Source: Pseudomonas iranensis
GTDB lineage: Bacteria > Pseudomonadota > Gammaproteobacteria > Pseudomonadales > Pseudomonadaceae
NCBI RefSeq assembly: GCF_014268585.2
Contig: NZ_CP077092.1
Location: 2,294,001-2,358,000, forward strand
Length of the DNA stretch: 64,000 bases
Direction of reading: 5' to 3'
Shown: piece by piece, positions 1-64,000 of the stretch
Numbering within the stretch: the stretch's first letter is position 1
How the letters are laid out: every line of letters begins with the position of its first letter
The notes under the pieces: model-generated
Database searches by the model: none
What the model saw: the letters and a program-made list of their open reading frames with translations, nothing else
What the model was told of the DNA's origin: nothing
Made by a program: the position numbers and the translations under genes

Positions 1-1
1 G

Positions 2-136
2 GTATTGCTGCTCAGTGGCGAGCCGATCGACGAACCGATCGTTGGCCACGGCCCGTTCGTGATGAACACCGAGCAGGAAATCCATCAGGCCTTCGCCGAC
101 TTCCAGTCCGGGCGCTTTGGCCGGATGCACGCCTGA
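2..136 (+). CDS. Pirin family protein, C-terminal fragment
   Basis: Only the last 44 codons lie in the window; the start is outside. The visible residues ([12 protein letters not shown], then GPFVMNT and FQSGRFGRM) match the C-terminal cupin end of bacterial pirins, where GEPI-EPIV-GPFVMN is well conserved. Pirins are iron-binding bicupin proteins, some with quercetinase activity; no specific substrate can be inferred from this fragment. The stop TGA at 134-136 is followed by a block of REP-type repeats rather than a clear terminator. Confidence 0.8.
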
Positions 137-167
137 CCCCGAGCTTTACCGCCAACTGAAGCTTCAC

Positions 168-256
168 TGTGGGAGCGAGCCTGCTCGCGAATGCTCTGAT
201 TCGGTCGAAGAAGTAGTGACTGACATGACGCCTTCGCGAGCAGGCTCGCTCCCACA
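168..256. repeat. REP pair (inverted GAGCGAGCCTGCTCGC type)
   Basis: Two inverted copies of a 23-bp element (168-190 and 234-256) with core GAGCGAGCCTGCTCGCGA are separated by 43 bp. The same element recurs at about 10755, 15275, 28799, 32037, 36167, 45219 and 45901, always outside genes. This is the typical extragenic palindromic repeat of Pseudomonas, thought to be mobilised by REP-associated tyrosine transposases; no such transposase gene is present here. Confidence 0.9.
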
Positions 257-277
257 GGTTTTTCAGCGTCTGATCGT

Positions 278-359
278 TCCCACGCTCTGCGTGGGAATGC
301 AGCCGGGGACGCTCCGCGTCCCACAGCCTCAAGATCGCAGCCTTCGTCAGCTCCTACAG
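278..359. repeat. Second and third REP-like hairpin families
   Basis: Two adjacent hairpins, TTCCCACGC-tct-GCGTGGGAA (278-298) and GGGACGC-tcc-GCGTCCC (306-322), are followed by a half copy of the AGATCGCAGC...AGCTCCTACA repeat (331-359). Full inverted copies of the last family are at 6993-7081 and 12444-12528. Together with the preceding REP pair they fill the 330-bp gap between the pirin and channel genes; I see no gene there. Confidence 0.75.
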
Positions 360-466
360 GGTTTCGCAGTGTTTTCAAGCGGCGGTTCATCCGCCGAAAT
401 CAATTGCTCCTACACTGTGCCAATCTGTGCGATCTTCTCGCGATTGGCCTTTGTCGGAGTTGTTTG

Positions 467-1909
467 ATGCTGTCTCTGCTGACCGAACACCCTTTGTTTA
501 GCGCGTTGATCCTGATCCTGCTCGATCTTGGCCTGTGGCGGCTGATCAGCTCTCGCGGCAGTGAATGGAAGCTGTTGGTGCGGGTGCTGATTTTTGCCCT
601 GTTCAGCATTGTGCTGTTCAACGAAGGTCTCAACCCGATGGAACCGGCACCGTGGGCCGACAACGTGCCGCTGCATCTGGCGGCGACCGGGTTGCAGATC
701 GGTTGGTGGCTGTTTGGTGCGCGGACCCTGACGGTGCTGATCGGCGCGGTGATGATGCAACGGGTCGGCCATACCGGCCGGCTGTTGCAGGACTTGCTCG
801 GCGCGGTGATTTTCCTCATCGCGATCATTGCGGCGCTGGCGTACGTGCTCGATCTGCCAGTCAAAGGTGTGCTGGCGACGTCCGGCGCGTTGGCGATCAT
901 CGTCGGCCTGGCCTTGCAGAGCACCTTGAGCGACGTGTTCTCCGGCATCGTCCTCAACACCACCAAGCCCTATCAACTCGATGACTGGATCTCCATCGAC
1001 GGCACCGAGGGCCGCGTCACCGACATCGACTGGCGCGCCACGCGTCTGCAAACCAGCCAGGGCAGCATGGCCGTGATTCCCAACTCGCTGGCGGCGAAAG
1101 CCAAAATCATCAACTTCAGCCGACCGAGCAATATGTTCGGCGTTTCCGTCAGCGTGCCCGTCAGCCCCCATGCCCGGCCCAGTTCGGTAATCGAGGCGCT
1201 GGAGCGAGCGATGCAGGGTTGTCGGCAATTGCTCGACACACCGGCGCCGAGCGTGTCGTTGAAGAGTTCTGCCAGCGGCGGCGCGGAATACGAGATCAGT
1301 GGATTTGTCGCTTCGATGGGCGAGAAGCGCGTGGTGCGCAATCAGTTGTTCGACCTCGCGTACCGGCATTTGCAGGCCTCCGGGGTCAACCTGCTGTCGA
1401 GCAACGAGACCAGCGCCGCACCACAGTTGTCGCGGCCACGGGCGCTGCTGGAAAGCTCACCGATCTTCTCGACTCTGCGTGAAGAAGAGAAAGACACCTT
1501 CAGCCAGAACATGACCCTGCAAACCTTCCGCGCCGGCGAAACGATTCTCGCGGGCGGGGAGGTCAGCGATCATTTGTTCATTATTGAGTCCGGCGTGGTA
1601 TCGGTGACGCTCAAGCGCCATGGTGCGCCACTGGAATCCGGGCGCATGGGGCCGGGCGAGGTGATCGGTGAGGCCGGGATTCTTTCCGACACCGCGCTGC
1701 CGGCGGATTTTTCCGCGAAGACTTTCTGCGCGCTGTATCGCATCGAGAAGTCCTACCTGAAACCGTGCCTGGATGCGCGCCATGACATCCACGATGCGAT
1801 GCAGGCATTGCTCGATTTCCGTCTGCACAAGGCGCAGTCGCTGACCGAGGAAACGCCCGTGGTCGCGCCGAAAAGAGGCTTTCTGCAATGGCTGCGTAAC
1901 CGAGTCTGA
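467..1909 (+). CDS. MscS-family mechanosensitive channel with C-terminal cyclic-nucleotide-binding-like domain
   Basis: 480 residues. The N-terminal third has several hydrophobic segments. The pore-lining helix and beta domain of MscS follow (GLALQSTLSDVFSGIVLN, then DDWISIDG and VIPNSL, roughly residues 135-240). Residues about 335-450 form a cNMP/CRP-like jelly roll (FRAGETILAGG, DHLFIIESG, GPGEVIGEAGILSD). This matches the bacterial bCNG branch of the MscS superfamily, in which the added domain gates or modulates the channel. An upstream in-frame TTG at 404 would lie in repeat DNA, so I chose ATG 467 with GGAG at 454-457. The ligand is unknown; some bCNG channels respond weakly to osmotic shock. 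Membrane protein, probably a single-gene unit. Confidence 0.85.
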   Translation: MLSLLTEHPLFSALILILLDLGLWRLISSRGSEWKLLVRVLIFALFSIVLFNEGLNPMEPAPWADNVPLHLAATGLQIGWWLFGARTLTVLIGAVMMQRVGHTGRLLQDLLGAVIFLIAIIAALAYVLDLPVKGVLATSGALAIIVGLALQSTLSDVFSGIVLNTTKPYQLDDWISIDGTEGRVTDIDWRATRLQTSQGSMAVIPNSLAAKAKIINFSRPSNMFGVSVSVPVSPHARPSSVIEALERAMQGCRQLLDTPAPSVSLKSSASGGAEYEISGFVASMGEKRVVRNQLFDLAYRHLQASGVNLLSSNETSAAPQLSRPRALLESSPIFSTLREEEKDTFSQNMTLQTFRAGETILAGGEVSDHLFIIESGVVSVTLKRHGAPLESGRMGPGEVIGEAGILSDTALPADFSAKTFCALYRIEKSYLKPCLDARHDIHDAMQALLDFRLHKAQSLTEETPVVAPKRGFLQWLRNRV

Positions 1910-1992
1910 GCTGGCGCTTTGTGATTCGATGCAACCTGCGCGGCGTTCTCGGGGTCACAATTTGCAATCCCACCGGGCAGGAGTTGCAGACG

Positions 1993-2787
1993 ATGAAAAA
2001 CCTGCGAATCGCCACCTTCAACGTCAACGGCATGCGCGCGCGGCTGCCGAATCTGCTGGAATGGCTCAAGCGCGAGCAACCGGACATCGTCTGCCTGCAA
2101 GAGCTCAAGTCAGTCGACAGCGCATTTCCCGCCGCCGAACTCGAGGCCGCCGGTTACGGCGCGATCTGGCAGGGCCAGGCGTCATGGAATGGCGTGGCGA
2201 TTCTGGCGCGCGATGCACAGCCGCTGGAGAGTCGACGCGGTTTGCCCGGCGATCCCGATGACACCCACAGCCGTTATATCGAGGCGGCGGTGCACGGTGT
2301 GCTGGTCGGTTGCCTGTATCTGCCCAACGGCAACCCGCAGCCCGGGCCGAAATTCGATTACAAACTGGCCTGGTTCGAGCGTCTGATCAGTTACGCCAAA
2401 GACCTGCAAAGCAGCGATCACCCAGTGGTGCTGGCCGGTGACTTCAATGTCGTGCCCACCGACATGGACATCTACAACACCCGCTCCTGGCTCAAGGACG
2501 CCTTGTTGCAACCTGAAAGCCGCGAGTGCTACCAGCGGCTGCTGGATCAGGGCTGGACCGATTCCCTGCGCCACGTGTATCCCGAAGAGCGCCTCTACAC
2601 CTTCTGGGATTATTTCCGTAACCATTGGCAAACCAATTCCGGCCTGCGCATCGACCATTTGCTGCTCAACCCGGCATTGAGCCCGTATCTGCACGACGCC
2701 GGTATTGACGCCTGGGTGCGCAACGAACCGCACGCCAGTGACCATGCGCCGACCTGGATTCGCATCGCTTCGCGGAAAAAGCGCTGA
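1993..2787 (+). CDS. xthA: Exodeoxyribonuclease III family AP endonuclease
   Basis: 264 residues. The endonuclease/exonuclease/phosphatase fold motifs are in order: RIATFNVNGMR at the N-terminus, LQELK with the metal-binding Glu38, GDFNV mid-protein, and SDHAP at the C-terminus carrying the catalytic Asp-His. The family cleaves DNA 5' of abasic sites and removes 3'-blocking groups during base-excision repair. ATG 1993 is preceded by a GAG-rich site (CAGGAG). A longer frame beginning at 1921 has no family similarity before this Met. Pseudomonas often has two ExoIII-like genes, so the symbol is at family level. Confidence 0.88.
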   Translation: MKNLRIATFNVNGMRARLPNLLEWLKREQPDIVCLQELKSVDSAFPAAELEAAGYGAIWQGQASWNGVAILARDAQPLESRRGLPGDPDDTHSRYIEAAVHGVLVGCLYLPNGNPQPGPKFDYKLAWFERLISYAKDLQSSDHPVVLAGDFNVVPTDMDIYNTRSWLKDALLQPESRECYQRLLDQGWTDSLRHVYPEERLYTFWDYFRNHWQTNSGLRIDHLLLNPALSPYLHDAGIDAWVRNEPHASDHAPTWIRIASRKKR

Positions 2788-2887
2788 ACGGGCGATTGGC
2801 GAAATCAATTGTCGAAAGCCGTGCCTGATCCCGTATACAGGGCAACATCAACGCAGTGTTCTGCGGCCCATGCATAAGGATCGAGCA

Positions 2888-3721
2888 ATGAGTGTGGCAC
2901 GGCTGACCAATACCAATCTGTACCTGCAACGTCTGGGTTTCGATGCGCCGCCGCCACCGACACTGGATACGTTGCGCCAGTTGCAACTGCGCCATACCGC
3001 CGAGTTTGTTTTCGAAAATCTGGCGACGATCAGTGCAGAGCCGGTGTTGATCGACTTGGTCTCCATCGAAGACAAGGTGTTGCAGCAGGGGCGGGGCGGC
3101 TACTGCTATGAACTCAATCATTTGTTCTATGCGCTGCTGCTTGAATTGGGCTTCGACGCACGGGCGATCAGCGGGCGCGTGGTGATGAATCAACCGGAAG
3201 GCAGCTGGACGGCGCGAACCCATCGTTTGAGTCTGGTGACCATCGACGCAGTGCGTTACATCACCGATGTCGGCTTCGGCGGCATGGTGCCCACCGCGCC
3301 GCTGTCGCTCGACAGCGAAGATGAGCAACCCACCCCGCACGAACCTTACCGCATCGACAAGCAAGCAGATGGCTACCTGCTGCGCGCCAAAGTCGCAGGC
3401 GAATGGCGGCCGATGTACCTGTTCGATTTGCAACGCCAGGAAGACATCGATTACAGCGTCGGCAACTGGTACGTCTCCACCCATCCCGAGTCACCTTTTG
3501 CCCAGCGCCTGATGGTCGCGCGCACCGACCCTGGCTGGCGCAAGACCCTGAACAACGGCAGTTTTGCCATTCATCACATGGGCGCGGACAGTGAGCGGCG
3601 CGAGGTGGCGGACGTCGACGAGCTGATGGAGTTGCTGCGGCGCGAGTTCGACCTTCAGGTGCCTGATTCACCGCGTCTGCGACAAGCGCTGGCTCGGGTC
3701 ATCGCGCCAGCCTCCATCTAA
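2888..3721 (+). CDS. nat: Arylamine N-acetyltransferase
   Basis: 277 residues. The Cys-His-Asp triad of NAT enzymes is visible: RGGYCYELN (Cys73), ARTHRLSL (His112) and YITDVGFG (Asp127). These cytosolic enzymes move the acetyl group of acetyl-CoA onto arylamines, hydrazines or hydroxyarylamines. ATG 2888 aligns the protein with the usual family N-terminus; the frame is open upstream to 2705 but that part overlaps xthA. The last 4 bases overlap the end of the convergent brnA gene. Confidence 0.9.
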   Translation: MSVARLTNTNLYLQRLGFDAPPPPTLDTLRQLQLRHTAEFVFENLATISAEPVLIDLVSIEDKVLQQGRGGYCYELNHLFYALLLELGFDARAISGRVVMNQPEGSWTARTHRLSLVTIDAVRYITDVGFGGMVPTAPLSLDSEDEQPTPHEPYRIDKQADGYLLRAKVAGEWRPMYLFDLQRQEDIDYSVGNWYVSTHPESPFAQRLMVARTDPGWRKTLNNGSFAIHHMGADSERREVADVDELMELLRREFDLQVPDSPRLRQALARVIAPASI

Positions 3722-4053
3722 GGCTTTACATCAGGCTCCAATACGCGACGGATTTCGCCGATGGCCGCTGACAGCTTTCGCTCGAGACTCTTGAGATCGG
3801 TGGCGGTGATGCCTTTCTTGAATTGCCCCGTCAGACCTGAATCGTCAGCGCTTTCCTGCTGGCGTGGGCCATCAAGCAAAGCATGGCGCAGGGTGTTGTT
3901 GATCACAGTCTGGTAGCCAAAGCCCTCGGTTTCTGCGGCAGTACGCGCTGCTTCGATCACCGCGTCATCTAGCATGATGGTGATGCGGGTCTTGCCCTTG
4001 TTCGGCGCTACTGCGCCGCGTTTACCTGTGGAAAAGTCATATTCGTCTTTCAT
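3718..4053 (-). CDS. brnA: BrnA-family antitoxin
   Basis: 111 residues, second gene of a toxin-antitoxin pair on the minus strand, 3 bp after the brnT stop and preceded by AGGAGG (complement of 4062-4067). The middle (KTRITIMLDDAVIEAARTAA followed by GYQTVINNTLRHAL) has the ribbon-helix-helix pattern of BrnA, which binds DNA and BrnT and represses its own operon. The protein has a longer C-terminal tail than many BrnA proteins. Its 3' end overlaps nat by 4 bp in convergent orientation. Confidence 0.82.
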   Translation of the reverse strand: MKDEYDFSTGKRGAVAPNKGKTRITIMLDDAVIEAARTAAETEGFGYQTVINNTLRHALLDGPRQQESADDSGLTGQFKKGITATDLKSLERKLSAAIGEIRRVLEPDVKP

Positions 4054-4056
4054 CGT

Positions 4057-4341
4057 TCAAGCCTCCTGAAAATACGCGCGCTGTTCGCTGGGTGTGGCGA
4101 GACGTGCGGAAATGATTCGAACAACATTGGCTTCGCGATAGCTGTAGGCAACGGCAAGCACACGACCCTTGGCATCGAGGCCGAGGGTGATCCAGCGTTG
4201 TTCGTCATGGTCGTTGTCCTCAAGTGTCAGTGCGCGTTCGTCATGGAAAACCGGTTTGGCTTCGGCGAGGCTGATGCCTTTGTGCTTGAGTTTGTTGGCT
4301 GCGTTTTTGCTTTTGTCGTACTGAATCTTGAATGACTTCAT
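4057..4341 (-). CDS. brnT: BrnT-family toxin (RNase)
   Basis: 94 residues. The BrnT pattern is clear: an N-terminal DKSKNAANKLKHKGISLAEA, then a central VFHDERALTLED, DEQRWITLGLD, and a C-terminal VRIISARLATPSEQR. BrnT is a RelE-fold ribonuclease that blocks translation and is neutralised by BrnA. The toxin comes first in the operon, as is normal for this family. The pair sits alone between nat and the permease. Confidence 0.85.
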   Translation of the reverse strand: MKSFKIQYDKSKNAANKLKHKGISLAEAKPVFHDERALTLEDNDHDEQRWITLGLDAKGRVLAVAYSYREANVVRIISARLATPSEQRAYFQEA

Positions 4342-4366
4342 TATGCATACTTTATATGTATAACAA
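4341..4366 (-). promoter_or_regulatory. Probable brnTA promoter with inverted repeat
   Basis: The AT-rich stretch immediately upstream of brnT contains the inverted repeat ATAC-tttatat-GTAT (4347-4361). On the minus strand it reads TGTTATACA, an extended -10-like sequence. BrnA proteins autorepress through palindromes over the promoter, so this is the likely operator. Inference from position and symmetry only. Confidence 0.35.
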
Positions 4367-4513
4367 AGAGCGCGACTGCACCGTCGGTCGCCGTGAACAC
4401 TTCAGCCTAGTGGGCACTGGCGCGGACGCAGCGGGGATGTGTTGCCGGATTTGTTGGGGCAAGAAGCGCAGGCTAGAAGGTTGGATGGCTACCTAACCAT
4501 TATGTGACTGACA

Positions 4514-4527
4514 AGTTGTATACAACT
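4514..4527. promoter_or_regulatory. 14-bp palindrome, candidate operator for the permease gene
   Basis: AGTTGTATACAACT is a perfect palindrome 66 bp before the permease start. TTGTATACAA resembles operators of GntR-family (FadR-type) repressors. A second, odd-centred palindrome GTATTgAATAC lies at 4547-4557. No regulator gene is adjacent, so the binding protein is unknown. Confidence 0.4.
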
Positions 4528-4593
4528 CTATGGACATTTGTCCTGAGTATTGAATACAGTGTGCGCATAACAAAAACCAGGGAACCCCCCACC

Positions 4594-6117
4594 ATGAAAA
4601 CGCCCCATGTTTCACACCAACGGCCCGAGGACGAAAACCTCGGGGTCGGCGCGAATATGGCTTACGGCCTGCAACATGTTCTGACCATGTACGGCGGTAT
4701 CGTTGCGGTGCCACTGATCATTGGCCAGGCGGCCGGTCTGTCGCCGGCGGACATTGGTCTGTTGATTGCTGCTTCATTGTTTGCGGGGGGGCTGGCGACG
4801 TTGCTGCAAACCCTGGGTCTACCGTTTTTTGGCTGTCAATTGCCGCTGGTCCAAGGCGTATCGTTCTCCGGCGTGGCGACCATGGTTGCGATCGTCAGCA
4901 GCGGCGGGGAGGGCGGTTTCCAATCGGTGCTGGGTGCGGTGATTGCCGCCTCGTTGATCGGCTTGCTGATCACGCCGGTGTTTTCACGCATCACCAAGTT
5001 CTTTCCGCCGCTGGTCACCGGCATTGTGATCACCACCATCGGCCTGACGCTGATGCCGGTGGCCGCACGCTGGGCGATGGGCGGCAACAGCCACGCGCCG
5101 GACTTCGGCAGCATGCAGAACATCGGTCTGGCGGCGGTCACGCTGGTGCTGGTGTTGCTGCTGAGCAAGGTTGGCAGCGCGACTATCTCGCGGCTGTCGA
5201 TTCTGCTGGCCATGGTGATTGGCACGGTGCTGGCGGTATTCCTCGGCATGGCCGACTTCTCCAGTGTCACCACCGGTCCCATGTTCGGCTTTCCGACACC
5301 GTTCCACTTCGGCATGCCGACCTTCCATTTCGCCGCGATCCTGTCGATGTGCATTGTGGTCATGGTGACGCTGGTTGAAACCTCGGCGGACATCCTCGCC
5401 GTGGGCGAGATCATTGACACCAAGGTGGATTCCAAACGCTTGGGTAACGGCCTGCGTGCCGACATGCTGTCGAGCATGTTCGCGCCGATCTTCGGATCGT
5501 TCACGCAAAGTGCGTTCGCGCAGAACGTCGGGCTGGTGGCGGTGACCGGGATCAAGAGCCGATTCGTGGTCGCTACCGGCGGCTTGTTCCTGGTGGTGCT
5601 CGGCCTGCTGCCGTTCATGGGCCGGGTGATTGCTGCCGTACCGACTTCGGTCCTTGGCGGCGCCGGGATCGTGCTGTTCGGCACCGTGGCGGCGAGCGGC
5701 ATTCGCACCTTGTCGAAGGTGGACTACCGCAACAACGTCAACCTGATCATCGTTGCCACCTCGATCGGTTTCGGCATGATCCCGATCGCCGCGCCGAACT
5801 TCTACGATCATTTCCCGAGCTGGTTCGCGACTATTTTCCATTCGGGCATCAGTTCGTCGGCAATCATGGCGATCCTGCTCAACCTGGCGTTCAACCACTT
5901 CACGGCCGGCAATTCGGATCAGCAGTCGGTGTTCGCCGCAGCGGAAGAGCGCACCCTCCGTTATCGCGATCTCGCCGCGCTGCGTGAAGGCGATTACTTC
6001 AGCGACGGCAAGCTGCATGATTGCGATGGCAAGGAAGTGCCGGTGATCGAGCCGGATGACCACGACCATGGCCACGGCGCGCCGAAGGTGCAGGTGAAAA
6101 GCAGCGAACATGTCTGA
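4594..6117 (+). CDS. NCS2-family purine permease (xanthine/urate type)
   Basis: 507 residues with about 12-14 hydrophobic segments. The NAT/NCS2 signature QNVGLVAVTGIKSRF is present. The QH motif (YGLQHVLTMYGG) is at the N-terminus and LVETSADILAVGE lies in the ligand-binding region. This combination is typical of the xanthine/uric-acid branch (PbuX, PucJ/K, UacT) rather than the uracil branch. The protein is an inner-membrane proton symporter that imports purines for use as nitrogen source. I chose ATG 4594; an in-frame ATG at 4504 would include the palindromic control region. The C-terminal tail is His/Asp-rich (DDHDHGHG). Confidence 0.85.
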   Translation: MKTPHVSHQRPEDENLGVGANMAYGLQHVLTMYGGIVAVPLIIGQAAGLSPADIGLLIAASLFAGGLATLLQTLGLPFFGCQLPLVQGVSFSGVATMVAIVSSGGEGGFQSVLGAVIAASLIGLLITPVFSRITKFFPPLVTGIVITTIGLTLMPVAARWAMGGNSHAPDFGSMQNIGLAAVTLVLVLLLSKVGSATISRLSILLAMVIGTVLAVFLGMADFSSVTTGPMFGFPTPFHFGMPTFHFAAILSMCIVVMVTLVETSADILAVGEIIDTKVDSKRLGNGLRADMLSSMFAPIFGSFTQSAFAQNVGLVAVTGIKSRFVVATGGLFLVVLGLLPFMGRVIAAVPTSVLGGAGIVLFGTVAASGIRTLSKVDYRNNVNLIIVATSIGFGMIPIAAPNFYDHFPSWFATIFHSGISSSAIMAILLNLAFNHFTAGNSDQQSVFAAAEERTLRYRDLAALREGDYFSDGKLHDCDGKEVPVIEPDDHDHGHGAPKVQVKSSEHV

Positions 6118-6135
6118 CCGCTGCGTCTGAAACAG

Positions 6136-6169
6136 AAAAGGCCGATCTGCCCAAACAGATCGGCCTTTT
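6136..6169 (+). terminator. Rho-independent terminator of the permease gene
   Basis: AAAAGGCCGATCTG pairs with CAGATCGGCCTTTT around a 6-base loop, with a T-rich tail to 6177. It lies 19 bp after the permease stop. Confidence 0.9.
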
Positions 6170-6192
6170 GGTATTTTTCGTGCACCCACAAA

Positions 6193-6224
6193 AAAGCCCC
6201 TGAACCTTGCGATTCAGGGGCTTT
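6193..6224 (-). terminator. Terminator of tRNA-Asn
   Basis: AAAGCCCCTGAA (6193-6204) pairs with TTCAGGGGCTTT (6213-6224). On the minus strand the stem is followed by a run of T, just 7 bp past the tRNA 3' end, so it ends the tRNA transcript. Confidence 0.88.
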
Positions 6225-6230
6225 GCTATT

Positions 6231-6306
<76 letters not shown>

Positions 6307-6316
6307 ATTGGTGCGT

Positions 6317-6344
6317 ATGTTACTGATTCAAAAAGAGAAGTCAA
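6317..6344 (-). promoter_or_regulatory. Promoter of tRNA-Asn
   Basis: On the minus strand TTGACT (6344-6339) and TAACAT (6322-6317) are separated by 16 bp, with the expected start about 5 bases before the mature tRNA end. Confidence 0.6.
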
Positions 6345-6525
6345 GCATCGCCTGGCAACTTTTGCGATTCGTCGGGACGGACGGCATTTTGTCAGCGATT
6401 GGCGGTTACCAGAAAGGCCTCAGAGGTCTACCATGGCAGCCCGGAAGTGGTCACACGCGCTGCCGGCCATTCGCCGCAAAGGTACGCGCCATGAATCAAA
6501 TCACCCGTAACACCGAGGTGCTCGC

Positions 6526-6756
6526 ATGAGCACTGCACAGATCAGCCTGCCCAAGGGCCTCGGCCCGCACGCCGAAAAACTCTTCGATGCAATCGCCGGG
6601 GCAAGCACCGCCGAAGAATTGAACCGCGCTGGCGGCAAGGCTGAAGGTTTCGTCCTTGGTCTTGAAAGCAGCAAGGCCATCAAAAGCCAGGTCGCCGAAT
6701 CGCTGTATGTGATTTACGACGATGCTGCCACTCAACGCTCGGCCGAGCTGGCTTAA
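6526..6756 (+). CDS. Small conserved-looking hypothetical protein
   Basis: 76 residues, no domain I recognise. It is soluble and Ala/Ser/Glu-rich, with likely helices (HAEKLFDAIAGASTAEELNRAGG). A GAGGTG site precedes ATG 6526. The start codon overlaps the stop of a 12-codon frame (6491-6529) as ATGA, which could be a translational-coupling leader. Its 3' end overlaps the next convergent gene by 4 bp, which supports both ends as real. Function unknown. Confidence 0.6.
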   Translation: MSTAQISLPKGLGPHAEKLFDAIAGASTAEELNRAGGKAEGFVLGLESSKAIKSQVAESLYVIYDDAATQRSAELA

Positions 6757-6953
6757 CTGCCGAAGGTAATCGTGCCGAGCATCAGCTTGGCATAGACCGC
6801 CGTCGCCGCCAGTTGCACCACCCACAGGGCCAGGCCACCGAGGAATACCCCGGTGGCGACTTGCAGCACCAGGCTCTTTTCACGCTTGGCCGGAGCGCGC
6901 GGGATGAAATCATCCAGGTCGTCACGGTCAGCGCGCAGGTTGTCGTTTTTCAT
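6753..6953 (-). CDS. Small single-span membrane protein
   Basis: 66 residues. A charged N-terminus (MKNDNLRADRDDLDDFIPRAPAKREK) is followed by one hydrophobic segment (VATGVFLGGLALWVVQLAA), consistent with an inner-membrane protein whose N-terminus is cytoplasmic. ATG 6953 has GAAGAG upstream. The frame is open further upstream only into a REP-like repeat, so I rejected longer starts. Function unknown. Confidence 0.6.
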   Translation of the reverse strand: MKNDNLRADRDDLDDFIPRAPAKREKSLVLQVATGVFLGGLALWVVQLAATAVYAKLMLGTITFGS

Positions 6954-6992
6954 GTGGGTTCTCTTCAAAAATCTCGGGTGTACACAAAACCG

Positions 6993-7081
6993 GTAGGAGC
7001 TGCGGCACGCTGCGATCTTTTGATCTTGATCTAGAAACAAGATCAAAAGATCGCAGCCTCGTTGCACTCGTCAGCTCCTAC
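6993..7081. repeat. Inverted REP-like repeat (GTAGGAGCTG / AGATCGCAG family)
   Basis: An imperfect 89-bp palindrome. The left arm GTAGGAGCTGCGGCACGCTG and CGATCTTTTGATCTTG are mirrored by CAAGATCAAAAGATCGCAG and CAGCTCCTAC. A second copy is at 12444-12528 and a half copy at 331-359. Confidence 0.8.
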
Positions 7082-7132
7082 ACTTTGAATTGTGTGCAGT
7101 CTAGAGGTTGCAAGGCGTTCGCAGAGACAAAT

Positions 7133-7165
7133 AAAAACGGGAAGCCCAAAAGGCTTCCCGTTTTT
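7133..7165 (-). terminator. Terminator of the aminotransferase gene
   Basis: AAAAACGGGAAGCC and GGCTTCCCGTTTTT form a strong hairpin with T-runs on both strands, 15 bp past the minus-strand stop at 7181. It can work in both directions. Confidence 0.9.
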
Positions 7166-7180
7166 CATCACTGGCCGAAA

Positions 7181-8377
7181 TCAGATGACCTGAACGATCG
7201 CGTCCGTCACAGCCTTGATGTTGCTCTGGTTCAGCGCGGCCACGCAGATGCGGCCGGTGTCCAGGGCGTAAATGCCGAACTCGTTGCGCAGGCGATGCAC
7301 TTGTTCAGTGGTCAGGCCGGAGTAGGAGAACATGCCGCGCTGACGGCCAACGAAGCTGAAATCGCGGCCCGGGGCTTTTTCCGCCAGCAGGGCAACCATC
7401 TGCTCGCGCATGCCGCGAATACGCAGACGCATTTCGGCCAGTTCGGCTTCCCACTGCGCGCGCAGTTCCGGGCTGTTCAGCACCGCAGCAACGATGCTGG
7501 CGCCGTGGGTCGGCGGGTTGGAGTAGTTGGTGCGGATCACGCGCTTGACCTGCGACAGCACCCGCGCGCTTTCTTCTTTCGATTCGCTGATGATCGACAG
7601 CGCGCCAACGCGTTCGCCGTACAGCGAGAACGACTTGGAGAACGAGCTCGAGACGAAGAAGGTCAGACCGGATTCAGCGAACAGGCGCACAGCGGCGGCG
7701 TCTTCATCGATGCCGTCGCCGAAACCCTGGTAAGCCATATCGAGGAACGGCACGTGACCTTTGGCCTTGACCACTTCCAGCACCTTGTTCCAGTCCGCCG
7801 GGGTCAGGTCGACGCCGGTCGGGTTGTGGCAGCAAGCGTGCAGGACAACGATCGAGCCGTTCGGCAGGGCGTTGAGGTCGTCGAGCATGCCGGCACGGTT
7901 CACGTCGTGGGTGGCAGCGTCGTAGTAACGGTAGTTCTGCACCGGGAAACCAGCGGTTTCGAACAGCGCGCGGTGGTTTTCCCAGCTCGGATCGCTGATC
8001 GCCACGGCGGCGTTCGGCAGCAGTTGCTTGAGGAAGTCGGCACCGATTTTCAGTGCGCCGGTCCCGCCGACGGCCTGAGTGGTGATGACGCGACCGGCGC
8101 TGATCAGCGGCGAGTCGTTGCCGAACAGCAGTTTCTGCACGGCCTGGTCGTAGGCAGCGATGCCATCGATCGGCAGGTAACCGCGCGAAGCGTGTTGCGC
8201 GACTCGAATCGTCTCGGCTTCGATCACCGCGCGCAGCAGTGGAATTCGCCCCTCTTCGTTGCAGTACACGCCCACGCCCAGGTTGACTTTGGTGGTTCGG
8301 GTATCGGCGTTGAATGCTTCGTTGAGGCCCAGGATTGGATCGCGGGGTGCCATTTCGACAGCGGAGAACAGGCTCAT
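7181..8377 (-). CDS. tyrB: Aromatic/aspartate aminotransferase
   Basis: 398 residues, class I fold type I PLP enzyme of the AspC/TyrB group. Visible markers are the N-terminal APRDPILGLNEAF, HNPTGVD (cofactor-binding Asn), DMAYQGFG with the PLP-contacting Tyr, and SSSFSKSFSLYGERVG with the Schiff-base Lys248. It transfers amino groups between aromatic amino acids or aspartate and 2-oxoglutarate, completing Phe/Tyr synthesis or degradation. Pseudomonas members next to uvrB are usually called aromatic aminotransferase; the aspartate/aromatic preference cannot be fixed here. It diverges from uvrB. Confidence 0.88.
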   Translation of the reverse strand: MSLFSAVEMAPRDPILGLNEAFNADTRTTKVNLGVGVYCNEEGRIPLLRAVIEAETIRVAQHASRGYLPIDGIAAYDQAVQKLLFGNDSPLISAGRVITTQAVGGTGALKIGADFLKQLLPNAAVAISDPSWENHRALFETAGFPVQNYRYYDAATHDVNRAGMLDDLNALPNGSIVVLHACCHNPTGVDLTPADWNKVLEVVKAKGHVPFLDMAYQGFGDGIDEDAAAVRLFAESGLTFFVSSSFSKSFSLYGERVGALSIISESKEESARVLSQVKRVIRTNYSNPPTHGASIVAAVLNSPELRAQWEAELAEMRLRIRGMREQMVALLAEKAPGRDFSFVGRQRGMFSYSGLTTEQVHRLRNEFGIYALDTGRICVAALNQSNIKAVTDAIVQVI

Positions 8378-8714
8378 TATTACGGCGGCTCTGAATGGAG
8401 AGTGGAGGGACGTGTCGCGCTCCAGCCGAATGCACTAGAGCGGTGCACAAACGGGGAGCTAGTATAGAGGCCATCACCGCGCAATGGCGACAGGCGAATC
8501 GGCTTTTAGGGTAAGTTTTTCCGATTATTTCTTGACCGTTAGTCGATTGACTTTGTCAGACTCTTTACCGGATGTAGGACGTTTGCCTTGAAAGGTCAGG
8601 CAATCGCCACCACATTCAGCACAATCCAGGTTTTTTCTTGCGCGACATCGGTCGTTTGCGGTCGTCCCCGTGGTGCTCCGTCTGACGCGGAACGCCGCGA
8701 TTCCAGAGGTGTGT
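8378..8714. other. Intergenic region between tyrB and uvrB
   Basis: 337 bp between two divergent genes, so both promoters should lie here; I see no strong -35/-10 pair and no LexA-type CTGT-N8-ACAG box. A 70-codon minus-strand frame at 8525-8737 overlaps the uvrB start and has no family I recognise, so I do not call it. Confidence 0.4.
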
Positions 8715-10730
8715 ATGTCGGAATTCCAGCTAGTCACCCGCTTCGAGCCTGCCGGCGATCAGCCGGAAGCCATTCGCCAGTTGGTTGAGGGCATTGACGC
8801 CGGGCTGGCGCACCAGACACTGCTCGGTGTGACCGGTTCGGGCAAAACCTTCAGCATCGCCAACGTCATCTCCCAGGTCCAGCGGCCGACGCTCGTACTG
8901 GCGCCGAACAAGACCCTGGCCGCGCAGTTGTACGGGGAGTTCAAGGCGTTCTTCCCGAACAACGCCGTTGAATACTTCGTTTCCTACTACGACTACTACC
9001 AGCCCGAAGCGTATGTGCCGTCGTCCGACACCTTCATCGAGAAGGACGCCTCGATCAACGACCACATCGAGCAGATGCGCCTGTCCGCAACCAAAGCGTT
9101 GCTCGAGCGCAAGGACGCGATCATCGTCACCACGGTCTCATGCATCTACGGTCTGGGCAGTCCGGAAACCTATCTGAAAATGGTCTTGCACGTTGATCGC
9201 GGTGACAAGCTCGATCAGCGCGCGCTGTTACGGCGCCTGGCCGACTTGCAATACACCCGCAACGACATGGATTTCGCCCGGGCGACGTTCAGAGTGCGCG
9301 GTGACGTGATTGATATCTTCCCGGCGGAATCCGATCTGGAAGCGATCCGCATCGAGCTGTTCGATGACGAGGTCGAGAGCATTTCCGCCTTCGACCCACT
9401 GACCGGCGAAGTCATCCGCAAGATGCCGCGTTTCACTTTCTATCCGAAGAGTCACTACGTGACGCCTCGGGAAACCCTGCTCGACGCCATCGAAGGCATC
9501 AAGGTCGAATTGCAGGAGCGCCTCGAATACCTGCGCAGCAACAACAAACTGGTGGAAGCCCAGCGTCTTGAACAGCGCACCCGTTTCGACCTGGAAATGA
9601 TCCTCGAACTGGGCTATTGCAACGGCATCGAAAACTACTCGCGCTACCTGTCCGGGCGTCCGGCCGGCGCGGCGCCGCCCACCCTTTACGACTATCTGCC
9701 GGCCGACGCCTTGCTGGTGATCGACGAATCCCACGTCAGCGTGCCGCAGGTCGGCGCGATGTATAAGGGCGACCGCTCGCGTAAAGAGACGCTGGTCGAG
9801 TACGGCTTCCGCCTGCCTTCGGCGCTGGACAACCGGCCCATGCGTTTCGACGAGTGGGAAGGGGTCAGCCCGCAGACCATTTTCGTCTCGGCAACGCCCG
9901 GCAATTACGAAGCTGAACACGCCGGGCGGGTGGTTGAGCAGGTGGTGCGGCCGACCGGCCTGGTCGACCCGCAGGTTGAAGTGCGGCCGGCGCTGACTCA
10001 GGTCGATGACTTGCTCTCGGAAATCACCAAGCGCGTGGCGATCGAAGAACGTGTGCTGGTCACCACGCTGACCAAGCGCATGGCCGAAGACCTGACCGAT
10101 TACCTCGCCGACCACGGCGTGCGCGTGCGTTATCTGCACTCGGACATCGACACCGTCGAGCGCGTCGAGATCATCCGCGATTTGCGCCTGGGCGTGTTCG
10201 ATGTGCTGGTCGGGATCAACCTGCTGCGTGAAGGCCTCGACATGCCGGAAGTGTCGCTGGTGGCGATTCTCGATGCCGACAAGGAAGGCTTCCTGCGTTC
10301 CGAGCGCTCGCTGATCCAGACCATCGGTCGCGCGGCGCGTAACCTCAATGGCCGGGCGATTCTCTACGCCGATCGCATGACCGGTTCGATGGAGCGGGCG
10401 ATTGGTGAGACCGAGCGCCGTCGCGAGAAGCAGATCGCCTTCAACCTTGAGAACGGCATTACCCCGAAAGGTGTGATCAAGGACGTCGCCGACATCATGG
10501 AAGGCGCCACCGTGCCGGGTTCGCGCAGCAAGAAGCGCAAAGGCATGGCCAAGGCCGCCGAAGAGAACGCCAAGTACGAAGCCGAGTTGCGCTCGCCAAG
10601 CGAAATCACCAAACGCATCCGCGCGCTGGAAGAGAAGATGTACCAACTGGCGCGGGATCTGGAGTTTGAAGCGGCGGCGCAGATGCGTGACGAGATTGCC
10701 AAACTGCGCGAACGGCTTCTCACCGTTTGA
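8715..10730 (+). CDS. uvrB: Excinuclease ABC subunit B
   Basis: 671 residues, the normal UvrB length. It has the Walker A motif GVTGSGKT (38-45), the beta-hairpin region [12 protein letters not shown] used to clamp damaged DNA, helicase motifs ([40 protein letters not shown]) and a C-terminal UVR domain ([24 protein letters not shown]) for UvrA/UvrC contact. It takes the DNA lesion from UvrA and recruits UvrC for incision. ATG 8715 has AGAGG upstream; earlier in-frame starts are not conserved. No SOS box was seen, so regulation may not be LexA-dependent. Confidence 0.96.
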
Positions 10731-10754
10731 TCTTGATCGCCTTGCCGGGCCTCT

Positions 10755-10817
10755 TCGCGAGCAGGCTCGCTCCCACATAGCAATTGCATATTCCTGTGGG
10801 AGCGAGCCTGCTCGCGA
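10755..10817. repeat. REP pair
   Basis: Two inverted copies of the TCGCGAGCAGGCTCGCTCCCACA element (10755-10777 and 10795-10817) lie between uvrB and gltX. This pair is more tightly spaced than the one at 168-256. Confidence 0.9.
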
Positions 10818-10946
10818 ATGGCCTTCACACAATCGGAAGGCCTTAGGGCTTCCGGCTTAAATACCCTGCCCGCTGGAGCGGGGCGGGTGTCGCCTGTTAC
10901 CATTCGCCGCTTGATTGTTCTGCTCTTCATTTTTTCGAGACAAGCC

Positions 10947-12428
10947 ATGACCACCGTCCGCACTCGCATCGCGCCATCGCCTACCGGGGACCCCCACGTA
11001 GGTACCGCTTACATCGCATTGTTCAACTACTGCTTTGCCAAGCAGCATGGCGGTGAGTTCATCCTGCGCATCGAAGACACCGATCAGTTGCGTTCGACCC
11101 GCGAGTCCGAACAGCAGATCTTCGACGCCCTGCGCTGGCTCGGTATCGACTGGAGCGAAGGCCCGGACGTCGGCGGCCCGCACGGCCCATATCGGCAGAG
11201 CGAGCGCGGCGACATCTATCAGAAGTACTGCCAGCAACTGGTCGACATGGGTCATGCGTTCCCGTGCTTCTGCACCGCTGAAGAACTCGATCAGATGCGC
11301 GCCGAGCAAATGGCTCGCGGCGAAACTCCGCGCTACGACGGCCGCGCGCTGCTGCTGTCGAAGGAAGAAGTCGCCGCGCGTCTGGCCGCTGGCGAGCCGC
11401 ACGTGATTCGTATGAAGGTGCCGAGCGAAGGCGTCTGCGTGGTGCCGGACATGTTGCGTGGCGACGTCGAGATCCCGTGGGATCGCATGGACATGCAAGT
11501 GCTGATGAAGACCGACGGCCTGCCGACGTACTTCCTCGCCAACGTGGTCGACGATCACCTGATGGGCATCACCCACGTGCTGCGTGGCGAAGAATGGCTG
11601 CCATCGGCACCGAAACTGATTTTGCTGTACGAATACTTCGGCTGGGAACAACCGGAGCTGTGCTACATGCCGCTGCTGCGCAACCCGGACAAGAGCAAGC
11701 TGTCCAAGCGCAAGAACCCGACCTCGGTGACGTTCTACGAGCGCATGGGCTTCATGCCGGAAGCGATGCTCAACTACCTCGGGCGCATGGGCTGGTCGAT
11801 GCCGGACGAGCGCGAGAAGTTCTCGCTGCAGGAAATGGTCGACAACTTCGACCTCAAGCGTGTCTCCCTCGGCGGGCCGATCTTCGACATCGAGAAGCTA
11901 TCGTGGCTCAACGGCCAGTGGCTGCGCGACCTGCCGGTGGAAGAGTTTGCCGCCCGCGTGCAGAAGTGGGCGTTCAATTCCGAATACATGATGAAGATCG
12001 CGCCGCACGTGCAGGGCCGGGTTGAAACGTTCAGCCAGGTCGCACCGCTGGCGGGGTTCTTCTTTGCCGGCGGCGTGAATCCGGATGCCAAGCTGTTCGA
12101 GTCGAAAAAGCTCTCCGGCGATCAGGTTCGCCAGTTGATGCAGTTGATCCTGTGGAAACTGGAAAGTCTGCGGCAGTGGGAGAAGGACAGCATCACCGCG
12201 ACGATTCAGGCGGTGGTCGAATCTCTGGAGCTGAAGCTGCGCGACGCGATGCCGCTGATGTTTGCTGCGATCACCGGGCAGGCGAGTTCGGTGTCGGTGC
12301 TCGATGCGATGGAAATCCTCGGCCCGGATCTCACCCGTTTCCGCTTGCGCCAGGCGATTGACCTGCTGGGCGGCGTGTCGAAGAAAGAAAACAAAGAGTG
12401 GGAAAAGCTCTTGGGCGCCATCGCCTGA
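10947..12428 (+). CDS. gltX: Glutamyl-tRNA synthetase
   Basis: 493 residues, class I synthetase. The HIGH-equivalent is in the N-terminal [14 protein letters not shown], and [11 protein letters not shown] is the KMSKS loop. [10 protein letters not shown] contributes to the small insert. The C-terminal third is the helical anticodon-binding domain. It charges tRNA-Glu, and two tRNA-Glu genes lie just downstream. ATG 10947 follows ACAAGCC with a weak ribosome site; the upstream frame reaches into REP DNA and is not coding. Confidence 0.96.
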
Positions 12429-12443
12429 TTGCTTTTGCTTCTT

Positions 12444-12528
12444 TGTAGGAGCTGCCGCAGGCTGCGATCTTTTGATCTTGTTTTCAAAAGGCAAAGTCAA
12501 AAGATCGCAGGCTGCGCCAGCTCCTACA
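12444..12528. repeat. Inverted REP-like repeat (GTAGGAGCTG family)
   Basis: TGTAGGAGCTGCCGCAGGCT and GCGATCTTTTGATCTT are mirrored by AAAGATCGCAGGCTGCGCCAG and CTCCTACA. It is the same family as 6993-7081 and lies 16 bp after gltX, where it may also act as a transcript-stabilising hairpin. Confidence 0.8.
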
Positions 12529-12623
12529 GGTCTGCCCGCGTTGCAAACCGCCCAGTTTTACGGGGGAGGGCGGTAAGTGATTGTTATCCCGGCAAAAAAT
12601 TTTGAAATTTTTCAAAAATAAGT

Positions 12624-12652
12624 TTGACAGGCTTTCGATACGCCCTTAAGAT
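12624..12652 (+). promoter_or_regulatory. Promoter of the Ala-Glu-Ala-Glu tRNA operon
   Basis: TTGACA (12624-12629), a 17-bp spacer and TAAGAT (12647-12652), followed by the GC-rich discriminator CGCCCCG typical of growth-rate-controlled stable-RNA promoters. Confidence 0.75.
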
Positions 12653-12673
12653 TCGCCCCGTCCTCAGCGATGA

Positions 12674-12749
<76 letters not shown>

Positions 12750-12828
12750 ATTTACACTTCGAGGTCTGGCCACACCGGCCTTGAAGCGATCAACACTCAG
12801 CGTTGATCAGTTGTATAGAAGGGTTTGC

Positions 12829-12904
12829 GTCCCCTTCGTCTAGTGGCCTAGGACACCGCCCTTTCACGGCGGTAACAGGGGTTCGAGTCCCCTAGGGGAC
12901 GCCA
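12829..12904 (+). tRNA. tRNA-Glu (TTC), copy 1
   Basis: 76 bases from GTCCCCT to the encoded CCA, with anticodon TTC in CTTTCAC closed by CCGCC/GGCGG. Identical in sequence to copy 2 at 13114. Confidence 0.95.
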
Positions 12905-12957
12905 GTTTTACAGAAGTGATGTTGCAAGAGATCACTCCGCCGCGAGGCGAAAAATCC

Positions 12958-13033
12958 GGGGCTATAGCTCAGCTGGGAGAGCGCCTGCATGGCATGCAGG
13001 AGGTCAGCGGTTCGATCCCGCTTAGCTCCACCA
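12958..13033 (+). tRNA. tRNA-Ala (GGC), copy 2
   Basis: 76 bases with anticodon GGC. Compared with copy 1, the anticodon stem has a compensated change (CTTGC/GCAAG to CCTGC/GCAGG) and the T-stem differs as well, so the cloverleaf is kept. Confidence 0.95.
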
Positions 13034-13113
13034 ATTTTACAGTTCAAGGTCTGGCCACACCGGCCTTGAATCGATCAGCTCTCAGCACTGATCAGTTGTA
13101 TAGAAGGGTTTGT

Positions 13114-13189
13114 GTCCCCTTCGTCTAGTGGCCTAGGACACCGCCCTTTCACGGCGGTAACAGGGGTTCGAGTCCCCTAGGGGACGCCA
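13114..13189 (+). tRNA. tRNA-Glu (TTC), copy 2
   Basis: 76 bases, same sequence as copy 1. The spacers before the two Glu genes are also near-identical (both contain GGTCTGGCCACACCGGCC), showing that an Ala-Glu unit of about 285 bp was duplicated in tandem. Confidence 0.95.
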
Positions 13190-13215
13190 CGATTACCCGC
13201 TCTGCGGGATTTTAT

Positions 13216-13247
13216 AAGGGTCATTCAATTGTTGAATGGCCCTTTTG
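13216..13247 (+). terminator. Terminator of the tRNA operon
   Basis: AAGGGTCATTCAA pairs with TTGAATGGCCCTT (one T-G pair), followed by TTGTTT. A small CCCGC-tct-GCGGG hairpin precedes it at 13196-13208. Confidence 0.88.
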
Positions 13248-13322
13248 TTTGTCTGGCGTTTGGCCAACTCTCCTTTTTCCTTACACTGTGCTTCAGACCA
13301 GCGGTCATATTCATGACTTGCG

Positions 13323-13347
13323 GAATATTATTATGCGAATAATATTC
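13323..13347. promoter_or_regulatory. Perfect palindrome, likely TetR operator
   Basis: GAATATTATT (13323-13332), spacer ATGCG, AATAATATTC (13338-13347): perfect 10-bp arms, 25 bp before the TetR start. A half-site AATATTCGG follows at 13356-13364. TetR-family repressors usually bind such sites to control their own gene. Confidence 0.65.
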
Positions 13348-13371
13348 TAGTCGTAATATTCGGAGGCAACG

Positions 13372-13911
13372 ATGAACGATAAAAAAGCTCAAACCCGCGA
13401 ACGCATCCTCAAGGCTGCCAGCGCCGCGTTGATTCAGCGCGGCCCGGCAGACCCGAGCGTGGGCGAAGTGATGGGCGCCGCCGGCCTGACCGTCGGCGGC
13501 TTCTACGCACACTTCGAAAGCAAGGACGCGATGATGCTCGAAGCGTTCAAGCAACTGCTGGGCCGCCGTCGCGACCTGATTGCCGACATGGACGCCGATC
13601 TGACCGGCGAAGAGCGTCGCGCTTTGGTCGCTGCGTTCTACCTGTCGCGCAAACACCGGGATTCCAGCGAAGCCGCATGCCCGATTCCGGCCTCGATTGG
13701 CGAATTGGGTCGTTTGCCGGAGTCGTTCCGCATCGCGCTGAACGAGCATCTGGAGCTGATGGTCGCGCAACTGGCCGCCAGCCCTGAAGACACCGACAAG
13801 GCTCTGGCCGATGTCGCGTTGATGGTCGGTGGTCTGGCCTTGGCCAGAGCGCTGGGTCCGGGAGAGTTATCCGATCGATTGCTGCGCGCCGCCAAGTCGG
13901 CGGTGCGTTGA
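13372..13911 (+). CDS. TetR-family transcriptional regulator
   Basis: 179 residues. The N-terminal TetR helix-turn-helix is clear (TRERILKAASAALIQRG, VGEVMGAAGLTVGGFYAHFESKDAM). The C-terminal ligand domain belongs to the AcrR/NemR-like group (DSSEAACPIPASIGELGR). The palindrome just upstream suggests autoregulation. The alpha/beta hydrolase starts 30 bp downstream on the same strand and is the likely regulated partner. The inducer is unknown. Confidence 0.85.
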   Translation: MNDKKAQTRERILKAASAALIQRGPADPSVGEVMGAAGLTVGGFYAHFESKDAMMLEAFKQLLGRRRDLIADMDADLTGEERRALVAAFYLSRKHRDSSEAACPIPASIGELGRLPESFRIALNEHLELMVAQLAASPEDTDKALADVALMVGGLALARALGPGELSDRLLRAAKSAVR

Positions 13912-13941
13912 CCTGAAGGCAACAAGCCTGAGGAGAGTGCG

Positions 13942-14775
13942 ATGAACGCGTTGAAGTGGGTTCGTGGCGTTAACGGTACCTTGGGCTGGTTTGCACCGAA
14001 GCTGGTGGCAAGCAAAATGCGTCTGGCATTCATGACGCCCCGCGCGCTACCGCTGCGGGATTGGGAGCTGCCGCTGTTGGCCAGCTCCGAACGCATCACG
14101 TTGCGCTTCGGCCTGTCGGCGCTGCGCTGGGGCCAAGGCCCTACGGTGCTGTTGATGCATGGTTGGGAAGGGCGGCCAACGCAATTCGCCTCGCTGATCA
14201 ATGCTCTGGTCGATGCCGGTTATACCGTCGTCGCGCTCGATGGCCCGGCCCACGGTCGCTCCCCTGGGAGAGAAGCCAATGTAGTGCTGTTCGCCCGCGC
14301 CATGCTCGAAGCCGCTGCCGAATTGCCGCCGCTGCAAGCGGTTATCGGCCATTCCATGGGCGGCGCCAGCGCGATGCTCGCCGTGCAATTGGGTCTGCGC
14401 ACCGAAACCCTGGTCAGCATCGCCGCACCGTCGCGGATTCTCGGCGTGCTGCGCGGTTTTGCGCGAATGGTTGGCATGCCGCCGCGCGCGCGTTCTGCGT
14501 TTATTCGTCAAGTCGAGCAGGACGTCGGCATGCGCGCCGCTACGCTGGACGTGGCCCACTATCAACTGGATATGCCCGGTCTAATCGTGCATGCCGAGGA
14601 CGACAATTTTGTCTCGGTCAAAGAATCGCAATTGATTCACGAAGCCTGGTTCGACAGCTGCCTGCTGCGCTTGGAAAGCGGCGGCCATCAACGCGTGCTG
14701 GCCGACCCTCGAGTGATTGATGGCGTGTTATCACTGCTCGCCGGTCGCAGCCTTCAGGCGCGCCAATCGGCCTGA
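13942..14775 (+). CDS. Alpha/beta hydrolase
   Basis: 277 residues with an alpha/beta-hydrolase core: oxyanion strand VLLMHGWEGRPTQ, nucleophile elbow GHSMGGAS (Ser), an acid near IVHAEDDNFVSV, and ESGGHQRVL supplying the catalytic His. CCTGAGGAGAG gives a strong ribosome site before ATG 13942. It probably shares an operon with the TetR gene. The substrate is not predictable; esterase or lactonase activity is likely. The first 40 residues are basic and not a signal peptide. Confidence 0.85.
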   Translation: MNALKWVRGVNGTLGWFAPKLVASKMRLAFMTPRALPLRDWELPLLASSERITLRFGLSALRWGQGPTVLLMHGWEGRPTQFASLINALVDAGYTVVALDGPAHGRSPGREANVVLFARAMLEAAAELPPLQAVIGHSMGGASAMLAVQLGLRTETLVSIAAPSRILGVLRGFARMVGMPPRARSAFIRQVEQDVGMRAATLDVAHYQLDMPGLIVHAEDDNFVSVKESQLIHEAWFDSCLLRLESGGHQRVLADPRVIDGVLSLLAGRSLQARQSA

Positions 14776-14821
14776 GCTCCGTTACACTGCCCCGGTTGAA
14801 TACTTTGACCGGGAGTGGGGC

Positions 14822-15265
14822 ATGGGCTGGGATCGGGCAACGCCGTTTACCATTGATCTGCAAGTAGGCGCCGAAGACATCGACGGGCTCGGGCACGCCA
14901 ATAACGCCGTTTACGTGACCTGGCTCGAGCGCTGCGCCTGGCGCCATTCGCAGCGCCTCGGCCTGGACCTGGTCGAATACCGGCGGCTGGATCGGGCGAT
15001 GGCGGTTGTCCGCCACGAAATCGATTACCTGGCCGCCGCCTATGAAGGTGATGAACTGCAACTGGCGACCTGGATCGTCGACTGGGATCAGCGCTTGAAA
15101 ATGACCCGGCATTTCCAGCTCAAACGCCCCAGTGACAATGCCACCCTGTTGCGCGCGCAGACCACGTTTGTGTGCATCGAACTGTCGACCGGCAAGCCCA
15201 AGCGCATGCCGGCGGAATTTATCGAAGGCTATGGCCCGGCGATCCAGATTGCAGAGGCGATGTAA
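14822..15265 (+). CDS. Acyl-CoA thioesterase (4HBT hot-dog fold)
   Basis: 147 residues. IDGLGHANNAVYVTWLERCAW is the active-site helix region of 4-hydroxybenzoyl-CoA/YbgC-type thioesterases (N-x-x-Y-x-x-x-x-E). The rest fits a single hot-dog domain (MAVVRHEIDYLAAAYEGDEL, TTFVCIE). It hydrolyses acyl-CoA thioesters in the cytosol; chain-length preference unknown. GGGAG lies before ATG 14822, 46 bp after the hydrolase, so it may be co-transcribed. Confidence 0.85.
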   Translation: MGWDRATPFTIDLQVGAEDIDGLGHANNAVYVTWLERCAWRHSQRLGLDLVEYRRLDRAMAVVRHEIDYLAAAYEGDELQLATWIVDWDQRLKMTRHFQLKRPSDNATLLRAQTTFVCIELSTGKPKRMPAEFIEGYGPAIQIAEAM

Positions 15266-15274
15266 ATCTCACCC

Positions 15275-15363
15275 TGTGGGAGCGAGCCTGCTCGCGAAAG
15301 CGTCAGGTCAGTCACGCATGCATGAACTGACAGACCGTCTTCGCGAGCAGGCTCGCTCCCACA
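15275..15363. repeat. REP pair
   Basis: Inverted copies at 15275-15297 and 15341-15363, with an arrangement close to the pair at 168-256 (43-bp spacing). Confidence 0.9.
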
Positions 15364-15439
15364 GAGAGATGTGTTGTCCTGCGGTCTTCCACGATATCCA
15401 GTAAACTGCCGCACGTTTTTTCTTCAAGTAGTGTTTCCC

Positions 15440-16399
15440 ATGCAAATTGCTCTGGCGCCCATGGAAGGGTTGGTCGACGACATCCTGCGCGACGTGCTGA
15501 CCCGCGTTGGCGGCATCGACTGGTGCGTGACCGAATTCATTCGGGTCAACGACCAGTTGCTCACCCCGGCGTACTTCCACAAGTTCGGCCCCGAGCTGCT
15601 CAACGGCGCTCGCACCGCGTCCGGTGTGCCATTGCGCGTGCAATTACTTGGTTCCGATCCGGTGTGCCTGGCGGAAAACGCCGCGCTTGCCTGCGAACTC
15701 GGTTCTGAGGTGATCGACCTCAACTTCGGCTGCCCGGCCAAGACCGTCAACAAATCCCGCGGCGGCGCCGTGCTGCTCAAGGAGCCGGAGCTGCTCAACC
15801 AGATCGTCGAACATGTCCGTCGCGCCGTACCGGCGCACATCCCGGTCACCGCGAAAATGCGCTTGGGTTTCGACAGTCCTGACGGCTCGCTGGTCTGCGC
15901 CACGGCGCTGGCCGAAGGCGGGGCAGAGCACATCGTCGTACATGCGCGGACGAAAATGGACGGCTACAAACCGCCGGCTCATTGGGAGTGGATCCCGCGC
16001 GTGCAGGACGTGGTCAAGGTGCCGGTGTTCGCCAATGGCGATATCTGGAGCGTCGAAGACTGGCGCCGTTGCCGCGAAATCAGTGGCGTGGAAGACATCA
16101 TGCTCGGTCGGGGTCTGGTCTCCCGCCCGGATCTCGCTCGGCAGATCGCTGCGGCGCGCGCTGGCGAAGAGGTCGTCGAGATGACCTGGGCCGAGCTGAT
16201 GCCGCTGATTCAGGACTTCTGGCTGCAGGCCAAAGCGCAGATGACCGCCCGGCAATCGCCCGGTCGCCTCAAGCAATGGCTGGCCATGCTGACACGGAAC
16301 TACCCGGAAGCCGCCGAGCTTTTCACCGTTCTGCGCCGTGAAACCGAGCCGGATCAAGTCTCGCGTCTGCTCGGATTGCCGCTCGTCGAAGCCGCATAA
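15440..16399 (+). CDS. dusC: tRNA-dihydrouridine(16) synthase
   Basis: 319 residues, DusC subgroup. The N-terminal [17 protein letters not shown], the [19 protein letters not shown] segment with the catalytic Cys, [18 protein letters not shown] and FANGDIWS are FMN-binding Dus motifs. HWEWIP and the long C-terminal helical domain fit DusC rather than DusA or DusB. It reduces U16 of tRNAs with NADPH. ATG 15440 was chosen; the frame is open upstream into REP DNA. Confidence 0.92.
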
Positions 16400-16416
16400 A
16401 AATCTCAAAATAATCT

Positions 16417-16444
16417 CTTGAAATCAAAACAGTGGTCCCTATCT
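16417..16444 (+). promoter_or_regulatory. Sigma-32 heat-shock promoter
   Basis: CTTGAAA (16417-16423), a 13-bp spacer and CCCTATCT (16437-16444) match the RpoH consensus CTTGAAA-N11-16-CCCCATNT with one mismatch. It lies directly upstream of the small heat-shock gene. Confidence 0.8.
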
Positions 16445-16449
16445 AAGGG

Positions 16450-16520
16450 TTACGCGATGCCGAATTCGGGTCGCGGAGACACAAAACCTTGCTGATTGTT
16501 TTCAGGAGATTTGAACCATG
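16450..16520 (+). promoter_or_regulatory. ROSE-like RNA thermometer
   Basis: In the leader, CTTGCTGA (16488-16495) can pair with TCAGGAG (16502-16508), which contains the ribosome site. G16491 is left bulged opposite the Shine-Dalgarno, the hallmark of ROSE elements. An upstream hairpin is possible around CGATGCCGAATTCGGGTCG. ROSE elements melt at heat-shock temperature and release translation of ibpA-type mRNAs, so this gene is under double control with RpoH. Confidence 0.78.
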
Positions 16521-16964
16521 AGTACTGCATTTTCTCTCGCGCCACTGTTCCGTTCCTCGGTAGGTTTCGACCGTTTCAACGACCTGTTCGAAACCGCCCT
16601 GCGCAACGAGCCAGGCAGCAGCTACCCACCTTACAACGTCGAAAAACACGGTGATGACCAATACCGTATCGTCGTTGCGGCCGCCGGTTTCCAGGAAGAA
16701 GACCTGGACCTGCAAGTCGAAAAGGGTGTGCTGACCATCAGTGGCGGCAAGCGTGACACTGACGAAAGCGTCACGTTCTTGCATCAAGGCATCGCCCAGC
16801 GAGCCTTCAAGCTGTCGTTCCGTCTGGCCGATCACATCGAGATCAAGGACGCTGCCCTGCGCAACGGCCTGCTGAGCATCGACCTGCTTCGTGTGATCCC
16901 GGAAGAAGCGAAAGCCAAGCGCATCCCGATCAATGGAGCGCAGCAGCCGGCGTTGCAGCATTGA
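16518..16964 (+). CDS. ibpA: Small heat-shock protein, IbpA/Hsp20 family
   Basis: 148 residues with an alpha-crystallin domain from about residue 34 (YPPYNVEKHGDDQYRIVVAAAGF) to 128, including GVLTISGGK and the conserved NGLLSIDL near the C-terminus. The C-terminal RIPI is the I-x-I anchor used for oligomerisation. It holds unfolding proteins in aggregates that DnaK/ClpB can rescue. The N-terminal SLAPLFRSSVGFDRFNDLFE is typical of IbpA. Expression is predicted to be heat-controlled by the RpoH promoter and thermometer. Confidence 0.93.
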   Translation: MSTAFSLAPLFRSSVGFDRFNDLFETALRNEPGSSYPPYNVEKHGDDQYRIVVAAAGFQEEDLDLQVEKGVLTISGGKRDTDESVTFLHQGIAQRAFKLSFRLADHIEIKDAALRNGLLSIDLLRVIPEEAKAKRIPINGAQQPALQH

Positions 16965-17013
16965 TTCATGTGCTGACACACAATCGCCCGAACCGGCGAT
17001 GAGCCGCTGAACG

Positions 17014-17042
17014 AAAGGCCCCGATACGTCGGGGCCTTTTTT
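17014..17042 (+). terminator. Terminator of ibpA
   Basis: AAAGGCCCCGA pairs with TCGGGGCCTTT around TACG, followed by a T-run. Confidence 0.92.
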
Positions 17043-17152
17043 GTGCGCGCAGTCAAAGCGATGCAGGGTTTGCCGCTGTTGGCGGGGCTCTTTACAATCG
17101 GCGCAGTTTTGCCGGCCCCCATTTCCCAGCGGTCGGCCTGGAGCCTTTTTTC

Positions 17153-17848
17153 ATGGACGAGATTCAACAGCGCTGGCTGTGCGCGTTGTCCGCACCAATG
17201 GCCGCGCTCAACACCGGCGCCGGGTATGACGACCCGGCGTTCTGCAACGATCGTTACATCAACCTCAAGGAAAGTTGGGGTATCGATGATCGGCAACAGT
17301 TGTTCGACATGCTCGGATGGATGACCGACGACGGCCATGCCAAACACCTCAGTGCGGCCTATCTGGCGTGGCAGCGATGCCTGCCGAGTGAATGGCAGTC
17401 GTTGCTCAATGAGCTGAGCCCGCGCGAGCGCGTCCTGCATGAATTTGCCAGCCGTACCTTCGGCAGCTGTGGTCCCGGCGGCATCTTGTCCTGGGATTAC
17501 GGCCGGATGGGCTTTCTGTTGCGCTGCGCCGTACGTAATCAATGGATCGATCTGGCCGAGAGCAACTGGTTGCACAGTCGTCTGGCGTTGAGGGCGCAGT
17601 TTCATTACGGCAGCTGGATGGCTTACTTCAACGGCTTTCTGGTGGGACGAACCTTTTGGTGCTGCATGAGTAAAAGCGATGATGAACTGGCGGTCGAGAT
17701 GAGTCGTGAGGGCACCAGCGCTTTCAACACCAGGATTGCCCGAGGTCTTGCGCAAAACATTCCACACTTTCTCGCTGATCTGCCTTGGCACATGGATATT
17801 GATCCGCCGTCTCGTCCGGCATCGCTTGGGGAGTTCGACTGGTCATGA
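17153..17848 (+). CDS. DUF1266 (YbeU/YbeR-like) protein
   Basis: 231 residues. The central WLGLI-like pattern of DUF1266 is seen in ESWGIDDRQQLFDMLGWM, GGILSWDYGRMGFLLRCAV and WLHSRLALRAQFHYGSWMAYFNGFLVGR. In E. coli, members (YbeU, YbeR) sit next to djlC and hscC. Here too the gene overlaps by 4 bp (ATGA) with a J-domain-like gene and is close to an Hsp70 gene. The biochemical role is unknown; co-function with that chaperone pair is an inference from context. Confidence 0.75.
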   Translation: MDEIQQRWLCALSAPMAALNTGAGYDDPAFCNDRYINLKESWGIDDRQQLFDMLGWMTDDGHAKHLSAAYLAWQRCLPSEWQSLLNELSPRERVLHEFASRTFGSCGPGGILSWDYGRMGFLLRCAVRNQWIDLAESNWLHSRLALRAQFHYGSWMAYFNGFLVGRTFWCCMSKSDDELAVEMSREGTSAFNTRIARGLAQNIPHFLADLPWHMDIDPPSRPASLGEFDWS

Positions 17849-20535
17849 GTTGCTGGATTCGACTGGGCATTGAACCGACTACTGACGAAACCCTGATTCG
17901 CAGCGCCTATCGCGCCCGTTTGCCGGCGCACCATCCGGAAACCGATCCGGAAGGTTTTCAAGCGCTACGCATGGCCTACGAGAGTGCCCTGCGTCTGGCC
18001 CGTGAAGAGGAGGAAGAGGCTGGAGACGAGATCGACGCTGCACAAGCCAATGTCGTTCGGGCGCCTCAAGCTTTCCTGGATTTCTGTGCGCTGCTGGATG
18101 ATCCCGCGCGACGATTCAATCACACGGCGTGGCAGGCATTCGTCCGGACGCTGGATGAATTGTCACTGGAGGTTTTAGATGACCTCAACTGGGGCTTGTA
18201 CCACCGACTGTCCGGCGCCGGTCCGTTGTCCTACCGTTGTGCGAATCTGTTGGCGCAGCGCATGGCCTGGGACCAGCAATTGCTCGATCTGGCATTCGAC
18301 GATGCGCAAGCGGTAGAAGGCTTTTTGCAGCGCATCAAGACGCCCGACCCGTTCGACACGGATCTGATGAGCGCCTGGTCAGAGCCGGCACAGACCGAGT
18401 CGCTGTGGTATGCCCGTAGCCTCGATTTCATCTTTACTCAGCGTCCGCTTCACGAGTTCGCCGAGTTCGCCAGTCGGCACACGTGCTTGCCGTTGCCCAA
18501 CGATGCCGCGTACCTCAAGCGGTTGCTGGTGCAGTTCACCCAAGCGGGGATGGGCGCGCCGACGTTCCTGCAATGCTGTGCCGAACAGCACGATGCCGCG
18601 CCGGATAACGTCGACTGGCTGTACCTGCTGGCGTGTCAGTACAGTCTGTTGGGGCACGACGATCAAGCGTTTCCATGCTGGATTCGGCTCTGGAGCGAAC
18701 ATCGCCATCCCGCGGCAGAGAGTCGCTTGCTGGAGCTGTGTGCCAAGCGTCAGCCGACCTTTCTGCCGTTGCTGATTCAGGCGTTCGATCGTCTGGAGGA
18801 CTGCGCCGTTTGGCCGGACGAACTGGGTGCTGAGTGCCAAGTGTATGGCAGTCCGTCACAACGGCCCGAGACCTTGACCCGTTGGTTGGGTGTCGGACGG
18901 CTCAAGCTTGATGCACTGGCGCAAAGCTTTGTTGATTGGCGCATGGCGGGCGACGAGTTGCCATTGCTCGCGCAGTTGATCGGCGAAAACCACGACAGCC
19001 GTTTGCTGCGTCTGTACCGGCACGCCTGGGCGCTGCATCGTGGTGATTCGGCCTTGTTGCAGCAGATTGTCGACGAACCGCTGCCGGTGGACGCGCTGGA
19101 ATGCCTGGTTTTGAGCGGCCTGAAGTATCAGGCCAGGCAACATCTGCATTGGCTGGCCAAGGCGCCTGTTGCGCAGGCCATGAGCGCTTTCACTGACTCG
19201 CAAACACTTTCACCGCAATTGCCGCTCGCGTTGTCCGAAGGTGCGCTGCACAAGGTTTGTCGTCTGTGGTTGCAGCGCTTACGGCCCTATAGCGACACGG
19301 CGCTTGCACGCATTGCCGACGCGTTCGAGCTGAGTGCGGTCAAAGACGGCAATGACCTCTCGGAGCTTGATCTCATGCTCCAGTTGAGTCGGCGCGCGAC
19401 AGGTTTGCCGCCGATCGGGTTGGGAGCGGCCATCTGGGATTGGCACGCTCAAACCGTGTTTTTTCTGGCATTGCTGGAACAACCCGAGCGCTGGTTGCAA
19501 TTGATTGATGCGCAGTGTCTGGAGCGTTTGCCGTTCAATCCTGCGCATCCTTTGAGCCGACTGCAGCCGCTATTGCGGCGCTTGCTGCGTGAGCAGGGCA
19601 ATTGCGCCGGTTTGCTCGGCTGGCTGCAGGGTGACGATCCTGTGCACGGTTTGCTGGTGCAACAGTTGTTCAGTGTCGAGCAGGCTCTCGACAGCGCCAG
19701 GCTGCCCGCCAATACCCTGCTTTACACCTGCGTCGAAAGTGACCGTGCGGCGTGCGGCGATGACCTGCTGGGCTTGTTGATGTTCTGGGGCGTGCTCTAC
19801 CACGATCCAGGCCTGAGCGCCGAGCAGCACCGGGCGTTGTTGCAGTCGATTGAAGCGGTCAGTTGCGAGGATAACTGGTTCGAAGGCTTTCGCGACGGTC
19901 TGATCAAGGGCGAACCGGTGTGGCCACCGCGCAAGGTGTTGACGGATTTCGGTGTCGACAAACTATTGGCCTATGAGGCGCTGGATGCGCTCAAAAGCTT
20001 GATTCGCTACGGCGCTGCCGGTGTGCCGAAAACGCGAGTGTTGCGGCAACTGCAGCAGGGTAAGGATGACGTGCAGAACAGCGTCGGTTTGCGCTTGGCA
20101 CTGTGCGCGTTGCTGTCGTGGTCGGAGCGGTTGCTGTTAGCCAACAGTGATGTCCAGCCAGTACCAGCGAAAGCGTTCTGGCGCCTCGGATCACGGCTGG
20201 GGCGCAAGGCTTTCATCGCTCAGGTCCTGGGATGCGTAGTGGTAACCCCAATAGCCGGGCTGATAACGGGCACGACGATTGGCGGGATGGTCATCTTTTT
20301 GCTTGGCGTGCTGCTGTTGTTCGCGGCAGTTCTACGGCGGTTGCACGATATGGGCCGGGGCATACCGACACTGCTGATATTTCTTGGATTGTCGCCGTTT
20401 CTGCCATTCCTGCCGCTGGTGTTGTTCGGCTTTCCGGGAGACAAACTGCCTAACCGCTATGGCGTGCCGCCGGACAGTGGGGCAGATATGTTGTCCGGCG
20501 GGTTGCAGGCTGCTTTACGGCAACTGAACGGTTAA
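17845..20535 (+). CDS. DjlC-like J-domain protein with C-terminal DUF805 membrane domain
   Basis: 896 residues. The first 50 residues form a short J-like domain (TLIRSAYRARLPAHHPETDPEGF...LRMAYESAL) in which the usual HPD reads HPE (30-32). A long helical region follows. The last 120 residues have at least two hydrophobic helices and DUF805 features (RLGRKAFI, LRRLHDMGRG, LPNRYGVPP). E. coli DjlB/DjlC are also membrane-tethered J proteins that work with HscC. It starts inside the DUF1266 gene and its end overlaps the convergent Hsp70 gene by 4 bp. Likely the co-chaperone of that Hsp70; the J motif change may be family-specific. Confidence 0.75.
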   Translation: MSCWIRLGIEPTTDETLIRSAYRARLPAHHPETDPEGFQALRMAYESALRLAREEEEEAGDEIDAAQANVVRAPQAFLDFCALLDDPARRFNHTAWQAFVRTLDELSLEVLDDLNWGLYHRLSGAGPLSYRCANLLAQRMAWDQQLLDLAFDDAQAVEGFLQRIKTPDPFDTDLMSAWSEPAQTESLWYARSLDFIFTQRPLHEFAEFASRHTCLPLPNDAAYLKRLLVQFTQAGMGAPTFLQCCAEQHDAAPDNVDWLYLLACQYSLLGHDDQAFPCWIRLWSEHRHPAAESRLLELCAKRQPTFLPLLIQAFDRLEDCAVWPDELGAECQVYGSPSQRPETLTRWLGVGRLKLDALAQSFVDWRMAGDELPLLAQLIGENHDSRLLRLYRHAWALHRGDSALLQQIVDEPLPVDALECLVLSGLKYQARQHLHWLAKAPVAQAMSAFTDSQTLSPQLPLALSEGALHKVCRLWLQRLRPYSDTALARIADAFELSAVKDGNDLSELDLMLQLSRRATGLPPIGLGAAIWDWHAQTVFFLALLEQPERWLQLIDAQCLERLPFNPAHPLSRLQPLLRRLLREQGNCAGLLGWLQGDDPVHGLLVQQLFSVEQALDSARLPANTLLYTCVESDRAACGDDLLGLLMFWGVLYHDPGLSAEQHRALLQSIEAVSCEDNWFEGFRDGLIKGEPVWPPRKVLTDFGVDKLLAYEALDALKSLIRYGAAGVPKTRVLRQLQQGKDDVQNSVGLRLALCALLSWSERLLLANSDVQPVPAKAFWRLGSRLGRKAFIAQVLGCVVVTPIAGLITGTTIGGMVIFLLGVLLLFAAVLRRLHDMGRGIPTLLIFLGLSPFLPFLPLVLFGFPGDKLPNRYGVPPDSGADMLSGGLQAALRQLNG

Positions 20536-22223
20536 AGACGCATCTGATCCAGCGCATCATTCAGCGCTGAGCGGTGGCTGGCGATTTCGCTGGCTTGCTG
20601 GCCGGCAAGCACGGTGTTGAAGGTGTCCATCCACTCGGCAATGCGCGCACGCTCGTCGCCCAGACTTTGCATCCATGCTCGCTCCAGCCGTGCGAGCAGG
20701 GTGCGGTTGGGCAGGGCGTCGCGAGGGTGAACTTTGAGCGTCGCGAGCCGGGCATGGCTGTCTCTGCGCGCCTGTTCATCCAGTCCGGTCGGGCTGCGGT
20801 CGATGCTGTGGCCGTAACGTTCGCCGGTTTCCAGAAGCGTGACGTCTACTTCCAGCAGGCCGTTGATGTCATAACTGAAACGCACATCGAGGCTCTGCAG
20901 CTGCTCACTAGGGGTGAACTGGATGTCGAAAGAATCGATGAAGATATTGTCGCGTACCCACGGGCGTTCCCCTTGATACACCGCGATCCGGATTTCAGTC
21001 TGTTGCGCAAACGTCGTCGAGTAACGCTGCACCCGTGACGTTGGAATCACCGTGTTACGTTCGATGATCGGCGAGAACGCGCCACTGACGCCTTCGCCAC
21101 GATTGGTCGAAATCCCCAGCGTATACGGACAGACATCCGTCAGAATCAATTCCTCGACCGCACCATCCCGCGCCTTGCATGCTGCCTGCGTCGCTGCGCC
21201 CAGAGCCACGATGGTGTCCGGATCAAGATGCCGATAAGGCAGGCGTCCAAACAACGTGGCGACCATTTGCTGTACCGCCGGCATGCGCGTGGCGCCACCG
21301 ACCAGCACCAGGCTGTCGAGGTCGCGCGGTTTCAGTCGGGCATCGCGCAGAGCCTGTTCGATCGGCGCGCGCAAGCGGGCCAGCAACGGCTCCCATATTT
21401 TCACTGCAGCGGCTTCATCCAGTTCCCATTCGAATGTCTGCTCGGCATACCGCCAGCTCAAGTGCTGCGCGCCTTCGCCGAGTTTGCACTTCAGCTGCTC
21501 CAGGGCATCACCGAGGCTGGCCATGGCTTGTGCATCGATCGTTGAGGGTGTGAGTTGCCAGTGTTTCAGGCAGGCCTGCAACAGGGCGGCGGTGAAGTCT
21601 TCGCCGCCAAGAAAGTTGTCACCGGTGGAGGCGTGCACTTCGATCAGCGGCAATGCGTATTCGAGCACGGTGACGTCGAACGTACCGCCGCCGAGATCGA
21701 ATATTAGCGTGCGTTCGAACTTCTGTTCGTGCAGGCCGTACGCCATGGCGGCAGCGGTCGGTTCATTGATCAGGCGCGTCACGGACAGCCCGGCCAGTTC
21801 GGCGGCGAACAACGTGCGCTTGCGCTGCTCGTCACTGAAATATGCCGGTACGGAAATGACCGCTTCTGTGACCGCCTGGCCGAGAAAGGCTTCCGCGTCT
21901 TGCTTGAGTGAGCCAAGTACCAGCGCCGACAACTCTTCCGGGCTGAACTGGCGAGAGCCGAGCTGGATTTGCCTGTCGCTGCCCATGAAGCGCTTGAACG
22001 CGGCGGCAGTGCGTTCCGGGTGCGTGGTCAGGCGGGCGCGGGCGGCTTTGCCGACCAGAATCGTGTCGTCTTCATCAAGGCTGACCACCGACGGTGTCAG
22101 CACATCGCCGAGGGCGTTGCGGATCAGTTCGGCGCGGCCTTCACGCCAGACGGCGATCAGGCTGTTGGTGGTGCCAAGGTCGATGCCCAGCAGGGCCGGG
22201 CGGGGAAGGGATGCATCCTGCAT
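20532..22223 (-). CDS. hscC: Hsp70-family chaperone, HscC type
   Basis: 563 residues, close to the 556 of E. coli HscC and shorter than DnaK. Actin-fold ATPase motifs are present: GIDLGTTNSL (phosphate 1), INEPTAAAMAYGL, IFDLGGGTFDVTVLEY (phosphate 2) and LVGGATRMPAVQ (adenosine). The substrate domain (DVCPYTLGISTNRGEG, IERNTVIPTS) is present but the C-terminal lid is short. HscC is a specialised Hsp70 with few known clients. The convergent J-protein gene is the expected partner. Confidence 0.87.
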   Translation of the reverse strand: MQDASLPRPALLGIDLGTTNSLIAVWREGRAELIRNALGDVLTPSVVSLDEDDTILVGKAARARLTTHPERTAAAFKRFMGSDRQIQLGSRQFSPEELSALVLGSLKQDAEAFLGQAVTEAVISVPAYFSDEQRKRTLFAAELAGLSVTRLINEPTAAAMAYGLHEQKFERTLIFDLGGGTFDVTVLEYALPLIEVHASTGDNFLGGEDFTAALLQACLKHWQLTPSTIDAQAMASLGDALEQLKCKLGEGAQHLSWRYAEQTFEWELDEAAAVKIWEPLLARLRAPIEQALRDARLKPRDLDSLVLVGGATRMPAVQQMVATLFGRLPYRHLDPDTIVALGAATQAACKARDGAVEELILTDVCPYTLGISTNRGEGVSGAFSPIIERNTVIPTSRVQRYSTTFAQQTEIRIAVYQGERPWVRDNIFIDSFDIQFTPSEQLQSLDVRFSYDINGLLEVDVTLLETGERYGHSIDRSPTGLDEQARRDSHARLATLKVHPRDALPNRTLLARLERAWMQSLGDERARIAEWMDTFNTVLAGQQASEIASHRSALNDALDQMRL

Positions 22224-22317
22224 GGTTGATCTCGAAGCGGCGCAAAAAACGCGACCCTACAGGCTGACGCAAACCGTGGCAATTGTTGCTCTGTTGCCAG
22301 GCTGTGCGACCACCGAT

Positions 22318-25300
22318 TCAGGGCAGCAGTTTTTTCAGATCCTCCAACCCCACTGGCCGACTGTGCAGATAACCCTGATACAAATGGCATTCCAGCCCTT
22401 GCAGAAACGCCAGTTGCGCTGGCGTCTCCACGCCTTCGGCAATCACTTCCAATTCCAGGCTGCGGGCCATCGCGACAATTGCGCGAATGATCTCCGCGAC
22501 ATTGGAATCGGTGGTCGCATCGCGGATGAACGACTGATCGATTTTCAAAGTGTCTACAGGCAGACGCTTCAAATAAGTCAGCGACGAATAACCGGTGCCG
22601 AAGTCGTCCATGGCGAAGCTCACGCCGAGCTTTTTCAGGCGGCGCATTTTGCTGATGGTGTCTTCCAGATTCTGGATGACGATGCCTTCGGTGATTTCCA
22701 GTTTCAGCAGCGAGCAGGGCAGGCCGTGGCTGGTCATGCTGTGTTCGATGCGTTCGACGAAATCGTTCTGGCGGAACTGCCGGGGGCTGATGTTCACGCA
22801 CAGGCTGAAGTTGAGCGGGTCGACCAGTTTCAACGCGATCAGTTGTTTGAAGGCGTTGCAGGCTTCATCGAGGATCCACGTGCCGACTTCGAGAATCAGG
22901 CCGCTGTCTTCCAGTACCTTGATGAACTCGGTGGGCGATTGCGCGCCGAGTTCGGGATGATTCCAGCGCACCAGGGCTTCGGCGCCAATGATGCGGTTGT
23001 CGCGGGCATCGACTTGCGGCTGAAAGTGCACATTGAACTCGCCGCGCGACAGCGCCAGGCGCAGGTCGGTCTCCATGCGCAGGCGCTCGCTGGCCGCTTT
23101 CTGCATGGTGTTGTGATACATCTGCGTGGTGTTGCGCCCGGAATCCTTGGCCCGGTACAGGGCGATGTCGGCGCGTTTGAGCAGGTCGGTGGGGGTCGAG
23201 CCGTGATCGGGAATCAGCGCGACGCCAATGCTCGGCGTCACTTGCAGGCGCTGGCCATCGAGGAACATCGGCTCCGAGAGCAGTTCGCGAATGGTGTCAG
23301 CCAGCGCGCGCACTTGCTCGCTGACTTCACTGCGCGAACCTTCGAGGCCGCTGAGCAACACCACAAACTCATCGCCACCGAGGCGCGCCACCGTGTCTTC
23401 CATGCGCACGCTGGCTTCGAGCCGCGCGGTGATGATTTTCAGCACGGTGTCGCCGACCGGGTGGCCGAGGGAATCGTTGATGTGCTTGAAGTGATCGAGG
23501 TCGAGAAACAGCAAGGCGCCGCGCAGATTGTGGCGCTTGAGCAGGGCGATCTGCTGACTCAGGCGATCCATCAGCAGGGCGCGGTTGGGCAGGTTGGTCA
23601 GCGGGTCGTGATAGGCCAGGTGACGAATCTGCGCTTCGGCGTTCTTCAACAGGCTGACGTCGCGCGCGGTCAGCAGCAGGCACGCGGTTTCATTGAGGGT
23701 GATCGGCTCGACCGAGACTTCCACCGTGAGCAACTCGCCGCGCTTGTTGCGCCCGAGCATTTCCTGATGATGCACGCGGCCCTTGATCTGTAACTCGGCG
23801 AGTAAGGTCGAGCGCTGTTTCTCTTCGGCCCAGATCCCCACCTGATAAACGGTTTTGCCCACCACTTCGTCAGCGCGGTAGCCGGTAAGGCGACAGAAAC
23901 CGTCGTTGACCTCCAGATAACGCCCGGTGTCGCGCTCGGTGATGGTGATGGCGTCGGGGCTGGAGTGAAACGCCTTGGCGAATTTTTCTTCGCTGGCCTT
24001 CAGCGCTGCTTCCGAGCGTTGTTGCTGGGTGATGTCGCGCAGGGTGGTGACGATGCACGGCTGATCGCCGACGCTGATCTGCCGGCTGGAAATCACGCAG
24101 GTCAGCGACTGGCCGTCCTTGTGCTGGACGAGAATGGCCACGTTGCTCAGGCCTTGTTCGCGAATCACCCGTTCGATGCGTTGCAGACTTTTCGCCGAGG
24201 CGTCCCACAGGCCGATTTCCTCGGCGGTGTGGCCAATCACATCGGCGGCGCTCCAGCCAAAGGTCTGGCTGAAGCTGGAATTGATCTCGATGAACTCCCC
24301 GGTTTCCTGGCGCGTGACGCAGATCGGATCGGGGCTGACCTGAAACAGCGTGGCGAATTTCTCTTCCGAGGCGACCAGACGCTGTTCGCGCTCGACCTGA
24401 TCGGTGATGTCCAGCAACGTACCGGCCATGCGCAGCGGTGCGCCGTTGTCGTCGCGATAGAGACGCGCGCGGCTTTCCAGATAGCGCGAGCTGCCGTCAG
24501 GCAATTGCACGCGGTAGGTCAGTTGATAATTGCCGGCGGGGCCTTCGCGCAGGCTGCGGTAGGCGTCGCGCATGCTGTCGCGTTCCTCGCCCGGCACGCC
24601 TTCGAAAAACTCCTCGAATGATTCATGGAATGGAATCGGCTCCAGCCCGTGCAATTGCGCAGCGCGCGCCGAGCCGTAAAGCATGCCGCTGGGGATGTGC
24701 CAGTCCCAGGTGCCGAGTTGCGCCGAATCCAGCGCCAGGTCGAGGCGTTCCTGGCTGTCCTTCAAGGCCAGTTCGGCGGCTTTGCGTTCAGTGGTGTCGA
24801 GAAACGTGCTGAGCAGATAGGGCTGGCCCTCGAGCTCGACCTTCTGCGCGCTGAGGATGCCGTCGTGCACTTGGCCATTGCTGGCGCGAAACTGCACTTC
24901 CATGCTGATCAGCTCGCCCTTGGCTTTGGTTTTCTTCACCAGTTCGGCGCGTTGCTCGGGGTGCACCCACAGGCCCAGTTCCAGGGTGGTGCGGCCGATT
25001 GCGCTTTGCACCGGCCAGCCGAACAGGCTTTCGAAATACTGGTTGGCCTCGCTGATCAGACCGTCATCCTGACGGGTCAGCAGAACCATGTTCGGGCACA
25101 GGTGGAAAAGTGTCGCGAAACGTTTCTCCGAACTGCTCAGGGCCTGCTCGCGCTGGCGTTGGTGGGTGATTTCGCGAATCACCCCGATCATTCGGGGCCG
25201 GCCGTTCTTGTCTGGCAGCAGGCTGCCGCTGATCTCCAGCCAGTGCAGGCTGCCGTCGGGCCAGCGGATGCGGTGATGCATCGCCTGCTCCAGCGGCGCG

Positions 25301-25596
25301 CCGGCGATGACCGCGTGGAAGGCGCGCACGGTTTTCGCGCGGTCCTCCGGCGGCAACAGGTCGAGGTATTCCAAATCGGCGGGCAACGGCTGCCGTGGAT
25401 CGAAACCGAACAACGCCTGGGTGCCCCGCGACCAGCTGATCTGCCCACGCTCGATGTCCCAATACCAGGCACCGAGCCGCGCGCCGTTGAGCGCGGCGAG
25501 CAATTGCGGCGCGCTTTCCCAGCTCTGCTCGGAATGGCGCGGATCGACAGCCTGGATTCGCGGCATCGGCGGAGTTCGGTCAACAGATTTCGGCAT
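22318..25596 (-). CDS. Five-PAS GGDEF-EAL cyclic-di-GMP signalling protein
   Basis: 1092 residues, no membrane segment seen, so probably cytosolic. Five PAS/PAC units lie at about 30-145, 155-272, 283-400, 408-525 and 536-650. The GGDEF domain follows with an intact signature (740-744) and an RxxD inhibitory site RMED (731-734) five residues before it. The EAL domain then begins with EALVRW (873-878), and DDFGTGYSSL is present downstream. Both catalytic signatures are intact, so it could make and degrade c-di-GMP; which dominates is unknown. The PAS units may bind ligands, haem or flavin. Confidence 0.9.
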   Translation of the reverse strand: MPKSVDRTPPMPRIQAVDPRHSEQSWESAPQLLAALNGARLGAWYWDIERGQISWSRGTQALFGFDPRQPLPADLEYLDLLPPEDRAKTVRAFHAVIAGAPLEQAMHHRIRWPDGSLHWLEISGSLLPDKNGRPRMIGVIREITHQRQREQALSSSEKRFATLFHLCPNMVLLTRQDDGLISEANQYFESLFGWPVQSAIGRTTLELGLWVHPEQRAELVKKTKAKGELISMEVQFRASNGQVHDGILSAQKVELEGQPYLLSTFLDTTERKAAELALKDSQERLDLALDSAQLGTWDWHIPSGMLYGSARAAQLHGLEPIPFHESFEEFFEGVPGEERDSMRDAYRSLREGPAGNYQLTYRVQLPDGSSRYLESRARLYRDDNGAPLRMAGTLLDITDQVEREQRLVASEEKFATLFQVSPDPICVTRQETGEFIEINSSFSQTFGWSAADVIGHTAEEIGLWDASAKSLQRIERVIREQGLSNVAILVQHKDGQSLTCVISSRQISVGDQPCIVTTLRDITQQQRSEAALKASEEKFAKAFHSSPDAITITERDTGRYLEVNDGFCRLTGYRADEVVGKTVYQVGIWAEEKQRSTLLAELQIKGRVHHQEMLGRNKRGELLTVEVSVEPITLNETACLLLTARDVSLLKNAEAQIRHLAYHDPLTNLPNRALLMDRLSQQIALLKRHNLRGALLFLDLDHFKHINDSLGHPVGDTVLKIITARLEASVRMEDTVARLGGDEFVVLLSGLEGSRSEVSEQVRALADTIRELLSEPMFLDGQRLQVTPSIGVALIPDHGSTPTDLLKRADIALYRAKDSGRNTTQMYHNTMQKAASERLRMETDLRLALSRGEFNVHFQPQVDARDNRIIGAEALVRWNHPELGAQSPTEFIKVLEDSGLILEVGTWILDEACNAFKQLIALKLVDPLNFSLCVNISPRQFRQNDFVERIEHSMTSHGLPCSLLKLEITEGIVIQNLEDTISKMRRLKKLGVSFAMDDFGTGYSSLTYLKRLPVDTLKIDQSFIRDATTDSNVAEIIRAIVAMARSLELEVIAEGVETPAQLAFLQGLECHLYQGYLHSRPVGLEDLKKLLP

Positions 25597-25659
25597 TGTC
25601 AGCGGGCCTTGAGCTGAGTGGCGTTAGGCACAGGAGCGGCTCTATAGGAGTAGCACAAG

Positions 25660-26550
25660 TCAGGCCGGAGTCCCTGGCCGATCGATTTGTGCGTCCAGCA
25701 AAGCCATGAAGGCTCGTGCTGCATTCGATAGCGTCCGTTCGGTGTGCAAGATATAGCCTAGCTGGCGAGTGAGCTGTATGCCCGGCAATGCGATGCTTGC
25801 CACTTGTTCGTCGAGCATGGTGCGCGGCAGCACGCTCCAGGCCAGGCCGATGGAGACCATCATCTTGATGGTTTCCAGGTAGTTGGTGCTCATGGCGATG
25901 TTCGGCGTCAGGCCCTGGGCTTCGAACAAACGCTGGACGATGTGGTGGGTAAAGGTGTTGCCGCCGGGGAAAACCGCCGGATGGCCGGCGATGTCCGCCA
26001 GACTGACGGCACCGTTGTTGATCAGCGAATGCTCCGGCGCCACGACAAAATCCAGCGGGTCGTCCCAAACCGGGGTGGCTTTGACCAGCGTGTGCGGCTC
26101 CGGCGCCAGCGTGATAACTGCCAGTTCTGCACGGCCGTGGAGAATTTCCTCGTAGGCCACTTCCGAATCAAGAAACTGAATATCCAGCGCAACCTGTGGG
26201 TAGCGGCGGGTGAACTCCCTTAATAGAGGCGGCAAGCGGTGCAGGCCGATGTGGTGACTGGTGGCCAGCGTCAGGCGACCGCTGACCTCGCCGGTCAGGT
26301 TGGTCAGGGCGCGGCGGGTGTCGTCGAGCACGTTGAGAATCTGATAAGCCCGTGGCAGCAGGGCACGACCGGCCTCGGTCAGGCCGACTTCACGGCCCAA
26401 GCGGTCGAACAGGCGCACCTTCAATTGCTGCTCAAGACCGGCGATGCGCTTGCTGATCGCCGGTTGGGTCAGATGAAGGCGTTCGCCAGCGCCGGAGAAG
26501 CTGCCGGTCTCGGCGATGGCAATAAAAGCGTTGAGGTTAGCCAAGTCCAT
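25660..26550 (-). CDS. LysR-family regulator divergent from leuC
   Basis: 296 residues. The N-terminal helix-turn-helix is LNAFIAIAETGSFSGAGERLHLTQPAISKRIAGLEQQL, followed by a periplasmic-binding-like effector domain. It is transcribed away from leuC with 139 bp between starts, the usual layout of a LysR gene and its target. In Pseudomonas a regulator in this position is conserved next to leuCD, so control of leucine synthesis is a fair guess. The effector is unknown. Confidence 0.85.
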   Translation of the reverse strand: MDLANLNAFIAIAETGSFSGAGERLHLTQPAISKRIAGLEQQLKVRLFDRLGREVGLTEAGRALLPRAYQILNVLDDTRRALTNLTGEVSGRLTLATSHHIGLHRLPPLLREFTRRYPQVALDIQFLDSEVAYEEILHGRAELAVITLAPEPHTLVKATPVWDDPLDFVVAPEHSLINNGAVSLADIAGHPAVFPGGNTFTHHIVQRLFEAQGLTPNIAMSTNYLETIKMMVSIGLAWSVLPRTMLDEQVASIALPGIQLTRQLGYILHTERTLSNAARAFMALLDAQIDRPGTPA

Positions 26551-26566
26551 GTCGCATTCCAGTTGG

Positions 26567-26581
26567 TTATCGAAAGCATAA
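26567..26581. promoter_or_regulatory. LysR-type T-N11-A box
   Basis: TTAT-CGAAAGC-ATAA is a 15-bp interrupted palindrome with the T-N11-A form of LysR recognition sites. It lies 16 bp from the regulator start in the divergent lysR-leuC intergenic region. Confidence 0.5.
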
Positions 26582-26689
26582 AAAATATGAATTTGAGTTA
26601 TTTAATCTAACCCCATAGGATCGGCCTCACAAGCCAAAGGGTTATCGATAAGCCCAAGGCATAGAAACAAGCTGATGAGGAACCGTCTG

Positions 26690-28120
26690 ATGGCCGGCAA
26701 AACGCTCTACGACAAGCTCTGGGATTCGCATTTGGTCAAGCAGCGCGACGATGGCTCGGCGCTGATCTACATCGATCGTCACATCATCCACGAAGTGACT
26801 TCGCCGCAAGCTTTCGAAGGCTTGCGTCTGGCCGGACGCAAGCCTTGGCGCATCGATGCCAACATTGCGACCCCGGATCACAACGTACCGACCACTCCGG
26901 AGCGCAAGGGCGGCATCGAAGCCATTGCCGATCAGGTTTCGCGTTTGCAGGTGCAGACCCTCGACGACAACTGCGATGAATACGGCATCGTCGAATTCAA
27001 GATGAACGACGTGCGTCAGGGCATCGTTCACGTGATCAGTCCGGAGCAGGGCGCGACCTTGCCGGGCATGACCGTGGTCTGCGGTGACTCGCACACCTCG
27101 ACCCACGGCGCATTCGGTGCGTTGGCCCACGGCATCGGCACCTCCGAGGTCGAGCACGTCCTCGCCACGCAGTGCCTCGTCGCGAAGAAAATGAAAAACA
27201 TGCTGGTGCGCGTTGAAGGGCAATTGCCGTTCGGCGTGACCGCCAAGGACATCGTTCTCGCGGTGATCGGCAAGATCGGCACCGCCGGTGGTAACGGCCA
27301 CGCCATCGAATTTGCCGGCAGCGCGATCCGCGATCTGTCCGTTGAAGGCCGCATGACCATCTGCAACATGTCCATCGAAGCCGGCGCCCGCGTCGGCCTG
27401 GTGGCGGCGGATCAGAAGACCATCGACTACGTCAAAGGTCGTCCATTCGCGCCGAAAGGCGAGCAGTGGGACATGGCCGTCGAAGCCTGGAAAGACCTGG
27501 TTTCCGATGCCGATGCCAAGTTCGACACCGTGGTCGAGCTCGACGCCGCGCAAATCAAGCCGCAAGTCAGCTGGGGCACTTCGCCTGAAATGGTCTTGGC
27601 CGTGGATCAGAATGTGCCGGATCCGGCCAAGGAAATGGATCTGGTCAAGCGCGACTCGATTGTCCGCGCCTTGAAATACATGGGTTTGACCGCCAATCAG
27701 GCGATCACCGACATTCAGCTTGATCGCGTATTCATCGGTTCCTGCACCAACTCGCGCATCGAAGACTTGCGCGCCGCTGCGGTGATCGCCAAGGGCCGCA
27801 AGGTGGCCTCGACCATCAAGCAGGCGATCGTCGTGCCGGGCTCGGGTCTGGTCAAGGCGCAGGCGGAAGCCGAAGGGCTGGACAAGATTTTCCTCGAGGC
27901 CGGTTTCGAATGGCGTGAGCCGGGTTGCTCGATGTGCCTGGCGATGAACCCGGACCGTTTGGAGTCCGGCGAGCATTGCGCCTCGACGTCCAACCGTAAC
28001 TTCGAAGGCCGTCAGGGCGCCGGTGGCCGTACCCACCTGGTCAGCCCGGCGATGGCAGCGGCGGCAGCAGTGAACGGCCGTTTCATCGACGTTCGTGAAT
28101 TGATCCAAGGAGCACAGTAA
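26690..28120 (+). CDS. leuC: 3-isopropylmalate dehydratase, large subunit
   Basis: 476 residues, aconitase family. The N-terminal [42 protein letters not shown] and CSMCLAMN carry the three cysteines of the 4Fe-4S cluster. With LeuD it isomerises 2-isopropylmalate to 3-isopropylmalate in leucine synthesis. ATG 26690 is preceded by GAGGAA and fits the family N-terminus ([10 protein letters not shown]); an in-frame ATG at 26675 is less likely. leuD begins 2 bp after the stop. Confidence 0.96.
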
Positions 28121-28122
28121 AG

Positions 28123-28767
28123 ATGAAGGCATTTACTCAGCACACTGGTCTTGTCGCGCCTCTGGATCGTGCCAACGTCGACACCGATCAGATCATTCCC
28201 AAGCAGTTCTTGAAGTCGATCAAGCGCACCGGTTTCGGTCCGAACCTGTTCGACGAGTGGCGTTATCTGGATGTCGGCCAGCCGTACCAGGACAACTCCA
28301 GGCGGCCGATGAACAAGGATTTCGTCCTTAACGCCGAGCGTTATCAGGGTGCCAGCGTATTGCTCGCCCGCGAGAACTTCGGCTGCGGCTCGAGCCGTGA
28401 ACACGCGCCGTGGGCGCTGGAAGAGTACGGTTTCCGCAGCATCATCGCGCCGAGTTACGCCGACATCTTCTTCAACAACAGTTTCAAGAACGGCCTGCTG
28501 CCGATCATCCTCAGCGATGCAGAAGTTGATGAACTGTTTAAGCAGGTTGAAGCCGAGCCGGGTTATCAATTGCAGATCGACCTGCAAGCGCAGACCGTGA
28601 CCCGCCCGGATGGCAAGGTGTACAGCTTCGAAATCGATGCGTTTCGCAAGCACTGCCTGCTCAATGGTCTTGACGATATCGGCCTGACCTTGCAGGACGG
28701 CGATGCGATTGCGACGTTCGAAGCCAAGCATCGGGTTAGTCAGCCGTGGTTGTTTCGCGACGCTTGA
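28123..28767 (+). CDS. leuD: 3-isopropylmalate dehydratase, small subunit
   Basis: 214 residues, swivel domain of the aconitase family. Motifs are [47 protein letters not shown] and [18 protein letters not shown]. It forms the heterodimer with LeuC; the ribosome site AAGGAGC lies inside the end of leuC, so the two are translated together. Confidence 0.96.
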
Positions 28768-28798
28768 TTCGGGATTGATGTAGTCAGGGCGGGCCTCT

Positions 28799-28821
28799 TC
28801 GCGAGCAGGCTCGCTCCCACA
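28799..28821. repeat. Single REP element
   Basis: One TCGCGAGCAGGCTCGCTCCCACA copy without a partner in the 95-bp leuD to methyltransferase gap; it interrupts the leu operon. Confidence 0.85.
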
Positions 28822-28862
28822 GGGAATGTATTTCAAATAACACTGCTTACAGGATGTGATCC

Positions 28863-29630
28863 ATGACCAGCACCGCCCAGCACACCCAGGTCGTCCAGAA
28901 GCAATTCGGCGAACAGGCCGCCGCTTACCTGAGCAGCGCGGTTCACGCCCAAGGCAGCGAATTCGCGCTGCTACAGGCTGAACTGGCCGGGCAGGGTGGT
29001 GCGCGGGTGCTGGATCTGGGGTGTGGCGCCGGTCATGTCAGCTTTCATGTGGCGCCGCTGGTCAGGGAGGTGGTGGCTTACGACCTGTCGCAGCAAATGC
29101 TTGATGTGGTTGCCGGCGCTGCCGTCGATCGCGGCTTGAGCAACATCATTACCGTCAACGGCCCTGCCGAGCGCTTGCCGTTCGTCGATGGTGAGTTCGA
29201 TTTTGTGTTCAGCCGCTATTCGGCGCATCACTGGAGCGACCTCGGTCTGGCCTTGCGCGAGGTGCGCCGGGTGCTGAAGCCGGGCGGGGTGGCGGCGTTC
29301 GTTGATGTGTTGTCACCAGGCAGTCCGTTGTTCGACACTTACCTGCAAAGCGTTGAAGTGCTGCGCGACACCAGCCACGTGCGCGACTACTCCGCCGCCG
29401 AGTGGCTGCGCCAGGTCAGCGAGGCCGGACTGCATGTGCGCAGTACCACCCGTCAGCGCCTGCGTCTGGAGTACAGCAGTTGGGTCGAGCGCATGCGCAC
29501 ACCTGAGGTGATGCGCGCGGCGATCCGCCAGTTGCAGCAGTCGATGGGCAACGAAGTGGGTGAATATTTCGAAATTGATGCCGACGGCTCGTTCAGTACC
29601 GATGTGATCGTACTGATGGCTGAGCGATAA
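28863..29630 (+). CDS. Class I SAM-dependent methyltransferase (YafE/UbiE-like)
   Basis: 255 residues. Motif I VLDLGCGAGHVSFHVA binds SAM, followed by VAYDLSQQML and RYSAHHWSDLGLALREVRRVLKPGG, the order of small-molecule methyltransferases of the UbiE/YafE group. It lies between leuD and leuB in the conserved Pseudomonas order, yet nothing in leucine synthesis needs a methyltransferase, so its substrate is open. Cytosolic. Confidence 0.82.
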   Translation: MTSTAQHTQVVQKQFGEQAAAYLSSAVHAQGSEFALLQAELAGQGGARVLDLGCGAGHVSFHVAPLVREVVAYDLSQQMLDVVAGAAVDRGLSNIITVNGPAERLPFVDGEFDFVFSRYSAHHWSDLGLALREVRRVLKPGGVAAFVDVLSPGSPLFDTYLQSVEVLRDTSHVRDYSAAEWLRQVSEAGLHVRSTTRQRLRLEYSSWVERMRTPEVMRAAIRQLQQSMGNEVGEYFEIDADGSFSTDVIVLMAER

Positions 29631-29685
29631 GAATTTTTCCCGGCGCGCCGTTCACTGGCGCACCGCTTGAAGACACGAGGAAAGC

Positions 29686-30768
<1,083 letters not shown>

Positions 30769-30834
30769 TCTCTCGGGCCCGCTGCGAAATTCAATACAAA
30801 GCAGCGGCCCACTTTTCAAGAAGGTGTAGTTGCG

Positions 30835-31947
30835 ATGAAACGTGTAGGTCTGATCGGTTGGCGCGGGATGGTCGGTTCCGTGCTCATGCAGCGGATGCTG
30901 GAAGAGCAGGATTTCGATCTTATCGAGCCGGTGTTTTTCACCACGTCCAATGTCGGTGGCCAAGGCCCGTCCGTGGGCAAGGACATTGCTCCGCTCAAGG
31001 ACGCTTACAGCATTGACGAGCTGAAGACCCTCGACGTGATCCTGACCTGCCAGGGCGGCGACTACACCAGCGAAGTATTCCCCAAGCTGCGTGAAGCCGG
31101 CTGGCAGGGTTACTGGATCGACGCGGCGTCGAGCCTGCGCATGAACGATGACGCGGTGATCATTCTCGACCCGGTCAACCGCAAGGTCATCGACCAGCAG
31201 CTGGACGCGGGCACCAAGAACTACATCGGCGGCAACTGCACCGTCAGCCTGATGCTGATGGGCCTGGGCGGTCTGTTCGAGGCCGGTCTGGTCGAGTGGA
31301 TGAGCGCCATGACCTATCAGGCGGCCTCCGGTGCCGGCGCGCAGAATATGCGTGAACTGATCAAGCAGATGGGCGCGACGCACGCCGCTGTCGCCGATCA
31401 ACTGGCCGATCCGGCCAGCGCGATCCTCGACATCGACCGTCGCGTGGCCGAAGCCATGCGCAGCGAAGCGTACCCGACCGAAAACTTCGGTGTACCGCTG
31501 GCCGGCAGCCTGATCCCGTGGATCGACAAGGAGTTGCCGAACGGCCAGAGCCGCGAAGAGTGGAAGGCCCAGGCCGAGACCAACAAGATCCTCGGTCGCT
31601 TCAAGAGCCCGATCCCGGTCGACGGCATCTGCGTGCGCATCGGCGCCATGCGCTGCCACAGCCAGGCGCTGACCATCAAGCTGAACAAAGACGTACCGAT
31701 CGCTGATATCGAAGGGCTGATCAGCCAGCACAACCCTTGGGTCAAACTGGTGCCGAACAACCGCGAGATCAGCATGCAGGAGCTGAGCCCGACCAAGGTT
31801 ACCGGCACCCTGAATGTACCGGTCGGTCGTCTGCGCAAGCTGAATATGGGTTCGCAATTCGTCGGTGCCTTCACCGTCGGCGACCAACTGCTGTGGGGCG
31901 CGGCCGAACCGCTGCGCCGCATGCTGCGGATCCTGCTGGAGCGTTGA
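30835..31947 (+). CDS. asd: Aspartate-semialdehyde dehydrogenase
   Basis: 370 residues, Gram-negative type. [17 protein letters not shown] is the NADP site, [10 protein letters not shown] contains the catalytic Cys, and [16 protein letters not shown] holds the conserved Arg and His. It reduces aspartyl phosphate to the semialdehyde that feeds Lys, Thr, Met and peptidoglycan diaminopimelate. A paralogue without the catalytic Cys (usg) follows. AAGAAGGTG serves as ribosome site. Confidence 0.97.
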
Positions 31948-31964
31948 TCGCTTGAAGCAATGAA

Positions 31965-31999
31965 AGAGCCCGTGCCTTGTGAGAGGTGCGGGTTTTTTT
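31965..31999 (+). terminator. Terminator of asd
   Basis: CCCGTGCC and GGTGCGGG form an 8-bp stem with two G-T pairs around TTGTGAGA, followed by seven T. Confidence 0.85.
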
Positions 32000-32036
32000 A
32001 TGCCAAGGATTTCTCCGGTATCTGTGCCGCCTTTTT

Positions 32037-32096
32037 TGCGAGCAGGCTCGCTCCCACATTGAAATGCGGTCCCTGTGGGAGCGAGCCTGCTCGCGA
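32037..32096. repeat. REP pair
   Basis: Inverted copies at 32037-32058 (first base variant, TGCGAGC) and 32074-32096 in the asd-usg gap. Confidence 0.88.
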
Positions 32097-32192
32097 AAGG
32101 GCCGGCACAGCCGCCGCAAATCCCGCAGAAATTGCCTGTGCGCCACCCACCCGGTAAAGTGCCGCTCCCCCCGTTTTGCCAGAGGTAGCTCC

Positions 32193-33203
32193 ATGACCCA
32201 GACTTTCGATATCGCCGTTATCGGCGCCACCGGTACTGTCGGCGAAACCCTCGTACAGATTCTCGAAGAGCGCGACTTCCCGGTCGGCAATCTGCACCTG
32301 CTGGCCAGCAGCGAATCGGCCGGCAGCTCGGTGCTGTTCCGCAACAAAAACGTCCGCGTGCGCGAGGTCGACGAGTTCGATTTCAGCAAGGTCAGACTGG
32401 TGTTCTTCGCCGCTGGCGCTGCGGTGTCGCTGAGTTACGCCGCCCGCGCCCATGCTGCCGGTTGCTCGTTGATCGACCTGTCCGGCGCGTTGCCTGCCGA
32501 TCAGGCGCCGCAGGTGGTGCCCGAGGCCAATGGCGATATTCTCGCCAGTCTGAAAAGCCCGTTCCAGGTCAGCAGCCCAAGCCCGTCGGCCACTACGCTT
32601 GCCGTGGTGCTGGCGCCGTTGCTTGATCTGCTCGATCTGCAATACGTCAACGTCACCGCCAACCTGGCCGTTTCTGCGCAAGGTCGCGAGGCGGTAACCG
32701 AGCTCGCGCGGCAGACTGCCGAGCTGCTGAACATGCGTCCGCTGGAGCCGACCTTCTTTGATCGGCAGATGGCGTTCAACCTGCTGGCGCAAGTCGGTAC
32801 GCCTGATGCGCAGGGCCACACGCTGCTGGAAAAGCGTCTGGTGCGCGAGTTGCGCCAGGTGCTGGCAAAACCTTTATTGAAGATTTCTGCCACTTGCGTT
32901 CAAGCCCCGGTGTTTTTTGGCGATAGCTTTAGCGTGACCTTGCAGTCGGGCAGCGCTGTTGACCTGGAAAAAGTCAACGCCGCGCTCGAGGCTGCACCGG
33001 GCATCGAGCTGGTCGAGGCCGGCGATTATCCGACCGCGGTCGGCGATGCGGTGGGGCAGGACGTGGTCTACGTCGGCCGCGTACGCACTGGCGTCGACGA
33101 CCCGGCGGAACTAAATCTTTGGCTGACGTCAGATAACGTACGCAAAGGCGCGGCGCTCAATGCCGTGCAACTGGCTGAGTTGTTGATAAAAGACCTGCTG
33201 TAA
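32193..33203 (+). CDS. usg: USG-1-like aspartate-semialdehyde dehydrogenase paralogue
   Basis: 336 residues with the ASADH fold: FDIAVIGATGTVGETLVQIL for nucleotide binding and a C-terminal GDAVGQDVVYVGRVR. The active-site loop where true enzymes have N-C-[ST] reads SPSPSATT, so the catalytic Cys is missing. E. coli usg (near truA) is a similar enzymatically doubtful paralogue. It is next to asd and upstream of fimV and truA, the conserved Pseudomonas layout. The role is unknown. ATG 32193 has AGAGG upstream; the longer upstream frame is REP DNA. Confidence 0.85.
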   Translation: MTQTFDIAVIGATGTVGETLVQILEERDFPVGNLHLLASSESAGSSVLFRNKNVRVREVDEFDFSKVRLVFFAAGAAVSLSYAARAHAAGCSLIDLSGALPADQAPQVVPEANGDILASLKSPFQVSSPSPSATTLAVVLAPLLDLLDLQYVNVTANLAVSAQGREAVTELARQTAELLNMRPLEPTFFDRQMAFNLLAQVGTPDAQGHTLLEKRLVRELRQVLAKPLLKISATCVQAPVFFGDSFSVTLQSGSAVDLEKVNAALEAAPGIELVEAGDYPTAVGDAVGQDVVYVGRVRTGVDDPAELNLWLTSDNVRKGAALNAVQLAELLIKDLL

Positions 33204-33412
33204 AAGATACTTGGCAACAATTTGTCGACTGATTCTAGGTGAGCGCTATGCTTGCCCGAAGCGCGTCGATGACGAGTCACCCTCCGGGACTTTCCGGGGC
33301 AGCACCGAAATGATCGCGCGCGGCGACCCCCGTCGTCGCGCGCAATGCCTTACGGCAGCGGTATTCAAAAGCTTCTCGCTGGCCGAGGAACGTTCAAACA
33401 AAGGATGAGGCT

Positions 33413-36082
33413 ATGGTTCAAGTTCGCAAACTGGTGTTAGCAATAGCGGCCGCCTCGGCGCTGTCCTCCGGTATGGCGCATGCCCTCGGGCTCGGGGAGC
33501 TGACCCTGAAGTCGACCCTGAACCAGCCGTTGGTGGCTGAAATCGAGCTGCTCGACGTCAAGGATCTCACCGCCGCCGAGGTGGTGCCGAGCCTGGCTTC
33601 CCCTGAAGATTTCGCCAAGGCCGGCGTTGATCGTCAGGCCTTTCTCAATGATCTGACGTTCACCCCGGTACTCAACGCCAGCGGCAAAAGCGTGTTGCGC
33701 GTGACCTCGAGCCAACCGCTGTCGGAACCGATGGTGAAGTTCCTCGTGCAGGTGATGTGGCCCAATGGCCGCCTGCTGCGTGATTACAGCGTGCTGCTCG
33801 ATCCGTCGAAGTTCTCGCCGCAGACCGCTGACGCCGCCGCGCAACCGGCGCCGTCGCAGACCATCACCGCGCCAACCACTGGCGCCACCCATCGCAATCA
33901 ATACACCACCACGCCGCGCGACACCCTGTGGGAAATCGCCGCGAAGGCGCGCAACGGCGGCTCGGTGCAGCAGACCATGCTGGCGATTCAGGCGCTCAAT
34001 CCAAATGCCTTTATCGACGGCAACATCAACCGTCTGAAAACCGGTCAGGTGCTGCGTCTGCCGGACCCGGTACAAAGCACGGCGCTGCCGCAGTCGGCAG
34101 CCATCGCTGAAGTGGCGGCGCAGAACGAAGCCTGGCGTCAGGGCCGTCGTTACGTGGCCAAGCCTGGCACCGGTCAGCAGCAGTTGGATGCGACCAATCG
34201 TGGCCGTGGCAATACCGGTGCAGCGGCCAACACTCAGGACAACCTGAGCCTGGTCTCGGCGGAAAGCGCCAGGCCCGGTGCGAAAGGCCCGGCCGGCGAC
34301 GCCAAGGCGCTGAGCAACAAACTGGCAATCGCTCAGGAAAACCTCGACACGACCCGTCGTGACAACGAGGAACTGAAAAGCCGCATGGCGGATCTGCAGA
34401 GCCAGTTGGACAAGCTGCAAAAGCTGATCGAGCTGAAGAACAATCAACTGGCGAAGATGCAGGCCGACGGCGCCGGCGCTGCGCCTGGCGCCACCGCTGC
34501 TGTGCCGCCGGTGCCGGCGATCACTGCCGAACTGGCCGCAACACCGCCAGCCACCCCGGCCGACGCCGCAGCGGCTTCACCGACTCCAGAGTCGGCCATC
34601 GCGCCGCCAGCGGAAACCCCGGTTGAGCCAGTCGTCGAGCCGGTGGTTGAAACCACGCCTGCTGCCGCCGATGACGACAAAGCCTTCAATGAACTGCTGA
34701 CCAATCCGATTCTGCTCGGCCTGATCGGCGGCGGTGCGGTGGTTCTGCTGCTTCTGCTGTTGCTGCTGGCGCGTCGTCGCAAAGCCCAGCAGGAAGCTGA
34801 AAAGCACCTGCGCATGGCCCGCGCTCTGGCTGAAGAGCAAGAGTTCTCTGCTGAGCAGGATCTGCCGGAAAGCAGCTTCTCTGGTCTGGAAACCCCGGCG
34901 GCCAGCGTCAAACTCAATACGCCAGCTCCAGCTCCAGCTCCAGCGCCTGCGCCAACCCCTGCACCGGTCGTTGCTCCGGTGGTGATGGCCACGCCTATCG
35001 CCGCGCCTCTGGTGGCCCCGGCCGGCGAGCGTTCGGACGATGTGCTCGACAAAGCGCAATCGCACATCAATGCCGGTCGCCTCAATCAGGCCTCCGCGCT
35101 GTTGGAAGAGGGCGTCAGCCTTGAGCCGGAACGCAGCGATCTGCGCCTGAAGTTGATGGAAGTCTACGGTCAGCAGGGCGACCGCGATGCGTTCGTCGCG
35201 CAGGAGCGTCAACTCGTGGCCAATGGCGATAACTTCGCCAAGGTCGAAGCACTGAAAAGCCGCTTCCCGGCCATGGCCGTGGTTGCTGCCGGTGGACTGG
35301 CGGCTGCCGCCGTCGCTGCCGAGCTGGACGCGCAGTACGTCAAGGAACTGCTGCAAGACGAGCCGCAAGCGCCCGAGACCCCTGCTGACGACCTCGACAC
35401 TGCGTTCGATTTGAGTCTGGACGATCTCGACAACATCACCCCGGTCGATCCTGCACCAGTGGCCGAGCCAGAAGCGCCGGTCGAGCTCGACGCGTTTCCG
35501 GCCGAAGACGATCTGAGCTTCGCCTCGGTGCTGCAGGAACAGACCGAGATGAAAGACAATCTCGACGATCTGTCGGACTTCGATCTGGATATGGATCTCG
35601 GCGCCGAACCATCGCCGGCCACGTTGGCTGAAGATGACTTCCTGCTGGATCTGGACGACGGCGTGAAGGACTTGCCGCCGGTCGAGACGCCGGTTGTCGC
35701 TGACGTGCCGCAGGACGATCTGGAGCTGCCAGCTGATTTCGACCTGTCGCTGGCGGACGAAATGGACAGCAATCCGGCTGCTGAGCCGGATGCCTTCGCG
35801 GCCGAGCTGGACGACGTCAATGCCGAGCTGGATCGCCTGTCGCAGAGCATGGCCGAACCGAGCTTCACCGAAGCGGACGCGGCGATGGGTGACGATCTGG
35901 GCGAAGACGATTTCGACTTCCTCGCCGGCACCGACGAAGCGGCGACCAAACTCGATCTGGCCCAGGCCTACATCGACATGGGCGACGCCGACGGTGCGCG
36001 CGACATCCTCAACGAAGTGTTGACCGAGGGTGACGAGAAGCAGCGGGGCGAGGCCAAGGAAATGCTTTCCAACCTGGCGTAA
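33413..36082 (+). CDS. fimV: FimV/HubP polar organiser
   Basis: 889 residues. A signal peptide (KLVLAIAAASALSSGMAHA) is followed by the FimV N-terminal domain (LGLGELTLKSTLNQPLVAEI), a LysM domain (about 163-218) that binds peptidoglycan, a coiled coil, and one transmembrane helix (about 433-458). A long acidic cytoplasmic region ends in the FimV C-terminal TPR-like domain (843-889, KLDLAQAYIDMGDADGARDIL). It positions type IV pili, chemosensory and cyclase proteins at the pole and is needed for twitching motility. Strong site AGGATGAGG before ATG 33413. Confidence 0.93.
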   Translation: MVQVRKLVLAIAAASALSSGMAHALGLGELTLKSTLNQPLVAEIELLDVKDLTAAEVVPSLASPEDFAKAGVDRQAFLNDLTFTPVLNASGKSVLRVTSSQPLSEPMVKFLVQVMWPNGRLLRDYSVLLDPSKFSPQTADAAAQPAPSQTITAPTTGATHRNQYTTTPRDTLWEIAAKARNGGSVQQTMLAIQALNPNAFIDGNINRLKTGQVLRLPDPVQSTALPQSAAIAEVAAQNEAWRQGRRYVAKPGTGQQQLDATNRGRGNTGAAANTQDNLSLVSAESARPGAKGPAGDAKALSNKLAIAQENLDTTRRDNEELKSRMADLQSQLDKLQKLIELKNNQLAKMQADGAGAAPGATAAVPPVPAITAELAATPPATPADAAAASPTPESAIAPPAETPVEPVVEPVVETTPAAADDDKAFNELLTNPILLGLIGGGAVVLLLLLLLLARRRKAQQEAEKHLRMARALAEEQEFSAEQDLPESSFSGLETPAASVKLNTPAPAPAPAPAPTPAPVVAPVVMATPIAAPLVAPAGERSDDVLDKAQSHINAGRLNQASALLEEGVSLEPERSDLRLKLMEVYGQQGDRDAFVAQERQLVANGDNFAKVEALKSRFPAMAVVAAGGLAAAAVAAELDAQYVKELLQDEPQAPETPADDLDTAFDLSLDDLDNITPVDPAPVAEPEAPVELDAFPAEDDLSFASVLQEQTEMKDNLDDLSDFDLDMDLGAEPSPATLAEDDFLLDLDDGVKDLPPVETPVVADVPQDDLELPADFDLSLADEMDSNPAAEPDAFAAELDDVNAELDRLSQSMAEPSFTEADAAMGDDLGEDDFDFLAGTDEAATKLDLAQAYIDMGDADGARDILNEVLTEGDEKQRGEAKEMLSNLA

Positions 36083-36102
36083 GTTCAGCGGTAAACAACA
36101 AG

Positions 36103-36129
36103 CGGCAGCCCGGTGGGGCTGCCGTTTTT
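36103..36129 (+). terminator. Terminator of fimV
   Basis: CGGCAGCCC and GGGCTGCCG form a 9-bp stem with a short GGTG loop, followed by five T. Confidence 0.9.
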
Positions 36130-36166
36130 GTTGGTGCCGGATTCGGCGGTGTCTGATCGATTGCTT

Positions 36167-36229
36167 TCGCGAGCAGGCTCGCTCCCACAGTGGGATGCAT
36201 TGCAAATGTGGGAGCGAGCCTGCTCGCGA
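36167..36229. repeat. REP pair
   Basis: Inverted copies at 36167-36189 and 36207-36229 between fimV and truA. Confidence 0.9.
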
Positions 36230-36319
36230 AGGCGGCGGTACTGCCGATAGAGAACTCTGGCATCCCCGGCCCACCACCTTATAATGCCCGCCTTTGCAGA
36301 ATCAGCAGGCTGTCCCACC

Positions 36320-37174
36320 TTGGCAAACATAGATAACCCGGTCGCCGAAATGGCGCCCGATGGCTTTTACCGCGTCGCGCTGGGCGTTGAGTACAAAGGC
36401 TCGCGCTACAGCGGCTGGCAGCGTCAGTTGACCGGTGTGGCGACGGTGCAGGAAGAGCTTGAAAAAGCCCTGTCGAAAGTCGCCAATTCACCGGTTTCCC
36501 TGCAATGCGCCGGGCGTACCGACGCCGGCGTGCATGCCTGCGGCCAAGTGGTGCACTTTGACACCCAGGTTGATCGCTCGCTGAAAGCCTGGGTCATGGG
36601 CGCCAACATCAATCTGCCCCACGACATCAGCGTCAGTTGGGCCAGGGTCATGCCGGCACATTTTCATGCTCGGTTCAAAGCCATTGCCCGGCGTTATCGC
36701 TATGTGATCTACAACGATCAGATCCGCCCGGCGCACCTCAATGAAGAAATCACCTGGAATCACCGTCCGCTCGACGCCGAGCGTATGGCCGAGGCCGCGC
36801 AGTACCTGATCGGTACCCACGATTTCAGCGCGTTCCGGGCTGGTCAGTGCCAGGCCAAGTCACCGATCAAAAAGATGCATCACCTGCGCGTGACCCGTCA
36901 CGGCAAGATGATCGTGCTCGACATTCGTGCCAACGCGTTCCTGCATCATATGGTGCGCAACATTGCCGGTGTGCTGATGACCATTGGTGCCGGGGAGCGC
37001 CCCGTGGAGTGGATGAAAGAAGTGCTGGAGAGTCGCGAGCGTCGCTCCGGCGGGGTGACGGCGCATCCATATGGGCTCTATCTGGTGCAGGTCGAGTACC
37101 ACGACGAATTCCCGTTACCCGAGCGCTTTATCGGGCCACATTTCCTTACGGGTTTCTCCGAACTTGACGGCTGA
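36320..37174 (+). CDS. truA: tRNA pseudouridine(38-40) synthase
   Basis: 284 residues from TTG 36320. Motifs: VEYKGSRYSGWQRQ, CAGRTDAGVHACGQVVHF with the catalytic Asp, RYRYVIYN, and FLHHMVRNIAGVL. It modifies U38-U40 in the anticodon stem of many tRNAs. The start is uncertain: ATG 36284 is in frame but overlaps a TTATAATG -10-like box, so a transcript would begin after it; ATG 36350 is a shorter option. I prefer TTG 36320 because the resulting N-terminus (MANIDNPVAEMAP) looks like Pseudomonas relatives. Confidence 0.92.
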   Translation: MANIDNPVAEMAPDGFYRVALGVEYKGSRYSGWQRQLTGVATVQEELEKALSKVANSPVSLQCAGRTDAGVHACGQVVHFDTQVDRSLKAWVMGANINLPHDISVSWARVMPAHFHARFKAIARRYRYVIYNDQIRPAHLNEEITWNHRPLDAERMAEAAQYLIGTHDFSAFRAGQCQAKSPIKKMHHLRVTRHGKMIVLDIRANAFLHHMVRNIAGVLMTIGAGERPVEWMKEVLESRERRSGGVTAHPYGLYLVQVEYHDEFPLPERFIGPHFLTGFSELDG

Positions 37175-37238
37175 CGCTGTCGAACGCTTTTGTTACCATC
37201 CGGGACGTTTTCGGATTTTGCCTTGAGGTTTTCCTGAC

Positions 37239-37871
37239 ATGTCAGCTGTTCGCAGCAAGATCTGCGGCATTACCCGCATCGAAGATGCGCTGGCCGCCGT
37301 CGAAGCCGGCGCCGATGCGATCGGTCTGGTGTTTTACGCCAAGAGCCCGCGAGCGGTGAACGTGCAGCAGGCGCGGGCGATCATCAAGGCGTTGCCGCCG
37401 TTCGTCACTACCGTGGGGCTGTTCGTCAATGCCAGTCGATGCGAGCTGGGAGAAATCCTCGATGCGGTGCCGCTGGATCTGCTGCAATTCCATGGCGATG
37501 AAAGCGCGCAGGAGTGCGAAGGCTGGCATCGTCCATACATCAAAGCGCTGCGGGTCAAGGCTGGCGATGACATTGCCGCTGCCTGCGATGCCTTTCCCGG
37601 CGCCAGTGGCGTACTGCTCGACACCTATGTCGAAGGGGTGCCCGGCGGAACCGGCGAGGCGTTTGACTGGTCACTGATTCCGCAACACCTGAGCAAGCCG
37701 CTGATTCTGGCCGGCGGCCTGACGCCGGATAACGTTGCCGACGCGGTAGCACGGGTCAAGCCCTACGCGGTGGATGTCAGCGGCGGGGTAGAAGCGAGCA
37801 AAGGCATCAAGGATCACCACAAGATTCGCGCATTCATCAACGCGGTGCGCGGCAATACATCGTCGATGTGA
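37239..37871 (+). CDS. trpF: Phosphoribosylanthranilate isomerase
   Basis: 210 residues, TIM barrel. [12 protein letters not shown] has the catalytic Cys near the N-terminus and [15 protein letters not shown] is the phosphate loop with the general acid Asp. It carries out the Amadori step of tryptophan synthesis. It is separate from trpC here, next to truA and accD as in other Pseudomonas. Confidence 0.96.
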
Positions 37872-37928
37872 CGGCTGGCAGTCTGCCGCCGTCCATCAAT
37901 GCACTTGCACAAAGCAGGCGCGGCTGAG

Positions 37929-37984
37929 GGTTGCTGAATCGTACGCAGGTCATGTTCCGCGCTGACCGCGACTGTTCAGCAACC
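37929..37984 (+). promoter_or_regulatory. Structured leader upstream of accD
   Basis: GGTTGCTGAA (37929-37938) is perfectly complementary to TTCAGCAACC (37975-37984). Nested inside is GGTCA...TGACC (37948-37952 and 37961-37965). No T-run follows, so this is not a simple terminator. It lies 86 bp before the accD start and may be an RNA regulatory element or a DNA operator. Confidence 0.45.
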
Positions 37985-38070
37985 ATCGCCACACACATGA
38001 ATTTAGCTCAAGGGCATACGCGGGGCTGCGAACCAGAGCGTTCGGGCCGCCGGTACTGGAGAAAGAAAGC

Positions 38071-38987
<917 letters not shown>

Positions 38988-38991
<4 letters not shown>

Positions 38992-40295
38992 CCCAGCGCA
39001 CCCTTGGTGAATGGCTCGCCTACCTCGAGCAGTTGCATCCTTCGGCCATCGACATGGGCCTGGAGCGTTCGCAACAGGTAGCGTCCCGCATGGGGCTGGG
39101 CCAGCCGGCGCCTCGGGTGATCACGGTCACCGGCACCAACGGCAAGGGTTCGACCTGCGCGTTCGTGGCTTCGTTGCTGCGTGCGCAGGGCCTGAGCGTT
39201 GGCGTCTACAATTCTCCGCACCTGCTGCGTTATAACGAGCGGGTGCAACTCAATGGCGTCGAAGCCACTGACGCCCAGCTGTGCGAAGCCTTTGCTGCGG
39301 TCGAGGCGGGCCGCGGCGACACTTCCCTGACTTACTTCGAAATGGGCACCCTGGCGGCGTTCTGGCTGTTCCAACAGTCCGCGCTTGATGCTGTGGTGCT
39401 TGAAGTGGGTCTGGGCGGGCGTCTGGATACCGTCAATGTGGTGGATGCCGACATCGCGCTGGTCACCAGTATTGGTGTCGATCACGCCGATTATCTGGGC
39501 AATACCCGCGAATCCGTAGCCTACGAGAAGGCCGGAATCTTCCGCCAGGGCAAGCCTGCTCTGTGTGGCGACCTGAATCCTCCGCAACCGCTGCTCGACA
39601 AGGCGCACGAACTGGCTTGCCCGTTCTTCCTGCGTGGACGCGATTTCGATCTTGGCATCACCGAGCAGCATTGGCAGTGGCGCGGCACCGATGCCCTAGG
39701 CCAGGTGGTCGAGTTGCGCGACTTGCCGCTGCTCGATCTGCCGATGGAAAACGCCGCGCTGGCGCTGCAAGCCTATCTGCTGACAGGTTTGCCGTGGAAT
39801 GCCGAACAGATAGTCCCTGCATTGCTGGCGACGCGCGTGGTCGGACGCCTCGATCGTCGTTCGTTCGAATGGAACGGCAAGCGCCTGAACCTGTTGCTGG
39901 ATGTCGGTCACAACCCGCATGCCGCTGAATATCTCGCGCGACGGCTGGCTGCGCGGCCGCCGGTTGGCAAGCGTCTGGCGGTGTTCGGGTTGCTTGCGGA
40001 CAAGGATCTGGATGGTGTTGTTGGCGAATTGAATGCTAGTGTCGCGCATTGGGCTGTCGCGCCGCTGGATTCGCCGCGCGCGCGTCCCGTGGCTGAGATT
40101 GAGACAGCGCTGCAGAACCTTGGCGCTTCGGTTACGTCCTATGCCAGCGTTGCGGCCGCTCTGGAAGGGCAGTGCGCCATTGCGACCAGCGACGACGAGA
40201 TTCTGTTGTTTGGATCATTTTATTGTGTCGCCGAGGCCCTTGTATGGCTGGCCCGGCGCTCCACGGAGGAAGCGGCAAATGGCTTTGCTGGATAA
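38988..40295 (+). CDS. folC: Dihydrofolate/folylpolyglutamate synthase
   Basis: 435 residues, Mur-ligase-like. The P-loop [14 protein letters not shown], the lid [27 protein letters not shown] and the C-terminal [14 protein letters not shown] are FolC signatures. It adds glutamate to dihydropteroate and to folates. It begins in an ATGA overlap with accD and ends over the start of the SPOR gene, so the three are one operon. Confidence 0.95.
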
Positions 40296-40941
40296 AGCGT
40301 ACAAGCAGCGCATGGTTGGCGCGCTGGTGCTGGTGGCGCTGGCGGTGATCTTCCTGCCGATGCTGTTTTCCCGTCAGGACGAGCAGCGTCAGGTGACTGT
40401 CGAGGCCCCGGCTGCTCCTCAGCCTTCGGCCATGCCGCAAGTGCAAATGGACCCGGTCGCCGTGCCTGAGCCCCAGGCTTTGCCGCAAGAGCCGGTGCCA
40501 ACGGACGAAGAGGTCGCTGAAGAAGTGGTGCCTGCTGCTCCGGCTGCTGCTCCGGCCGCCCCGGCACCGACCATCCCGGCGCAGATTGCCCGCCCGGCGA
40601 CGCCGCCACCGGTGGCCAAGCCGATTCCGGCGCCGGCTCAGCCGATCACCTCGGCAACCAGCAAGCCTGACACCACGCAGAGCCGCGTCGATGCCAACGG
40701 TCTGTCGGTGAGCTGGTCGGTGCAACTGGCCAGTCTGTCGAGCCGCGCCAGCGCCGAAAGCCTGCAGAAGAACCTGCGCAGCCAGGGTTATAACGCCTAC
40801 ATTCGTTCGGCGGATGGCAAGAATCGGGTTTTCGTCGGTCCGCTGATCGAACGTGCCGAAGCCGATCGTCTGCGTGATCTGCTGAGCCGTCAACAGAACC
40901 TCAAGGGCTTCGTTGTCCGTTTTCAGCCTGAACGTGGCTGA
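40279..40941 (+). CDS. SPOR-domain protein, DedD-like
   Basis: 220 residues. A short cytoplasmic N-terminus, one membrane helix (MVGALVLVALAVIFLPMLF), a Pro/Ala-rich linker, and a C-terminal SPOR domain (about 142-217: LSVSWSVQLASLSSRASAESLQKNLRSQ) that binds denuded septal peptidoglycan. It resembles DedD, which helps cell constriction. The gene order folC-dedD-cvpA-purF is shared with E. coli. ATG 40279 is 17 bp inside folC and preceded by GGAGGAAG. Confidence 0.88.
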   Translation: MALLDKAYKQRMVGALVLVALAVIFLPMLFSRQDEQRQVTVEAPAAPQPSAMPQVQMDPVAVPEPQALPQEPVPTDEEVAEEVVPAAPAAAPAAPAPTIPAQIARPATPPPVAKPIPAPAQPITSATSKPDTTQSRVDANGLSVSWSVQLASLSSRASAESLQKNLRSQGYNAYIRSADGKNRVFVGPLIERAEADRLRDLLSRQQNLKGFVVRFQPERG

Positions 40942-41039
40942 AATCTATCACCTCGATTGAAAAGCACTGACAATCGCAGCTTACCGACAGCCATGCGCTC
41001 TGCTAAAATGCGCCGCCTTATCCGTCTGTAGGCTGCACT

Positions 41040-41600
41040 GTGCCATTTACCTGGGTTGACTGGGCGATCGTTGCAATCATCGCCATCTCCGCATTGATCA
41101 GTCTGAGCCGCGGCTTCGTAAAGGAAGCGTTATCGCTGCTGACCTGGATCATCGCAGGAGCGGTTGCCTGGATGTTTGGTGGCTCACTGTCCGAGTACCT
41201 CGCCGGATACATCGAAACCCCATCGGCTCGCGTGATCGCGGGCTGTGCCATCATGTTTGTCGCCACACTGATCGTGGGCGCAATGATCAATTATCTTATC
41301 GGCGAGTTGGTTCGCGTCACCGGGTTGTCCGGGACCGATCGATTCCTCGGCATGGCCTTCGGCGCAGCGCGTGGCGTGTTGCTGGTGGTCGTGGCGGTCG
41401 GGCTGTTGAGCCTGGGGCCGGTACAGCAGGACGGGTGGTGGAAAGAATCACAGCTCGTGCCCAAGTTTCTATTGGTCGCCGACTGGTCCAAAAACCTGAT
41501 ACTCGGGTGGAGCAGTCAGTGGCTTGCCAGCGGAATCAGCGTACCCGCTGAGATTCCGTTCAAGGAGCAGCTCTTGCCGACGGCGAAAACGCCTCAGTGA
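41040..41600 (+). CDS. cvpA: CvpA family inner-membrane protein
   Basis: 186 residues, GTG start. Four hydrophobic segments are visible, the first being DWAIVAIIAISALISLSRGFVKE, followed by the family pattern LSLLTWIIAGAVAW and GTDRFLGMAFGAARGVLLVV. In E. coli it is needed for colicin V export and for bile or envelope stress tolerance. It precedes purF as in enterobacteria. Confidence 0.93.
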   Translation: MPFTWVDWAIVAIIAISALISLSRGFVKEALSLLTWIIAGAVAWMFGGSLSEYLAGYIETPSARVIAGCAIMFVATLIVGAMINYLIGELVRVTGLSGTDRFLGMAFGAARGVLLVVVAVGLLSLGPVQQDGWWKESQLVPKFLLVADWSKNLILGWSSQWLASGISVPAEIPFKEQLLPTAKTPQ

Positions 41601-41641
41601 GTGCTGTTCAGTTCAGATCCATTAAGTAGGGGTTGCGTCGC

Positions 41642-43147
41642 ATGTGTGGCATCGTCGGTATCGTCGGTAAGTCGAACGTCAATCAGGCGCTGTATGACGC
41701 GCTAACCGTGCTCCAGCACCGCGGCCAGGACGCTGCCGGTATCGTGACCAGCCATGATGGCCGGTTGTTCCTGCGCAAGGATAATGGCCTGGTGCGTGAC
41801 GTGTTCCAGCAGCGTCACATGCAGCGTCTGGTCGGCCACATGGGTATCGGCCACGTCCGTTACCCGACTGCCGGCAGCTCGACGTCGGCCGAAGCCCAGC
41901 CGTTCTACGTCAACTCGCCGTACGGCATAACCCTGGCGCACAACGGTAACCTGACCAACGTTGAACAGTTGGCCAAAGAGATCTACGAATCCGATCTGCG
42001 TCACGTCAACACCAGTTCCGACTCGGAAGTGCTGCTCAACGTGTTCGCCCACGAGCTGGCCCAGCGCGGCAAGCTGCAGCCGACCGAAGAAGACGTGTTT
42101 GCCGCTGTGACCGATGTGCACAACCGCTGCGTGGGTGGTTACGCCGTTGTGGCGATGGTCACGGGTTACGGCATCGTCGGTTTCCGCGACCCGCACGGCA
42201 TTCGTCCGATCGTGTTCGGCCAGCGTCACACCGACGAAGGCGTCGAGTACATGATCGCCTCGGAAAGCGTTTCCCTGGACGTGCTCGGTTTCACCCTGAT
42301 CCGCGACCTCGCGCCGGGCGAAGCGGTTTACATCACCGAAGATGGCAAGCTGCACACCCGTCAGTGCGCAACCAACCCGTCCCTGACCCCGTGCATCTTC
42401 GAACACGTCTACCTGGCGCGTCCGGATTCGATCATCGACGGCGTGTCGGTGTACAAGGCGCGTCTGCGCATGGGCGAGAAGCTCGCCGAGAAAATCCTGC
42501 GTGAGCGTCCTGAGCACGACATCGACGTGGTCATCCCGATTCCGGACACCAGCCGTACTGCCGCGCTGGAGCTGGCCAATCACCTGGGCGTGAAATTCCG
42601 CGAAGGCTTCGTCAAGAACCGCTACATCGGTCGCACCTTCATCATGCCGGGCCAGGCGGCACGCAAGAAGTCGGTACGCCAGAAGCTCAACGCCATCGAG
42701 CTGGAATTCCGTGGCAAGAACGTGATGCTGGTCGATGACTCGATCGTGCGCGGCACCACTTGCAAGCAGATCATTCAGATGGCCCGCGAAGCCGGCGCGA
42801 AAAACGTCTACTTCTGCTCGGCGGCACCTGCGGTGCGCTTCCCGAACGTCTACGGTATCGACATGCCGAGCGCCCACGAACTGATCGCGCACAACCGTTC
42901 GACTCAGGACGTGGCCGATCTGATCGGCGCTGACTGGCTGATCTATCAGGACTTGCCTGACTTGATCGAAGCGGTCGGTGGCGGCAAGATCAAGATCGAG
43001 CACTTCGATTGTGCGGTGTTCGACGGCAAGTACGTGACTGGTGACGTCGACGAGGCTTACCTGAACAAGATCGAACAGGCGCGCAACGATGCCTCGAAGG
43101 TCAAGACCCAGGCAGTCAGTGCGATCATCGATCTGTACAACAACTGA
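41642..43147 (+). CDS. purF: Amidophosphoribosyltransferase
   Basis: 501 residues. MCGIVGIVG exposes the nucleophile Cys2 after Met removal. The glutaminase domain has HRGQDAAGI and HNGNLTN; the phosphoribosyltransferase domain has [17 protein letters not shown] for PRPP. It makes phosphoribosylamine, the first committed step of purine synthesis. I chose ATG 41642 because the Cys must follow the Met; the earlier ATG 41633 would bury it. Purine repression by PurR is not supported by any visible PUR box. Confidence 0.97.
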
Positions 43148-43153
43148 GTTTCC

Positions 43154-43176
43154 ACCGGCCCTGAGGGGCCGGTTTT
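43154..43176 (+). terminator. Terminator of purF
   Basis: ACCGGCCC and GGGCCGGT form an 8-bp stem with a TGAG loop, followed by TTTTG. It lies 41 bp before metZ. Confidence 0.85.
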
Positions 43177-43216
43177 GTATCTGATATTTATTGTTCGTGA
43201 ACAAAGGAGAGACAGC

Positions 43217-44428
43217 ATGAGTCAGGAATGGGATGCCGGTCGGCTGGACAGCGACCTCGAAGGCGTAGCGTTCGATACCCTGGCCGTGCGTGCCGGTCAG
43301 CACCGCACGCCGGAAGGCGAGCACGGTGATCCGATGTTCTTCACCTCCAGCTATGTGTTCCGCACCGCTGCCGATGCGGCGGCGCGCTTTGCCGGCGAAG
43401 TGCCGGGCAACGTCTACTCGCGTTACACCAACCCGACCGTGCGCGCATTCGAAGAGCGCATTGCTGCGCTTGAAGGCGCCGAGCAGGCCGTCGCCACGGC
43501 CACCGGCATGGCCGCGATCATGGCGGTGGTGATGAGCCTGTGCAGTGCGGGCGATCACGTGCTGGTGTCGCGCAGCGTGTTCGGCTCGACCATCAGCCTG
43601 TTCGAGAAGTATTTCAAGCGCTTCGGCGTCGAAGTCGATTACGTCCCGCTGGCCGATCTGTCGGCCTGGGGTGCGGCAATCAAATCCAACACCAAACTGC
43701 TTTTTGTCGAATCGCCGTCCAATCCGTTGGCCGAACTGGTGGATATCGCCGCACTGGCAGAAATCGCGCACGCCAAGGGCGCGCAGCTGGTGGTCGACAA
43801 CTGCTTCTGCACTCCAGCGTTGCAGCAGCCGCTGAAGCTCGGCGCGGATATTGTCGTGCACTCGGCGACCAAGTTCATCGACGGTCAGGGCCGCTGCATG
43901 GGCGGCGTTGTTGCCGGTCGCGGTGAACAGATGAAAGAAGTAGTGGGTTTTCTGCGGACCGCCGGGCCGACTCTCAGCCCGTTCAATGCGTGGATCTTCC
44001 TCAAAGGCCTCGAGACCCTCAACCTGCGCATGAAAGCGCACTGCGCCAATGCTCAGGCGCTGGCCGAATGGCTGGAGCAGCAGGACGGCATCGAGAAAGT
44101 CCATTACGCCGGCCTCAAGAGCCATCCGCAACACGAGCTGGCCCAGCGCCAGCAGAAGGGCTTCGGTGCGGTGGTCAGCTTCGAGGTCAAGGGCGGCAAA
44201 GAAGGCGCCTGGCGCTTTATCGATGCCACGCGGTTGATTTCGATCACCGCCAACCTTGGCGACAGCAAAACCACCATCACCCATCCAAGCACCACCTCCC
44301 ACGGCCGTCTGGCGCCACAGGAGCGTGAAGCGGCGGGGATTCGCGACAGTCTGATCCGCGTCGCGGTCGGTCTGGAAGATGTGGCTGACCTGCAAGCCGA
44401 CTTGGCGCGCGGTCTGGCGGCATTGTGA
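43217..44428 (+). CDS. metZ: O-succinylhomoserine sulfhydrylase
   Basis: 403 residues, Cys/Met-metabolism PLP family. [41 protein letters not shown] and [12 protein letters not shown] (PLP Lys219) are present. It makes homocysteine directly from O-succinylhomoserine and sulfide; in Pseudomonas the gene at this site is MetZ. AAAGGAGAG lies before ATG 43217. The SDR gene starts over its stop codon. Confidence 0.93.
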
Positions 44429-45201
44429 TCGAGTTGTCCACACCGGCGACCAATACCCATGGCCGCGTGGCGCTGGTCACTGGCGCTGCGCGCGGTATCG
44501 GCCTTGGGATTGCCGCCTGGCTGATCAGCGAAGGCTGGCAAGTGGTGCTGACCGATCTCGATCGGGCGCGTGGTTCGAAAGTGGCGAAGGTGCTCGGCGA
44601 GAATGCCTGGTTCATCGCCATGGACGTTGCCGACGAAAACCAGGTCGCGCTGGGCGTGGCCGAAGTGCTCGGGCAGTTTGGTCGCCTCGATGCGTTGGTC
44701 TGCAACGCGGCGGTGGCCGATCCGCACAATATCACTCTGGAAAGCCTCGATCTGGCGCATTGGAATCGGGTGCTGGCGGTGAATCTCAGCGGGCCGATGT
44801 TGTTGGCCAAGCACTGCGCGCCGTACCTGCGTGCGCATAACGGTTCGATCGTCAACCTGGCCTCGACCCGCGCGCGACAGTCGGAGGCGGACTCCGAGGC
44901 GTATGCGGCGAGCAAGGGCGGGCTGTTGGCGCTGACCCATGCGCTGGCAATCAGCCTTGGGCCGGAAATCCGCGTGAACGCAGTCAGTCCGGGCTGGATC
45001 GACGCGCGTGATCCCTCGGTGCGTCGCGCCGAACCTTTGGCCGATGCCGATCATGCTCAGCATCCGGCGGGCAGGGTGGGGACGGTCGAAGACGTGGCGG
45101 CGATGGTGGCGTGGTTGCTGTCGCGCAATGCGGGATTTGTCACCGGGCAGGAATTTGTCGTCGATGGCGGCATGACCAAGAAGATGATCTACACGGAATA
45201 A
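44425..45201 (+). CDS. Short-chain dehydrogenase/reductase
   Basis: 258 residues, GTG start in a GTGA overlap with metZ. The classical SDR motifs are [13 protein letters not shown] for NAD(P), VCNAAVA, and the catalytic Ser with Tyr-x-x-x-Lys in [21 protein letters not shown] follows. Its substrate is unknown; translational coupling to metZ suggests a link with sulfur-amino-acid metabolism, but this is only contextual. Confidence 0.87.
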
Positions 45202-45218
45202 CAAGCGAAGCCGCGTCC

Positions 45219-45241
45219 TGTGGGAGCGAGCCTGCTCGCGA
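45219..45241. repeat. Single REP element
   Basis: One TGTGGGAGCGAGCCTGCTCGCGA copy, 17 bp after the SDR gene. Confidence 0.85.
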
Positions 45242-45316
45242 ATGCGGTCCATCGGTCGATGGCTTCTTCAGGAATGAAGCAATTTCGTCTTTTTCAGAAA
45301 AACTCCAATCCTGCTA

Positions 45317-45345
45317 TTGACTTAGCTTCGCCACCTGCGTAAATT
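45317..45345 (+). promoter_or_regulatory. Promoter of the Val-Asp-Asp tRNA operon
   Basis: TTGACT (45317-45322), a 17-bp spacer and TAAATT (45340-45345), then a GC-rich discriminator, 22 bp before the first tRNA. Confidence 0.7.
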
Positions 45346-45367
45346 TCGCGGCCTCGGAGATGCAAAC

Positions 45368-45443
45368 GGGTGATTAGCTCAGCTGGGAGAGCGTCTGCCT
45401 TACAAGCAGAATGTCGGCGGTTCGATCCCGTCATCACCCACCA
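45368..45443 (+). tRNA. tRNA-Val (TAC)
   Basis: 76 bases from GGGTGAT to the encoded CCA; anticodon TAC in CTTACAA closed by TCTGC/GCAGA; T-arm GGCGG-TTCGATC-CCGTC. Confidence 0.95.
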
Positions 45444-45498
45444 CTCCCGAGAAGCTTGCGCAAGCAAGAGAGTAGGCTGAAAGTGCCTGCACCGACGC

Positions 45499-45575
45499 GC
45501 AGCGGTAGTTCAGTCGGTTAGAATACCGGCCTGTCACGCCGGGGGTCGCGGGTTCGAGTCCCGTCCGCTGCGCCA
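45499..45575 (+). tRNA. tRNA-Asp (GTC), copy 1
   Basis: 77 bases from GCAGCGG to the encoded CCA, anticodon GTC in CTGTCAC. Identical to copy 2. Confidence 0.95.
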
Positions 45576-45668
45576 TATTTTACGAGTCAGATTCATCTGG
45601 TTCGTGATTGCCAGGCACCGAAGCCGGCAATCAAAACGAGTTACTTGAGCGCAAGCTCAAAGCGATAC

Positions 45669-45745
45669 GCAGCGGTAGTTCAGTCGGTTAGAATACCGGC
45701 CTGTCACGCCGGGGGTCGCGGGTTCGAGTCCCGTCCGCTGCGCCA
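45669..45745 (+). tRNA. tRNA-Asp (GTC), copy 2
   Basis: 77 bases, identical to the copy at 45499. The spacer differs, so only the tRNA itself is conserved between copies. Confidence 0.95.
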
Positions 45746-45820
45746 TATCTGTTTCAAGGACCACTGAACGCCTTGAAGCGCCGAAACCAGTCATAGGCTG
45801 GATCGGATCGATAGCAAAGA

Positions 45821-45846
45821 CCCTGGTCGAAAGACCGGGGTTTTTT
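45821..45846 (+). terminator. Terminator of the Val-Asp-Asp tRNA operon
   Basis: CCCTGGTC and GACCGGGG form an 8-bp stem (one T-G pair) closed by a GAAA tetraloop, followed by six T. Confidence 0.9.
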
Positions 45847-45900
45847 GTGTCTGAAATTTGGTTATTCCTCTTCCTCTCTCCTTAAGTCCACGCGAATCCC

Positions 45901-45990
45901 TGTGGGAGCGAGCCTGCTCGCGAAAGCGCCGGCACATTCAAAATCTGTATTGCCTGGAAAAACGTTTTCGCGAGCAGGCTCGCTCCCACA
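45901..45990. repeat. REP pair
   Basis: Inverted copies at 45901-45923 and 45968-45990 with 44-bp spacing. Confidence 0.9.
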
Positions 45991-46235
45991 TAGGCTCGCT
46001 CTGTTATCTCGGCGGATCGGATGCGGTGCCACGTCGCATTGATTTTTTTGATTATTTAGTCAGGTTTTTGTAACTGGTTGTTTGCTGTGGGCGCAGAAAC
46101 CTTTAAAGTTAACCTTTCGGTCAGCTTTGCACTGGCAACACAGCTCTTTGCGTCGCCAGAAAGAGCTTCTGCACGACTCGAGATCCCCAGTAGATAACCA
46201 CAAGGGCGGACCTATAACCGCCCAGAGGATGATCC
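45991..46235. other. Leader region of the molybdenum hydroxylase operon
   Basis: 245 bp without a gene. It turns AT-rich (TTGATTTTTTTGATTATT) and should hold the promoter of the downstream operon; I cannot identify a convincing -35/-10 pair or a known operator. Confidence 0.4.
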
Positions 46236-49067
46236 ATGTCCAACCGTGAAATATCCCGGCGCTCGTTCCTCCAGGGCGGGCTGGTGGCGGGTGTGAGCGT
46301 TACGCTTACGCCGCTCAGCAGTCAGGCGCTGGCTGCCTTGATGGAAAACAGCGTCACCGTGCCGTCCGAGAAATGGCTCGGCAATAACGGCAAGGCGCGC
46401 CAACGCAACGATGCCTTGTCCAAGGTCTGCGGCAGCAAGGTTTTTGCCCGCGACATCCGTGCCAAGGACATGCCCGGCTGGCCTGAACAACAAGGCCACG
46501 CGATGCTGCTGAAAACCATCAAGGCCGACCGTATCTACGCAGGCTACGACCTGTCGTGGCTCGGCGCCGATCTGCAGCCGGACCGCATCGTCACCGCTGC
46601 CGATCTGGACAAGGACGGTATCGTCTTCCCCGAAGAGCACGCGCCTGATCCATTGCTGCCGGAAGGTAGAGTGCCGATGTTCATCGGTCACCCGGTGGCG
46701 ATCCTGATCTGGAACGATTTCGAGCGTTTCCGTCAGGCCAAGAATCAACTCAAATTCAATGACAAAGCGATTCGGTACGGCGCCAAGGTGCCGTTCTACG
46801 AAGGCGACCCCTACGGCAGCTTCCGCTACGTGCGTGTCGGTGGCGCGACCTCGGCGGACGAAGACGAATTCGCCAGCCTCAAGGATTCGATTCTGTTCCC
46901 GATGCTGAAGAACCGCCGTCCAGTGTGGAATGCATCGCCGAACCTGCATGGCAACCTCACCGAGCGCGGCCTGTTCTACGCCGACCGCATGAAGCAGGAA
47001 ATCGACACGCCGCCAGACAACTGGCTGGTGTTCGATGAGCGCTACAAGACGCCGTCGATCGAACCGGCCGCCCTCGAGCCGGACAACGGCAACGGCTGGT
47101 ACGACCCGAAAACCAAAGCCCTGCATTTCGTCGTGGCGACGCAGTGCCCGCTGGAAGTCGCGACCGAGACCGCGAAGATGATCGGGCCATCGCGTTTCGG
47201 CCTGGCCAACCTGAACATGCACCCGGGCTATACCGTCGGCTATGGCTCCAAAGACCACAACATTTTTGTCTACTACGCAGCCTTGGCCGCACTGTACGGC
47301 GCCGGTGTCCCGGTGCGTCTGGCCAACGACCGCTACGAGCAGTTCCAGAGCGGCATCAAGCGTCACCCGTTCGACATCCGCTACCAGTTGGCCGTGGACA
47401 AGAACGACTACACCTTCAAGATTTTCCGCGCGGAAATGAGCGTCGACGGCGGCGGTCGGGTCAACTACAGCCCATCGGTGGCGGCGGTTGGCGCCACGGC
47501 TGCGCAGTCGATCTACTACATGCCGCAGAACGATCTGCAAGTCACCGCGTATCACTCGCGCGCGGTCGAGGCGGGTTCGATGCGCGGTTACGGCACTCTG
47601 CAAAGCATGGCGGCCACCGAAATGATGGTCGACGAGATCGCCAATCGCCTGGGTGTCGACGCCATAGACTTGCGCCGCAGAAATGCCCTGCGTTCCGGCA
47701 TGAAAAACACCCAGGGCGCAATCCCGGCCGGTGCACTGCGCCTGCACGAAATTCTCGACAAGGCCTCGGTGCACGAAGTCTGGAAAAATCGCGACACGAT
47801 CAAGCAGCAACGTGAAGCGGCAGATCCGGATAACTGGTACGGCGTCGGTTTCGCCATCTGCCAGAAAGACTTCGGCACCGGCTCCGAAGCGCCGATGGCC
47901 AGCATCGAATTCACCGCAGACGGGCGCATCACCCTGCGCCATATCGGTATCGAAATCGGCACCGGCATGTCCACTTCGCAAGCCTTGGTTGTCGCCGATT
48001 TCCTCGGCAGCCCCGCGCACGAGGTGAAGACCGGCGAAACCGAATGGCAGGAAATGCAGCTGATCACCAGCGGCAACCCGTACATCATGAGTCAGACCGA
48101 GCAGGACAATCTGCTGCGCAACCCGCGCTGGGTCGGCAAGCTGGCGTCGGCGTCTTCGGCGACCAACTCCGCCTATTACTTCAGCCACGCGACCCGTGAA
48201 GCGGCGCGTGTGCTGTTCAACCACGGCTTGTGGCCGGCGGCGCTGGAGATCTGGCGTCAGGGGCCGTACGGCGGCCAGGCCAACCCGTACGTGGTGCGCC
48301 GCGAAGATGCGCATTGGATCGACGGCAAGCTGACCGCCAACGGCATGCAGCCGCTGAGTTTCGAAGAGCTGGCCAAGCGCGCCCACGAGCGCGGTCTGGT
48401 GACGGGCGCTACGGTGCATGGTTTCAACCGCTGGAGCTGGGCCGAGGCTGAATACAGCATCGACGGCGTGCGCGAGCGCCTGCCGCTCGACGGTCTGGCG
48501 GTGAAATACGGCGATGGCGCGCCGCAAGCGAAGAAAGCGCAGATGAACAGCGCCGGCTTCCACTTGCTTGATCGGCAGAACGTCAACTACCCGGTAGTGC
48601 AGTTGAACAACGCTGCCGTGACCTATTACAGCCCGGTCGCGACGCTGGTCGAGTTGAAGGTCAATAAAGGCTCGGCGGAAGTTCAGGTGCTCAACCACCA
48701 TTCGTGGATCGAGTGTGGTCGGGTACTGGTTGAAGAGTTGGTCAAGGGCCAGCTCGAAGGCGGTATCGCCATGGGTATTGGTCATGCGCTGATGGAAGAG
48801 ATGCCGTTGTACGAAGGCGGGCCGGGGGAGGGTGACTGGAACTTCAACCGTTACCGTCTGCCGATGGCGCGTCATGTTGCCGTGTGGAGGCAGACTGCGG
48901 AGATCCTGCCGCCGCTGTCGCCGAGCGATCCGTCCAAGGGCATCGCCGAAGTGGTGATGATCCCGATTGTCGGTGCCATCGGTAACGCCGTGGCGCACGC
49001 CATCGGGAAACGTGTTCGTGACCTGCCTATCACCGCTGCGCGCATCAAGGAGGCCCTCAATGGCTAA
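46236..49067 (+). CDS. Periplasmic molybdenum hydroxylase, large (Mo-cofactor) subunit
   Basis: 943 residues, xanthine-oxidase family of the isoquinoline 1-oxidoreductase/IorB type. An N-terminal Tat signal (SRRSFLQGG plus a hydrophobic stretch) predicts export in folded form. Cofactor-binding segments include QCPLEVATE, GSMRGYGTLQSMAATEM and GIEIGTGMSTSQAL. The catalytic Glu is in KGIAEVVMIP (Glu905). Such enzymes hydroxylate N-heterocycles or oxidise aldehydes at the periplasmic face and pass electrons through 2Fe-2S to cytochrome c. The next three genes supply those partners. The exact substrate is unknown. Confidence 0.85.
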   Translation: MSNREISRRSFLQGGLVAGVSVTLTPLSSQALAALMENSVTVPSEKWLGNNGKARQRNDALSKVCGSKVFARDIRAKDMPGWPEQQGHAMLLKTIKADRIYAGYDLSWLGADLQPDRIVTAADLDKDGIVFPEEHAPDPLLPEGRVPMFIGHPVAILIWNDFERFRQAKNQLKFNDKAIRYGAKVPFYEGDPYGSFRYVRVGGATSADEDEFASLKDSILFPMLKNRRPVWNASPNLHGNLTERGLFYADRMKQEIDTPPDNWLVFDERYKTPSIEPAALEPDNGNGWYDPKTKALHFVVATQCPLEVATETAKMIGPSRFGLANLNMHPGYTVGYGSKDHNIFVYYAALAALYGAGVPVRLANDRYEQFQSGIKRHPFDIRYQLAVDKNDYTFKIFRAEMSVDGGGRVNYSPSVAAVGATAAQSIYYMPQNDLQVTAYHSRAVEAGSMRGYGTLQSMAATEMMVDEIANRLGVDAIDLRRRNALRSGMKNTQGAIPAGALRLHEILDKASVHEVWKNRDTIKQQREAADPDNWYGVGFAICQKDFGTGSEAPMASIEFTADGRITLRHIGIEIGTGMSTSQALVVADFLGSPAHEVKTGETEWQEMQLITSGNPYIMSQTEQDNLLRNPRWVGKLASASSATNSAYYFSHATREAARVLFNHGLWPAALEIWRQGPYGGQANPYVVRREDAHWIDGKLTANGMQPLSFEELAKRAHERGLVTGATVHGFNRWSWAEAEYSIDGVRERLPLDGLAVKYGDGAPQAKKAQMNSAGFHLLDRQNVNYPVVQLNNAAVTYYSPVATLVELKVNKGSAEVQVLNHHSWIECGRVLVEELVKGQLEGGIAMGIGHALMEEMPLYEGGPGEGDWNFNRYRLPMARHVAVWRQTAEILPPLSPSDPSKGIAEVVMIPIVGAIGNAVAHAIGKRVRDLPITAARIKEALNG

Positions 49068-49599
49068 CCGTCCGCTTCAACTGACCCTCAATGGTCAATC
49101 CGTCGGCCCGGTGGACATCCCTGATGACCTGCCGATGATCGACTACCTGCACGAATACAAAAACCTCACCGGCTCGCGGCTGGGCTGCGGTCAGGGGATC
49201 TGCCACGCCTGTGTGGTGATCGTCGATAACCCCGACGGTACCAGCGAAGAAGTGCGCACCTGCATCACCGGCGCGCACTACTTCGAGGGCAAGAAAGTCC
49301 GCACCATCGAAGGCCACGCCACTCGCGACGAGCAGGGTCAGGTCACCGAGCTCAATCCGATCCAGCAGCGCTTTGTCGACGAGTTCGCCTTCCAGTGCAG
49401 CTACTGCGCGCCAGGCTTCGTCAACGCTGCCACCGTGCTGGTGGAGAAGCTGCAACGCCAGCCAACCGTACAGAGCAAGCTGGAACAGGTGATCGAGGAC
49501 AGCCTCGGCCATCACGTCTGCCGCTGCACCGGGTACGTGCGTTATTACAACGCCACGCGCAACGTGCTGACCGATCTCGGCCTGGTCAAGGAGGGTTGA
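49060..49599 (+). CDS. 2Fe-2S subunit of the molybdenum hydroxylase
   Basis: 179 residues. The plant-type cluster uses the cysteines of LGCGQGICHACVV and the later RTC. The second cluster uses QCSYCAPGF and HVCRCTGYVRYY. It lacks its own Tat signal, so it would be co-exported with the large subunit. It overlaps the large-subunit gene by 8 bp. Slightly longer than IorA (about 150 residues). Confidence 0.9.
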   Translation: MANRPLQLTLNGQSVGPVDIPDDLPMIDYLHEYKNLTGSRLGCGQGICHACVVIVDNPDGTSEEVRTCITGAHYFEGKKVRTIEGHATRDEQGQVTELNPIQQRFVDEFAFQCSYCAPGFVNAATVLVEKLQRQPTVQSKLEQVIEDSLGHHVCRCTGYVRYYNATRNVLTDLGLVKEG

Positions 49600-49601
49600 G
49601 C

Positions 49602-50837
49602 ATGAAGCATTTACTGACCCGCCTGACTTTTGCGGTCGGACTGGCTGTGCCGCTTTTGGCGGTCCAGGCTGATGATCAGGTCAAGCGCGGCGAATACCTC
49701 GCCCGCGCCGCCGACTGCATGGCTTGTCACACCGCACCCGGTGGCGCGCCCTATGCCGGCGGCCTGCCGATCGTCTCGCCATTCGGCACGATCTACGGCA
49801 CCAACATCACCCCGAGCAAAGAGCACGGCATCGGTCTGTACAGCGATGACGAGTTCTTCGCTGCGCTGACCGAAGGCAAGCGGCGCGACGGTGCGAATTT
49901 GTATCCAGCGATGCCGTACACCTCTTATCACCTGATGCCGCGCGCCGATTCCGATGCGATTCACGCGTATCTGAAAACCATCGAGCCGATCGAACGCGCC
50001 GCGCCGGTGACCAGTCTGAGCTTTCCGTTCAATGTGCGTCTGGGCCTGACGGGCTGGAACATGCTCTACGGCAAAGACGTCAAGCTGGAACCGGTCGAGG
50101 GCAAAAGTGAAGCGTGGAAGCGCGGCCAGTATATGGTCGACGTTCTCGGTCACTGCGGCGAATGCCATACGCCACGCGGCCTGCCCGGCGCGATGCAAAT
50201 GGACAAGCGCATGACCGGCGGCATCCTCAATGGTTATCTGGCACCGAGCCTGCTGGCCACCGACCTGGCCGCGCGCGGCTGGAATCAGCAGGATCTGAGC
50301 ACGTTTCTCAAGCATGGCATGAGCGCGCAAGGAACGATGTTCAACGAAATGTTCCCGGTGTTTCACAACAGCACTCAAGGTCTGAGCGATGCTGACCTGG
50401 CGGCAATGGCGACATTCCTCCTTGGCGAGCAACCGCCGCCAGCCAAAGAGCTCGTCGAGGTGCCGCTCGACAAGCTCAGCGCGAGTGCTCAGCGCGGCCG
50501 TCAGGAATATCTGAACGTCTGCGCCGGTTGCCACGCGGCTGGCGGTGAGGGCAAACCGCACATCGCAGTGGCCATGCGTGGCAACACCACGTTGCGTCTG
50601 GAAGATCCGCGCAACCTGTTGCGAGTGATCGAGGATGGCATCGGCGAACAGAAGTTCTCCGGGTTCGAACACATGCAGCCGATGCCGGGGTTTGCTGAAA
50701 AGCTCAGTCCTGAGCAATTGACCGATCTGCTTAACTACCTGCGTCAGGGTTGGGGCGGGCAGGGCGCTGAACTGGCGGTGAGCGAAGTGCAGAAGCTGCA
50801 AGCCGACGCGCCGAGCGTCGAGCACAAGGCCCACTGA
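49602..50837 (+). CDS. Tri-haem cytochrome c partner of the hydroxylase
   Basis: 411 residues. A Sec signal peptide (HLLTRLTFAVGLAVPLLAVQA) is followed by three CxxCH haem sites: CMACH (39-43), CGECH (185-189) and CAGCH (307-311). This matches the three-haem dehydrogenase cytochromes of alcohol, gluconate and nicotinate dehydrogenases. It takes electrons from the 2Fe-2S subunit and hands them to the respiratory chain. It starts 2 bp after the previous stop, so one operon. Confidence 0.9.
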   Translation: MKHLLTRLTFAVGLAVPLLAVQADDQVKRGEYLARAADCMACHTAPGGAPYAGGLPIVSPFGTIYGTNITPSKEHGIGLYSDDEFFAALTEGKRRDGANLYPAMPYTSYHLMPRADSDAIHAYLKTIEPIERAAPVTSLSFPFNVRLGLTGWNMLYGKDVKLEPVEGKSEAWKRGQYMVDVLGHCGECHTPRGLPGAMQMDKRMTGGILNGYLAPSLLATDLAARGWNQQDLSTFLKHGMSAQGTMFNEMFPVFHNSTQGLSDADLAAMATFLLGEQPPPAKELVEVPLDKLSASAQRGRQEYLNVCAGCHAAGGEGKPHIAVAMRGNTTLRLEDPRNLLRVIEDGIGEQKFSGFEHMQPMPGFAEKLSPEQLTDLLNYLRQGWGGQGAELAVSEVQKLQADAPSVEHKAH

Positions 50838-50838
50838 T

Positions 50839-51810
50839 ATGCAGCATCTCGATCTGCAAGTGGTGCGTCGGGCGCTGGAATGGTCGGTGGCCGGGCAGCG
50901 AATCTGGCTGTGCACCGTGCTGGCCACCTACGGCTCGGCACCGCGCGCGCCGGGTTCGCTGCTCGCGGTGAACGAAGGCGGGCAGTGGATCGGTTCGCTG
51001 TCGGGCGGTTGCGTCGAGGAGGACTTTCTTCAGCGCGTCGCCGAAGGTGCGTTTCACGAAGCGGTCAGCGTCGTGCGTTACGGCGAAGGCGATGATCCGC
51101 GCTCGCGGGTCAGTCTGCCATGTGGCGGCATTCTTGATGTGCTGGTTGAGAAGCTTGATGCCGACTGCGCGGTGCAGGCGCACCTGCGTGAACTGGGATC
51201 GGCGCTGCTGGGTCAGCGTCGGCTGCTTCGCGAAGTCGATCTGGCCAGCGGTGCGCGCGCTCTGTTTGCTGATCGCGAGCAGGGCGCGCGGATCGAGCGT
51301 GAGATCGATCGGGTGCGCATCCGTGTCGGTGCAGCACAGCGCTTGTTGCTCGCTGGCTACTCCAGTGTGGCGCAGGCCTGTGCCGAGTTCGCGGTAGGGC
51401 TTGGCTTCGAAGTGATTCTCTGCGATCCGCGCGATGAAGTGCTTGAAGGTGTGGTGCTCAATGGCGTGGAAATCCGTCGGCAGTTGCCTTCGGTGTTCAT
51501 TGCCGACGGAGGCTGCCATCGCGACACGGCAGTGGTGGCGCTGACCCATGATCCGCGCATCGACGATTTGGCGATGATGGAAGCGGTGCGCACCGAAGCG
51601 TTTTACATCGGTGTGATGGGATCGCAGCAGACGTCGCAGAAACGCTTCGAGCGCTTACGCCGCATTGGTGGCTTGAGTGAGGCAGAGCTGGCGCGGGTTC
51701 ATGCGCCGATCGGCCTCAACCTCGGCAGCAAGACACCGGCGGAAATTGCGCTGGCGGTGCTGGCGGATATCCTGCGCATTCGCACCGGGATCGCTCGGGA
51801 TCAGCTCTGA
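50839..51810 (+). CDS. XdhC/CoxI family Mo-cofactor maturation protein
   Basis: 323 residues. The N-terminal XdhC domain has LATYGSAPRAPGSLLAV and GSLSGGCVEEDFL with the conserved Cys. The C-terminal Rossmann domain has LLAGYSSVAQACAEFAVGLGFEVILCDPR and YIGVMGSQQTSQKRFERL. XdhC proteins add sulfur to the Mo-cofactor and deliver it to xanthine-dehydrogenase-type enzymes. It follows the cytochrome gene by 1 bp and is expected to stay in the cytosol, loading the large subunit before Tat export. Confidence 0.88.
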   Translation: MQHLDLQVVRRALEWSVAGQRIWLCTVLATYGSAPRAPGSLLAVNEGGQWIGSLSGGCVEEDFLQRVAEGAFHEAVSVVRYGEGDDPRSRVSLPCGGILDVLVEKLDADCAVQAHLRELGSALLGQRRLLREVDLASGARALFADREQGARIEREIDRVRIRVGAAQRLLLAGYSSVAQACAEFAVGLGFEVILCDPRDEVLEGVVLNGVEIRRQLPSVFIADGGCHRDTAVVALTHDPRIDDLAMMEAVRTEAFYIGVMGSQQTSQKRFERLRRIGGLSEAELARVHAPIGLNLGSKTPAEIALAVLADILRIRTGIARDQL

Positions 51811-51832
51811 TCCTAAGCCTTGCTGAATCTAC

Positions 51833-51862
51833 TGTGGCGAGGGGATAAATCCCCTCGCCACA
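51833..51862. repeat. Perfect 12-bp inverted repeat (GTGGCGAGGGG family)
   Basis: TGTGGCGAGGGG-ataaat-CCCCTCGCCACA forms a strong hairpin between two convergent genes. There is no T-run on either strand, so it looks like another Pseudomonas extragenic palindrome that may also block read-through. Confidence 0.8.
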
Positions 51863-51869
51863 ATGGTGT

Positions 51870-53153
51870 TTATAGGCCGTACTTATCGCGCAGCCCGTAA
51901 TACCAGGCGCCCAGCGCGGCAAACGGTGTGCGCAGCAATTGCCCTCCGGGGAAGGGATAGTGCGGCAGGTCGGCAAAGGCATCGAAGCGCTCGGCCTGAC
52001 CACGCAACGCTTCGGCGAGGATCTTGCCCGCCAGGTGCGTGTAGGTGACGCCGTGACCGCTGCAGCCCTGCGAGTAATAGATGTTGTCGCCCAGGCGCCC
52101 GACCTGCGGCAAGCGCGAAAGGGTCAGCAGGAAGTTGCCGGTCCAGGCGTAGTCGATCTTCACGTCCTTGAGTTGCGGGAAAGCCTTGAGCATCTTCGGG
52201 CGGATGATCGCTTCGATGTTCGCCGGATCGCGAGCGCCGTAAACCACGCCGCCACCGAAGATCAAGCGCTTGTCGGCGGTCAGGCGATAGTAGTCGAGCA
52301 GATAGTTGCAGTCCTCCACGCAGTAATCCTGCGGCAAAAGCGCCTTCGCCAGCTCATCGCCCAGCGGCTCGGTGGTGATCACCTGGGTACCGCACGGCAT
52401 CGATTTGGCCGCCAGTTCCGGTACCAGATTACCGAGGTAGGCGTTGCCGGCGACGATGATGAACCTGGCCCTGACCTTGCCCTGCGGCGTATGCACAACC
52501 GGATTGGCGCCGCGCTCGATGCGCACGGCAGGTGATTGCTCATAGATGGTGCCGCCGAGAGACTCGACTGCCGCGGCTTCACCGAGCGCCAGATTCAGCG
52601 GATGGATGTGGCCGCCGCTCATATCGAGCATGCCACCGACGTATTGATCGCAACCCACCACTTCACGAATGCGGCGTTGATCCATCAGTTCCAGCTGGGT
52701 GTGGCCGAAGCGTTCCCACAGGCGCTTTTGCGATTCCAGGTGACCCATTTGTTTGGCGGAAAGGGCGGCGAATACACCGCCGTCCTTCAGGTCGCACCGG
52801 ATGTTGTATCTGGCCACGCGCTCGCGAATGATCCGGCCGCCTTCAAAGGCCATTTCGCCGAGCAGTTGCGCCTGCTTGGGGCCGACCGTGCGTTCAATGA
52901 CGTCGATGTCGCGGCTATAGCTGTTGACGATCTGCCCGCCGTTGCGGCCCGAGGCGCCAAAACCGACTTTCGCCGCTTCCAGCACGGTTACGCGAAAACC
53001 GTTCTCCAACAGGAACAGGGCGGACGACAGCCCGGTATACCCGGCGCCGATCACACAGACGTCCGTCTCCACATCATCCTGCAGCACAGGGCGTGGTGGT
53101 ACGGCATTGGCCGACGCAGCGTAATAAGACTCTGGGTATTGGGTGTTCGCCAT
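51870..53153 (-). CDS. FAD-dependent amine oxidoreductase, PuuB-like
   Basis: 427 residues, DAO family. DVCVIGAGYTGLSSALFLLENGFRV is the FAD Rossmann motif with GASGRNGGQI following, and a C-terminal YYSQGCSGHGVTYTHLAGK. This pattern fits gamma-glutamylputrescine oxidase and related enzymes that oxidise polyamine-derived amines. No other puu gene is next to it, so the substrate is only a suggestion. The start of the gene faces tRNA-Val and the prophage end. Confidence 0.82.
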   Translation of the reverse strand: MANTQYPESYYAASANAVPPRPVLQDDVETDVCVIGAGYTGLSSALFLLENGFRVTVLEAAKVGFGASGRNGGQIVNSYSRDIDVIERTVGPKQAQLLGEMAFEGGRIIRERVARYNIRCDLKDGGVFAALSAKQMGHLESQKRLWERFGHTQLELMDQRRIREVVGCDQYVGGMLDMSGGHIHPLNLALGEAAAVESLGGTIYEQSPAVRIERGANPVVHTPQGKVRARFIIVAGNAYLGNLVPELAAKSMPCGTQVITTEPLGDELAKALLPQDYCVEDCNYLLDYYRLTADKRLIFGGGVVYGARDPANIEAIIRPKMLKAFPQLKDVKIDYAWTGNFLLTLSRLPQVGRLGDNIYYSQGCSGHGVTYTHLAGKILAEALRGQAERFDAFADLPHYPFPGGQLLRTPFAALGAWYYGLRDKYGL

Positions 53154-53295
53154 CCTGCCGCCTCTGTTTAATATATTTTACGAGTGCGTCGATCCTACCC
53201 GAGTTGAAAAACCTCCGCCAGCCACCGGAAACTCTTCGTCGCTGAGGCGAAATTAAATATTTTGCATATTCATAGGGTTAGGTGAAAAAAAGGTG

Positions 53296-53323
53296 TTGAC
53301 ACCCCTCCGGAATTCCGTAGAAT
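53296..53323 (+). promoter_or_regulatory. Promoter of tRNA-Val (GAC)
   Basis: TTGACA (53296-53301), a 16-bp spacer and TAGAAT (53318-53323), 13 bp before the tRNA 5' end. Confidence 0.75.
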
Positions 53324-53336
53324 GCCGCCTCACAGC

Positions 53337-53413
53337 AGGCACGTAGCTCAGTTGGTTAGAGCACCACCTTGACATGGTGGGGGTCGTTGGTTCGAGTCCA
53401 ATCGCGCCTACCA
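53337..53413 (+). tRNA. tRNA-Val (GAC), prophage attachment site
   Basis: 77 bases from AGGCACG to the encoded CCA; anticodon GAC in TTGACAT closed by CCACC/GGTGG. The acceptor stem pairs AGGCACG with CGCGCCT, leaving an A5-C68 mismatch. The integrase gene begins 110 bp beyond its 3' end, so the 3' half of this tRNA is the likely attL core. Confidence 0.93.
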
Positions 53414-53442
53414 AACAAAATCCGCTCTGCTGGGCGGTCTAG

Positions 53443-53474
53443 AAGGGCTCACCGAAAGGTGAGCCCTTTTTTGT
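53443..53474 (+). terminator. Terminator of tRNA-Val (GAC)
   Basis: AAGGGCTCACC and GGTGAGCCCTT form an 11-bp stem closed by GAAA, followed by T-rich TTTTGTT. It lies on the prophage side of the tRNA, so either the phage supplies the terminator or the att core is short. Confidence 0.9.
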
Positions 53475-53483
53475 TGTCTGCGA

Positions 53484-53515
53484 TTTGCAAAACTTTTGCA
53501 AAACTTTTGCAAAAC
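53484..53515. repeat. Three tandem 11-bp repeats, candidate integrase arm sites
   Basis: TTTGCAAAAC occurs at 53484-53493, 53495-53504 and 53506-53515, exactly one helical turn (11 bp) apart, between the tRNA terminator and the integrase stop. Lambda-type integrases bind three adjacent arm sites in the P' arm, so these are good candidates. Confidence 0.6.
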
Positions 53516-53522
53516 CCCCACC

Positions 53523-54659
53523 TCAGAACGCCAGTTCGGCACTCACCTCAACATAGTCGATCGTCTTGTCGCCGTGTCCCTCCTGGTAGTGCTTCGTCAT
53601 CTTCTCGTCCGCGTGGCCCAGCAGCGCCTGGATGTATTCCTGTGGGAAGTTCTGCTGCTCGTACAGCCACGCGCCTAAAGCGCGGATCTCGTGAAAAGTG
53701 GGGCGCTCACCGGCCGGCACATGGTCATATGCGTGCGCCGCGTCCCGCGCCTTGCTGAACTCCTTGGTCAGGTAGTCCGGCGTTACCGACGTCCAGTGAT
53801 CCTTCGCGTCGATCTGTTCCCTTCGCCGGGCCTTCGGCTTGTAGTGGATCAAATAAGGCGACACCAGCGGCGATCGCAGGCACTCACCGACGACTTCGCG
53901 CAGCGCTGCACCCATGGTGATCTTCAGGTGGACCGGGTTGTCGTAGCCCTGGGTCTTGCCCGGCGACACCGTCAAGGTGTTCTTGTCCATGTCGGCCGCC
54001 GACTTCAGCCAGGTCACGATATCCTCGCGGCGCTGAAGGCTGGCCAGTGCCAGGCGGATTGCCCGCTTCAGCCAGGGCGGCGTGGTCGCCGCGCCGATGA
54101 TCGTCTGTAGTCCTTCCAGCGTGTGCCGCTGGCGCTTCTTCTCGGCTTCCTTCTTGACCAGCGTCAGCTCGGCGCAATTGCGCTCGGCCAACCCCTTGGC
54201 CACGGCGAAAGCGAAGATCTGCACCCACAGCCCGCGATGCTTTGTGTAGGCGTTGTTGCTGAACTGGTCCAGGTATTCAGCCATGGCCAGCACATCCATC
54301 TGCCCGATCAGTCGGTCGCCGAGATCCTGCCGGTACCGCTCGAGCTTGAATTTGATCTCTTCCAGTGTCCGCGCCGCATAGCCCTTGTCCACCAGCCATT
54401 CGTCATTGAACCGCTGCAGCAGGTTGCTCACCGTTGGCAACCGGTCGCCGGTCAGCAGGGTGAGCAGCGCCCCGTCATCGACGACCAGCGCCGCTACCTT
54501 GAGGTTTGCGGCGTGTGCGAGCTTGATTGCCTCCTCAAGTGGGCGGTTGATGCTGGTCATCAAGCCGGTAATGGGATTCCGGTACCGAAAATATTTACCA
54601 TTCGGGTAAAGATTTGGCGGTAGCTTCCTGTTTTTGAGCGTGCGCGGCCGGGCAGCCAT
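53523..54659 (-). CDS. int: Lambda-type tyrosine integrase
   Basis: 378 residues. The N-terminal arm-binding domain (RKLPPNLYPNGKYFRYRNP) resembles lambda Int. The catalytic domain has Arg210 in SLQRRED, His323-x-x-Arg326 (FHEIRALG), His349 (LLGHADEK) and the nucleophile Tyr358 (TKHYQEG). The spacing of these residues follows lambda Int closely. It integrates and, with the excisionase, excises the prophage at tRNA-Val. It starts inside the last codon of the xis-like gene (TGATG). Confidence 0.93.
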   Translation of the reverse strand: MAARPRTLKNRKLPPNLYPNGKYFRYRNPITGLMTSINRPLEEAIKLAHAANLKVAALVVDDGALLTLLTGDRLPTVSNLLQRFNDEWLVDKGYAARTLEEIKFKLERYRQDLGDRLIGQMDVLAMAEYLDQFSNNAYTKHRGLWVQIFAFAVAKGLAERNCAELTLVKKEAEKKRQRHTLEGLQTIIGAATTPPWLKRAIRLALASLQRREDIVTWLKSAADMDKNTLTVSPGKTQGYDNPVHLKITMGAALREVVGECLRSPLVSPYLIHYKPKARRREQIDAKDHWTSVTPDYLTKEFSKARDAAHAYDHVPAGERPTFHEIRALGAWLYEQQNFPQEYIQALLGHADEKMTKHYQEGHGDKTIDYVEVSAELAF

Positions 54660-54892
54660 CAGCCTATCTCCAACATCTTGGCCAGCAGGGGATCATCTGA
54701 CCCCATCACGGCCGCCTGCACATCCACGAAATACATCCCGCCTTTTACTTCTCCTACCACTTCGCCTTCCTCAATCCATTTTTTCAACTGCTGCAAACTC
54801 GGCTTGCCGCCGACGTAGCGGAGCTTTCTGTATTCGCCTGCCTCCATAAGGCGCGGCAACTTGACCGTGATCTGGGCCAGAATTTTTGCCAT
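54659..54892 (-). CDS. xis: Excisionase-like DNA-binding protein
   Basis: 77 residues. The segment LRYVGGKPSLQQLKKWIEEGEVVGEVKGGMYFVDV has the winged-helix layout of lambda Xis and related MerR-like recombination directionality factors: a short helix, a recognition helix with Trp, then a wing. It overlaps int by one base, the normal xis-int arrangement. Called on position, size and fold pattern; sequence similarity to known Xis is weak. Confidence 0.7.
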   Translation of the reverse strand: MAKILAQITVKLPRLMEAGEYRKLRYVGGKPSLQQLKKWIEEGEVVGEVKGGMYFVDVQAAVMGSDDPLLAKMLEIG

Positions 54893-54935
54893 TGTGATGC
54901 TCCATGCCGCGCGTGGCGGCAGAAGGTGGTGTGGG

Positions 54936-55127
54936 CTACAGGTTCACTACCTGACTGTTCGGATCGAAAGGTTTGCCGTCGGGATCTACCACCAGGCGCG
55001 GCACGTTCTTTTGAAGAAACTCATCGAAACACTGAGGGCAATAACTGGCCTGAGTGGTCTGAAGCTGAGCGTGCCCGGTGTAGCCGCACTTCGGACACTT
55101 GAGTGCTGTGGGGATGATGAAAGCCAT
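54936..55127 (-). CDS. Small zinc-ribbon phage protein
   Basis: 63 residues with two Cys pairs (CPKCGYTG and YCPQCFDE) that would bind one zinc. The start at 55127 has GAGGA upstream. Function unknown; such ribbons are common in early regions of Pseudomonas phages. Confidence 0.65.
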   Translation of the reverse strand: MAFIIPTALKCPKCGYTGHAQLQTTQASYCPQCFDEFLQKNVPRLVVDPDGKPFDPNSQVVNL

Positions 55128-55178
55128 GAGGAATCCTCGCCCGCCGGACACCGGCAGGCTGTTGAGTTGGGGGAGGGG

Positions 55179-56507
55179 TTAGGCGGTGCCGAATAGATCG
55201 AGCTGATCAGATTCCGCTTGCAGCTCTTGCTGTCGGGTGACTTCGTGATCGATACGCGCCCGGGCGATCGCCGCGTACTGCTCGTCGATCTCGCACCCAA
55301 TGAACTGGAAACCTTCGCGCACGGCGGCCTTGCCTGTGCTTCCGCTGCCCATGAATGGACCGAGCGCAACGCCGCCGGCCGGTGTCACCAGGCGCAGCAG
55401 GTAGGCCATCAGGTCAGTCGGCTTCACCGTGGGATGGCTGTTGCCGTTGCGAGTACTCCACTCAGCGGTTTCGCAGTCGCGCATGGTTGCATCCTTGGCG
55501 ACAGCGGGAGCGTTCGAGCTGAGCAAACCTTCGTTTCTATCTTTGCGACTGGTCTTGGCGCAGTAGAAAAACCGCGCGGCGCTGCCGATATCGGCGTGGA
55601 ATGCACCAGGTGCCCGGGCTCGCATACCGCTGTACTTCACGGATCCGCTGAATCCGTTGGCTGTCGGTTCGTTGCCAGGCACGGGCGCCGCTGCGCCAGC
55701 TTGAGCAGGGAACAGCGCGACCACCTCCGCGCTGCCGTCATGGATCAGGTTGGCAGGCCACCGCCCAGATGCCGCTGATCCACCACCAGCGCGAAGACTG
55801 GTTACACCCTGAGCATCAGCTGGTCGAGTACCCGCGGCCATGCGATCACCAGAGCAGTTACGCGCGTAATCTGCGTCGACCACGCCGACACGGCAGGCCT
55901 CAATGTTCAGCGCCCCTGTGCCATGGTTGAGGACGTTCGCCGCGACTGTGCCGGTGAAAGGTTTCCGCGCCACGGTAATTGGCTCCATTGCTGGTTTCAG
56001 CGCAGTGCCCCAGCCTTCCCATTGGGCGGCCTCGTCGGTGGCTGGCGCGGTGATAGCGGATGTATCAATGCGACTGGAAGGGTTGTTTGCGTAGTTTCCG
56101 CCGCGCATGTCCGCAACCGGTGTTGCGGCTCTGCCGCTCTTCCGGCCAACAGTTTCACGCTCAGCACCGGCAGCCTTGTCGATCGCCTTGCTCACATCCA
56201 TTGACTTAGGAAATCCAGATCCATAGACCCATGCAATCATGTCGCGGATCTCGAAACCGGCGTCTTCAACGCGCACCGCCATGCGGTGCTGAGTGCGAGT
56301 CCCGGCGAATGCCAGCAAGTGCCCGCCGGGCTTGAGTACGCGCAAACACTCTACCCAAACCTCGGTTGCTGGAACGTCGTAGTCCCATTTCTTTCCCATG
56401 AAGGAAAGGCCGTACGGCGGGTCAGTGACGATGCTGTCGACGCTGCTGTCCGGCATTCGCCGGAGGAGCTCCAAGCAATCGCCGACCATGATGGTGTAGG
56501 CGCTCAT
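55179..56507 (-). CDS. Phage DNA N6-adenine/N4-cytosine methyltransferase (beta class)
   Basis: 442 residues. The catalytic motif DPPY (29-32, SIVTDPPYGLSFMG) comes before the SAM-binding motif PFMGSGSTG (384-392), the order of beta-class methyltransferases. HPTVKPTDLMAYLLRLV is the motif that precedes the SAM site. The long middle part (about 130-340) would hold the target-recognition region. No nuclease gene is adjacent, so it is an orphan, perhaps protecting the phage from host restriction. It starts in an ATGA overlap with the 26-codon gene upstream. Confidence 0.87.
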   Translation of the reverse strand: MSAYTIMVGDCLELLRRMPDSSVDSIVTDPPYGLSFMGKKWDYDVPATEVWVECLRVLKPGGHLLAFAGTRTQHRMAVRVEDAGFEIRDMIAWVYGSGFPKSMDVSKAIDKAAGAERETVGRKSGRAATPVADMRGGNYANNPSSRIDTSAITAPATDEAAQWEGWGTALKPAMEPITVARKPFTGTVAANVLNHGTGALNIEACRVGVVDADYARNCSGDRMAAGTRPADAQGVTSLRAGGGSAASGRWPANLIHDGSAEVVALFPAQAGAAAPVPGNEPTANGFSGSVKYSGMRARAPGAFHADIGSAARFFYCAKTSRKDRNEGLLSSNAPAVAKDATMRDCETAEWSTRNGNSHPTVKPTDLMAYLLRLVTPAGGVALGPFMGSGSTGKAAVREGFQFIGCEIDEQYAAIARARIDHEVTRQQELQAESDQLDLFGTA

Positions 56508-56584
56508 CCGATCACCGCCTTTATGGTCAGCACCAATGGAAGCCAGAAGAAGAGGGTGCAGCCGAGTAAGCACTTGGTGATCAT
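56504..56584 (-). CDS. 26-residue hydrophobic peptide
   Basis: MITKCLLGCTLFFWLPLVLT plus six further residues: almost the whole peptide is one possible membrane helix. Its start codon overlaps the stop of the upstream ASCH-like gene (ATGA), and its stop overlaps the start of the methyltransferase (ATGA), so the spacing is exactly that of a translated operon member. Too short for standard gene calling. Function unknown; membrane anchoring or a coupling role is possible. Confidence 0.55.
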   Translation of the reverse strand: MITKCLLGCTLFFWLPLVLTIKAVIG

Positions 56585-57282
56585 GGCGTCACCCGTTTGA
56601 ACTCGACGACCCAGACCCACGGGTTGGCGTTCCACGAATCGGCGCCGTTCACCGACACCCACAACTCGCGCCAGGCGTCGAACGGGTCAGTCCAGCTTCC
56701 CGGCCCCGGCTCGCTTTTGAATGGGTGAAATGCGTACTCGCCGTCGCCTTGGTGAATTCTGTTGATGCCCTCGGCAACGTAACGGCTTTCGAAGGCGGTC
56801 TCGCCTTCGCCGTCCTGCAACCGCTCGACGCGCACGTCGGTGATCTCCAGCAGGATGCGACTGGCCCACCGAGGCATGTGGATGCTCGGCCGCGATCGTC
56901 TCGGGTAGTCCCAGTGAGCCACTGATCCGTTGTATTCAGGGTCTTCGCTGCCGGCGTACAACACGGGCGCCCGGTCAGCGGCATATCGCGAAAGAGCCAC
57001 CGTGTCGCCGCGGTCCTGGTCCGCTTCCGTCGTCTCGCGCACCCACAGCCGTTCGCCGGGCTTGCCGAAGGGACAGTCTTCGATTATTTGCTGCTTGGCG
57101 TTTGGGTAAAGCCAGTGGCCGCCGCGTTTGTTTTTGAAGGTCAGCATTGGGCCGATCATGTCGACCATGCGCACTTCAGGCTGAGGCTTTACCGGTCGCC
57201 GCGTGACCGTCTTCCGGCCATCCAGAATGGCGCGCACCATCGGCGCCGAGAACAGGATTGGCCGTTCCTTGATAGCAGTCAT
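56581..57282 (-). CDS. ASCH-like phage protein
   Basis: 233 residues. The pattern RPILFSAPMVRAILDGRKTVTRRPVKPQP, CPFGKPGERLWVRET and SRILLEITDVRVERLQD is that of phage proteins with an ASCH/PUA-like fold, which bind RNA or modified nucleotides in other settings. A role in this phage is not known. It overlaps the genes on both sides by 4 bp (ATGA). Starts upstream of 57282 overlap the preceding gene too far. Confidence 0.7.
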   Translation of the reverse strand: MTAIKERPILFSAPMVRAILDGRKTVTRRPVKPQPEVRMVDMIGPMLTFKNKRGGHWLYPNAKQQIIEDCPFGKPGERLWVRETTEADQDRGDTVALSRYAADRAPVLYAGSEDPEYNGSVAHWDYPRRSRPSIHMPRWASRILLEITDVRVERLQDGEGETAFESRYVAEGINRIHQGDGEYAFHPFKSEPGPGSWTDPFDAWRELWVSVNGADSWNANPWVWVVEFKRVTP

Positions 57283-57602
57283 GGCGTCACCTCGCGGCGT
57301 GCCCACCAGCAGACTGGGCCATCGTCGGTATCGTGGATTGAAAGGCAGAACCACCCTTCGCCTTCCGGTTTATCCGGATCCCAGTAGCTGCAATCCGGAT
57401 CATGGGAGTCGAAGTAGCGCTCCGATATCTCGTCCGGCGCATCCTCAATACTTGTCATCTTCACGACCAGGTGCTGCTCGGCGAGCCACTTCTTGCACTT
57501 CTCACCATCACCTTCATCGAATGGCGGCAGTTCCGGGTGCCAGAACATGCCGTTTTCATCGCGCACAACCGGTACCGGCTGAATCAGTTTTATCTTTTCC
57601 AT
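57279..57602 (-). CDS. Hypothetical phage protein, first gene of the leftward operon
   Basis: 107 residues, acidic, no recognised family (LIQPVPVVRDENGMFWHPELPPF, DSHDPDCSYWDPDKPEGEGWF). ATG 57602 has AAGGA at a slightly long spacing, and the upstream frame runs into the intergenic promoter region, so I chose this start. It heads the ATGA-linked chain of four genes ending with the methyltransferase at 55179. Confidence 0.65.
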   Translation of the reverse strand: MEKIKLIQPVPVVRDENGMFWHPELPPFDEGDGEKCKKWLAEQHLVVKMTSIEDAPDEISERYFDSHDPDCSYWDPDKPEGEGWFCLSIHDTDDGPVCWWARREVTP

Positions 57603-57618
57603 GGTCGAGCTCGTCCTT

Positions 57619-57632
57619 GCCGCTATAGCGGC
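57619..57632. promoter_or_regulatory. 14-bp perfect palindrome in the phage control region
   Basis: GCCGCTATAGCGGC lies 17 bp upstream of the leftward operon start at 57602, in the gap between it and the rightward gene at 57790. It is a candidate operator for a phage repressor, or an RNA hairpin in the leader. Confidence 0.45.
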
Positions 57633-57684
57633 TGACTTTGAAGGGGGAGGGAGTGGCATTGGCACTTGAGTGAATGCCGATAAG

Positions 57685-57712
57685 TTGTACAAAATCCGTG
57701 CTTGTGTATAGG
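57685..57712 (+). promoter_or_regulatory. Candidate rightward promoter
   Basis: TTGTAC (57685-57690), a 16-bp spacer and TATAGG (57707-57712), about 78 bp before the gene at 57790. Matches are partial. Confidence 0.4.
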
Positions 57713-57789
57713 TATGTGCCACACTGCATGGAGGAGCTTTCAATTGATAAACCGGCCCACTCCACTGCCATTGCGAATCGAGCATTACC

Positions 57790-58035
57790 ATGGCTTCAAA
57801 CGACGAATTCAGATTTCAATCACATGCGCATCTCGTTGAGCTCGACGCCGCAACGAACCAGCTGATGATGTTGGTAGTAGCAGGCGAGCTCTCAGGCAAC
57901 CGCTGGAATGAAGCGCTTGCGCGGCAAAGCGCCGCCTATTCGGCTTGGTTGAGCGTTGTTGCTGGTGTTCAAATCGATCCGATGCCAGCTCTTGATGGTC
58001 GACCGCCAGAAGGTGGCAGCCCCGCTATCGAATAA
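57790..58035 (+). CDS. Hypothetical phage protein
   Basis: 81 residues, no recognised family. The centre is helical (LVELDAATNQLMMLVVAGEL, NEALARQSAAYSAWLSVVAG) and the C-terminus Pro/Gly-rich. It runs opposite to the main early operon. Called on open-frame length, start context and a possible promoter upstream. Confidence 0.5.
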   Translation: MASNDEFRFQSHAHLVELDAATNQLMMLVVAGELSGNRWNEALARQSAAYSAWLSVVAGVQIDPMPALDGRPPEGGSPAIE

Positions 58036-58154
58036 GCTTGCTGCCTTCTTCGCAAAGTCTTCTGCGCATACCGCCCCCTTTTATCGGGGGCGGCTGGGTG
58101 TTGGGCGGTCGCCGGACAATCAGCTACAGTTTTACGTCTGCCAACGGAGGACGT

Positions 58155-58391
58155 ATGGACTGTTTGATCTGCGGAGCATCGGCTCGGAAGCTTGAGACCA
58201 ACTTCCACGGAGATGTTTATGACTGCGTTGAATGCGGGAGCTTTGTCGTAAGCGCTGACGTGTTGAAAGAGAGAAAATCTCTCGGAAGAGTTATGTCAGT
58301 TGAGCAAACCCGCTTGTGGCTGGTCAGCCAGAGGCTGGCGAACAAGCATCGTCCGGTGATCAACGCCGGCAACGTCCGCTGGGAAAGATAG
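58155..58391 (+). CDS. Small zinc-ribbon phage protein
   Basis: 78 residues. Two Cys pairs (CLICGAS near the start and CVECGSF about 22 residues later) would form a zinc ribbon, followed by a helical tail. GGAGG sits 6 bases before ATG 58155, a strong site that decides the start. A GC-rich hairpin (58071-58093) lies upstream. Function unknown. Confidence 0.6.
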   Translation: MDCLICGASARKLETNFHGDVYDCVECGSFVVSADVLKERKSLGRVMSVEQTRLWLVSQRLANKHRPVINAGNVRWER

Positions 58392-58509
58392 CCTGGCTCG
58401 CCAAGACTTGGCTGTCACTCGAATGCATGTCGCTCATCACGCAATCTCCATCGATACCAGATCATTGGCGTTCACAAGCTTCATGCCGAGTTCCTTGCCG
58501 ATATGAACT

Positions 58510-59133
58510 TCAAGGCTGGCGCAACGCGCCCTGTACCGCTTCCACCACCCGGCGCAGATAGTTGAATTCGTGATTCTCCTCGACCGCCTTGTCGCCAACC
58601 GGGTAGTGCCACTCATCGCCAAACAGTTCAGTCAGCAGCCTGTCGTGATGCCAGCATTCGTTTGGTGACTCGACGCTTCGTAGAGCGTCGATGTCGTGCC
58701 AGAGCTCACGCGCCTCATCCTTGCTCAGCTCATCCAGCTCCCAGTCATGTCGGCCGGTCTGTTGCCGGCGGCGCTGGACGATGCATTTTTTCGCTAAGGC
58801 GTGAAGGGCATTCCCGCTGAACCGCGTGCTGCTGATAGTGCGATCGAGGCAGTTCAGGACGTAGTGCCAATCACAGTCGGCCACGAACTCGGCCACCGTG
58901 CGCGGACCCATTCCACCCCAGTAGGCGTTCCAGCTGTTGTCCCAGCAATTGACCGTGATCTTGCCCTGGGCGCTCTGATAGCTCGGGTCGGATTCAGTAG
59001 GGCAGTCGCGGCGGCCGAAGTCCTCGAGGAACACGGTAATAGCGTCGAGACGCGGCGCGCCGGTGATCACCAGCTTGGTCACAGTCGAGCGCTCAATCTT
59101 CAGCGGCTCGGCCGGTTTGTTTTCTGTGGGCAT
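58510..59133 (-). CDS. Hypothetical phage protein
   Basis: 207 residues, no family I can name. It begins KPAEPLKIERSTVTKLVITG and contains DAITVFLEDFG, VNCWDNSWNAYWGGMG and a C-terminal acidic region (DELSKDEARELWHDIDALRS). Proteins with this Trp-rich pattern occur in early regions of Pseudomonas phages. AGGA precedes ATG 59133. Leftward like the rest of the early region. Confidence 0.65.
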   Translation of the reverse strand: MPTENKPAEPLKIERSTVTKLVITGAPRLDAITVFLEDFGRRDCPTESDPSYQSAQGKITVNCWDNSWNAYWGGMGPRTVAEFVADCDWHYVLNCLDRTISSTRFSGNALHALAKKCIVQRRRQQTGRHDWELDELSKDEARELWHDIDALRSVESPNECWHHDRLLTELFGDEWHYPVGDKAVEENHEFNYLRRVVEAVQGALRQP

Positions 59134-59278
59134 GGGGCGTCCTATGCCGGGGCATGCCCGGGCGGTGAAGGGAAAAGGGTGTGCCACAACTAATCACGCA
59201 AATCGCCTCCCGCTGGTTAGCCATTGGATTAACATCGGCGGTCGCCGGTAATACCGGCTTGCTGATAGGCGAAATGCG

Positions 59279-59398
59279 ATGATGTTTCGACTTCTCGAAG
59301 ACCTGCTGTTACAGCTTGTGGCTGATCAATTGGTGAACCTTTTGGCTCGACTCATCGAGTGGATAAACGCAATGCCGTGGCAGTCTTGGTTCACGTGA
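59279..59398 (+). CDS. 39-residue amphipathic peptide
   Basis: A 39-codon frame: MMFRLLEDLLLQLVADQLVN, then LLARLIEWINAMPWQSWFT. The regular Leu spacing suggests one amphipathic helix that could lie on a membrane. Its stop (59396-59398) is directly against the stop of the convergent methyltransferase at 59399, leaving no spare base. An AGGCG site lies 7-11 bases upstream, and a GCCGGT-aat-ACCGGC hairpin at 59244-59258. A toxin-like or membrane-active role is possible but unproven. Confidence 0.4.
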   Translation: MMFRLLEDLLLQLVADQLVNLLARLIEWINAMPWQSWFT

Positions 59399-61456
59399 TT
59401 ACGCTGCTGCGGCCCGGCGTTCAACTGCACGCCACGGGTCATTGGCTCGTGCCAGTGCAGCCATCGGCGGCGGGCTGACGCTATTGCCGCACATGTGAAC
59501 CTGCTGTGTTTTGGTGAATGGCTTGCCGTCGGCGCCGTGGCAGATGATGTAGTCGGCGGGGAAGCCTTGAGCCTTGTACAGCTCTGCCGGTTGCAGCATC
59601 CGGAGGCAGATATCGACGATCACGTAAGGCGTGCCCTTGATGGTGACGGTGACCAGTCCCAGCCGATCCTTGGTGGTGATCGTTGGCGCTGGTGCGTCGG
59701 CGGCGCTCATGTTCTCTGTTCCGTAGTAGCTGATCAGGAATGCCGCGACCCGCAGTGCGCCGGCTTCGACCTCTGGCGAGAGCTGCAGCTCGACCAGTGA
59801 GCTCTTGCCACCGCCGCCCGCCGTGATGGTTGGTGCTGGCTCGTCCACACCCTGGCCGACGCTGGCGCCGAACTGGCGTTCCAAGAAAGCAGTGACCAGT
59901 CCGTGATGAGTGCCGCCGGCGCTGATGGTATGCAGCGGATCGTCCGCGTCTCGCGCATCGCAGTTGCCGCGCAGGTGCACCCGGTTTGCCGTCACCAGCT
60001 GCTGCTGGCTTCCGGTGTTCGTCACCGTGGTCATCGGATCGTCGACGCTCTTGGCGTCGGTGGTGTTGAACCCGCCGTTCATCTGGGCCATGAATACGGT
60101 TGAGATACCCATGGCGTGAGCGGCACCGGCCGGGCGCTTGTAGTCGCCGCCGCTGGTGATGGTCGGCAGCGGTTCGTCGAGTGCCTTGCCTTCGTCCGAG
60201 AAGCGAAACTTCACCAGGTGCGCAGCGGCGAGCGCGTGTTTCACGCCGCCGGCGACCACGGTGCCCAGCGGTTGATCGAGACCGGGCACGCGTGGCACCT
60301 GACCTACGCGCTCTCCGTAGCCTGTTTGAATCAGGGTAGGGCTGATCAGCGTCAGCTCGCCGCGATTTGCGCAGGTCACCGTTGGCAGCGGGGCGTGTGG
60401 ATCGTTGACCCGGTCGCTGCCCTGATGGGTTGCTGGTGCGATGATCGGGCTCGCCATGGCGAACGATCCGCCGCGTGGCCAAGACGTCACGGTGCGCAGT
60501 GGATCATGCGCAGACTGGACACTTTCGCCGGACCAGTTCGCGATCGGCACGATGAATGGGTCAGCAGCATCAATCACGAACTTCTTCATGCCCTTGGCGA
60601 TTCGGCGCAGGGTTGCCGGTGCCAGCGGTTTTGCCCGGTCGAAAATGCTTTTGCTCAGGATGGTCCAGTCGATGCACTCGGCGGCGGTGCGCCACTTCTT
60701 TTGGCCCTTGGCCGGGTTCTTCGCGTGGGTTGGCTCTGGCCACATGATCGGCTGGCCGTCGCAACGGGCGATCATGAACAGTCGCTCGCGGCTGGTCGGC
60801 GCGCCGAAGTCGCAGGCCTTGATGACCCGCCATTCAACGGCGTAGCCCAAACGCTTCAGCTCAGCGACGAATACATCCCACGTTTGCCCGCGGCGTTTCG
60901 GGTCAGGCACCAGGAACTGCTGGTGAACCGGCACGACTTCGCCAGGCTCGGCAATGGAACCGTCCAACTTCATCACGCGGCCGGTCGACTTGCAGCGCTT
61001 GGCGATCAGTGGCCCCCATTGGAGGATCTGCTTCACGTTCTCCAAGCTGATGACGCGAGGCTTTTTCTTGCCGGCCCACTTCAGGCCGATCCACGACAGG
61101 TTCCGGATCTCACGCTTGCGCGGCTGGCCGCCGGCGGCCTGGCTGTGGTGCGTGCAGTCCGGCGACATGTGGAACCAGCCCACGGCCTTGCCGCCGCACT
61201 CGGTGTCGGGGTCACCGTCGAACACGTCGGTTGTGTAGTGCACGGCGCCAGGGTGATTCACTGTGTGCATGCTGATCGCTTGCGGGCTGTGATTCTTGGC
61301 GACATTCACCGCGCGGCCCAGGCCCATCTCCAGACCGGTACCGGCGCCGCCGCCACCGCAGAAGAAGTCGACAACGATCTCATCGTCCTGAGTGCTGAAG
61401 CCGAGTCCGTATTGAGTTTTGAAATCGAAGGGGTGTTTCTTCTGTTGTGCGGACAT
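59399..61456 (-). CDS. Phage C5-cytosine DNA methyltransferase with repeated target region
   Basis: 685 residues, long for the family. Motif I is VVDFFCGGGGAGTGLEMGLG (28-47); the catalytic loop is MSPDCTHHSQ with Cys101 in place of the usual PPC; motif VI is SLENV (137-141), motif VIII TSRERLF (221-227), motif IX RMLQPAELYKAQGFP (619-633) and motif X GNSV (657-660). Between VIII and IX, residues 318-597 hold eight copies of a D-x-P-x-x-T-[IV]-[ST] motif. GAGGATACC precedes ATG 61456. It is an orphan enzyme, presumably masking phage DNA from restriction. Confidence 0.85.
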   Translation of the reverse strand: MSAQQKKHPFDFKTQYGLGFSTQDDEIVVDFFCGGGGAGTGLEMGLGRAVNVAKNHSPQAISMHTVNHPGAVHYTTDVFDGDPDTECGGKAVGWFHMSPDCTHHSQAAGGQPRKREIRNLSWIGLKWAGKKKPRVISLENVKQILQWGPLIAKRCKSTGRVMKLDGSIAEPGEVVPVHQQFLVPDPKRRGQTWDVFVAELKRLGYAVEWRVIKACDFGAPTSRERLFMIARCDGQPIMWPEPTHAKNPAKGQKKWRTAAECIDWTILSKSIFDRAKPLAPATLRRIAKGMKKFVIDAADPFIVPIANWSGESVQSAHDPLRTVTSWPRGGSFAMASPIIAPATHQGSDRVNDPHAPLPTVTCANRGELTLISPTLIQTGYGERVGQVPRVPGLDQPLGTVVAGGVKHALAAAHLVKFRFSDEGKALDEPLPTITSGGDYKRPAGAAHAMGISTVFMAQMNGGFNTTDAKSVDDPMTTVTNTGSQQQLVTANRVHLRGNCDARDADDPLHTISAGGTHHGLVTAFLERQFGASVGQGVDEPAPTITAGGGGKSSLVELQLSPEVEAGALRVAAFLISYYGTENMSAADAPAPTITTKDRLGLVTVTIKGTPYVIVDICLRMLQPAELYKAQGFPADYIICHGADGKPFTKTQQVHMCGNSVSPPPMAALARANDPWRAVERRAAAA

Positions 61457-61500
61457 GAGGTATCCTCAAATTAAGTTATCAAACCATTGGAATTAAAGGC

Positions 61501-62217
61501 ATGGCGAAACAAGAATTTATCGATTCGATTAATCCTGCTGAGGCTAAAAAGGTAGGAAGAATTGACGCGGTGCTGCGGTCTGGTATTGCAATCCTTGTGA
61601 TAGCTTTGGTGATATCCGGCATATTTTATTTCTGGGTGTTCAGATACGGATTGTCTAGTAATCCCGATAACTGGTCCGCATTTGGCTCTTTCTTTGGAGG
61701 TATCTTCGGACCATTGATTTCCGCTGTTACGCTTGTCGCGCTATTGAAGACTATAAGTCTTCAGAGGGAGGTGATCGATACTCAGCGTGAAGAGTATCGA
61801 AAGTTGCAGAAGCAACAAGAGTTCTCGCTTTCAGAGCAGCAACAGCAGACTGAGCTTGCTCGCATGGCTCTGATGAGTGCGAGGGTTGCAGACTATCGTG
61901 CTGGGATTCTTCAGATGCTAGAACAGCAATGTAATTATCAGCACAGCGCCGCTAATGCCTACAGTGGCAGGATTAATACATCCTTATCAATGCTTGGGCC
62001 TCTGGCTAAAATGGAAGACTCTCCTGAAAATATTAAGGCAGTGAGTGATTTAAAGGTGCTTGCAGAGCGGATGGGTGAAAGCGAAAAAAGCGCGCAAGAA
62101 ATAAGTAAGCTGTCGATGAGACTCGCAATTAAAGAGTTTGAAACTGTCGATGAGTTAAAATCTTATATTGAAGTGCATATTTCAAAAATAGTCTCTCAGC
62201 GCGAATTAACAAAGTAA
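61501..62217 (+). CDS. Membrane-anchored coiled-coil protein, abortive-infection-like
   Basis: 238 residues. Two membrane helices (about 25-47 and 60-85) enclose SSNPDNWSAFGSFFGGIFG, followed by a Gln-rich coiled coil (DTQREEYRKLQKQQEFSLSE). This N-terminal layout resembles the putative phage abortive infection (PutAbiC) family as I remember it. It is AT-richer than its neighbours and runs opposite to the phage operon, as cargo genes often do. AAAGG before ATG 61501. Superinfection exclusion or defence is a plausible but untested role. Confidence 0.6.
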   Translation: MAKQEFIDSINPAEAKKVGRIDAVLRSGIAILVIALVISGIFYFWVFRYGLSSNPDNWSAFGSFFGGIFGPLISAVTLVALLKTISLQREVIDTQREEYRKLQKQQEFSLSEQQQQTELARMALMSARVADYRAGILQMLEQQCNYQHSAANAYSGRINTSLSMLGPLAKMEDSPENIKAVSDLKVLAERMGESEKSAQEISKLSMRLAIKEFETVDELKSYIEVHISKIVSQRELTK

Positions 62218-62415
62218 ATGATCGTCGCCGACGCAAATACACCTGACTGGTGACACGTCTCACGATATCTAGGGGAGACTGTGCTGTTTTAGCGGACGAT
62301 TAGTGAGTCGGCGATGGGCGGCCTTGCGAGCACATTGGCGACTAGGCGCCACATTAGCTGGGACATTAATAGCCTCGGCGTTATATTGAGAGATGACTTC
62401 ACAAAGGGGATAGGG

Positions 62416-63072
62416 ATGTCGATTTGTTTTGCGATCACGGATACGGACTGGGCGCTTACGAAGGATGTCTTCAGCGTAATTGGTACAGTGGTAAGCGCGG
62501 TGGGCGTAGCAGTGGCCGGTTGGGTTGGTTTCTCCGGTCTAGCGACATGGCGCAGGCAGAACAAAGGAACAGCAGATCATGACCTCGCCAGGCGTCTGTT
62601 GATGGATCTCTATCGGCTACGCGATGGTATCAGCCACGTTCGCAACCCTGTCATGCTTGGGAATGAGGGCGCCACAGGCGAGGAAGAGCCTCAGAACCTC
62701 AATTTCCAGGAGAGAAACTACAGAAACACAGCGCGCGCCTATCAGAGTCGTTTTGCGCCGATAGGCGAGGTTCGGGCACGTATTAGCACCTCTCTGTTAG
62801 AGAGCGAAGCGGTCTGGGGTAGAGAATTGAAATTCCGCTTCGATCCAATCTTTAATCTCCAGCATGAACTGTGGATCAACGTTAACGCGTACGTGACATC
62901 GATCAATCCGGATGAAACAGAAAGCCGATCCCGCTCGTATCAAAAGATTCTTGCTGAGAGAAGGGAAGTTTTGTATGAAATGCCGCCAGGAATGGATGAT
63001 GATTTCCGAGATGAATTGGATGCGGCTCTTGCTCTTGTCGAAGACTATCTAAGACCCAAACTCATAAGGTAA
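62416..63072 (+). CDS. Membrane-anchored protein of unknown function
   Basis: 218 residues. One hydrophobic segment (about 18-43: VFSVIGTVVSAVGVAVAGWV) is followed by a soluble helical domain starting WRRQNKGTADHDLARRLLMDLYRLRD. The arrangement WRRQ-x-K-G-x-x-D after a membrane helix recurs in uncharacterised accessory proteins of enterobacteria and pseudomonads. ATG 62416 has AGGGGATAGGG upstream; a longer frame from 62314 lacks a good site. It shares orientation with the gene at 61501 and abuts the convergent PP-loop gene (1-bp gap). Confidence 0.6.
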   Translation: MSICFAITDTDWALTKDVFSVIGTVVSAVGVAVAGWVGFSGLATWRRQNKGTADHDLARRLLMDLYRLRDGISHVRNPVMLGNEGATGEEEPQNLNFQERNYRNTARAYQSRFAPIGEVRARISTSLLESEAVWGRELKFRFDPIFNLQHELWINVNAYVTSINPDETESRSRSYQKILAERREVLYEMPPGMDDDFRDELDAALALVEDYLRPKLIR

Positions 63073-63073
63073 G

Positions 63074-64000
63074 TCACTCGCAGAGCCCGTAGGCTGAAGA
63101 GCAACTGTTCTGGCTGTCAGAGCGTGCAATTAGGTCAACCATGTCGAACTGGCGGCCACCGCGCGCGGTGTTGCTCCAATCGACTATTCGGTCAATGCCG
63201 TGTGTGACGGCGCTGACCTTGTCATCCGATCGTACGGTAGGGTCGGTGACGGTAGCGAAGAACGTAGCCGCTCCGCGCTTGCTGGCGATGCTCACCAGTC
63301 TCTCCCACTCGCGCACCCGGTCAACTTCCGCTGGCCACCTGGCCGCAATCTGCCGCAGTTCGTCCTTCGCGCACATTATGCAGGGCATGCAGCCAACGCG
63401 ATTGCAGCCTTGCAAGTACAACGGGTTCGGCTTGATACCAGCCGCGCGGTGAGCTTCGAACACTGAGTCGACGGTCCATTTCAGGATCGGCCGGTAGTTG
63501 AACAGGCCGCCTCCGACCTCATCGCACTCTGGTAAGTACTTGCGGGCCGGCGACTCATCAGCCCGCACGCCTTGCCAGGACAGCAGCATGTTCTCGCCGT
63601 CCATAAGTGGCAGGTACACCTGCTCGATGATGGGGTTGCGCTTCAGTTCATCGGTGCAGAAGCGGGCTTTGGTGCTCGGGAATCGGCCTTTCCATAAGCA
63701 CAAGTCCAGGAACGGATTACCGGTTGGGTGCAGGACTTGCAGAGCGCCAAGAACCACAGATTCCGGCACACCCTTTTCGCGCCATTTCGTTTCGATGAAT
63801 TTGCGCTTGCCGGCGATCTGCTTGGCGAAGTCTGCCTTCACCCACCGGATGGGTACGCCAGTGGCTTCGGCCAGGTAGTGGATGTAGTCGTACGTTTCTG
63901 GATGCTCATGCCCGGTATCAGCCACTACTGCGCTGAGGTTCGGCACCTCCAGCTCGCGAGCGACCAGCAATGTAGCCGTGCTATCTTTACCGCCGCTCAT
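63074..64000 (-). CDS. PAPS-reductase-like PP-loop protein, 5' part beyond the window
   Basis: 308 codons visible. The SGGKDS PP-loop for ATP lies at the very edge, so the true start is likely to the right of 64000. Cysteines in ARFCTDELK (115) and GCNRVGCMPCIMC (199, 204, 207, 210) could hold an iron-sulfur cluster, as in CysH and DndC relatives. The C-terminus NSCSSAYGLCE adds two more Cys. Phage-encoded PAPS-reductase-like proteins are common in Pseudomonas phages; sulfur modification of DNA or tRNA, or sulfate reduction, are candidate roles. Confidence 0.75.
   Translation of the reverse strand: MSGGKDSTATLLVARELEVPNLSAVVADTGHEHPETYDYIHYLAEATGVPIRWVKADFAKQIAGKRKFIETKWREKGVPESVVLGALQVLHPTGNPFLDLCLWKGRFPSTKARFCTDELKRNPIIEQVYLPLMDGENMLLSWQGVRADESPARKYLPECDEVGGGLFNYRPILKWTVDSVFEAHRAAGIKPNPLYLQGCNRVGCMPCIMCAKDELRQIAARWPAEVDRVREWERLVSIASKRGAATFFATVTDPTVRSDDKVSAVTHGIDRIVDWSNTARGGRQFDMVDLIARSDSQNSCSSAYGLCE

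What the first reader, a model, noticed from the sequence alone, without database searches (positions are those of the whole stretch)
59399..61456. C5 methyltransferase with an eight-copy D-x-P-x-x-T-I-T array in its target-recognition region
In ordinary C5-cytosine methyltransferases a single P-T-I-T-like motif lies shortly before motif IX. Here eight related motifs are spaced 33-49 residues apart: DPLRTVTS (318), DPHAPLPTVTC (352), DQPLGTVVAGG (394), DEPLPTITSGG (427), DDPMTTVTNTG (472), DDPLHTISAGG (505), DEPAPTITAGG (538) and DAPAPTITT (587). This suggests the target domain grew by duplication of a 33-49-residue unit, perhaps giving several recognition modules on one catalytic core, as in multispecific phage methyltransferases.
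Basis: partly seen in the sequence, partly recalled or inferred. Interest (0 to 1): 0.72.

Follow-up and report, generated by a model that had tools for sequence, protein, structure and literature searches.

The report
Swappable recognition-module array on phage methyltransferase
A prophage DNA-methylating enzyme carries eight different modules of a kind that relatives hold in varying numbers, exchange like cassettes and practically never repeat, so each module likely reads its own DNA site and together they would shield the phage from many restriction enzymes.

Summary
In detail: the 685-residue C5-cytosine methyltransferase at 59399-61456 (-) has eight D-x-P-x-x-T-[IV]-like motifs at the stated places, far beyond chance, each heading a ~32-residue module. 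The gene lies in a prophage early region. The family is very large and eight modules is usual; 517 proteins checked carry 2 to 10. The motif is the TL motif of C5 target-recognition domains (TRDs). Modules fall into types exchanged as units: in 185 otherwise similar proteins slot 3 is one of five unlike types. Arrays are non-redundant: 0 of 516 hold two modules 60% or more identical, so they change by taking different cassettes from a shared pool, not by local duplication. Relatives reported in print as having 'relaxed specificity' (Aeromonas ARM81 phages) carry five modules each. Best reading: a multispecific anti-restriction methylase, a larger, cassette-exchanging counterpart of the Bacillus SPR/SPbeta enzymes. 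That each module reads its own site is inferred: both structure predictions failed over the array, and no methylome was available.

The parts
59399..61456 (-). C5-cytosine DNA methyltransferase gene, 685 aa
   Evidence: Pfam PF00145 E 2.3e-24, 86.9 bits against a cut-off of 22; PHROG 23072 and 116 DNA methyltransferase
60569..61456 (-). Catalytic N-terminal core, residues 1-296: motif I DFFCGGGG 30-37, motif IV SPDCTHHS 98-105 with Cys101, motif VI LENV 138-141, motif VIII TSRERLFMIA 221-230 (motif names recalled)
   Evidence: positions; C101, E139, V141, R223, R225 invariant in all 98 rows
60437..60535 (-). Module 1 (type E), residues 308-340, T322; type E is first wherever it occurs in the 99 architectures
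60329..60424 (-). Module 2 (type A), residues 345-376, T359
60212..60298 (-). Module 3 (type G), residues 387-415, T399; slot 3 holds G, H, K, U or L in 185 proteins of otherwise the same architecture
60119..60205 (-). Module 4 (type I), residues 418-446, T432
59984..60070 (-). Module 5 (type B), residues 463-491, T477
59879..59971 (-). Module 6 (type D), residues 496-526, T510
59777..59872 (-). Module 7 (type F), residues 529-560, T543
   Evidence: aligned by BLASTP with the first TL motif of the SPbeta enzyme
59636..59725 (-). Module 8 (type C), residues 578-607, T592, 27 residues before motif IX: the place of the TL motif in an ordinary enzyme
   Evidence: DrmMII profile matches residues 569-669
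59402..59635 (-). Motif IX (RMLQPAELYKAQGFP, 619-633), motif X (GNSVSPP, 657-663) and C-terminus
53337..53413 (+). tRNA-Val(gac), likely attachment site of the prophage
   Evidence: integrase lies next to it; no second copy found
53523..54659 (-). Phage integrase (tyrosine recombinase) with lambda-type arm-binding domain
   Evidence: PF00589 2.5e-13, PF09003 5e-11
55179..56573 (-). N4/N6-type DNA methyltransferase of the same prophage
   Evidence: PF01555 1.4e-28; phrog_67

Best explanation
A prophage C5-cytosine methyltransferase carries, between catalytic motifs VIII and IX, eight different exchangeable modules of about 32 residues, each predicted to be a target-recognition unit that would direct methylation of its own short DNA site, so that one enzyme would likely protect phage DNA from many restriction enzymes. 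Shown: the core has the C5 motifs; each module has the centre of a TL motif (Pro at -3, Thr at 0, Ile or Val at +1); modules are swapped and lost as whole units in register; arrays hold practically no repeated type; positions after the TL motif are conserved within a type and differ between types; the gene lies in a prophage early region. Inferred: by analogy with M.HhaI/M.HaeIII and the Bacillus enzymes, the Thr of whichever module is engaged docks by the flipped cytosine while its flanks read the neighbouring bases; modules take turns on one catalytic core; expression follows induction; the gain is escape from restriction; and cassette exchange between phages changes the set of protected sites. 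How modules take turns is unknown.
For: TL motif: PMC2413257 (passages; section 6) gives a consensus with the centre P(STCA)PT(ILV)(TASV), 10-50 residues from motif IX, and DNA-contact trimers at -13..-11 and +5..+7; T592 lies 27 residues before motif IX. Of 7 control proteins scanned with the module profile, the ordinary enzymes L105, L106, L107 and L109 match, weakly (6.5-10 bits), at their TL motif. BLASTP aligns modules 7-8 with the two TL motifs of the SPbeta enzyme, spaced 47 there and 49 here. Swapping: of 397 proteins typed, 185 read E-A-?-I-B-D-F-C; slot 3 is G 82, H 66, K 18, U 17, L 2; in 11264 pairs with different slot-3 types identity is 0.28 at slot 3 (low by construction of the types) and 0.87-0.95 in the other seven modules. 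In DNA, five such pairs drop to 0.20-0.43 in the 20-codon window at codon 381 (and to 0.36-0.40 at 401 in three of them), with neighbouring windows mostly 0.8-1.0. In-register loss: P0136 and P0161 fit the F116-type protein P0123 with single deletions of 77 and 110 aa (2 and 3 modules) joined at D-[DE]-P, 22 mismatches each over 610 and 577 aa. Non-redundancy: 0 of 516 arrays with a pair at 60% identity, 3 of 516 at 50%; in 48 core-divergent representatives 1 with a 50% pair against 12.8 (sd 2.7, min 6 in 300 deals) when modules are dealt within slots. Conservation: in 1269 pairs of like modules (50-90% identical) from different representatives the C-TL trimer is 0.80, the linker (-10..-4) 0.41; in 920 sister pairs the C-TL trimer is 0.13. 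Function of relatives: ARM81ld_p31 and ARM81mr_p29, stated to be m5C enzymes with relaxed specificity (PMC5537653 section 16), carry 5 modules each; [quoted passage not shown]
Against: No methylome or protection test of this gene was available. Both AlphaFold2 models are uninformative over the array, so no separate TRD folds are shown. Only modules 7 and 8 (PAPTIT) fit the printed core of the TL consensus to the letter; the other six keep P(-3), T(0) and I/V(+1) but depart at -2 or -1. The module profile does not match the SPbeta TRDs significantly (E 0.6) and the cores are only distantly alike. The N-TL trimer is no better conserved within types (0.643) than other positions (0.658). 'Relaxed specificity' in relatives was seen as partial protection and fits a loose enzyme too; the Paracoccus enzymes did not protect against R.PamI of a plasmid in the same strain, and one relative, Phi2LM21_p23, gave no protection in E. 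coli. Types keep a partial order (E first, C last; I mostly before B), which free, independent modules would not need.
Confidence: 0.7

Rival explanations
1. A relaxed, nearly non-specific enzyme: the modules act together as an extended DNA-holding surface or solenoid and none has a target of its own; broad methylation comes from loose recognition (for example of CC).
For: Relatives are described as having relaxed specificity with partial protection of many sites, and as modifying at least one cytosine of CC. Prophages carry non-specific m6A enzymes, M.CsaIII and M.BceSVII (PMC3526280 passages). First and last modules are fixed and others keep a partial order.
Against: A structural repeat should tolerate or favour copies of one unit; arrays avoid repeats (1 of 48 against 12.8 expected). 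Type-specific conservation of the C-TL positions (0.80 in like modules against 0.13 between sisters) and whole-type replacement at slot 3 are not expected of a generic holding surface.
Confidence: 0.2
2. An ordinary single-site enzyme: only the last module works as TRD and the rest are spacer or decayed repeats.
For: The last module sits where an ordinary TL motif sits (27 residues before motif IX) and fits the printed consensus; module number varies from 2 to 10.
Against: Pro -3 and Thr 0 are the commonest residue in all 19 large types, at mean within-type frequencies of 0.97 and 0.99; interior modules other than slot 3 keep 0.87-0.95 identity across 185 proteins, as high as the last one (0.88-0.89); ordinary C5 enzymes of about 330-360 aa (L104-L107, L109) do without the extra residues.
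Confidence: 0.06
3. The modules bind proteins (host restriction enzymes or DNA-bound factors) rather than DNA, and vary as in an arms race.
For: Cassette-like exchange is also known in proteins that face variable partners (general knowledge; not tested).
Against: Each module is centred on the TL motif, which in solved C5 enzymes contacts DNA, and lies where TRDs lie.
Confidence: 0.04

Closest known systems
Multispecific C5-methyltransferases of Bacillus phages (SPR, phi3T, SPbeta, H2; related M.phiBssHII)
   Same: Temperate-phage orphan enzyme; tandem TL-bearing modules (about 40 residues each, recalled) between motifs VIII and IX on one core (SPbeta enzyme read here: TL threonines at 315 and 362); proposed role in protecting phage DNA from many restriction enzymes (PMC5923457, PMC12707154 passages).
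   Different: SPbeta has 2 TL motifs, here 8 (2-10 in 517 proteins); core only distantly related; motif IV reads SPDCTHHS; the relatives typed are nearly all from Gram-negative hosts; module types are exchanged widely. In Bacillus several recognition sequences per enzyme are established (PMC8936443 passages); here they are not.
Large (~700 aa) prophage m5C enzymes with 'relaxed specificity' (Paracoccus aminophilus JCM7686_0772/_2655; Aeromonas ARM81mr_p29, ARM81ld_p31; Phi2LM21_p23)
   Same: Same family: ARM81 enzymes align with the query (37% over a 710-column alignment for ARM81mr_p29; 36-37% in two segments for ARM81ld_p31) and carry 5 modules each; Rhizobium phage RR1-A, named in that paper among the homologs, carries 9.
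   Different: Those papers describe the specificity as relaxed; the passages and sections read do not mention a module array. The Paracoccus and Phi2LM21 sequences were not obtained here.
Type I HsdS subunits
   Same: Exchange of recognition domains changes the site (recalled).
   Different: Separate subunit with 2 large domains per protein (recalled); here many small modules within the catalytic chain.
Non-specific prophage m6A methyltransferases (M.CsaIII, M.BceSVII, M.EcoGII)
   Same: Prophage-borne orphan enzymes, suggested to protect phage DNA.
   Different: They methylate adenine; breadth by lack of specificity rather than by many modules.

Membership tests
C5-cytosine DNA methyltransferase (PF00145) | Conserved motifs I, IV with catalytic Cys, VI ENV, VIII, IX, X in order | tested here: met
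   Motif IV is SPDCTHHS rather than PCQ; score for NCBIfam TIGR00675 is below its cut-off (67.8 against 100.65)
Multispecific phage C5-methyltransferase (Bacillus SPR/SPbeta type) | Several tandem TL-bearing modules between motifs VIII and IX | tested here: met
   only modules 7 and 8 fit the printed TL core to the letter
Multispecific phage C5-methyltransferase (Bacillus SPR/SPbeta type) | Encoded by a temperate phage without a partner endonuclease | tested here: met
   integrase, exonuclease, RecT, CI-like repressor, anti-repressor, O-like protein, spanin around it. Of seven neighbouring window ORFs scanned against PADLOC, one matches methyltransferases, one SspD/BrxP/DndC, one a model of unknown function (E 0.005), four nothing; no endonuclease. 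Other prophage genes were not all scanned
Multispecific phage C5-methyltransferase (Bacillus SPR/SPbeta type) | Each module confers methylation of a distinct sequence | not testable with these tools
   needs a methylome; indirect support
Multispecific phage C5-methyltransferase (Bacillus SPR/SPbeta type) | Shared descent with the Bacillus enzymes beyond the general C5 core | tested here: inconclusive
   BLASTP segments E 1e-4 and 0.002 only; module profile E 0.6 on SPbeta
Relaxed-specificity ~700-aa prophage m5C enzymes | Sequence family of ARM81/RR1-A enzymes with module arrays | tested here: met
Relaxed-specificity ~700-aa prophage m5C enzymes | Methylation at many different sites | not testable with these tools
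   reported for relatives, unknown for this gene

The most novel reading that the evidence does not exclude
Phages of many bacteria, and perhaps of haloarchaea, share a common pool of nearly a hundred small recognition cassettes, each reading its own short cytosine site, and string 2 to 10 different ones on one catalytic core; exchange of single cassettes re-programmes which restriction enzymes a phage is immune to, and the published 'relaxed specificity' of these enzymes is the sum of their discrete cassettes. The cassette-to-site table could be read out by comparing natural variants.
Probability: 0.5. Interest if true: 0.78.

Novelty: new variant of a known kind. Interest (0 to 1): 0.66.

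Why it matters
Multispecific methylases were worked out in Bacillus phages in the 1980s-90s, with a few modules each. If the reading holds, a very common phage enzyme, mostly labelled just 'DNA cytosine methyltransferase' or, in the few tested, 'relaxed specificity', is a modular reader with exchangeable parts. It gives a large natural set of closely similar pairs that differ by one module, so the question of how many recognition units share one catalytic core, and a module-to-site table, become directly testable by methyl-seq. It would also help to explain how temperate phages keep pace with the variety of host restriction systems.

Tried and rejected
Nothing is claimed about the fold of a module.

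Growth by local duplication: rejected as the recent process. One search counted repeated types under independence of slots (0 of 99 architectures repeat a named type), but an inserted module shifts slot numbers, so its expected values are inflated; the slot-aware deal replaces it.

An att repeat was sought and not found: no shared stretch of 18 bases or more between 53337-53530 and the next 60 kb.

Carboxymethyl chemistry (CmoX, PMC12783734, passages) was considered because CmoX is a phage C5 enzyme and the top Foldseek hit (8yf3); its key Arg was not compared, and no call here tests it.

Counting methods: regular-expression parsing failed on 24 of 397 proteins, so counts rest on the profile. 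The profile undercounts very divergent arrays (Caulobacter phage Sansa, L121: 3, 7 by regular expression, about 11 by eye), so 2-10 is a minimum range. The census uses every frame found; before these rows were dropped: L103-L110 (other C5 enzymes), L096 and L099 (fragments), L154, L168, L178, L192 (frames cut or badly parsed), the SPbeta protein, and identical sequences. Two copies that look frameshifted near the C-terminus (P0150, P0170) were left in as they are and not mended. The sample leans to Pseudomonas because searches list the nearest hits; 48 representatives (under half of the 4-letter words of the first 300 residues shared, larger arrays chosen first) were used to offset this.

Full report
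What is there. It is a C5-cytosine methyltransferase by Pfam (PF00145, 86.9 bits, cut-off 22) and PHROGs. Motif I is at 30-37, motif IV with Cys101 at 98-105, ENV at 139-141, motif VIII at 221-230, motif IX at 619-633 and motif X at 657-663 (motif names recalled); C101, E139, V141, R223 and R225 are invariant in a 98-row alignment. Residues 308-607, between motifs VIII and IX, hold the eight modules.

The repeat is not chance. Self-comparison gives 16 peaks against a shuffle mean of 0.11 and maximum of 2 in 200. A profile seeded with the eight stretches and trained on relatives finds all eight at E <= 1e-9, 32 positions long, with TL threonines spaced 33-49.

Surroundings. The gene lies 4.7 kb from an integrase that sits beside tRNA-Val. 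Of ten ORFs scanned in the 20 kb beyond the window, matches include an exonuclease, a RecT-like protein, a CI-like repressor, an anti-repressor, an O-like replication protein and an Rz-like spanin. It is thus in the early region of a lambdoid prophage. The nearest named relatives are Pseudomonas, so the host is likely a Pseudomonas. An N4/N6-type methyltransferase lies 2.8 kb away in the same direction. In phage F116 the homologous gene is flanked by two adenine methyltransferase genes.

How common. 7900 of 7997 scored candidates are homologs at E <= 0.001 (arrays were not checked in all of these). 308 of 50,697 phage records and 252 of 72,556 plasmid records match; many of the phage records are of actinobacterial phages at 25-30% identity, whose arrays were not examined. 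69 of 299 genomes drawn over the phylum match, many of them only at the general C5 level. By profile, 79 genome loci carry 4 (1), 5 (3), 6 (6), 7 (20), 8 (44) or 9 (5) modules, and the 80 nearest viral contigs 7 (3), 8 (74) or 9 (3). Over 517 different proteins, the window's included, the range is 2-10: 1, 16, 29, 49, 29, 108, 240, 42 and 3 proteins in order. The profile misses divergent modules, so these are minimum numbers.

What a module is. PMC2413257 (passages; [quoted passage not shown] Every module here keeps P(-3), T(0) and I or V(+1); only modules 7 and 8 (PAPTIT) fit the printed centre to the letter. Seven control proteins were scanned with the module profile: L105 matches at its TL motif (10.0 bits, with a second match of 0.4 bits elsewhere); L106, L107 and L109, alike at this spot, match once at theirs (6.5 bits each); SPbeta and L104 are not significant; L103 gives nothing. 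The SPbeta enzyme has two TL motifs, T315 and T362, 47 apart, and BLASTP lays modules 7 and 8 over them in one alignment at E 0.002.

Modules are exchanged as units. Clustering 1337 distinct 34-residue windows from 397 proteins gives 96 types and 99 architectures; the window protein reads E-A-G-I-B-D-F-C. In 185 proteins of the form E-A-?-I-B-D-F-C the third module is G (82), H (66), K (18), U (17) or L (2). For the 11264 pairs with different third types, identity is 0.28 there and 0.92, 0.87, 0.95, 0.94, 0.92, 0.90, 0.89 in the others; for the 5756 pairs with the same type it is 0.89 there. The low value at slot 3 follows from how types are defined; the telling part is that everything around it stays alike. 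In the DNA of five pairs, the closest for each of five type combinations among 94 loci, identity drops to 0.20-0.43 in the 20-codon window at 381 (and to 0.36-0.40 at 401 in three of them), with neighbouring windows mostly 0.8-1.0; a second variable spot lies near codon 161 in three of the five, and the last window is low in all five. Two proteins named P. aeruginosa fit the F116-type protein with single clean deletions of 77 and 110 aa, that is two and three modules, joined in register at D-[DE]-P, with 22 mismatches each. A type can cross wide distances: a module of Paracoccus phage Pyei1 is 65% identical to module 3 of the window protein although the proteins are 34% identical overall (the best case among four proteins).

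Arrays are sets, not repeats. Of 516 proteins with three or more modules none has two that are 60% or more identical, and 3 have two at 50%. In 48 proteins with divergent cores, 304 of 308 modules find a better match in another protein (mean 0.70) than among their sisters (mean 0.28). One of the 48 has a 50% pair; dealing modules at random gives 18.7 (min 12 of 200 deals), and dealing them only within the same slot gives 12.8, sd 2.7, min 6, none of 300 as low as 1. A structural repeat has no reason to avoid copies; a recognition module does, since a second copy adds no new site. This is the strongest argument found for one module, one target. It is indirect.

Conservation points the same way, in part. 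Over 19 large types only Pro(-3) and Thr(0) are shared by all. In 1269 pairs of like modules (50-90% identical) from different representatives, identity is 0.80 at the C-TL contact positions, 0.41 in the linker -10..-4 and 0.66 at the remaining positions; the N-TL trimer is 0.64, no better than those. Between 920 pairs of sisters the C-TL positions are 0.13, like other positions. So the contact positions after the TL motif are fixed within a type and different between types, while the prediction for the N-TL trimer is not borne out.

What relatives do. [quoted passage not shown] Here ARM81ld_p31 and ARM81mr_p29 carry five modules each, RR1-A nine and Paracoccus phage Pyei1 eight. [quoted passage not shown] coli, but not against R.PamI. 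A list of several distinct sites is what a multi-module enzyme would give, and also what a loose one might. Phi2LM21_p23 gave no protection in E. coli. The Paracoccus and Phi2LM21 sequences were not obtained here.

Mechanism and its limits. The most likely working is that of the Bacillus multispecific enzymes: one catalytic core, several small TRDs (PMC8936443 and PMC5923457 passages; [quoted passage not shown] For this family the per-module targets, the turn-taking and the protection of phage DNA are inferred.

In print. Ten searches of the held library were used. They turned up the Bacillus multispecific enzymes (by citation and passage), reviews and, through a citation in one of them, the relaxed-specificity prophage enzymes, but in the listings and passages seen no description of variable, non-redundant, exchanging module arrays in this family. 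The library lacks most subscription papers, among them the primary Bacillus work (two look-ups failed) and the ARM81 paper (not looked up), which were not read.

Verdict. Observation confirmed; interpretation right about modules and, in kind, about multispecificity, wrong about duplication as the way the array changes, and unaware that eight modules is normal in a very large family. New variant of a known kind.

Noticed in passing
63074-64000 (-): PAPS-reductase-like gene (PF01507) with matches to SspD, BrxP and DndC profiles. A gene annotated as PAPS reductase lies directly beside the C5 methyltransferase in Escherichia phage Eeyore (L119) and Rhizobium phage RR1-A (L209), so the pairing may be more than chance; in the window two opposite-strand ORFs lie between them.
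   Followed up: partly
55179-56573 (-): N4/N6-type DNA methyltransferase in the same prophage; in phage F116 (L111) the homologous C5 gene is flanked by two adenine methyltransferase genes.
   Followed up: partly
56581-57354 (-): phrog_874 protein of unknown function; a gene near the C5 methyltransferase of phage Epa33 (L112) is noted as an ASCH-domain protein. Whether the two are related was not tested.
   Followed up: no
61501-62217 (+) and 62314-63072 (+): Two ORFs on the opposite strand inside the leftward early region, with only modest PHROG matches to families of unknown function and no PADLOC match; possibly cargo genes with their own promoter.
   Followed up: no
L016/L032, L125/L130, L006/L069 near codon 161 of the gene: A second sharply variable spot in otherwise similar genes, between motifs VI and VIII of the catalytic core (DNA identity 0.28-0.54 in 3 of 5 pairs).
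   Followed up: no
53337-53413 and L204-L206: Integrase lies beside tRNA-Val, but no repeat of 18 bases or more of that end was found in the next 60 kb, so the right end of the prophage is not fixed.
   Followed up: partly
L125 and L130: One strain, Pseudomonas sp. TNT3, carries two such genes that differ in the third module (types G and U).
   Followed up: no
P0150, P0170: Copies of the F116-type gene whose C-terminal part no longer aligns, as after a frameshift, so the gene may also decay in some prophages.
   Followed up: no
L120 (Halobacterium phage phiH, dcm5): A haloarchaeal virus enzyme has 2 modules by profile and looks by eye to have more, which would take the family across domains.
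   Followed up: partly
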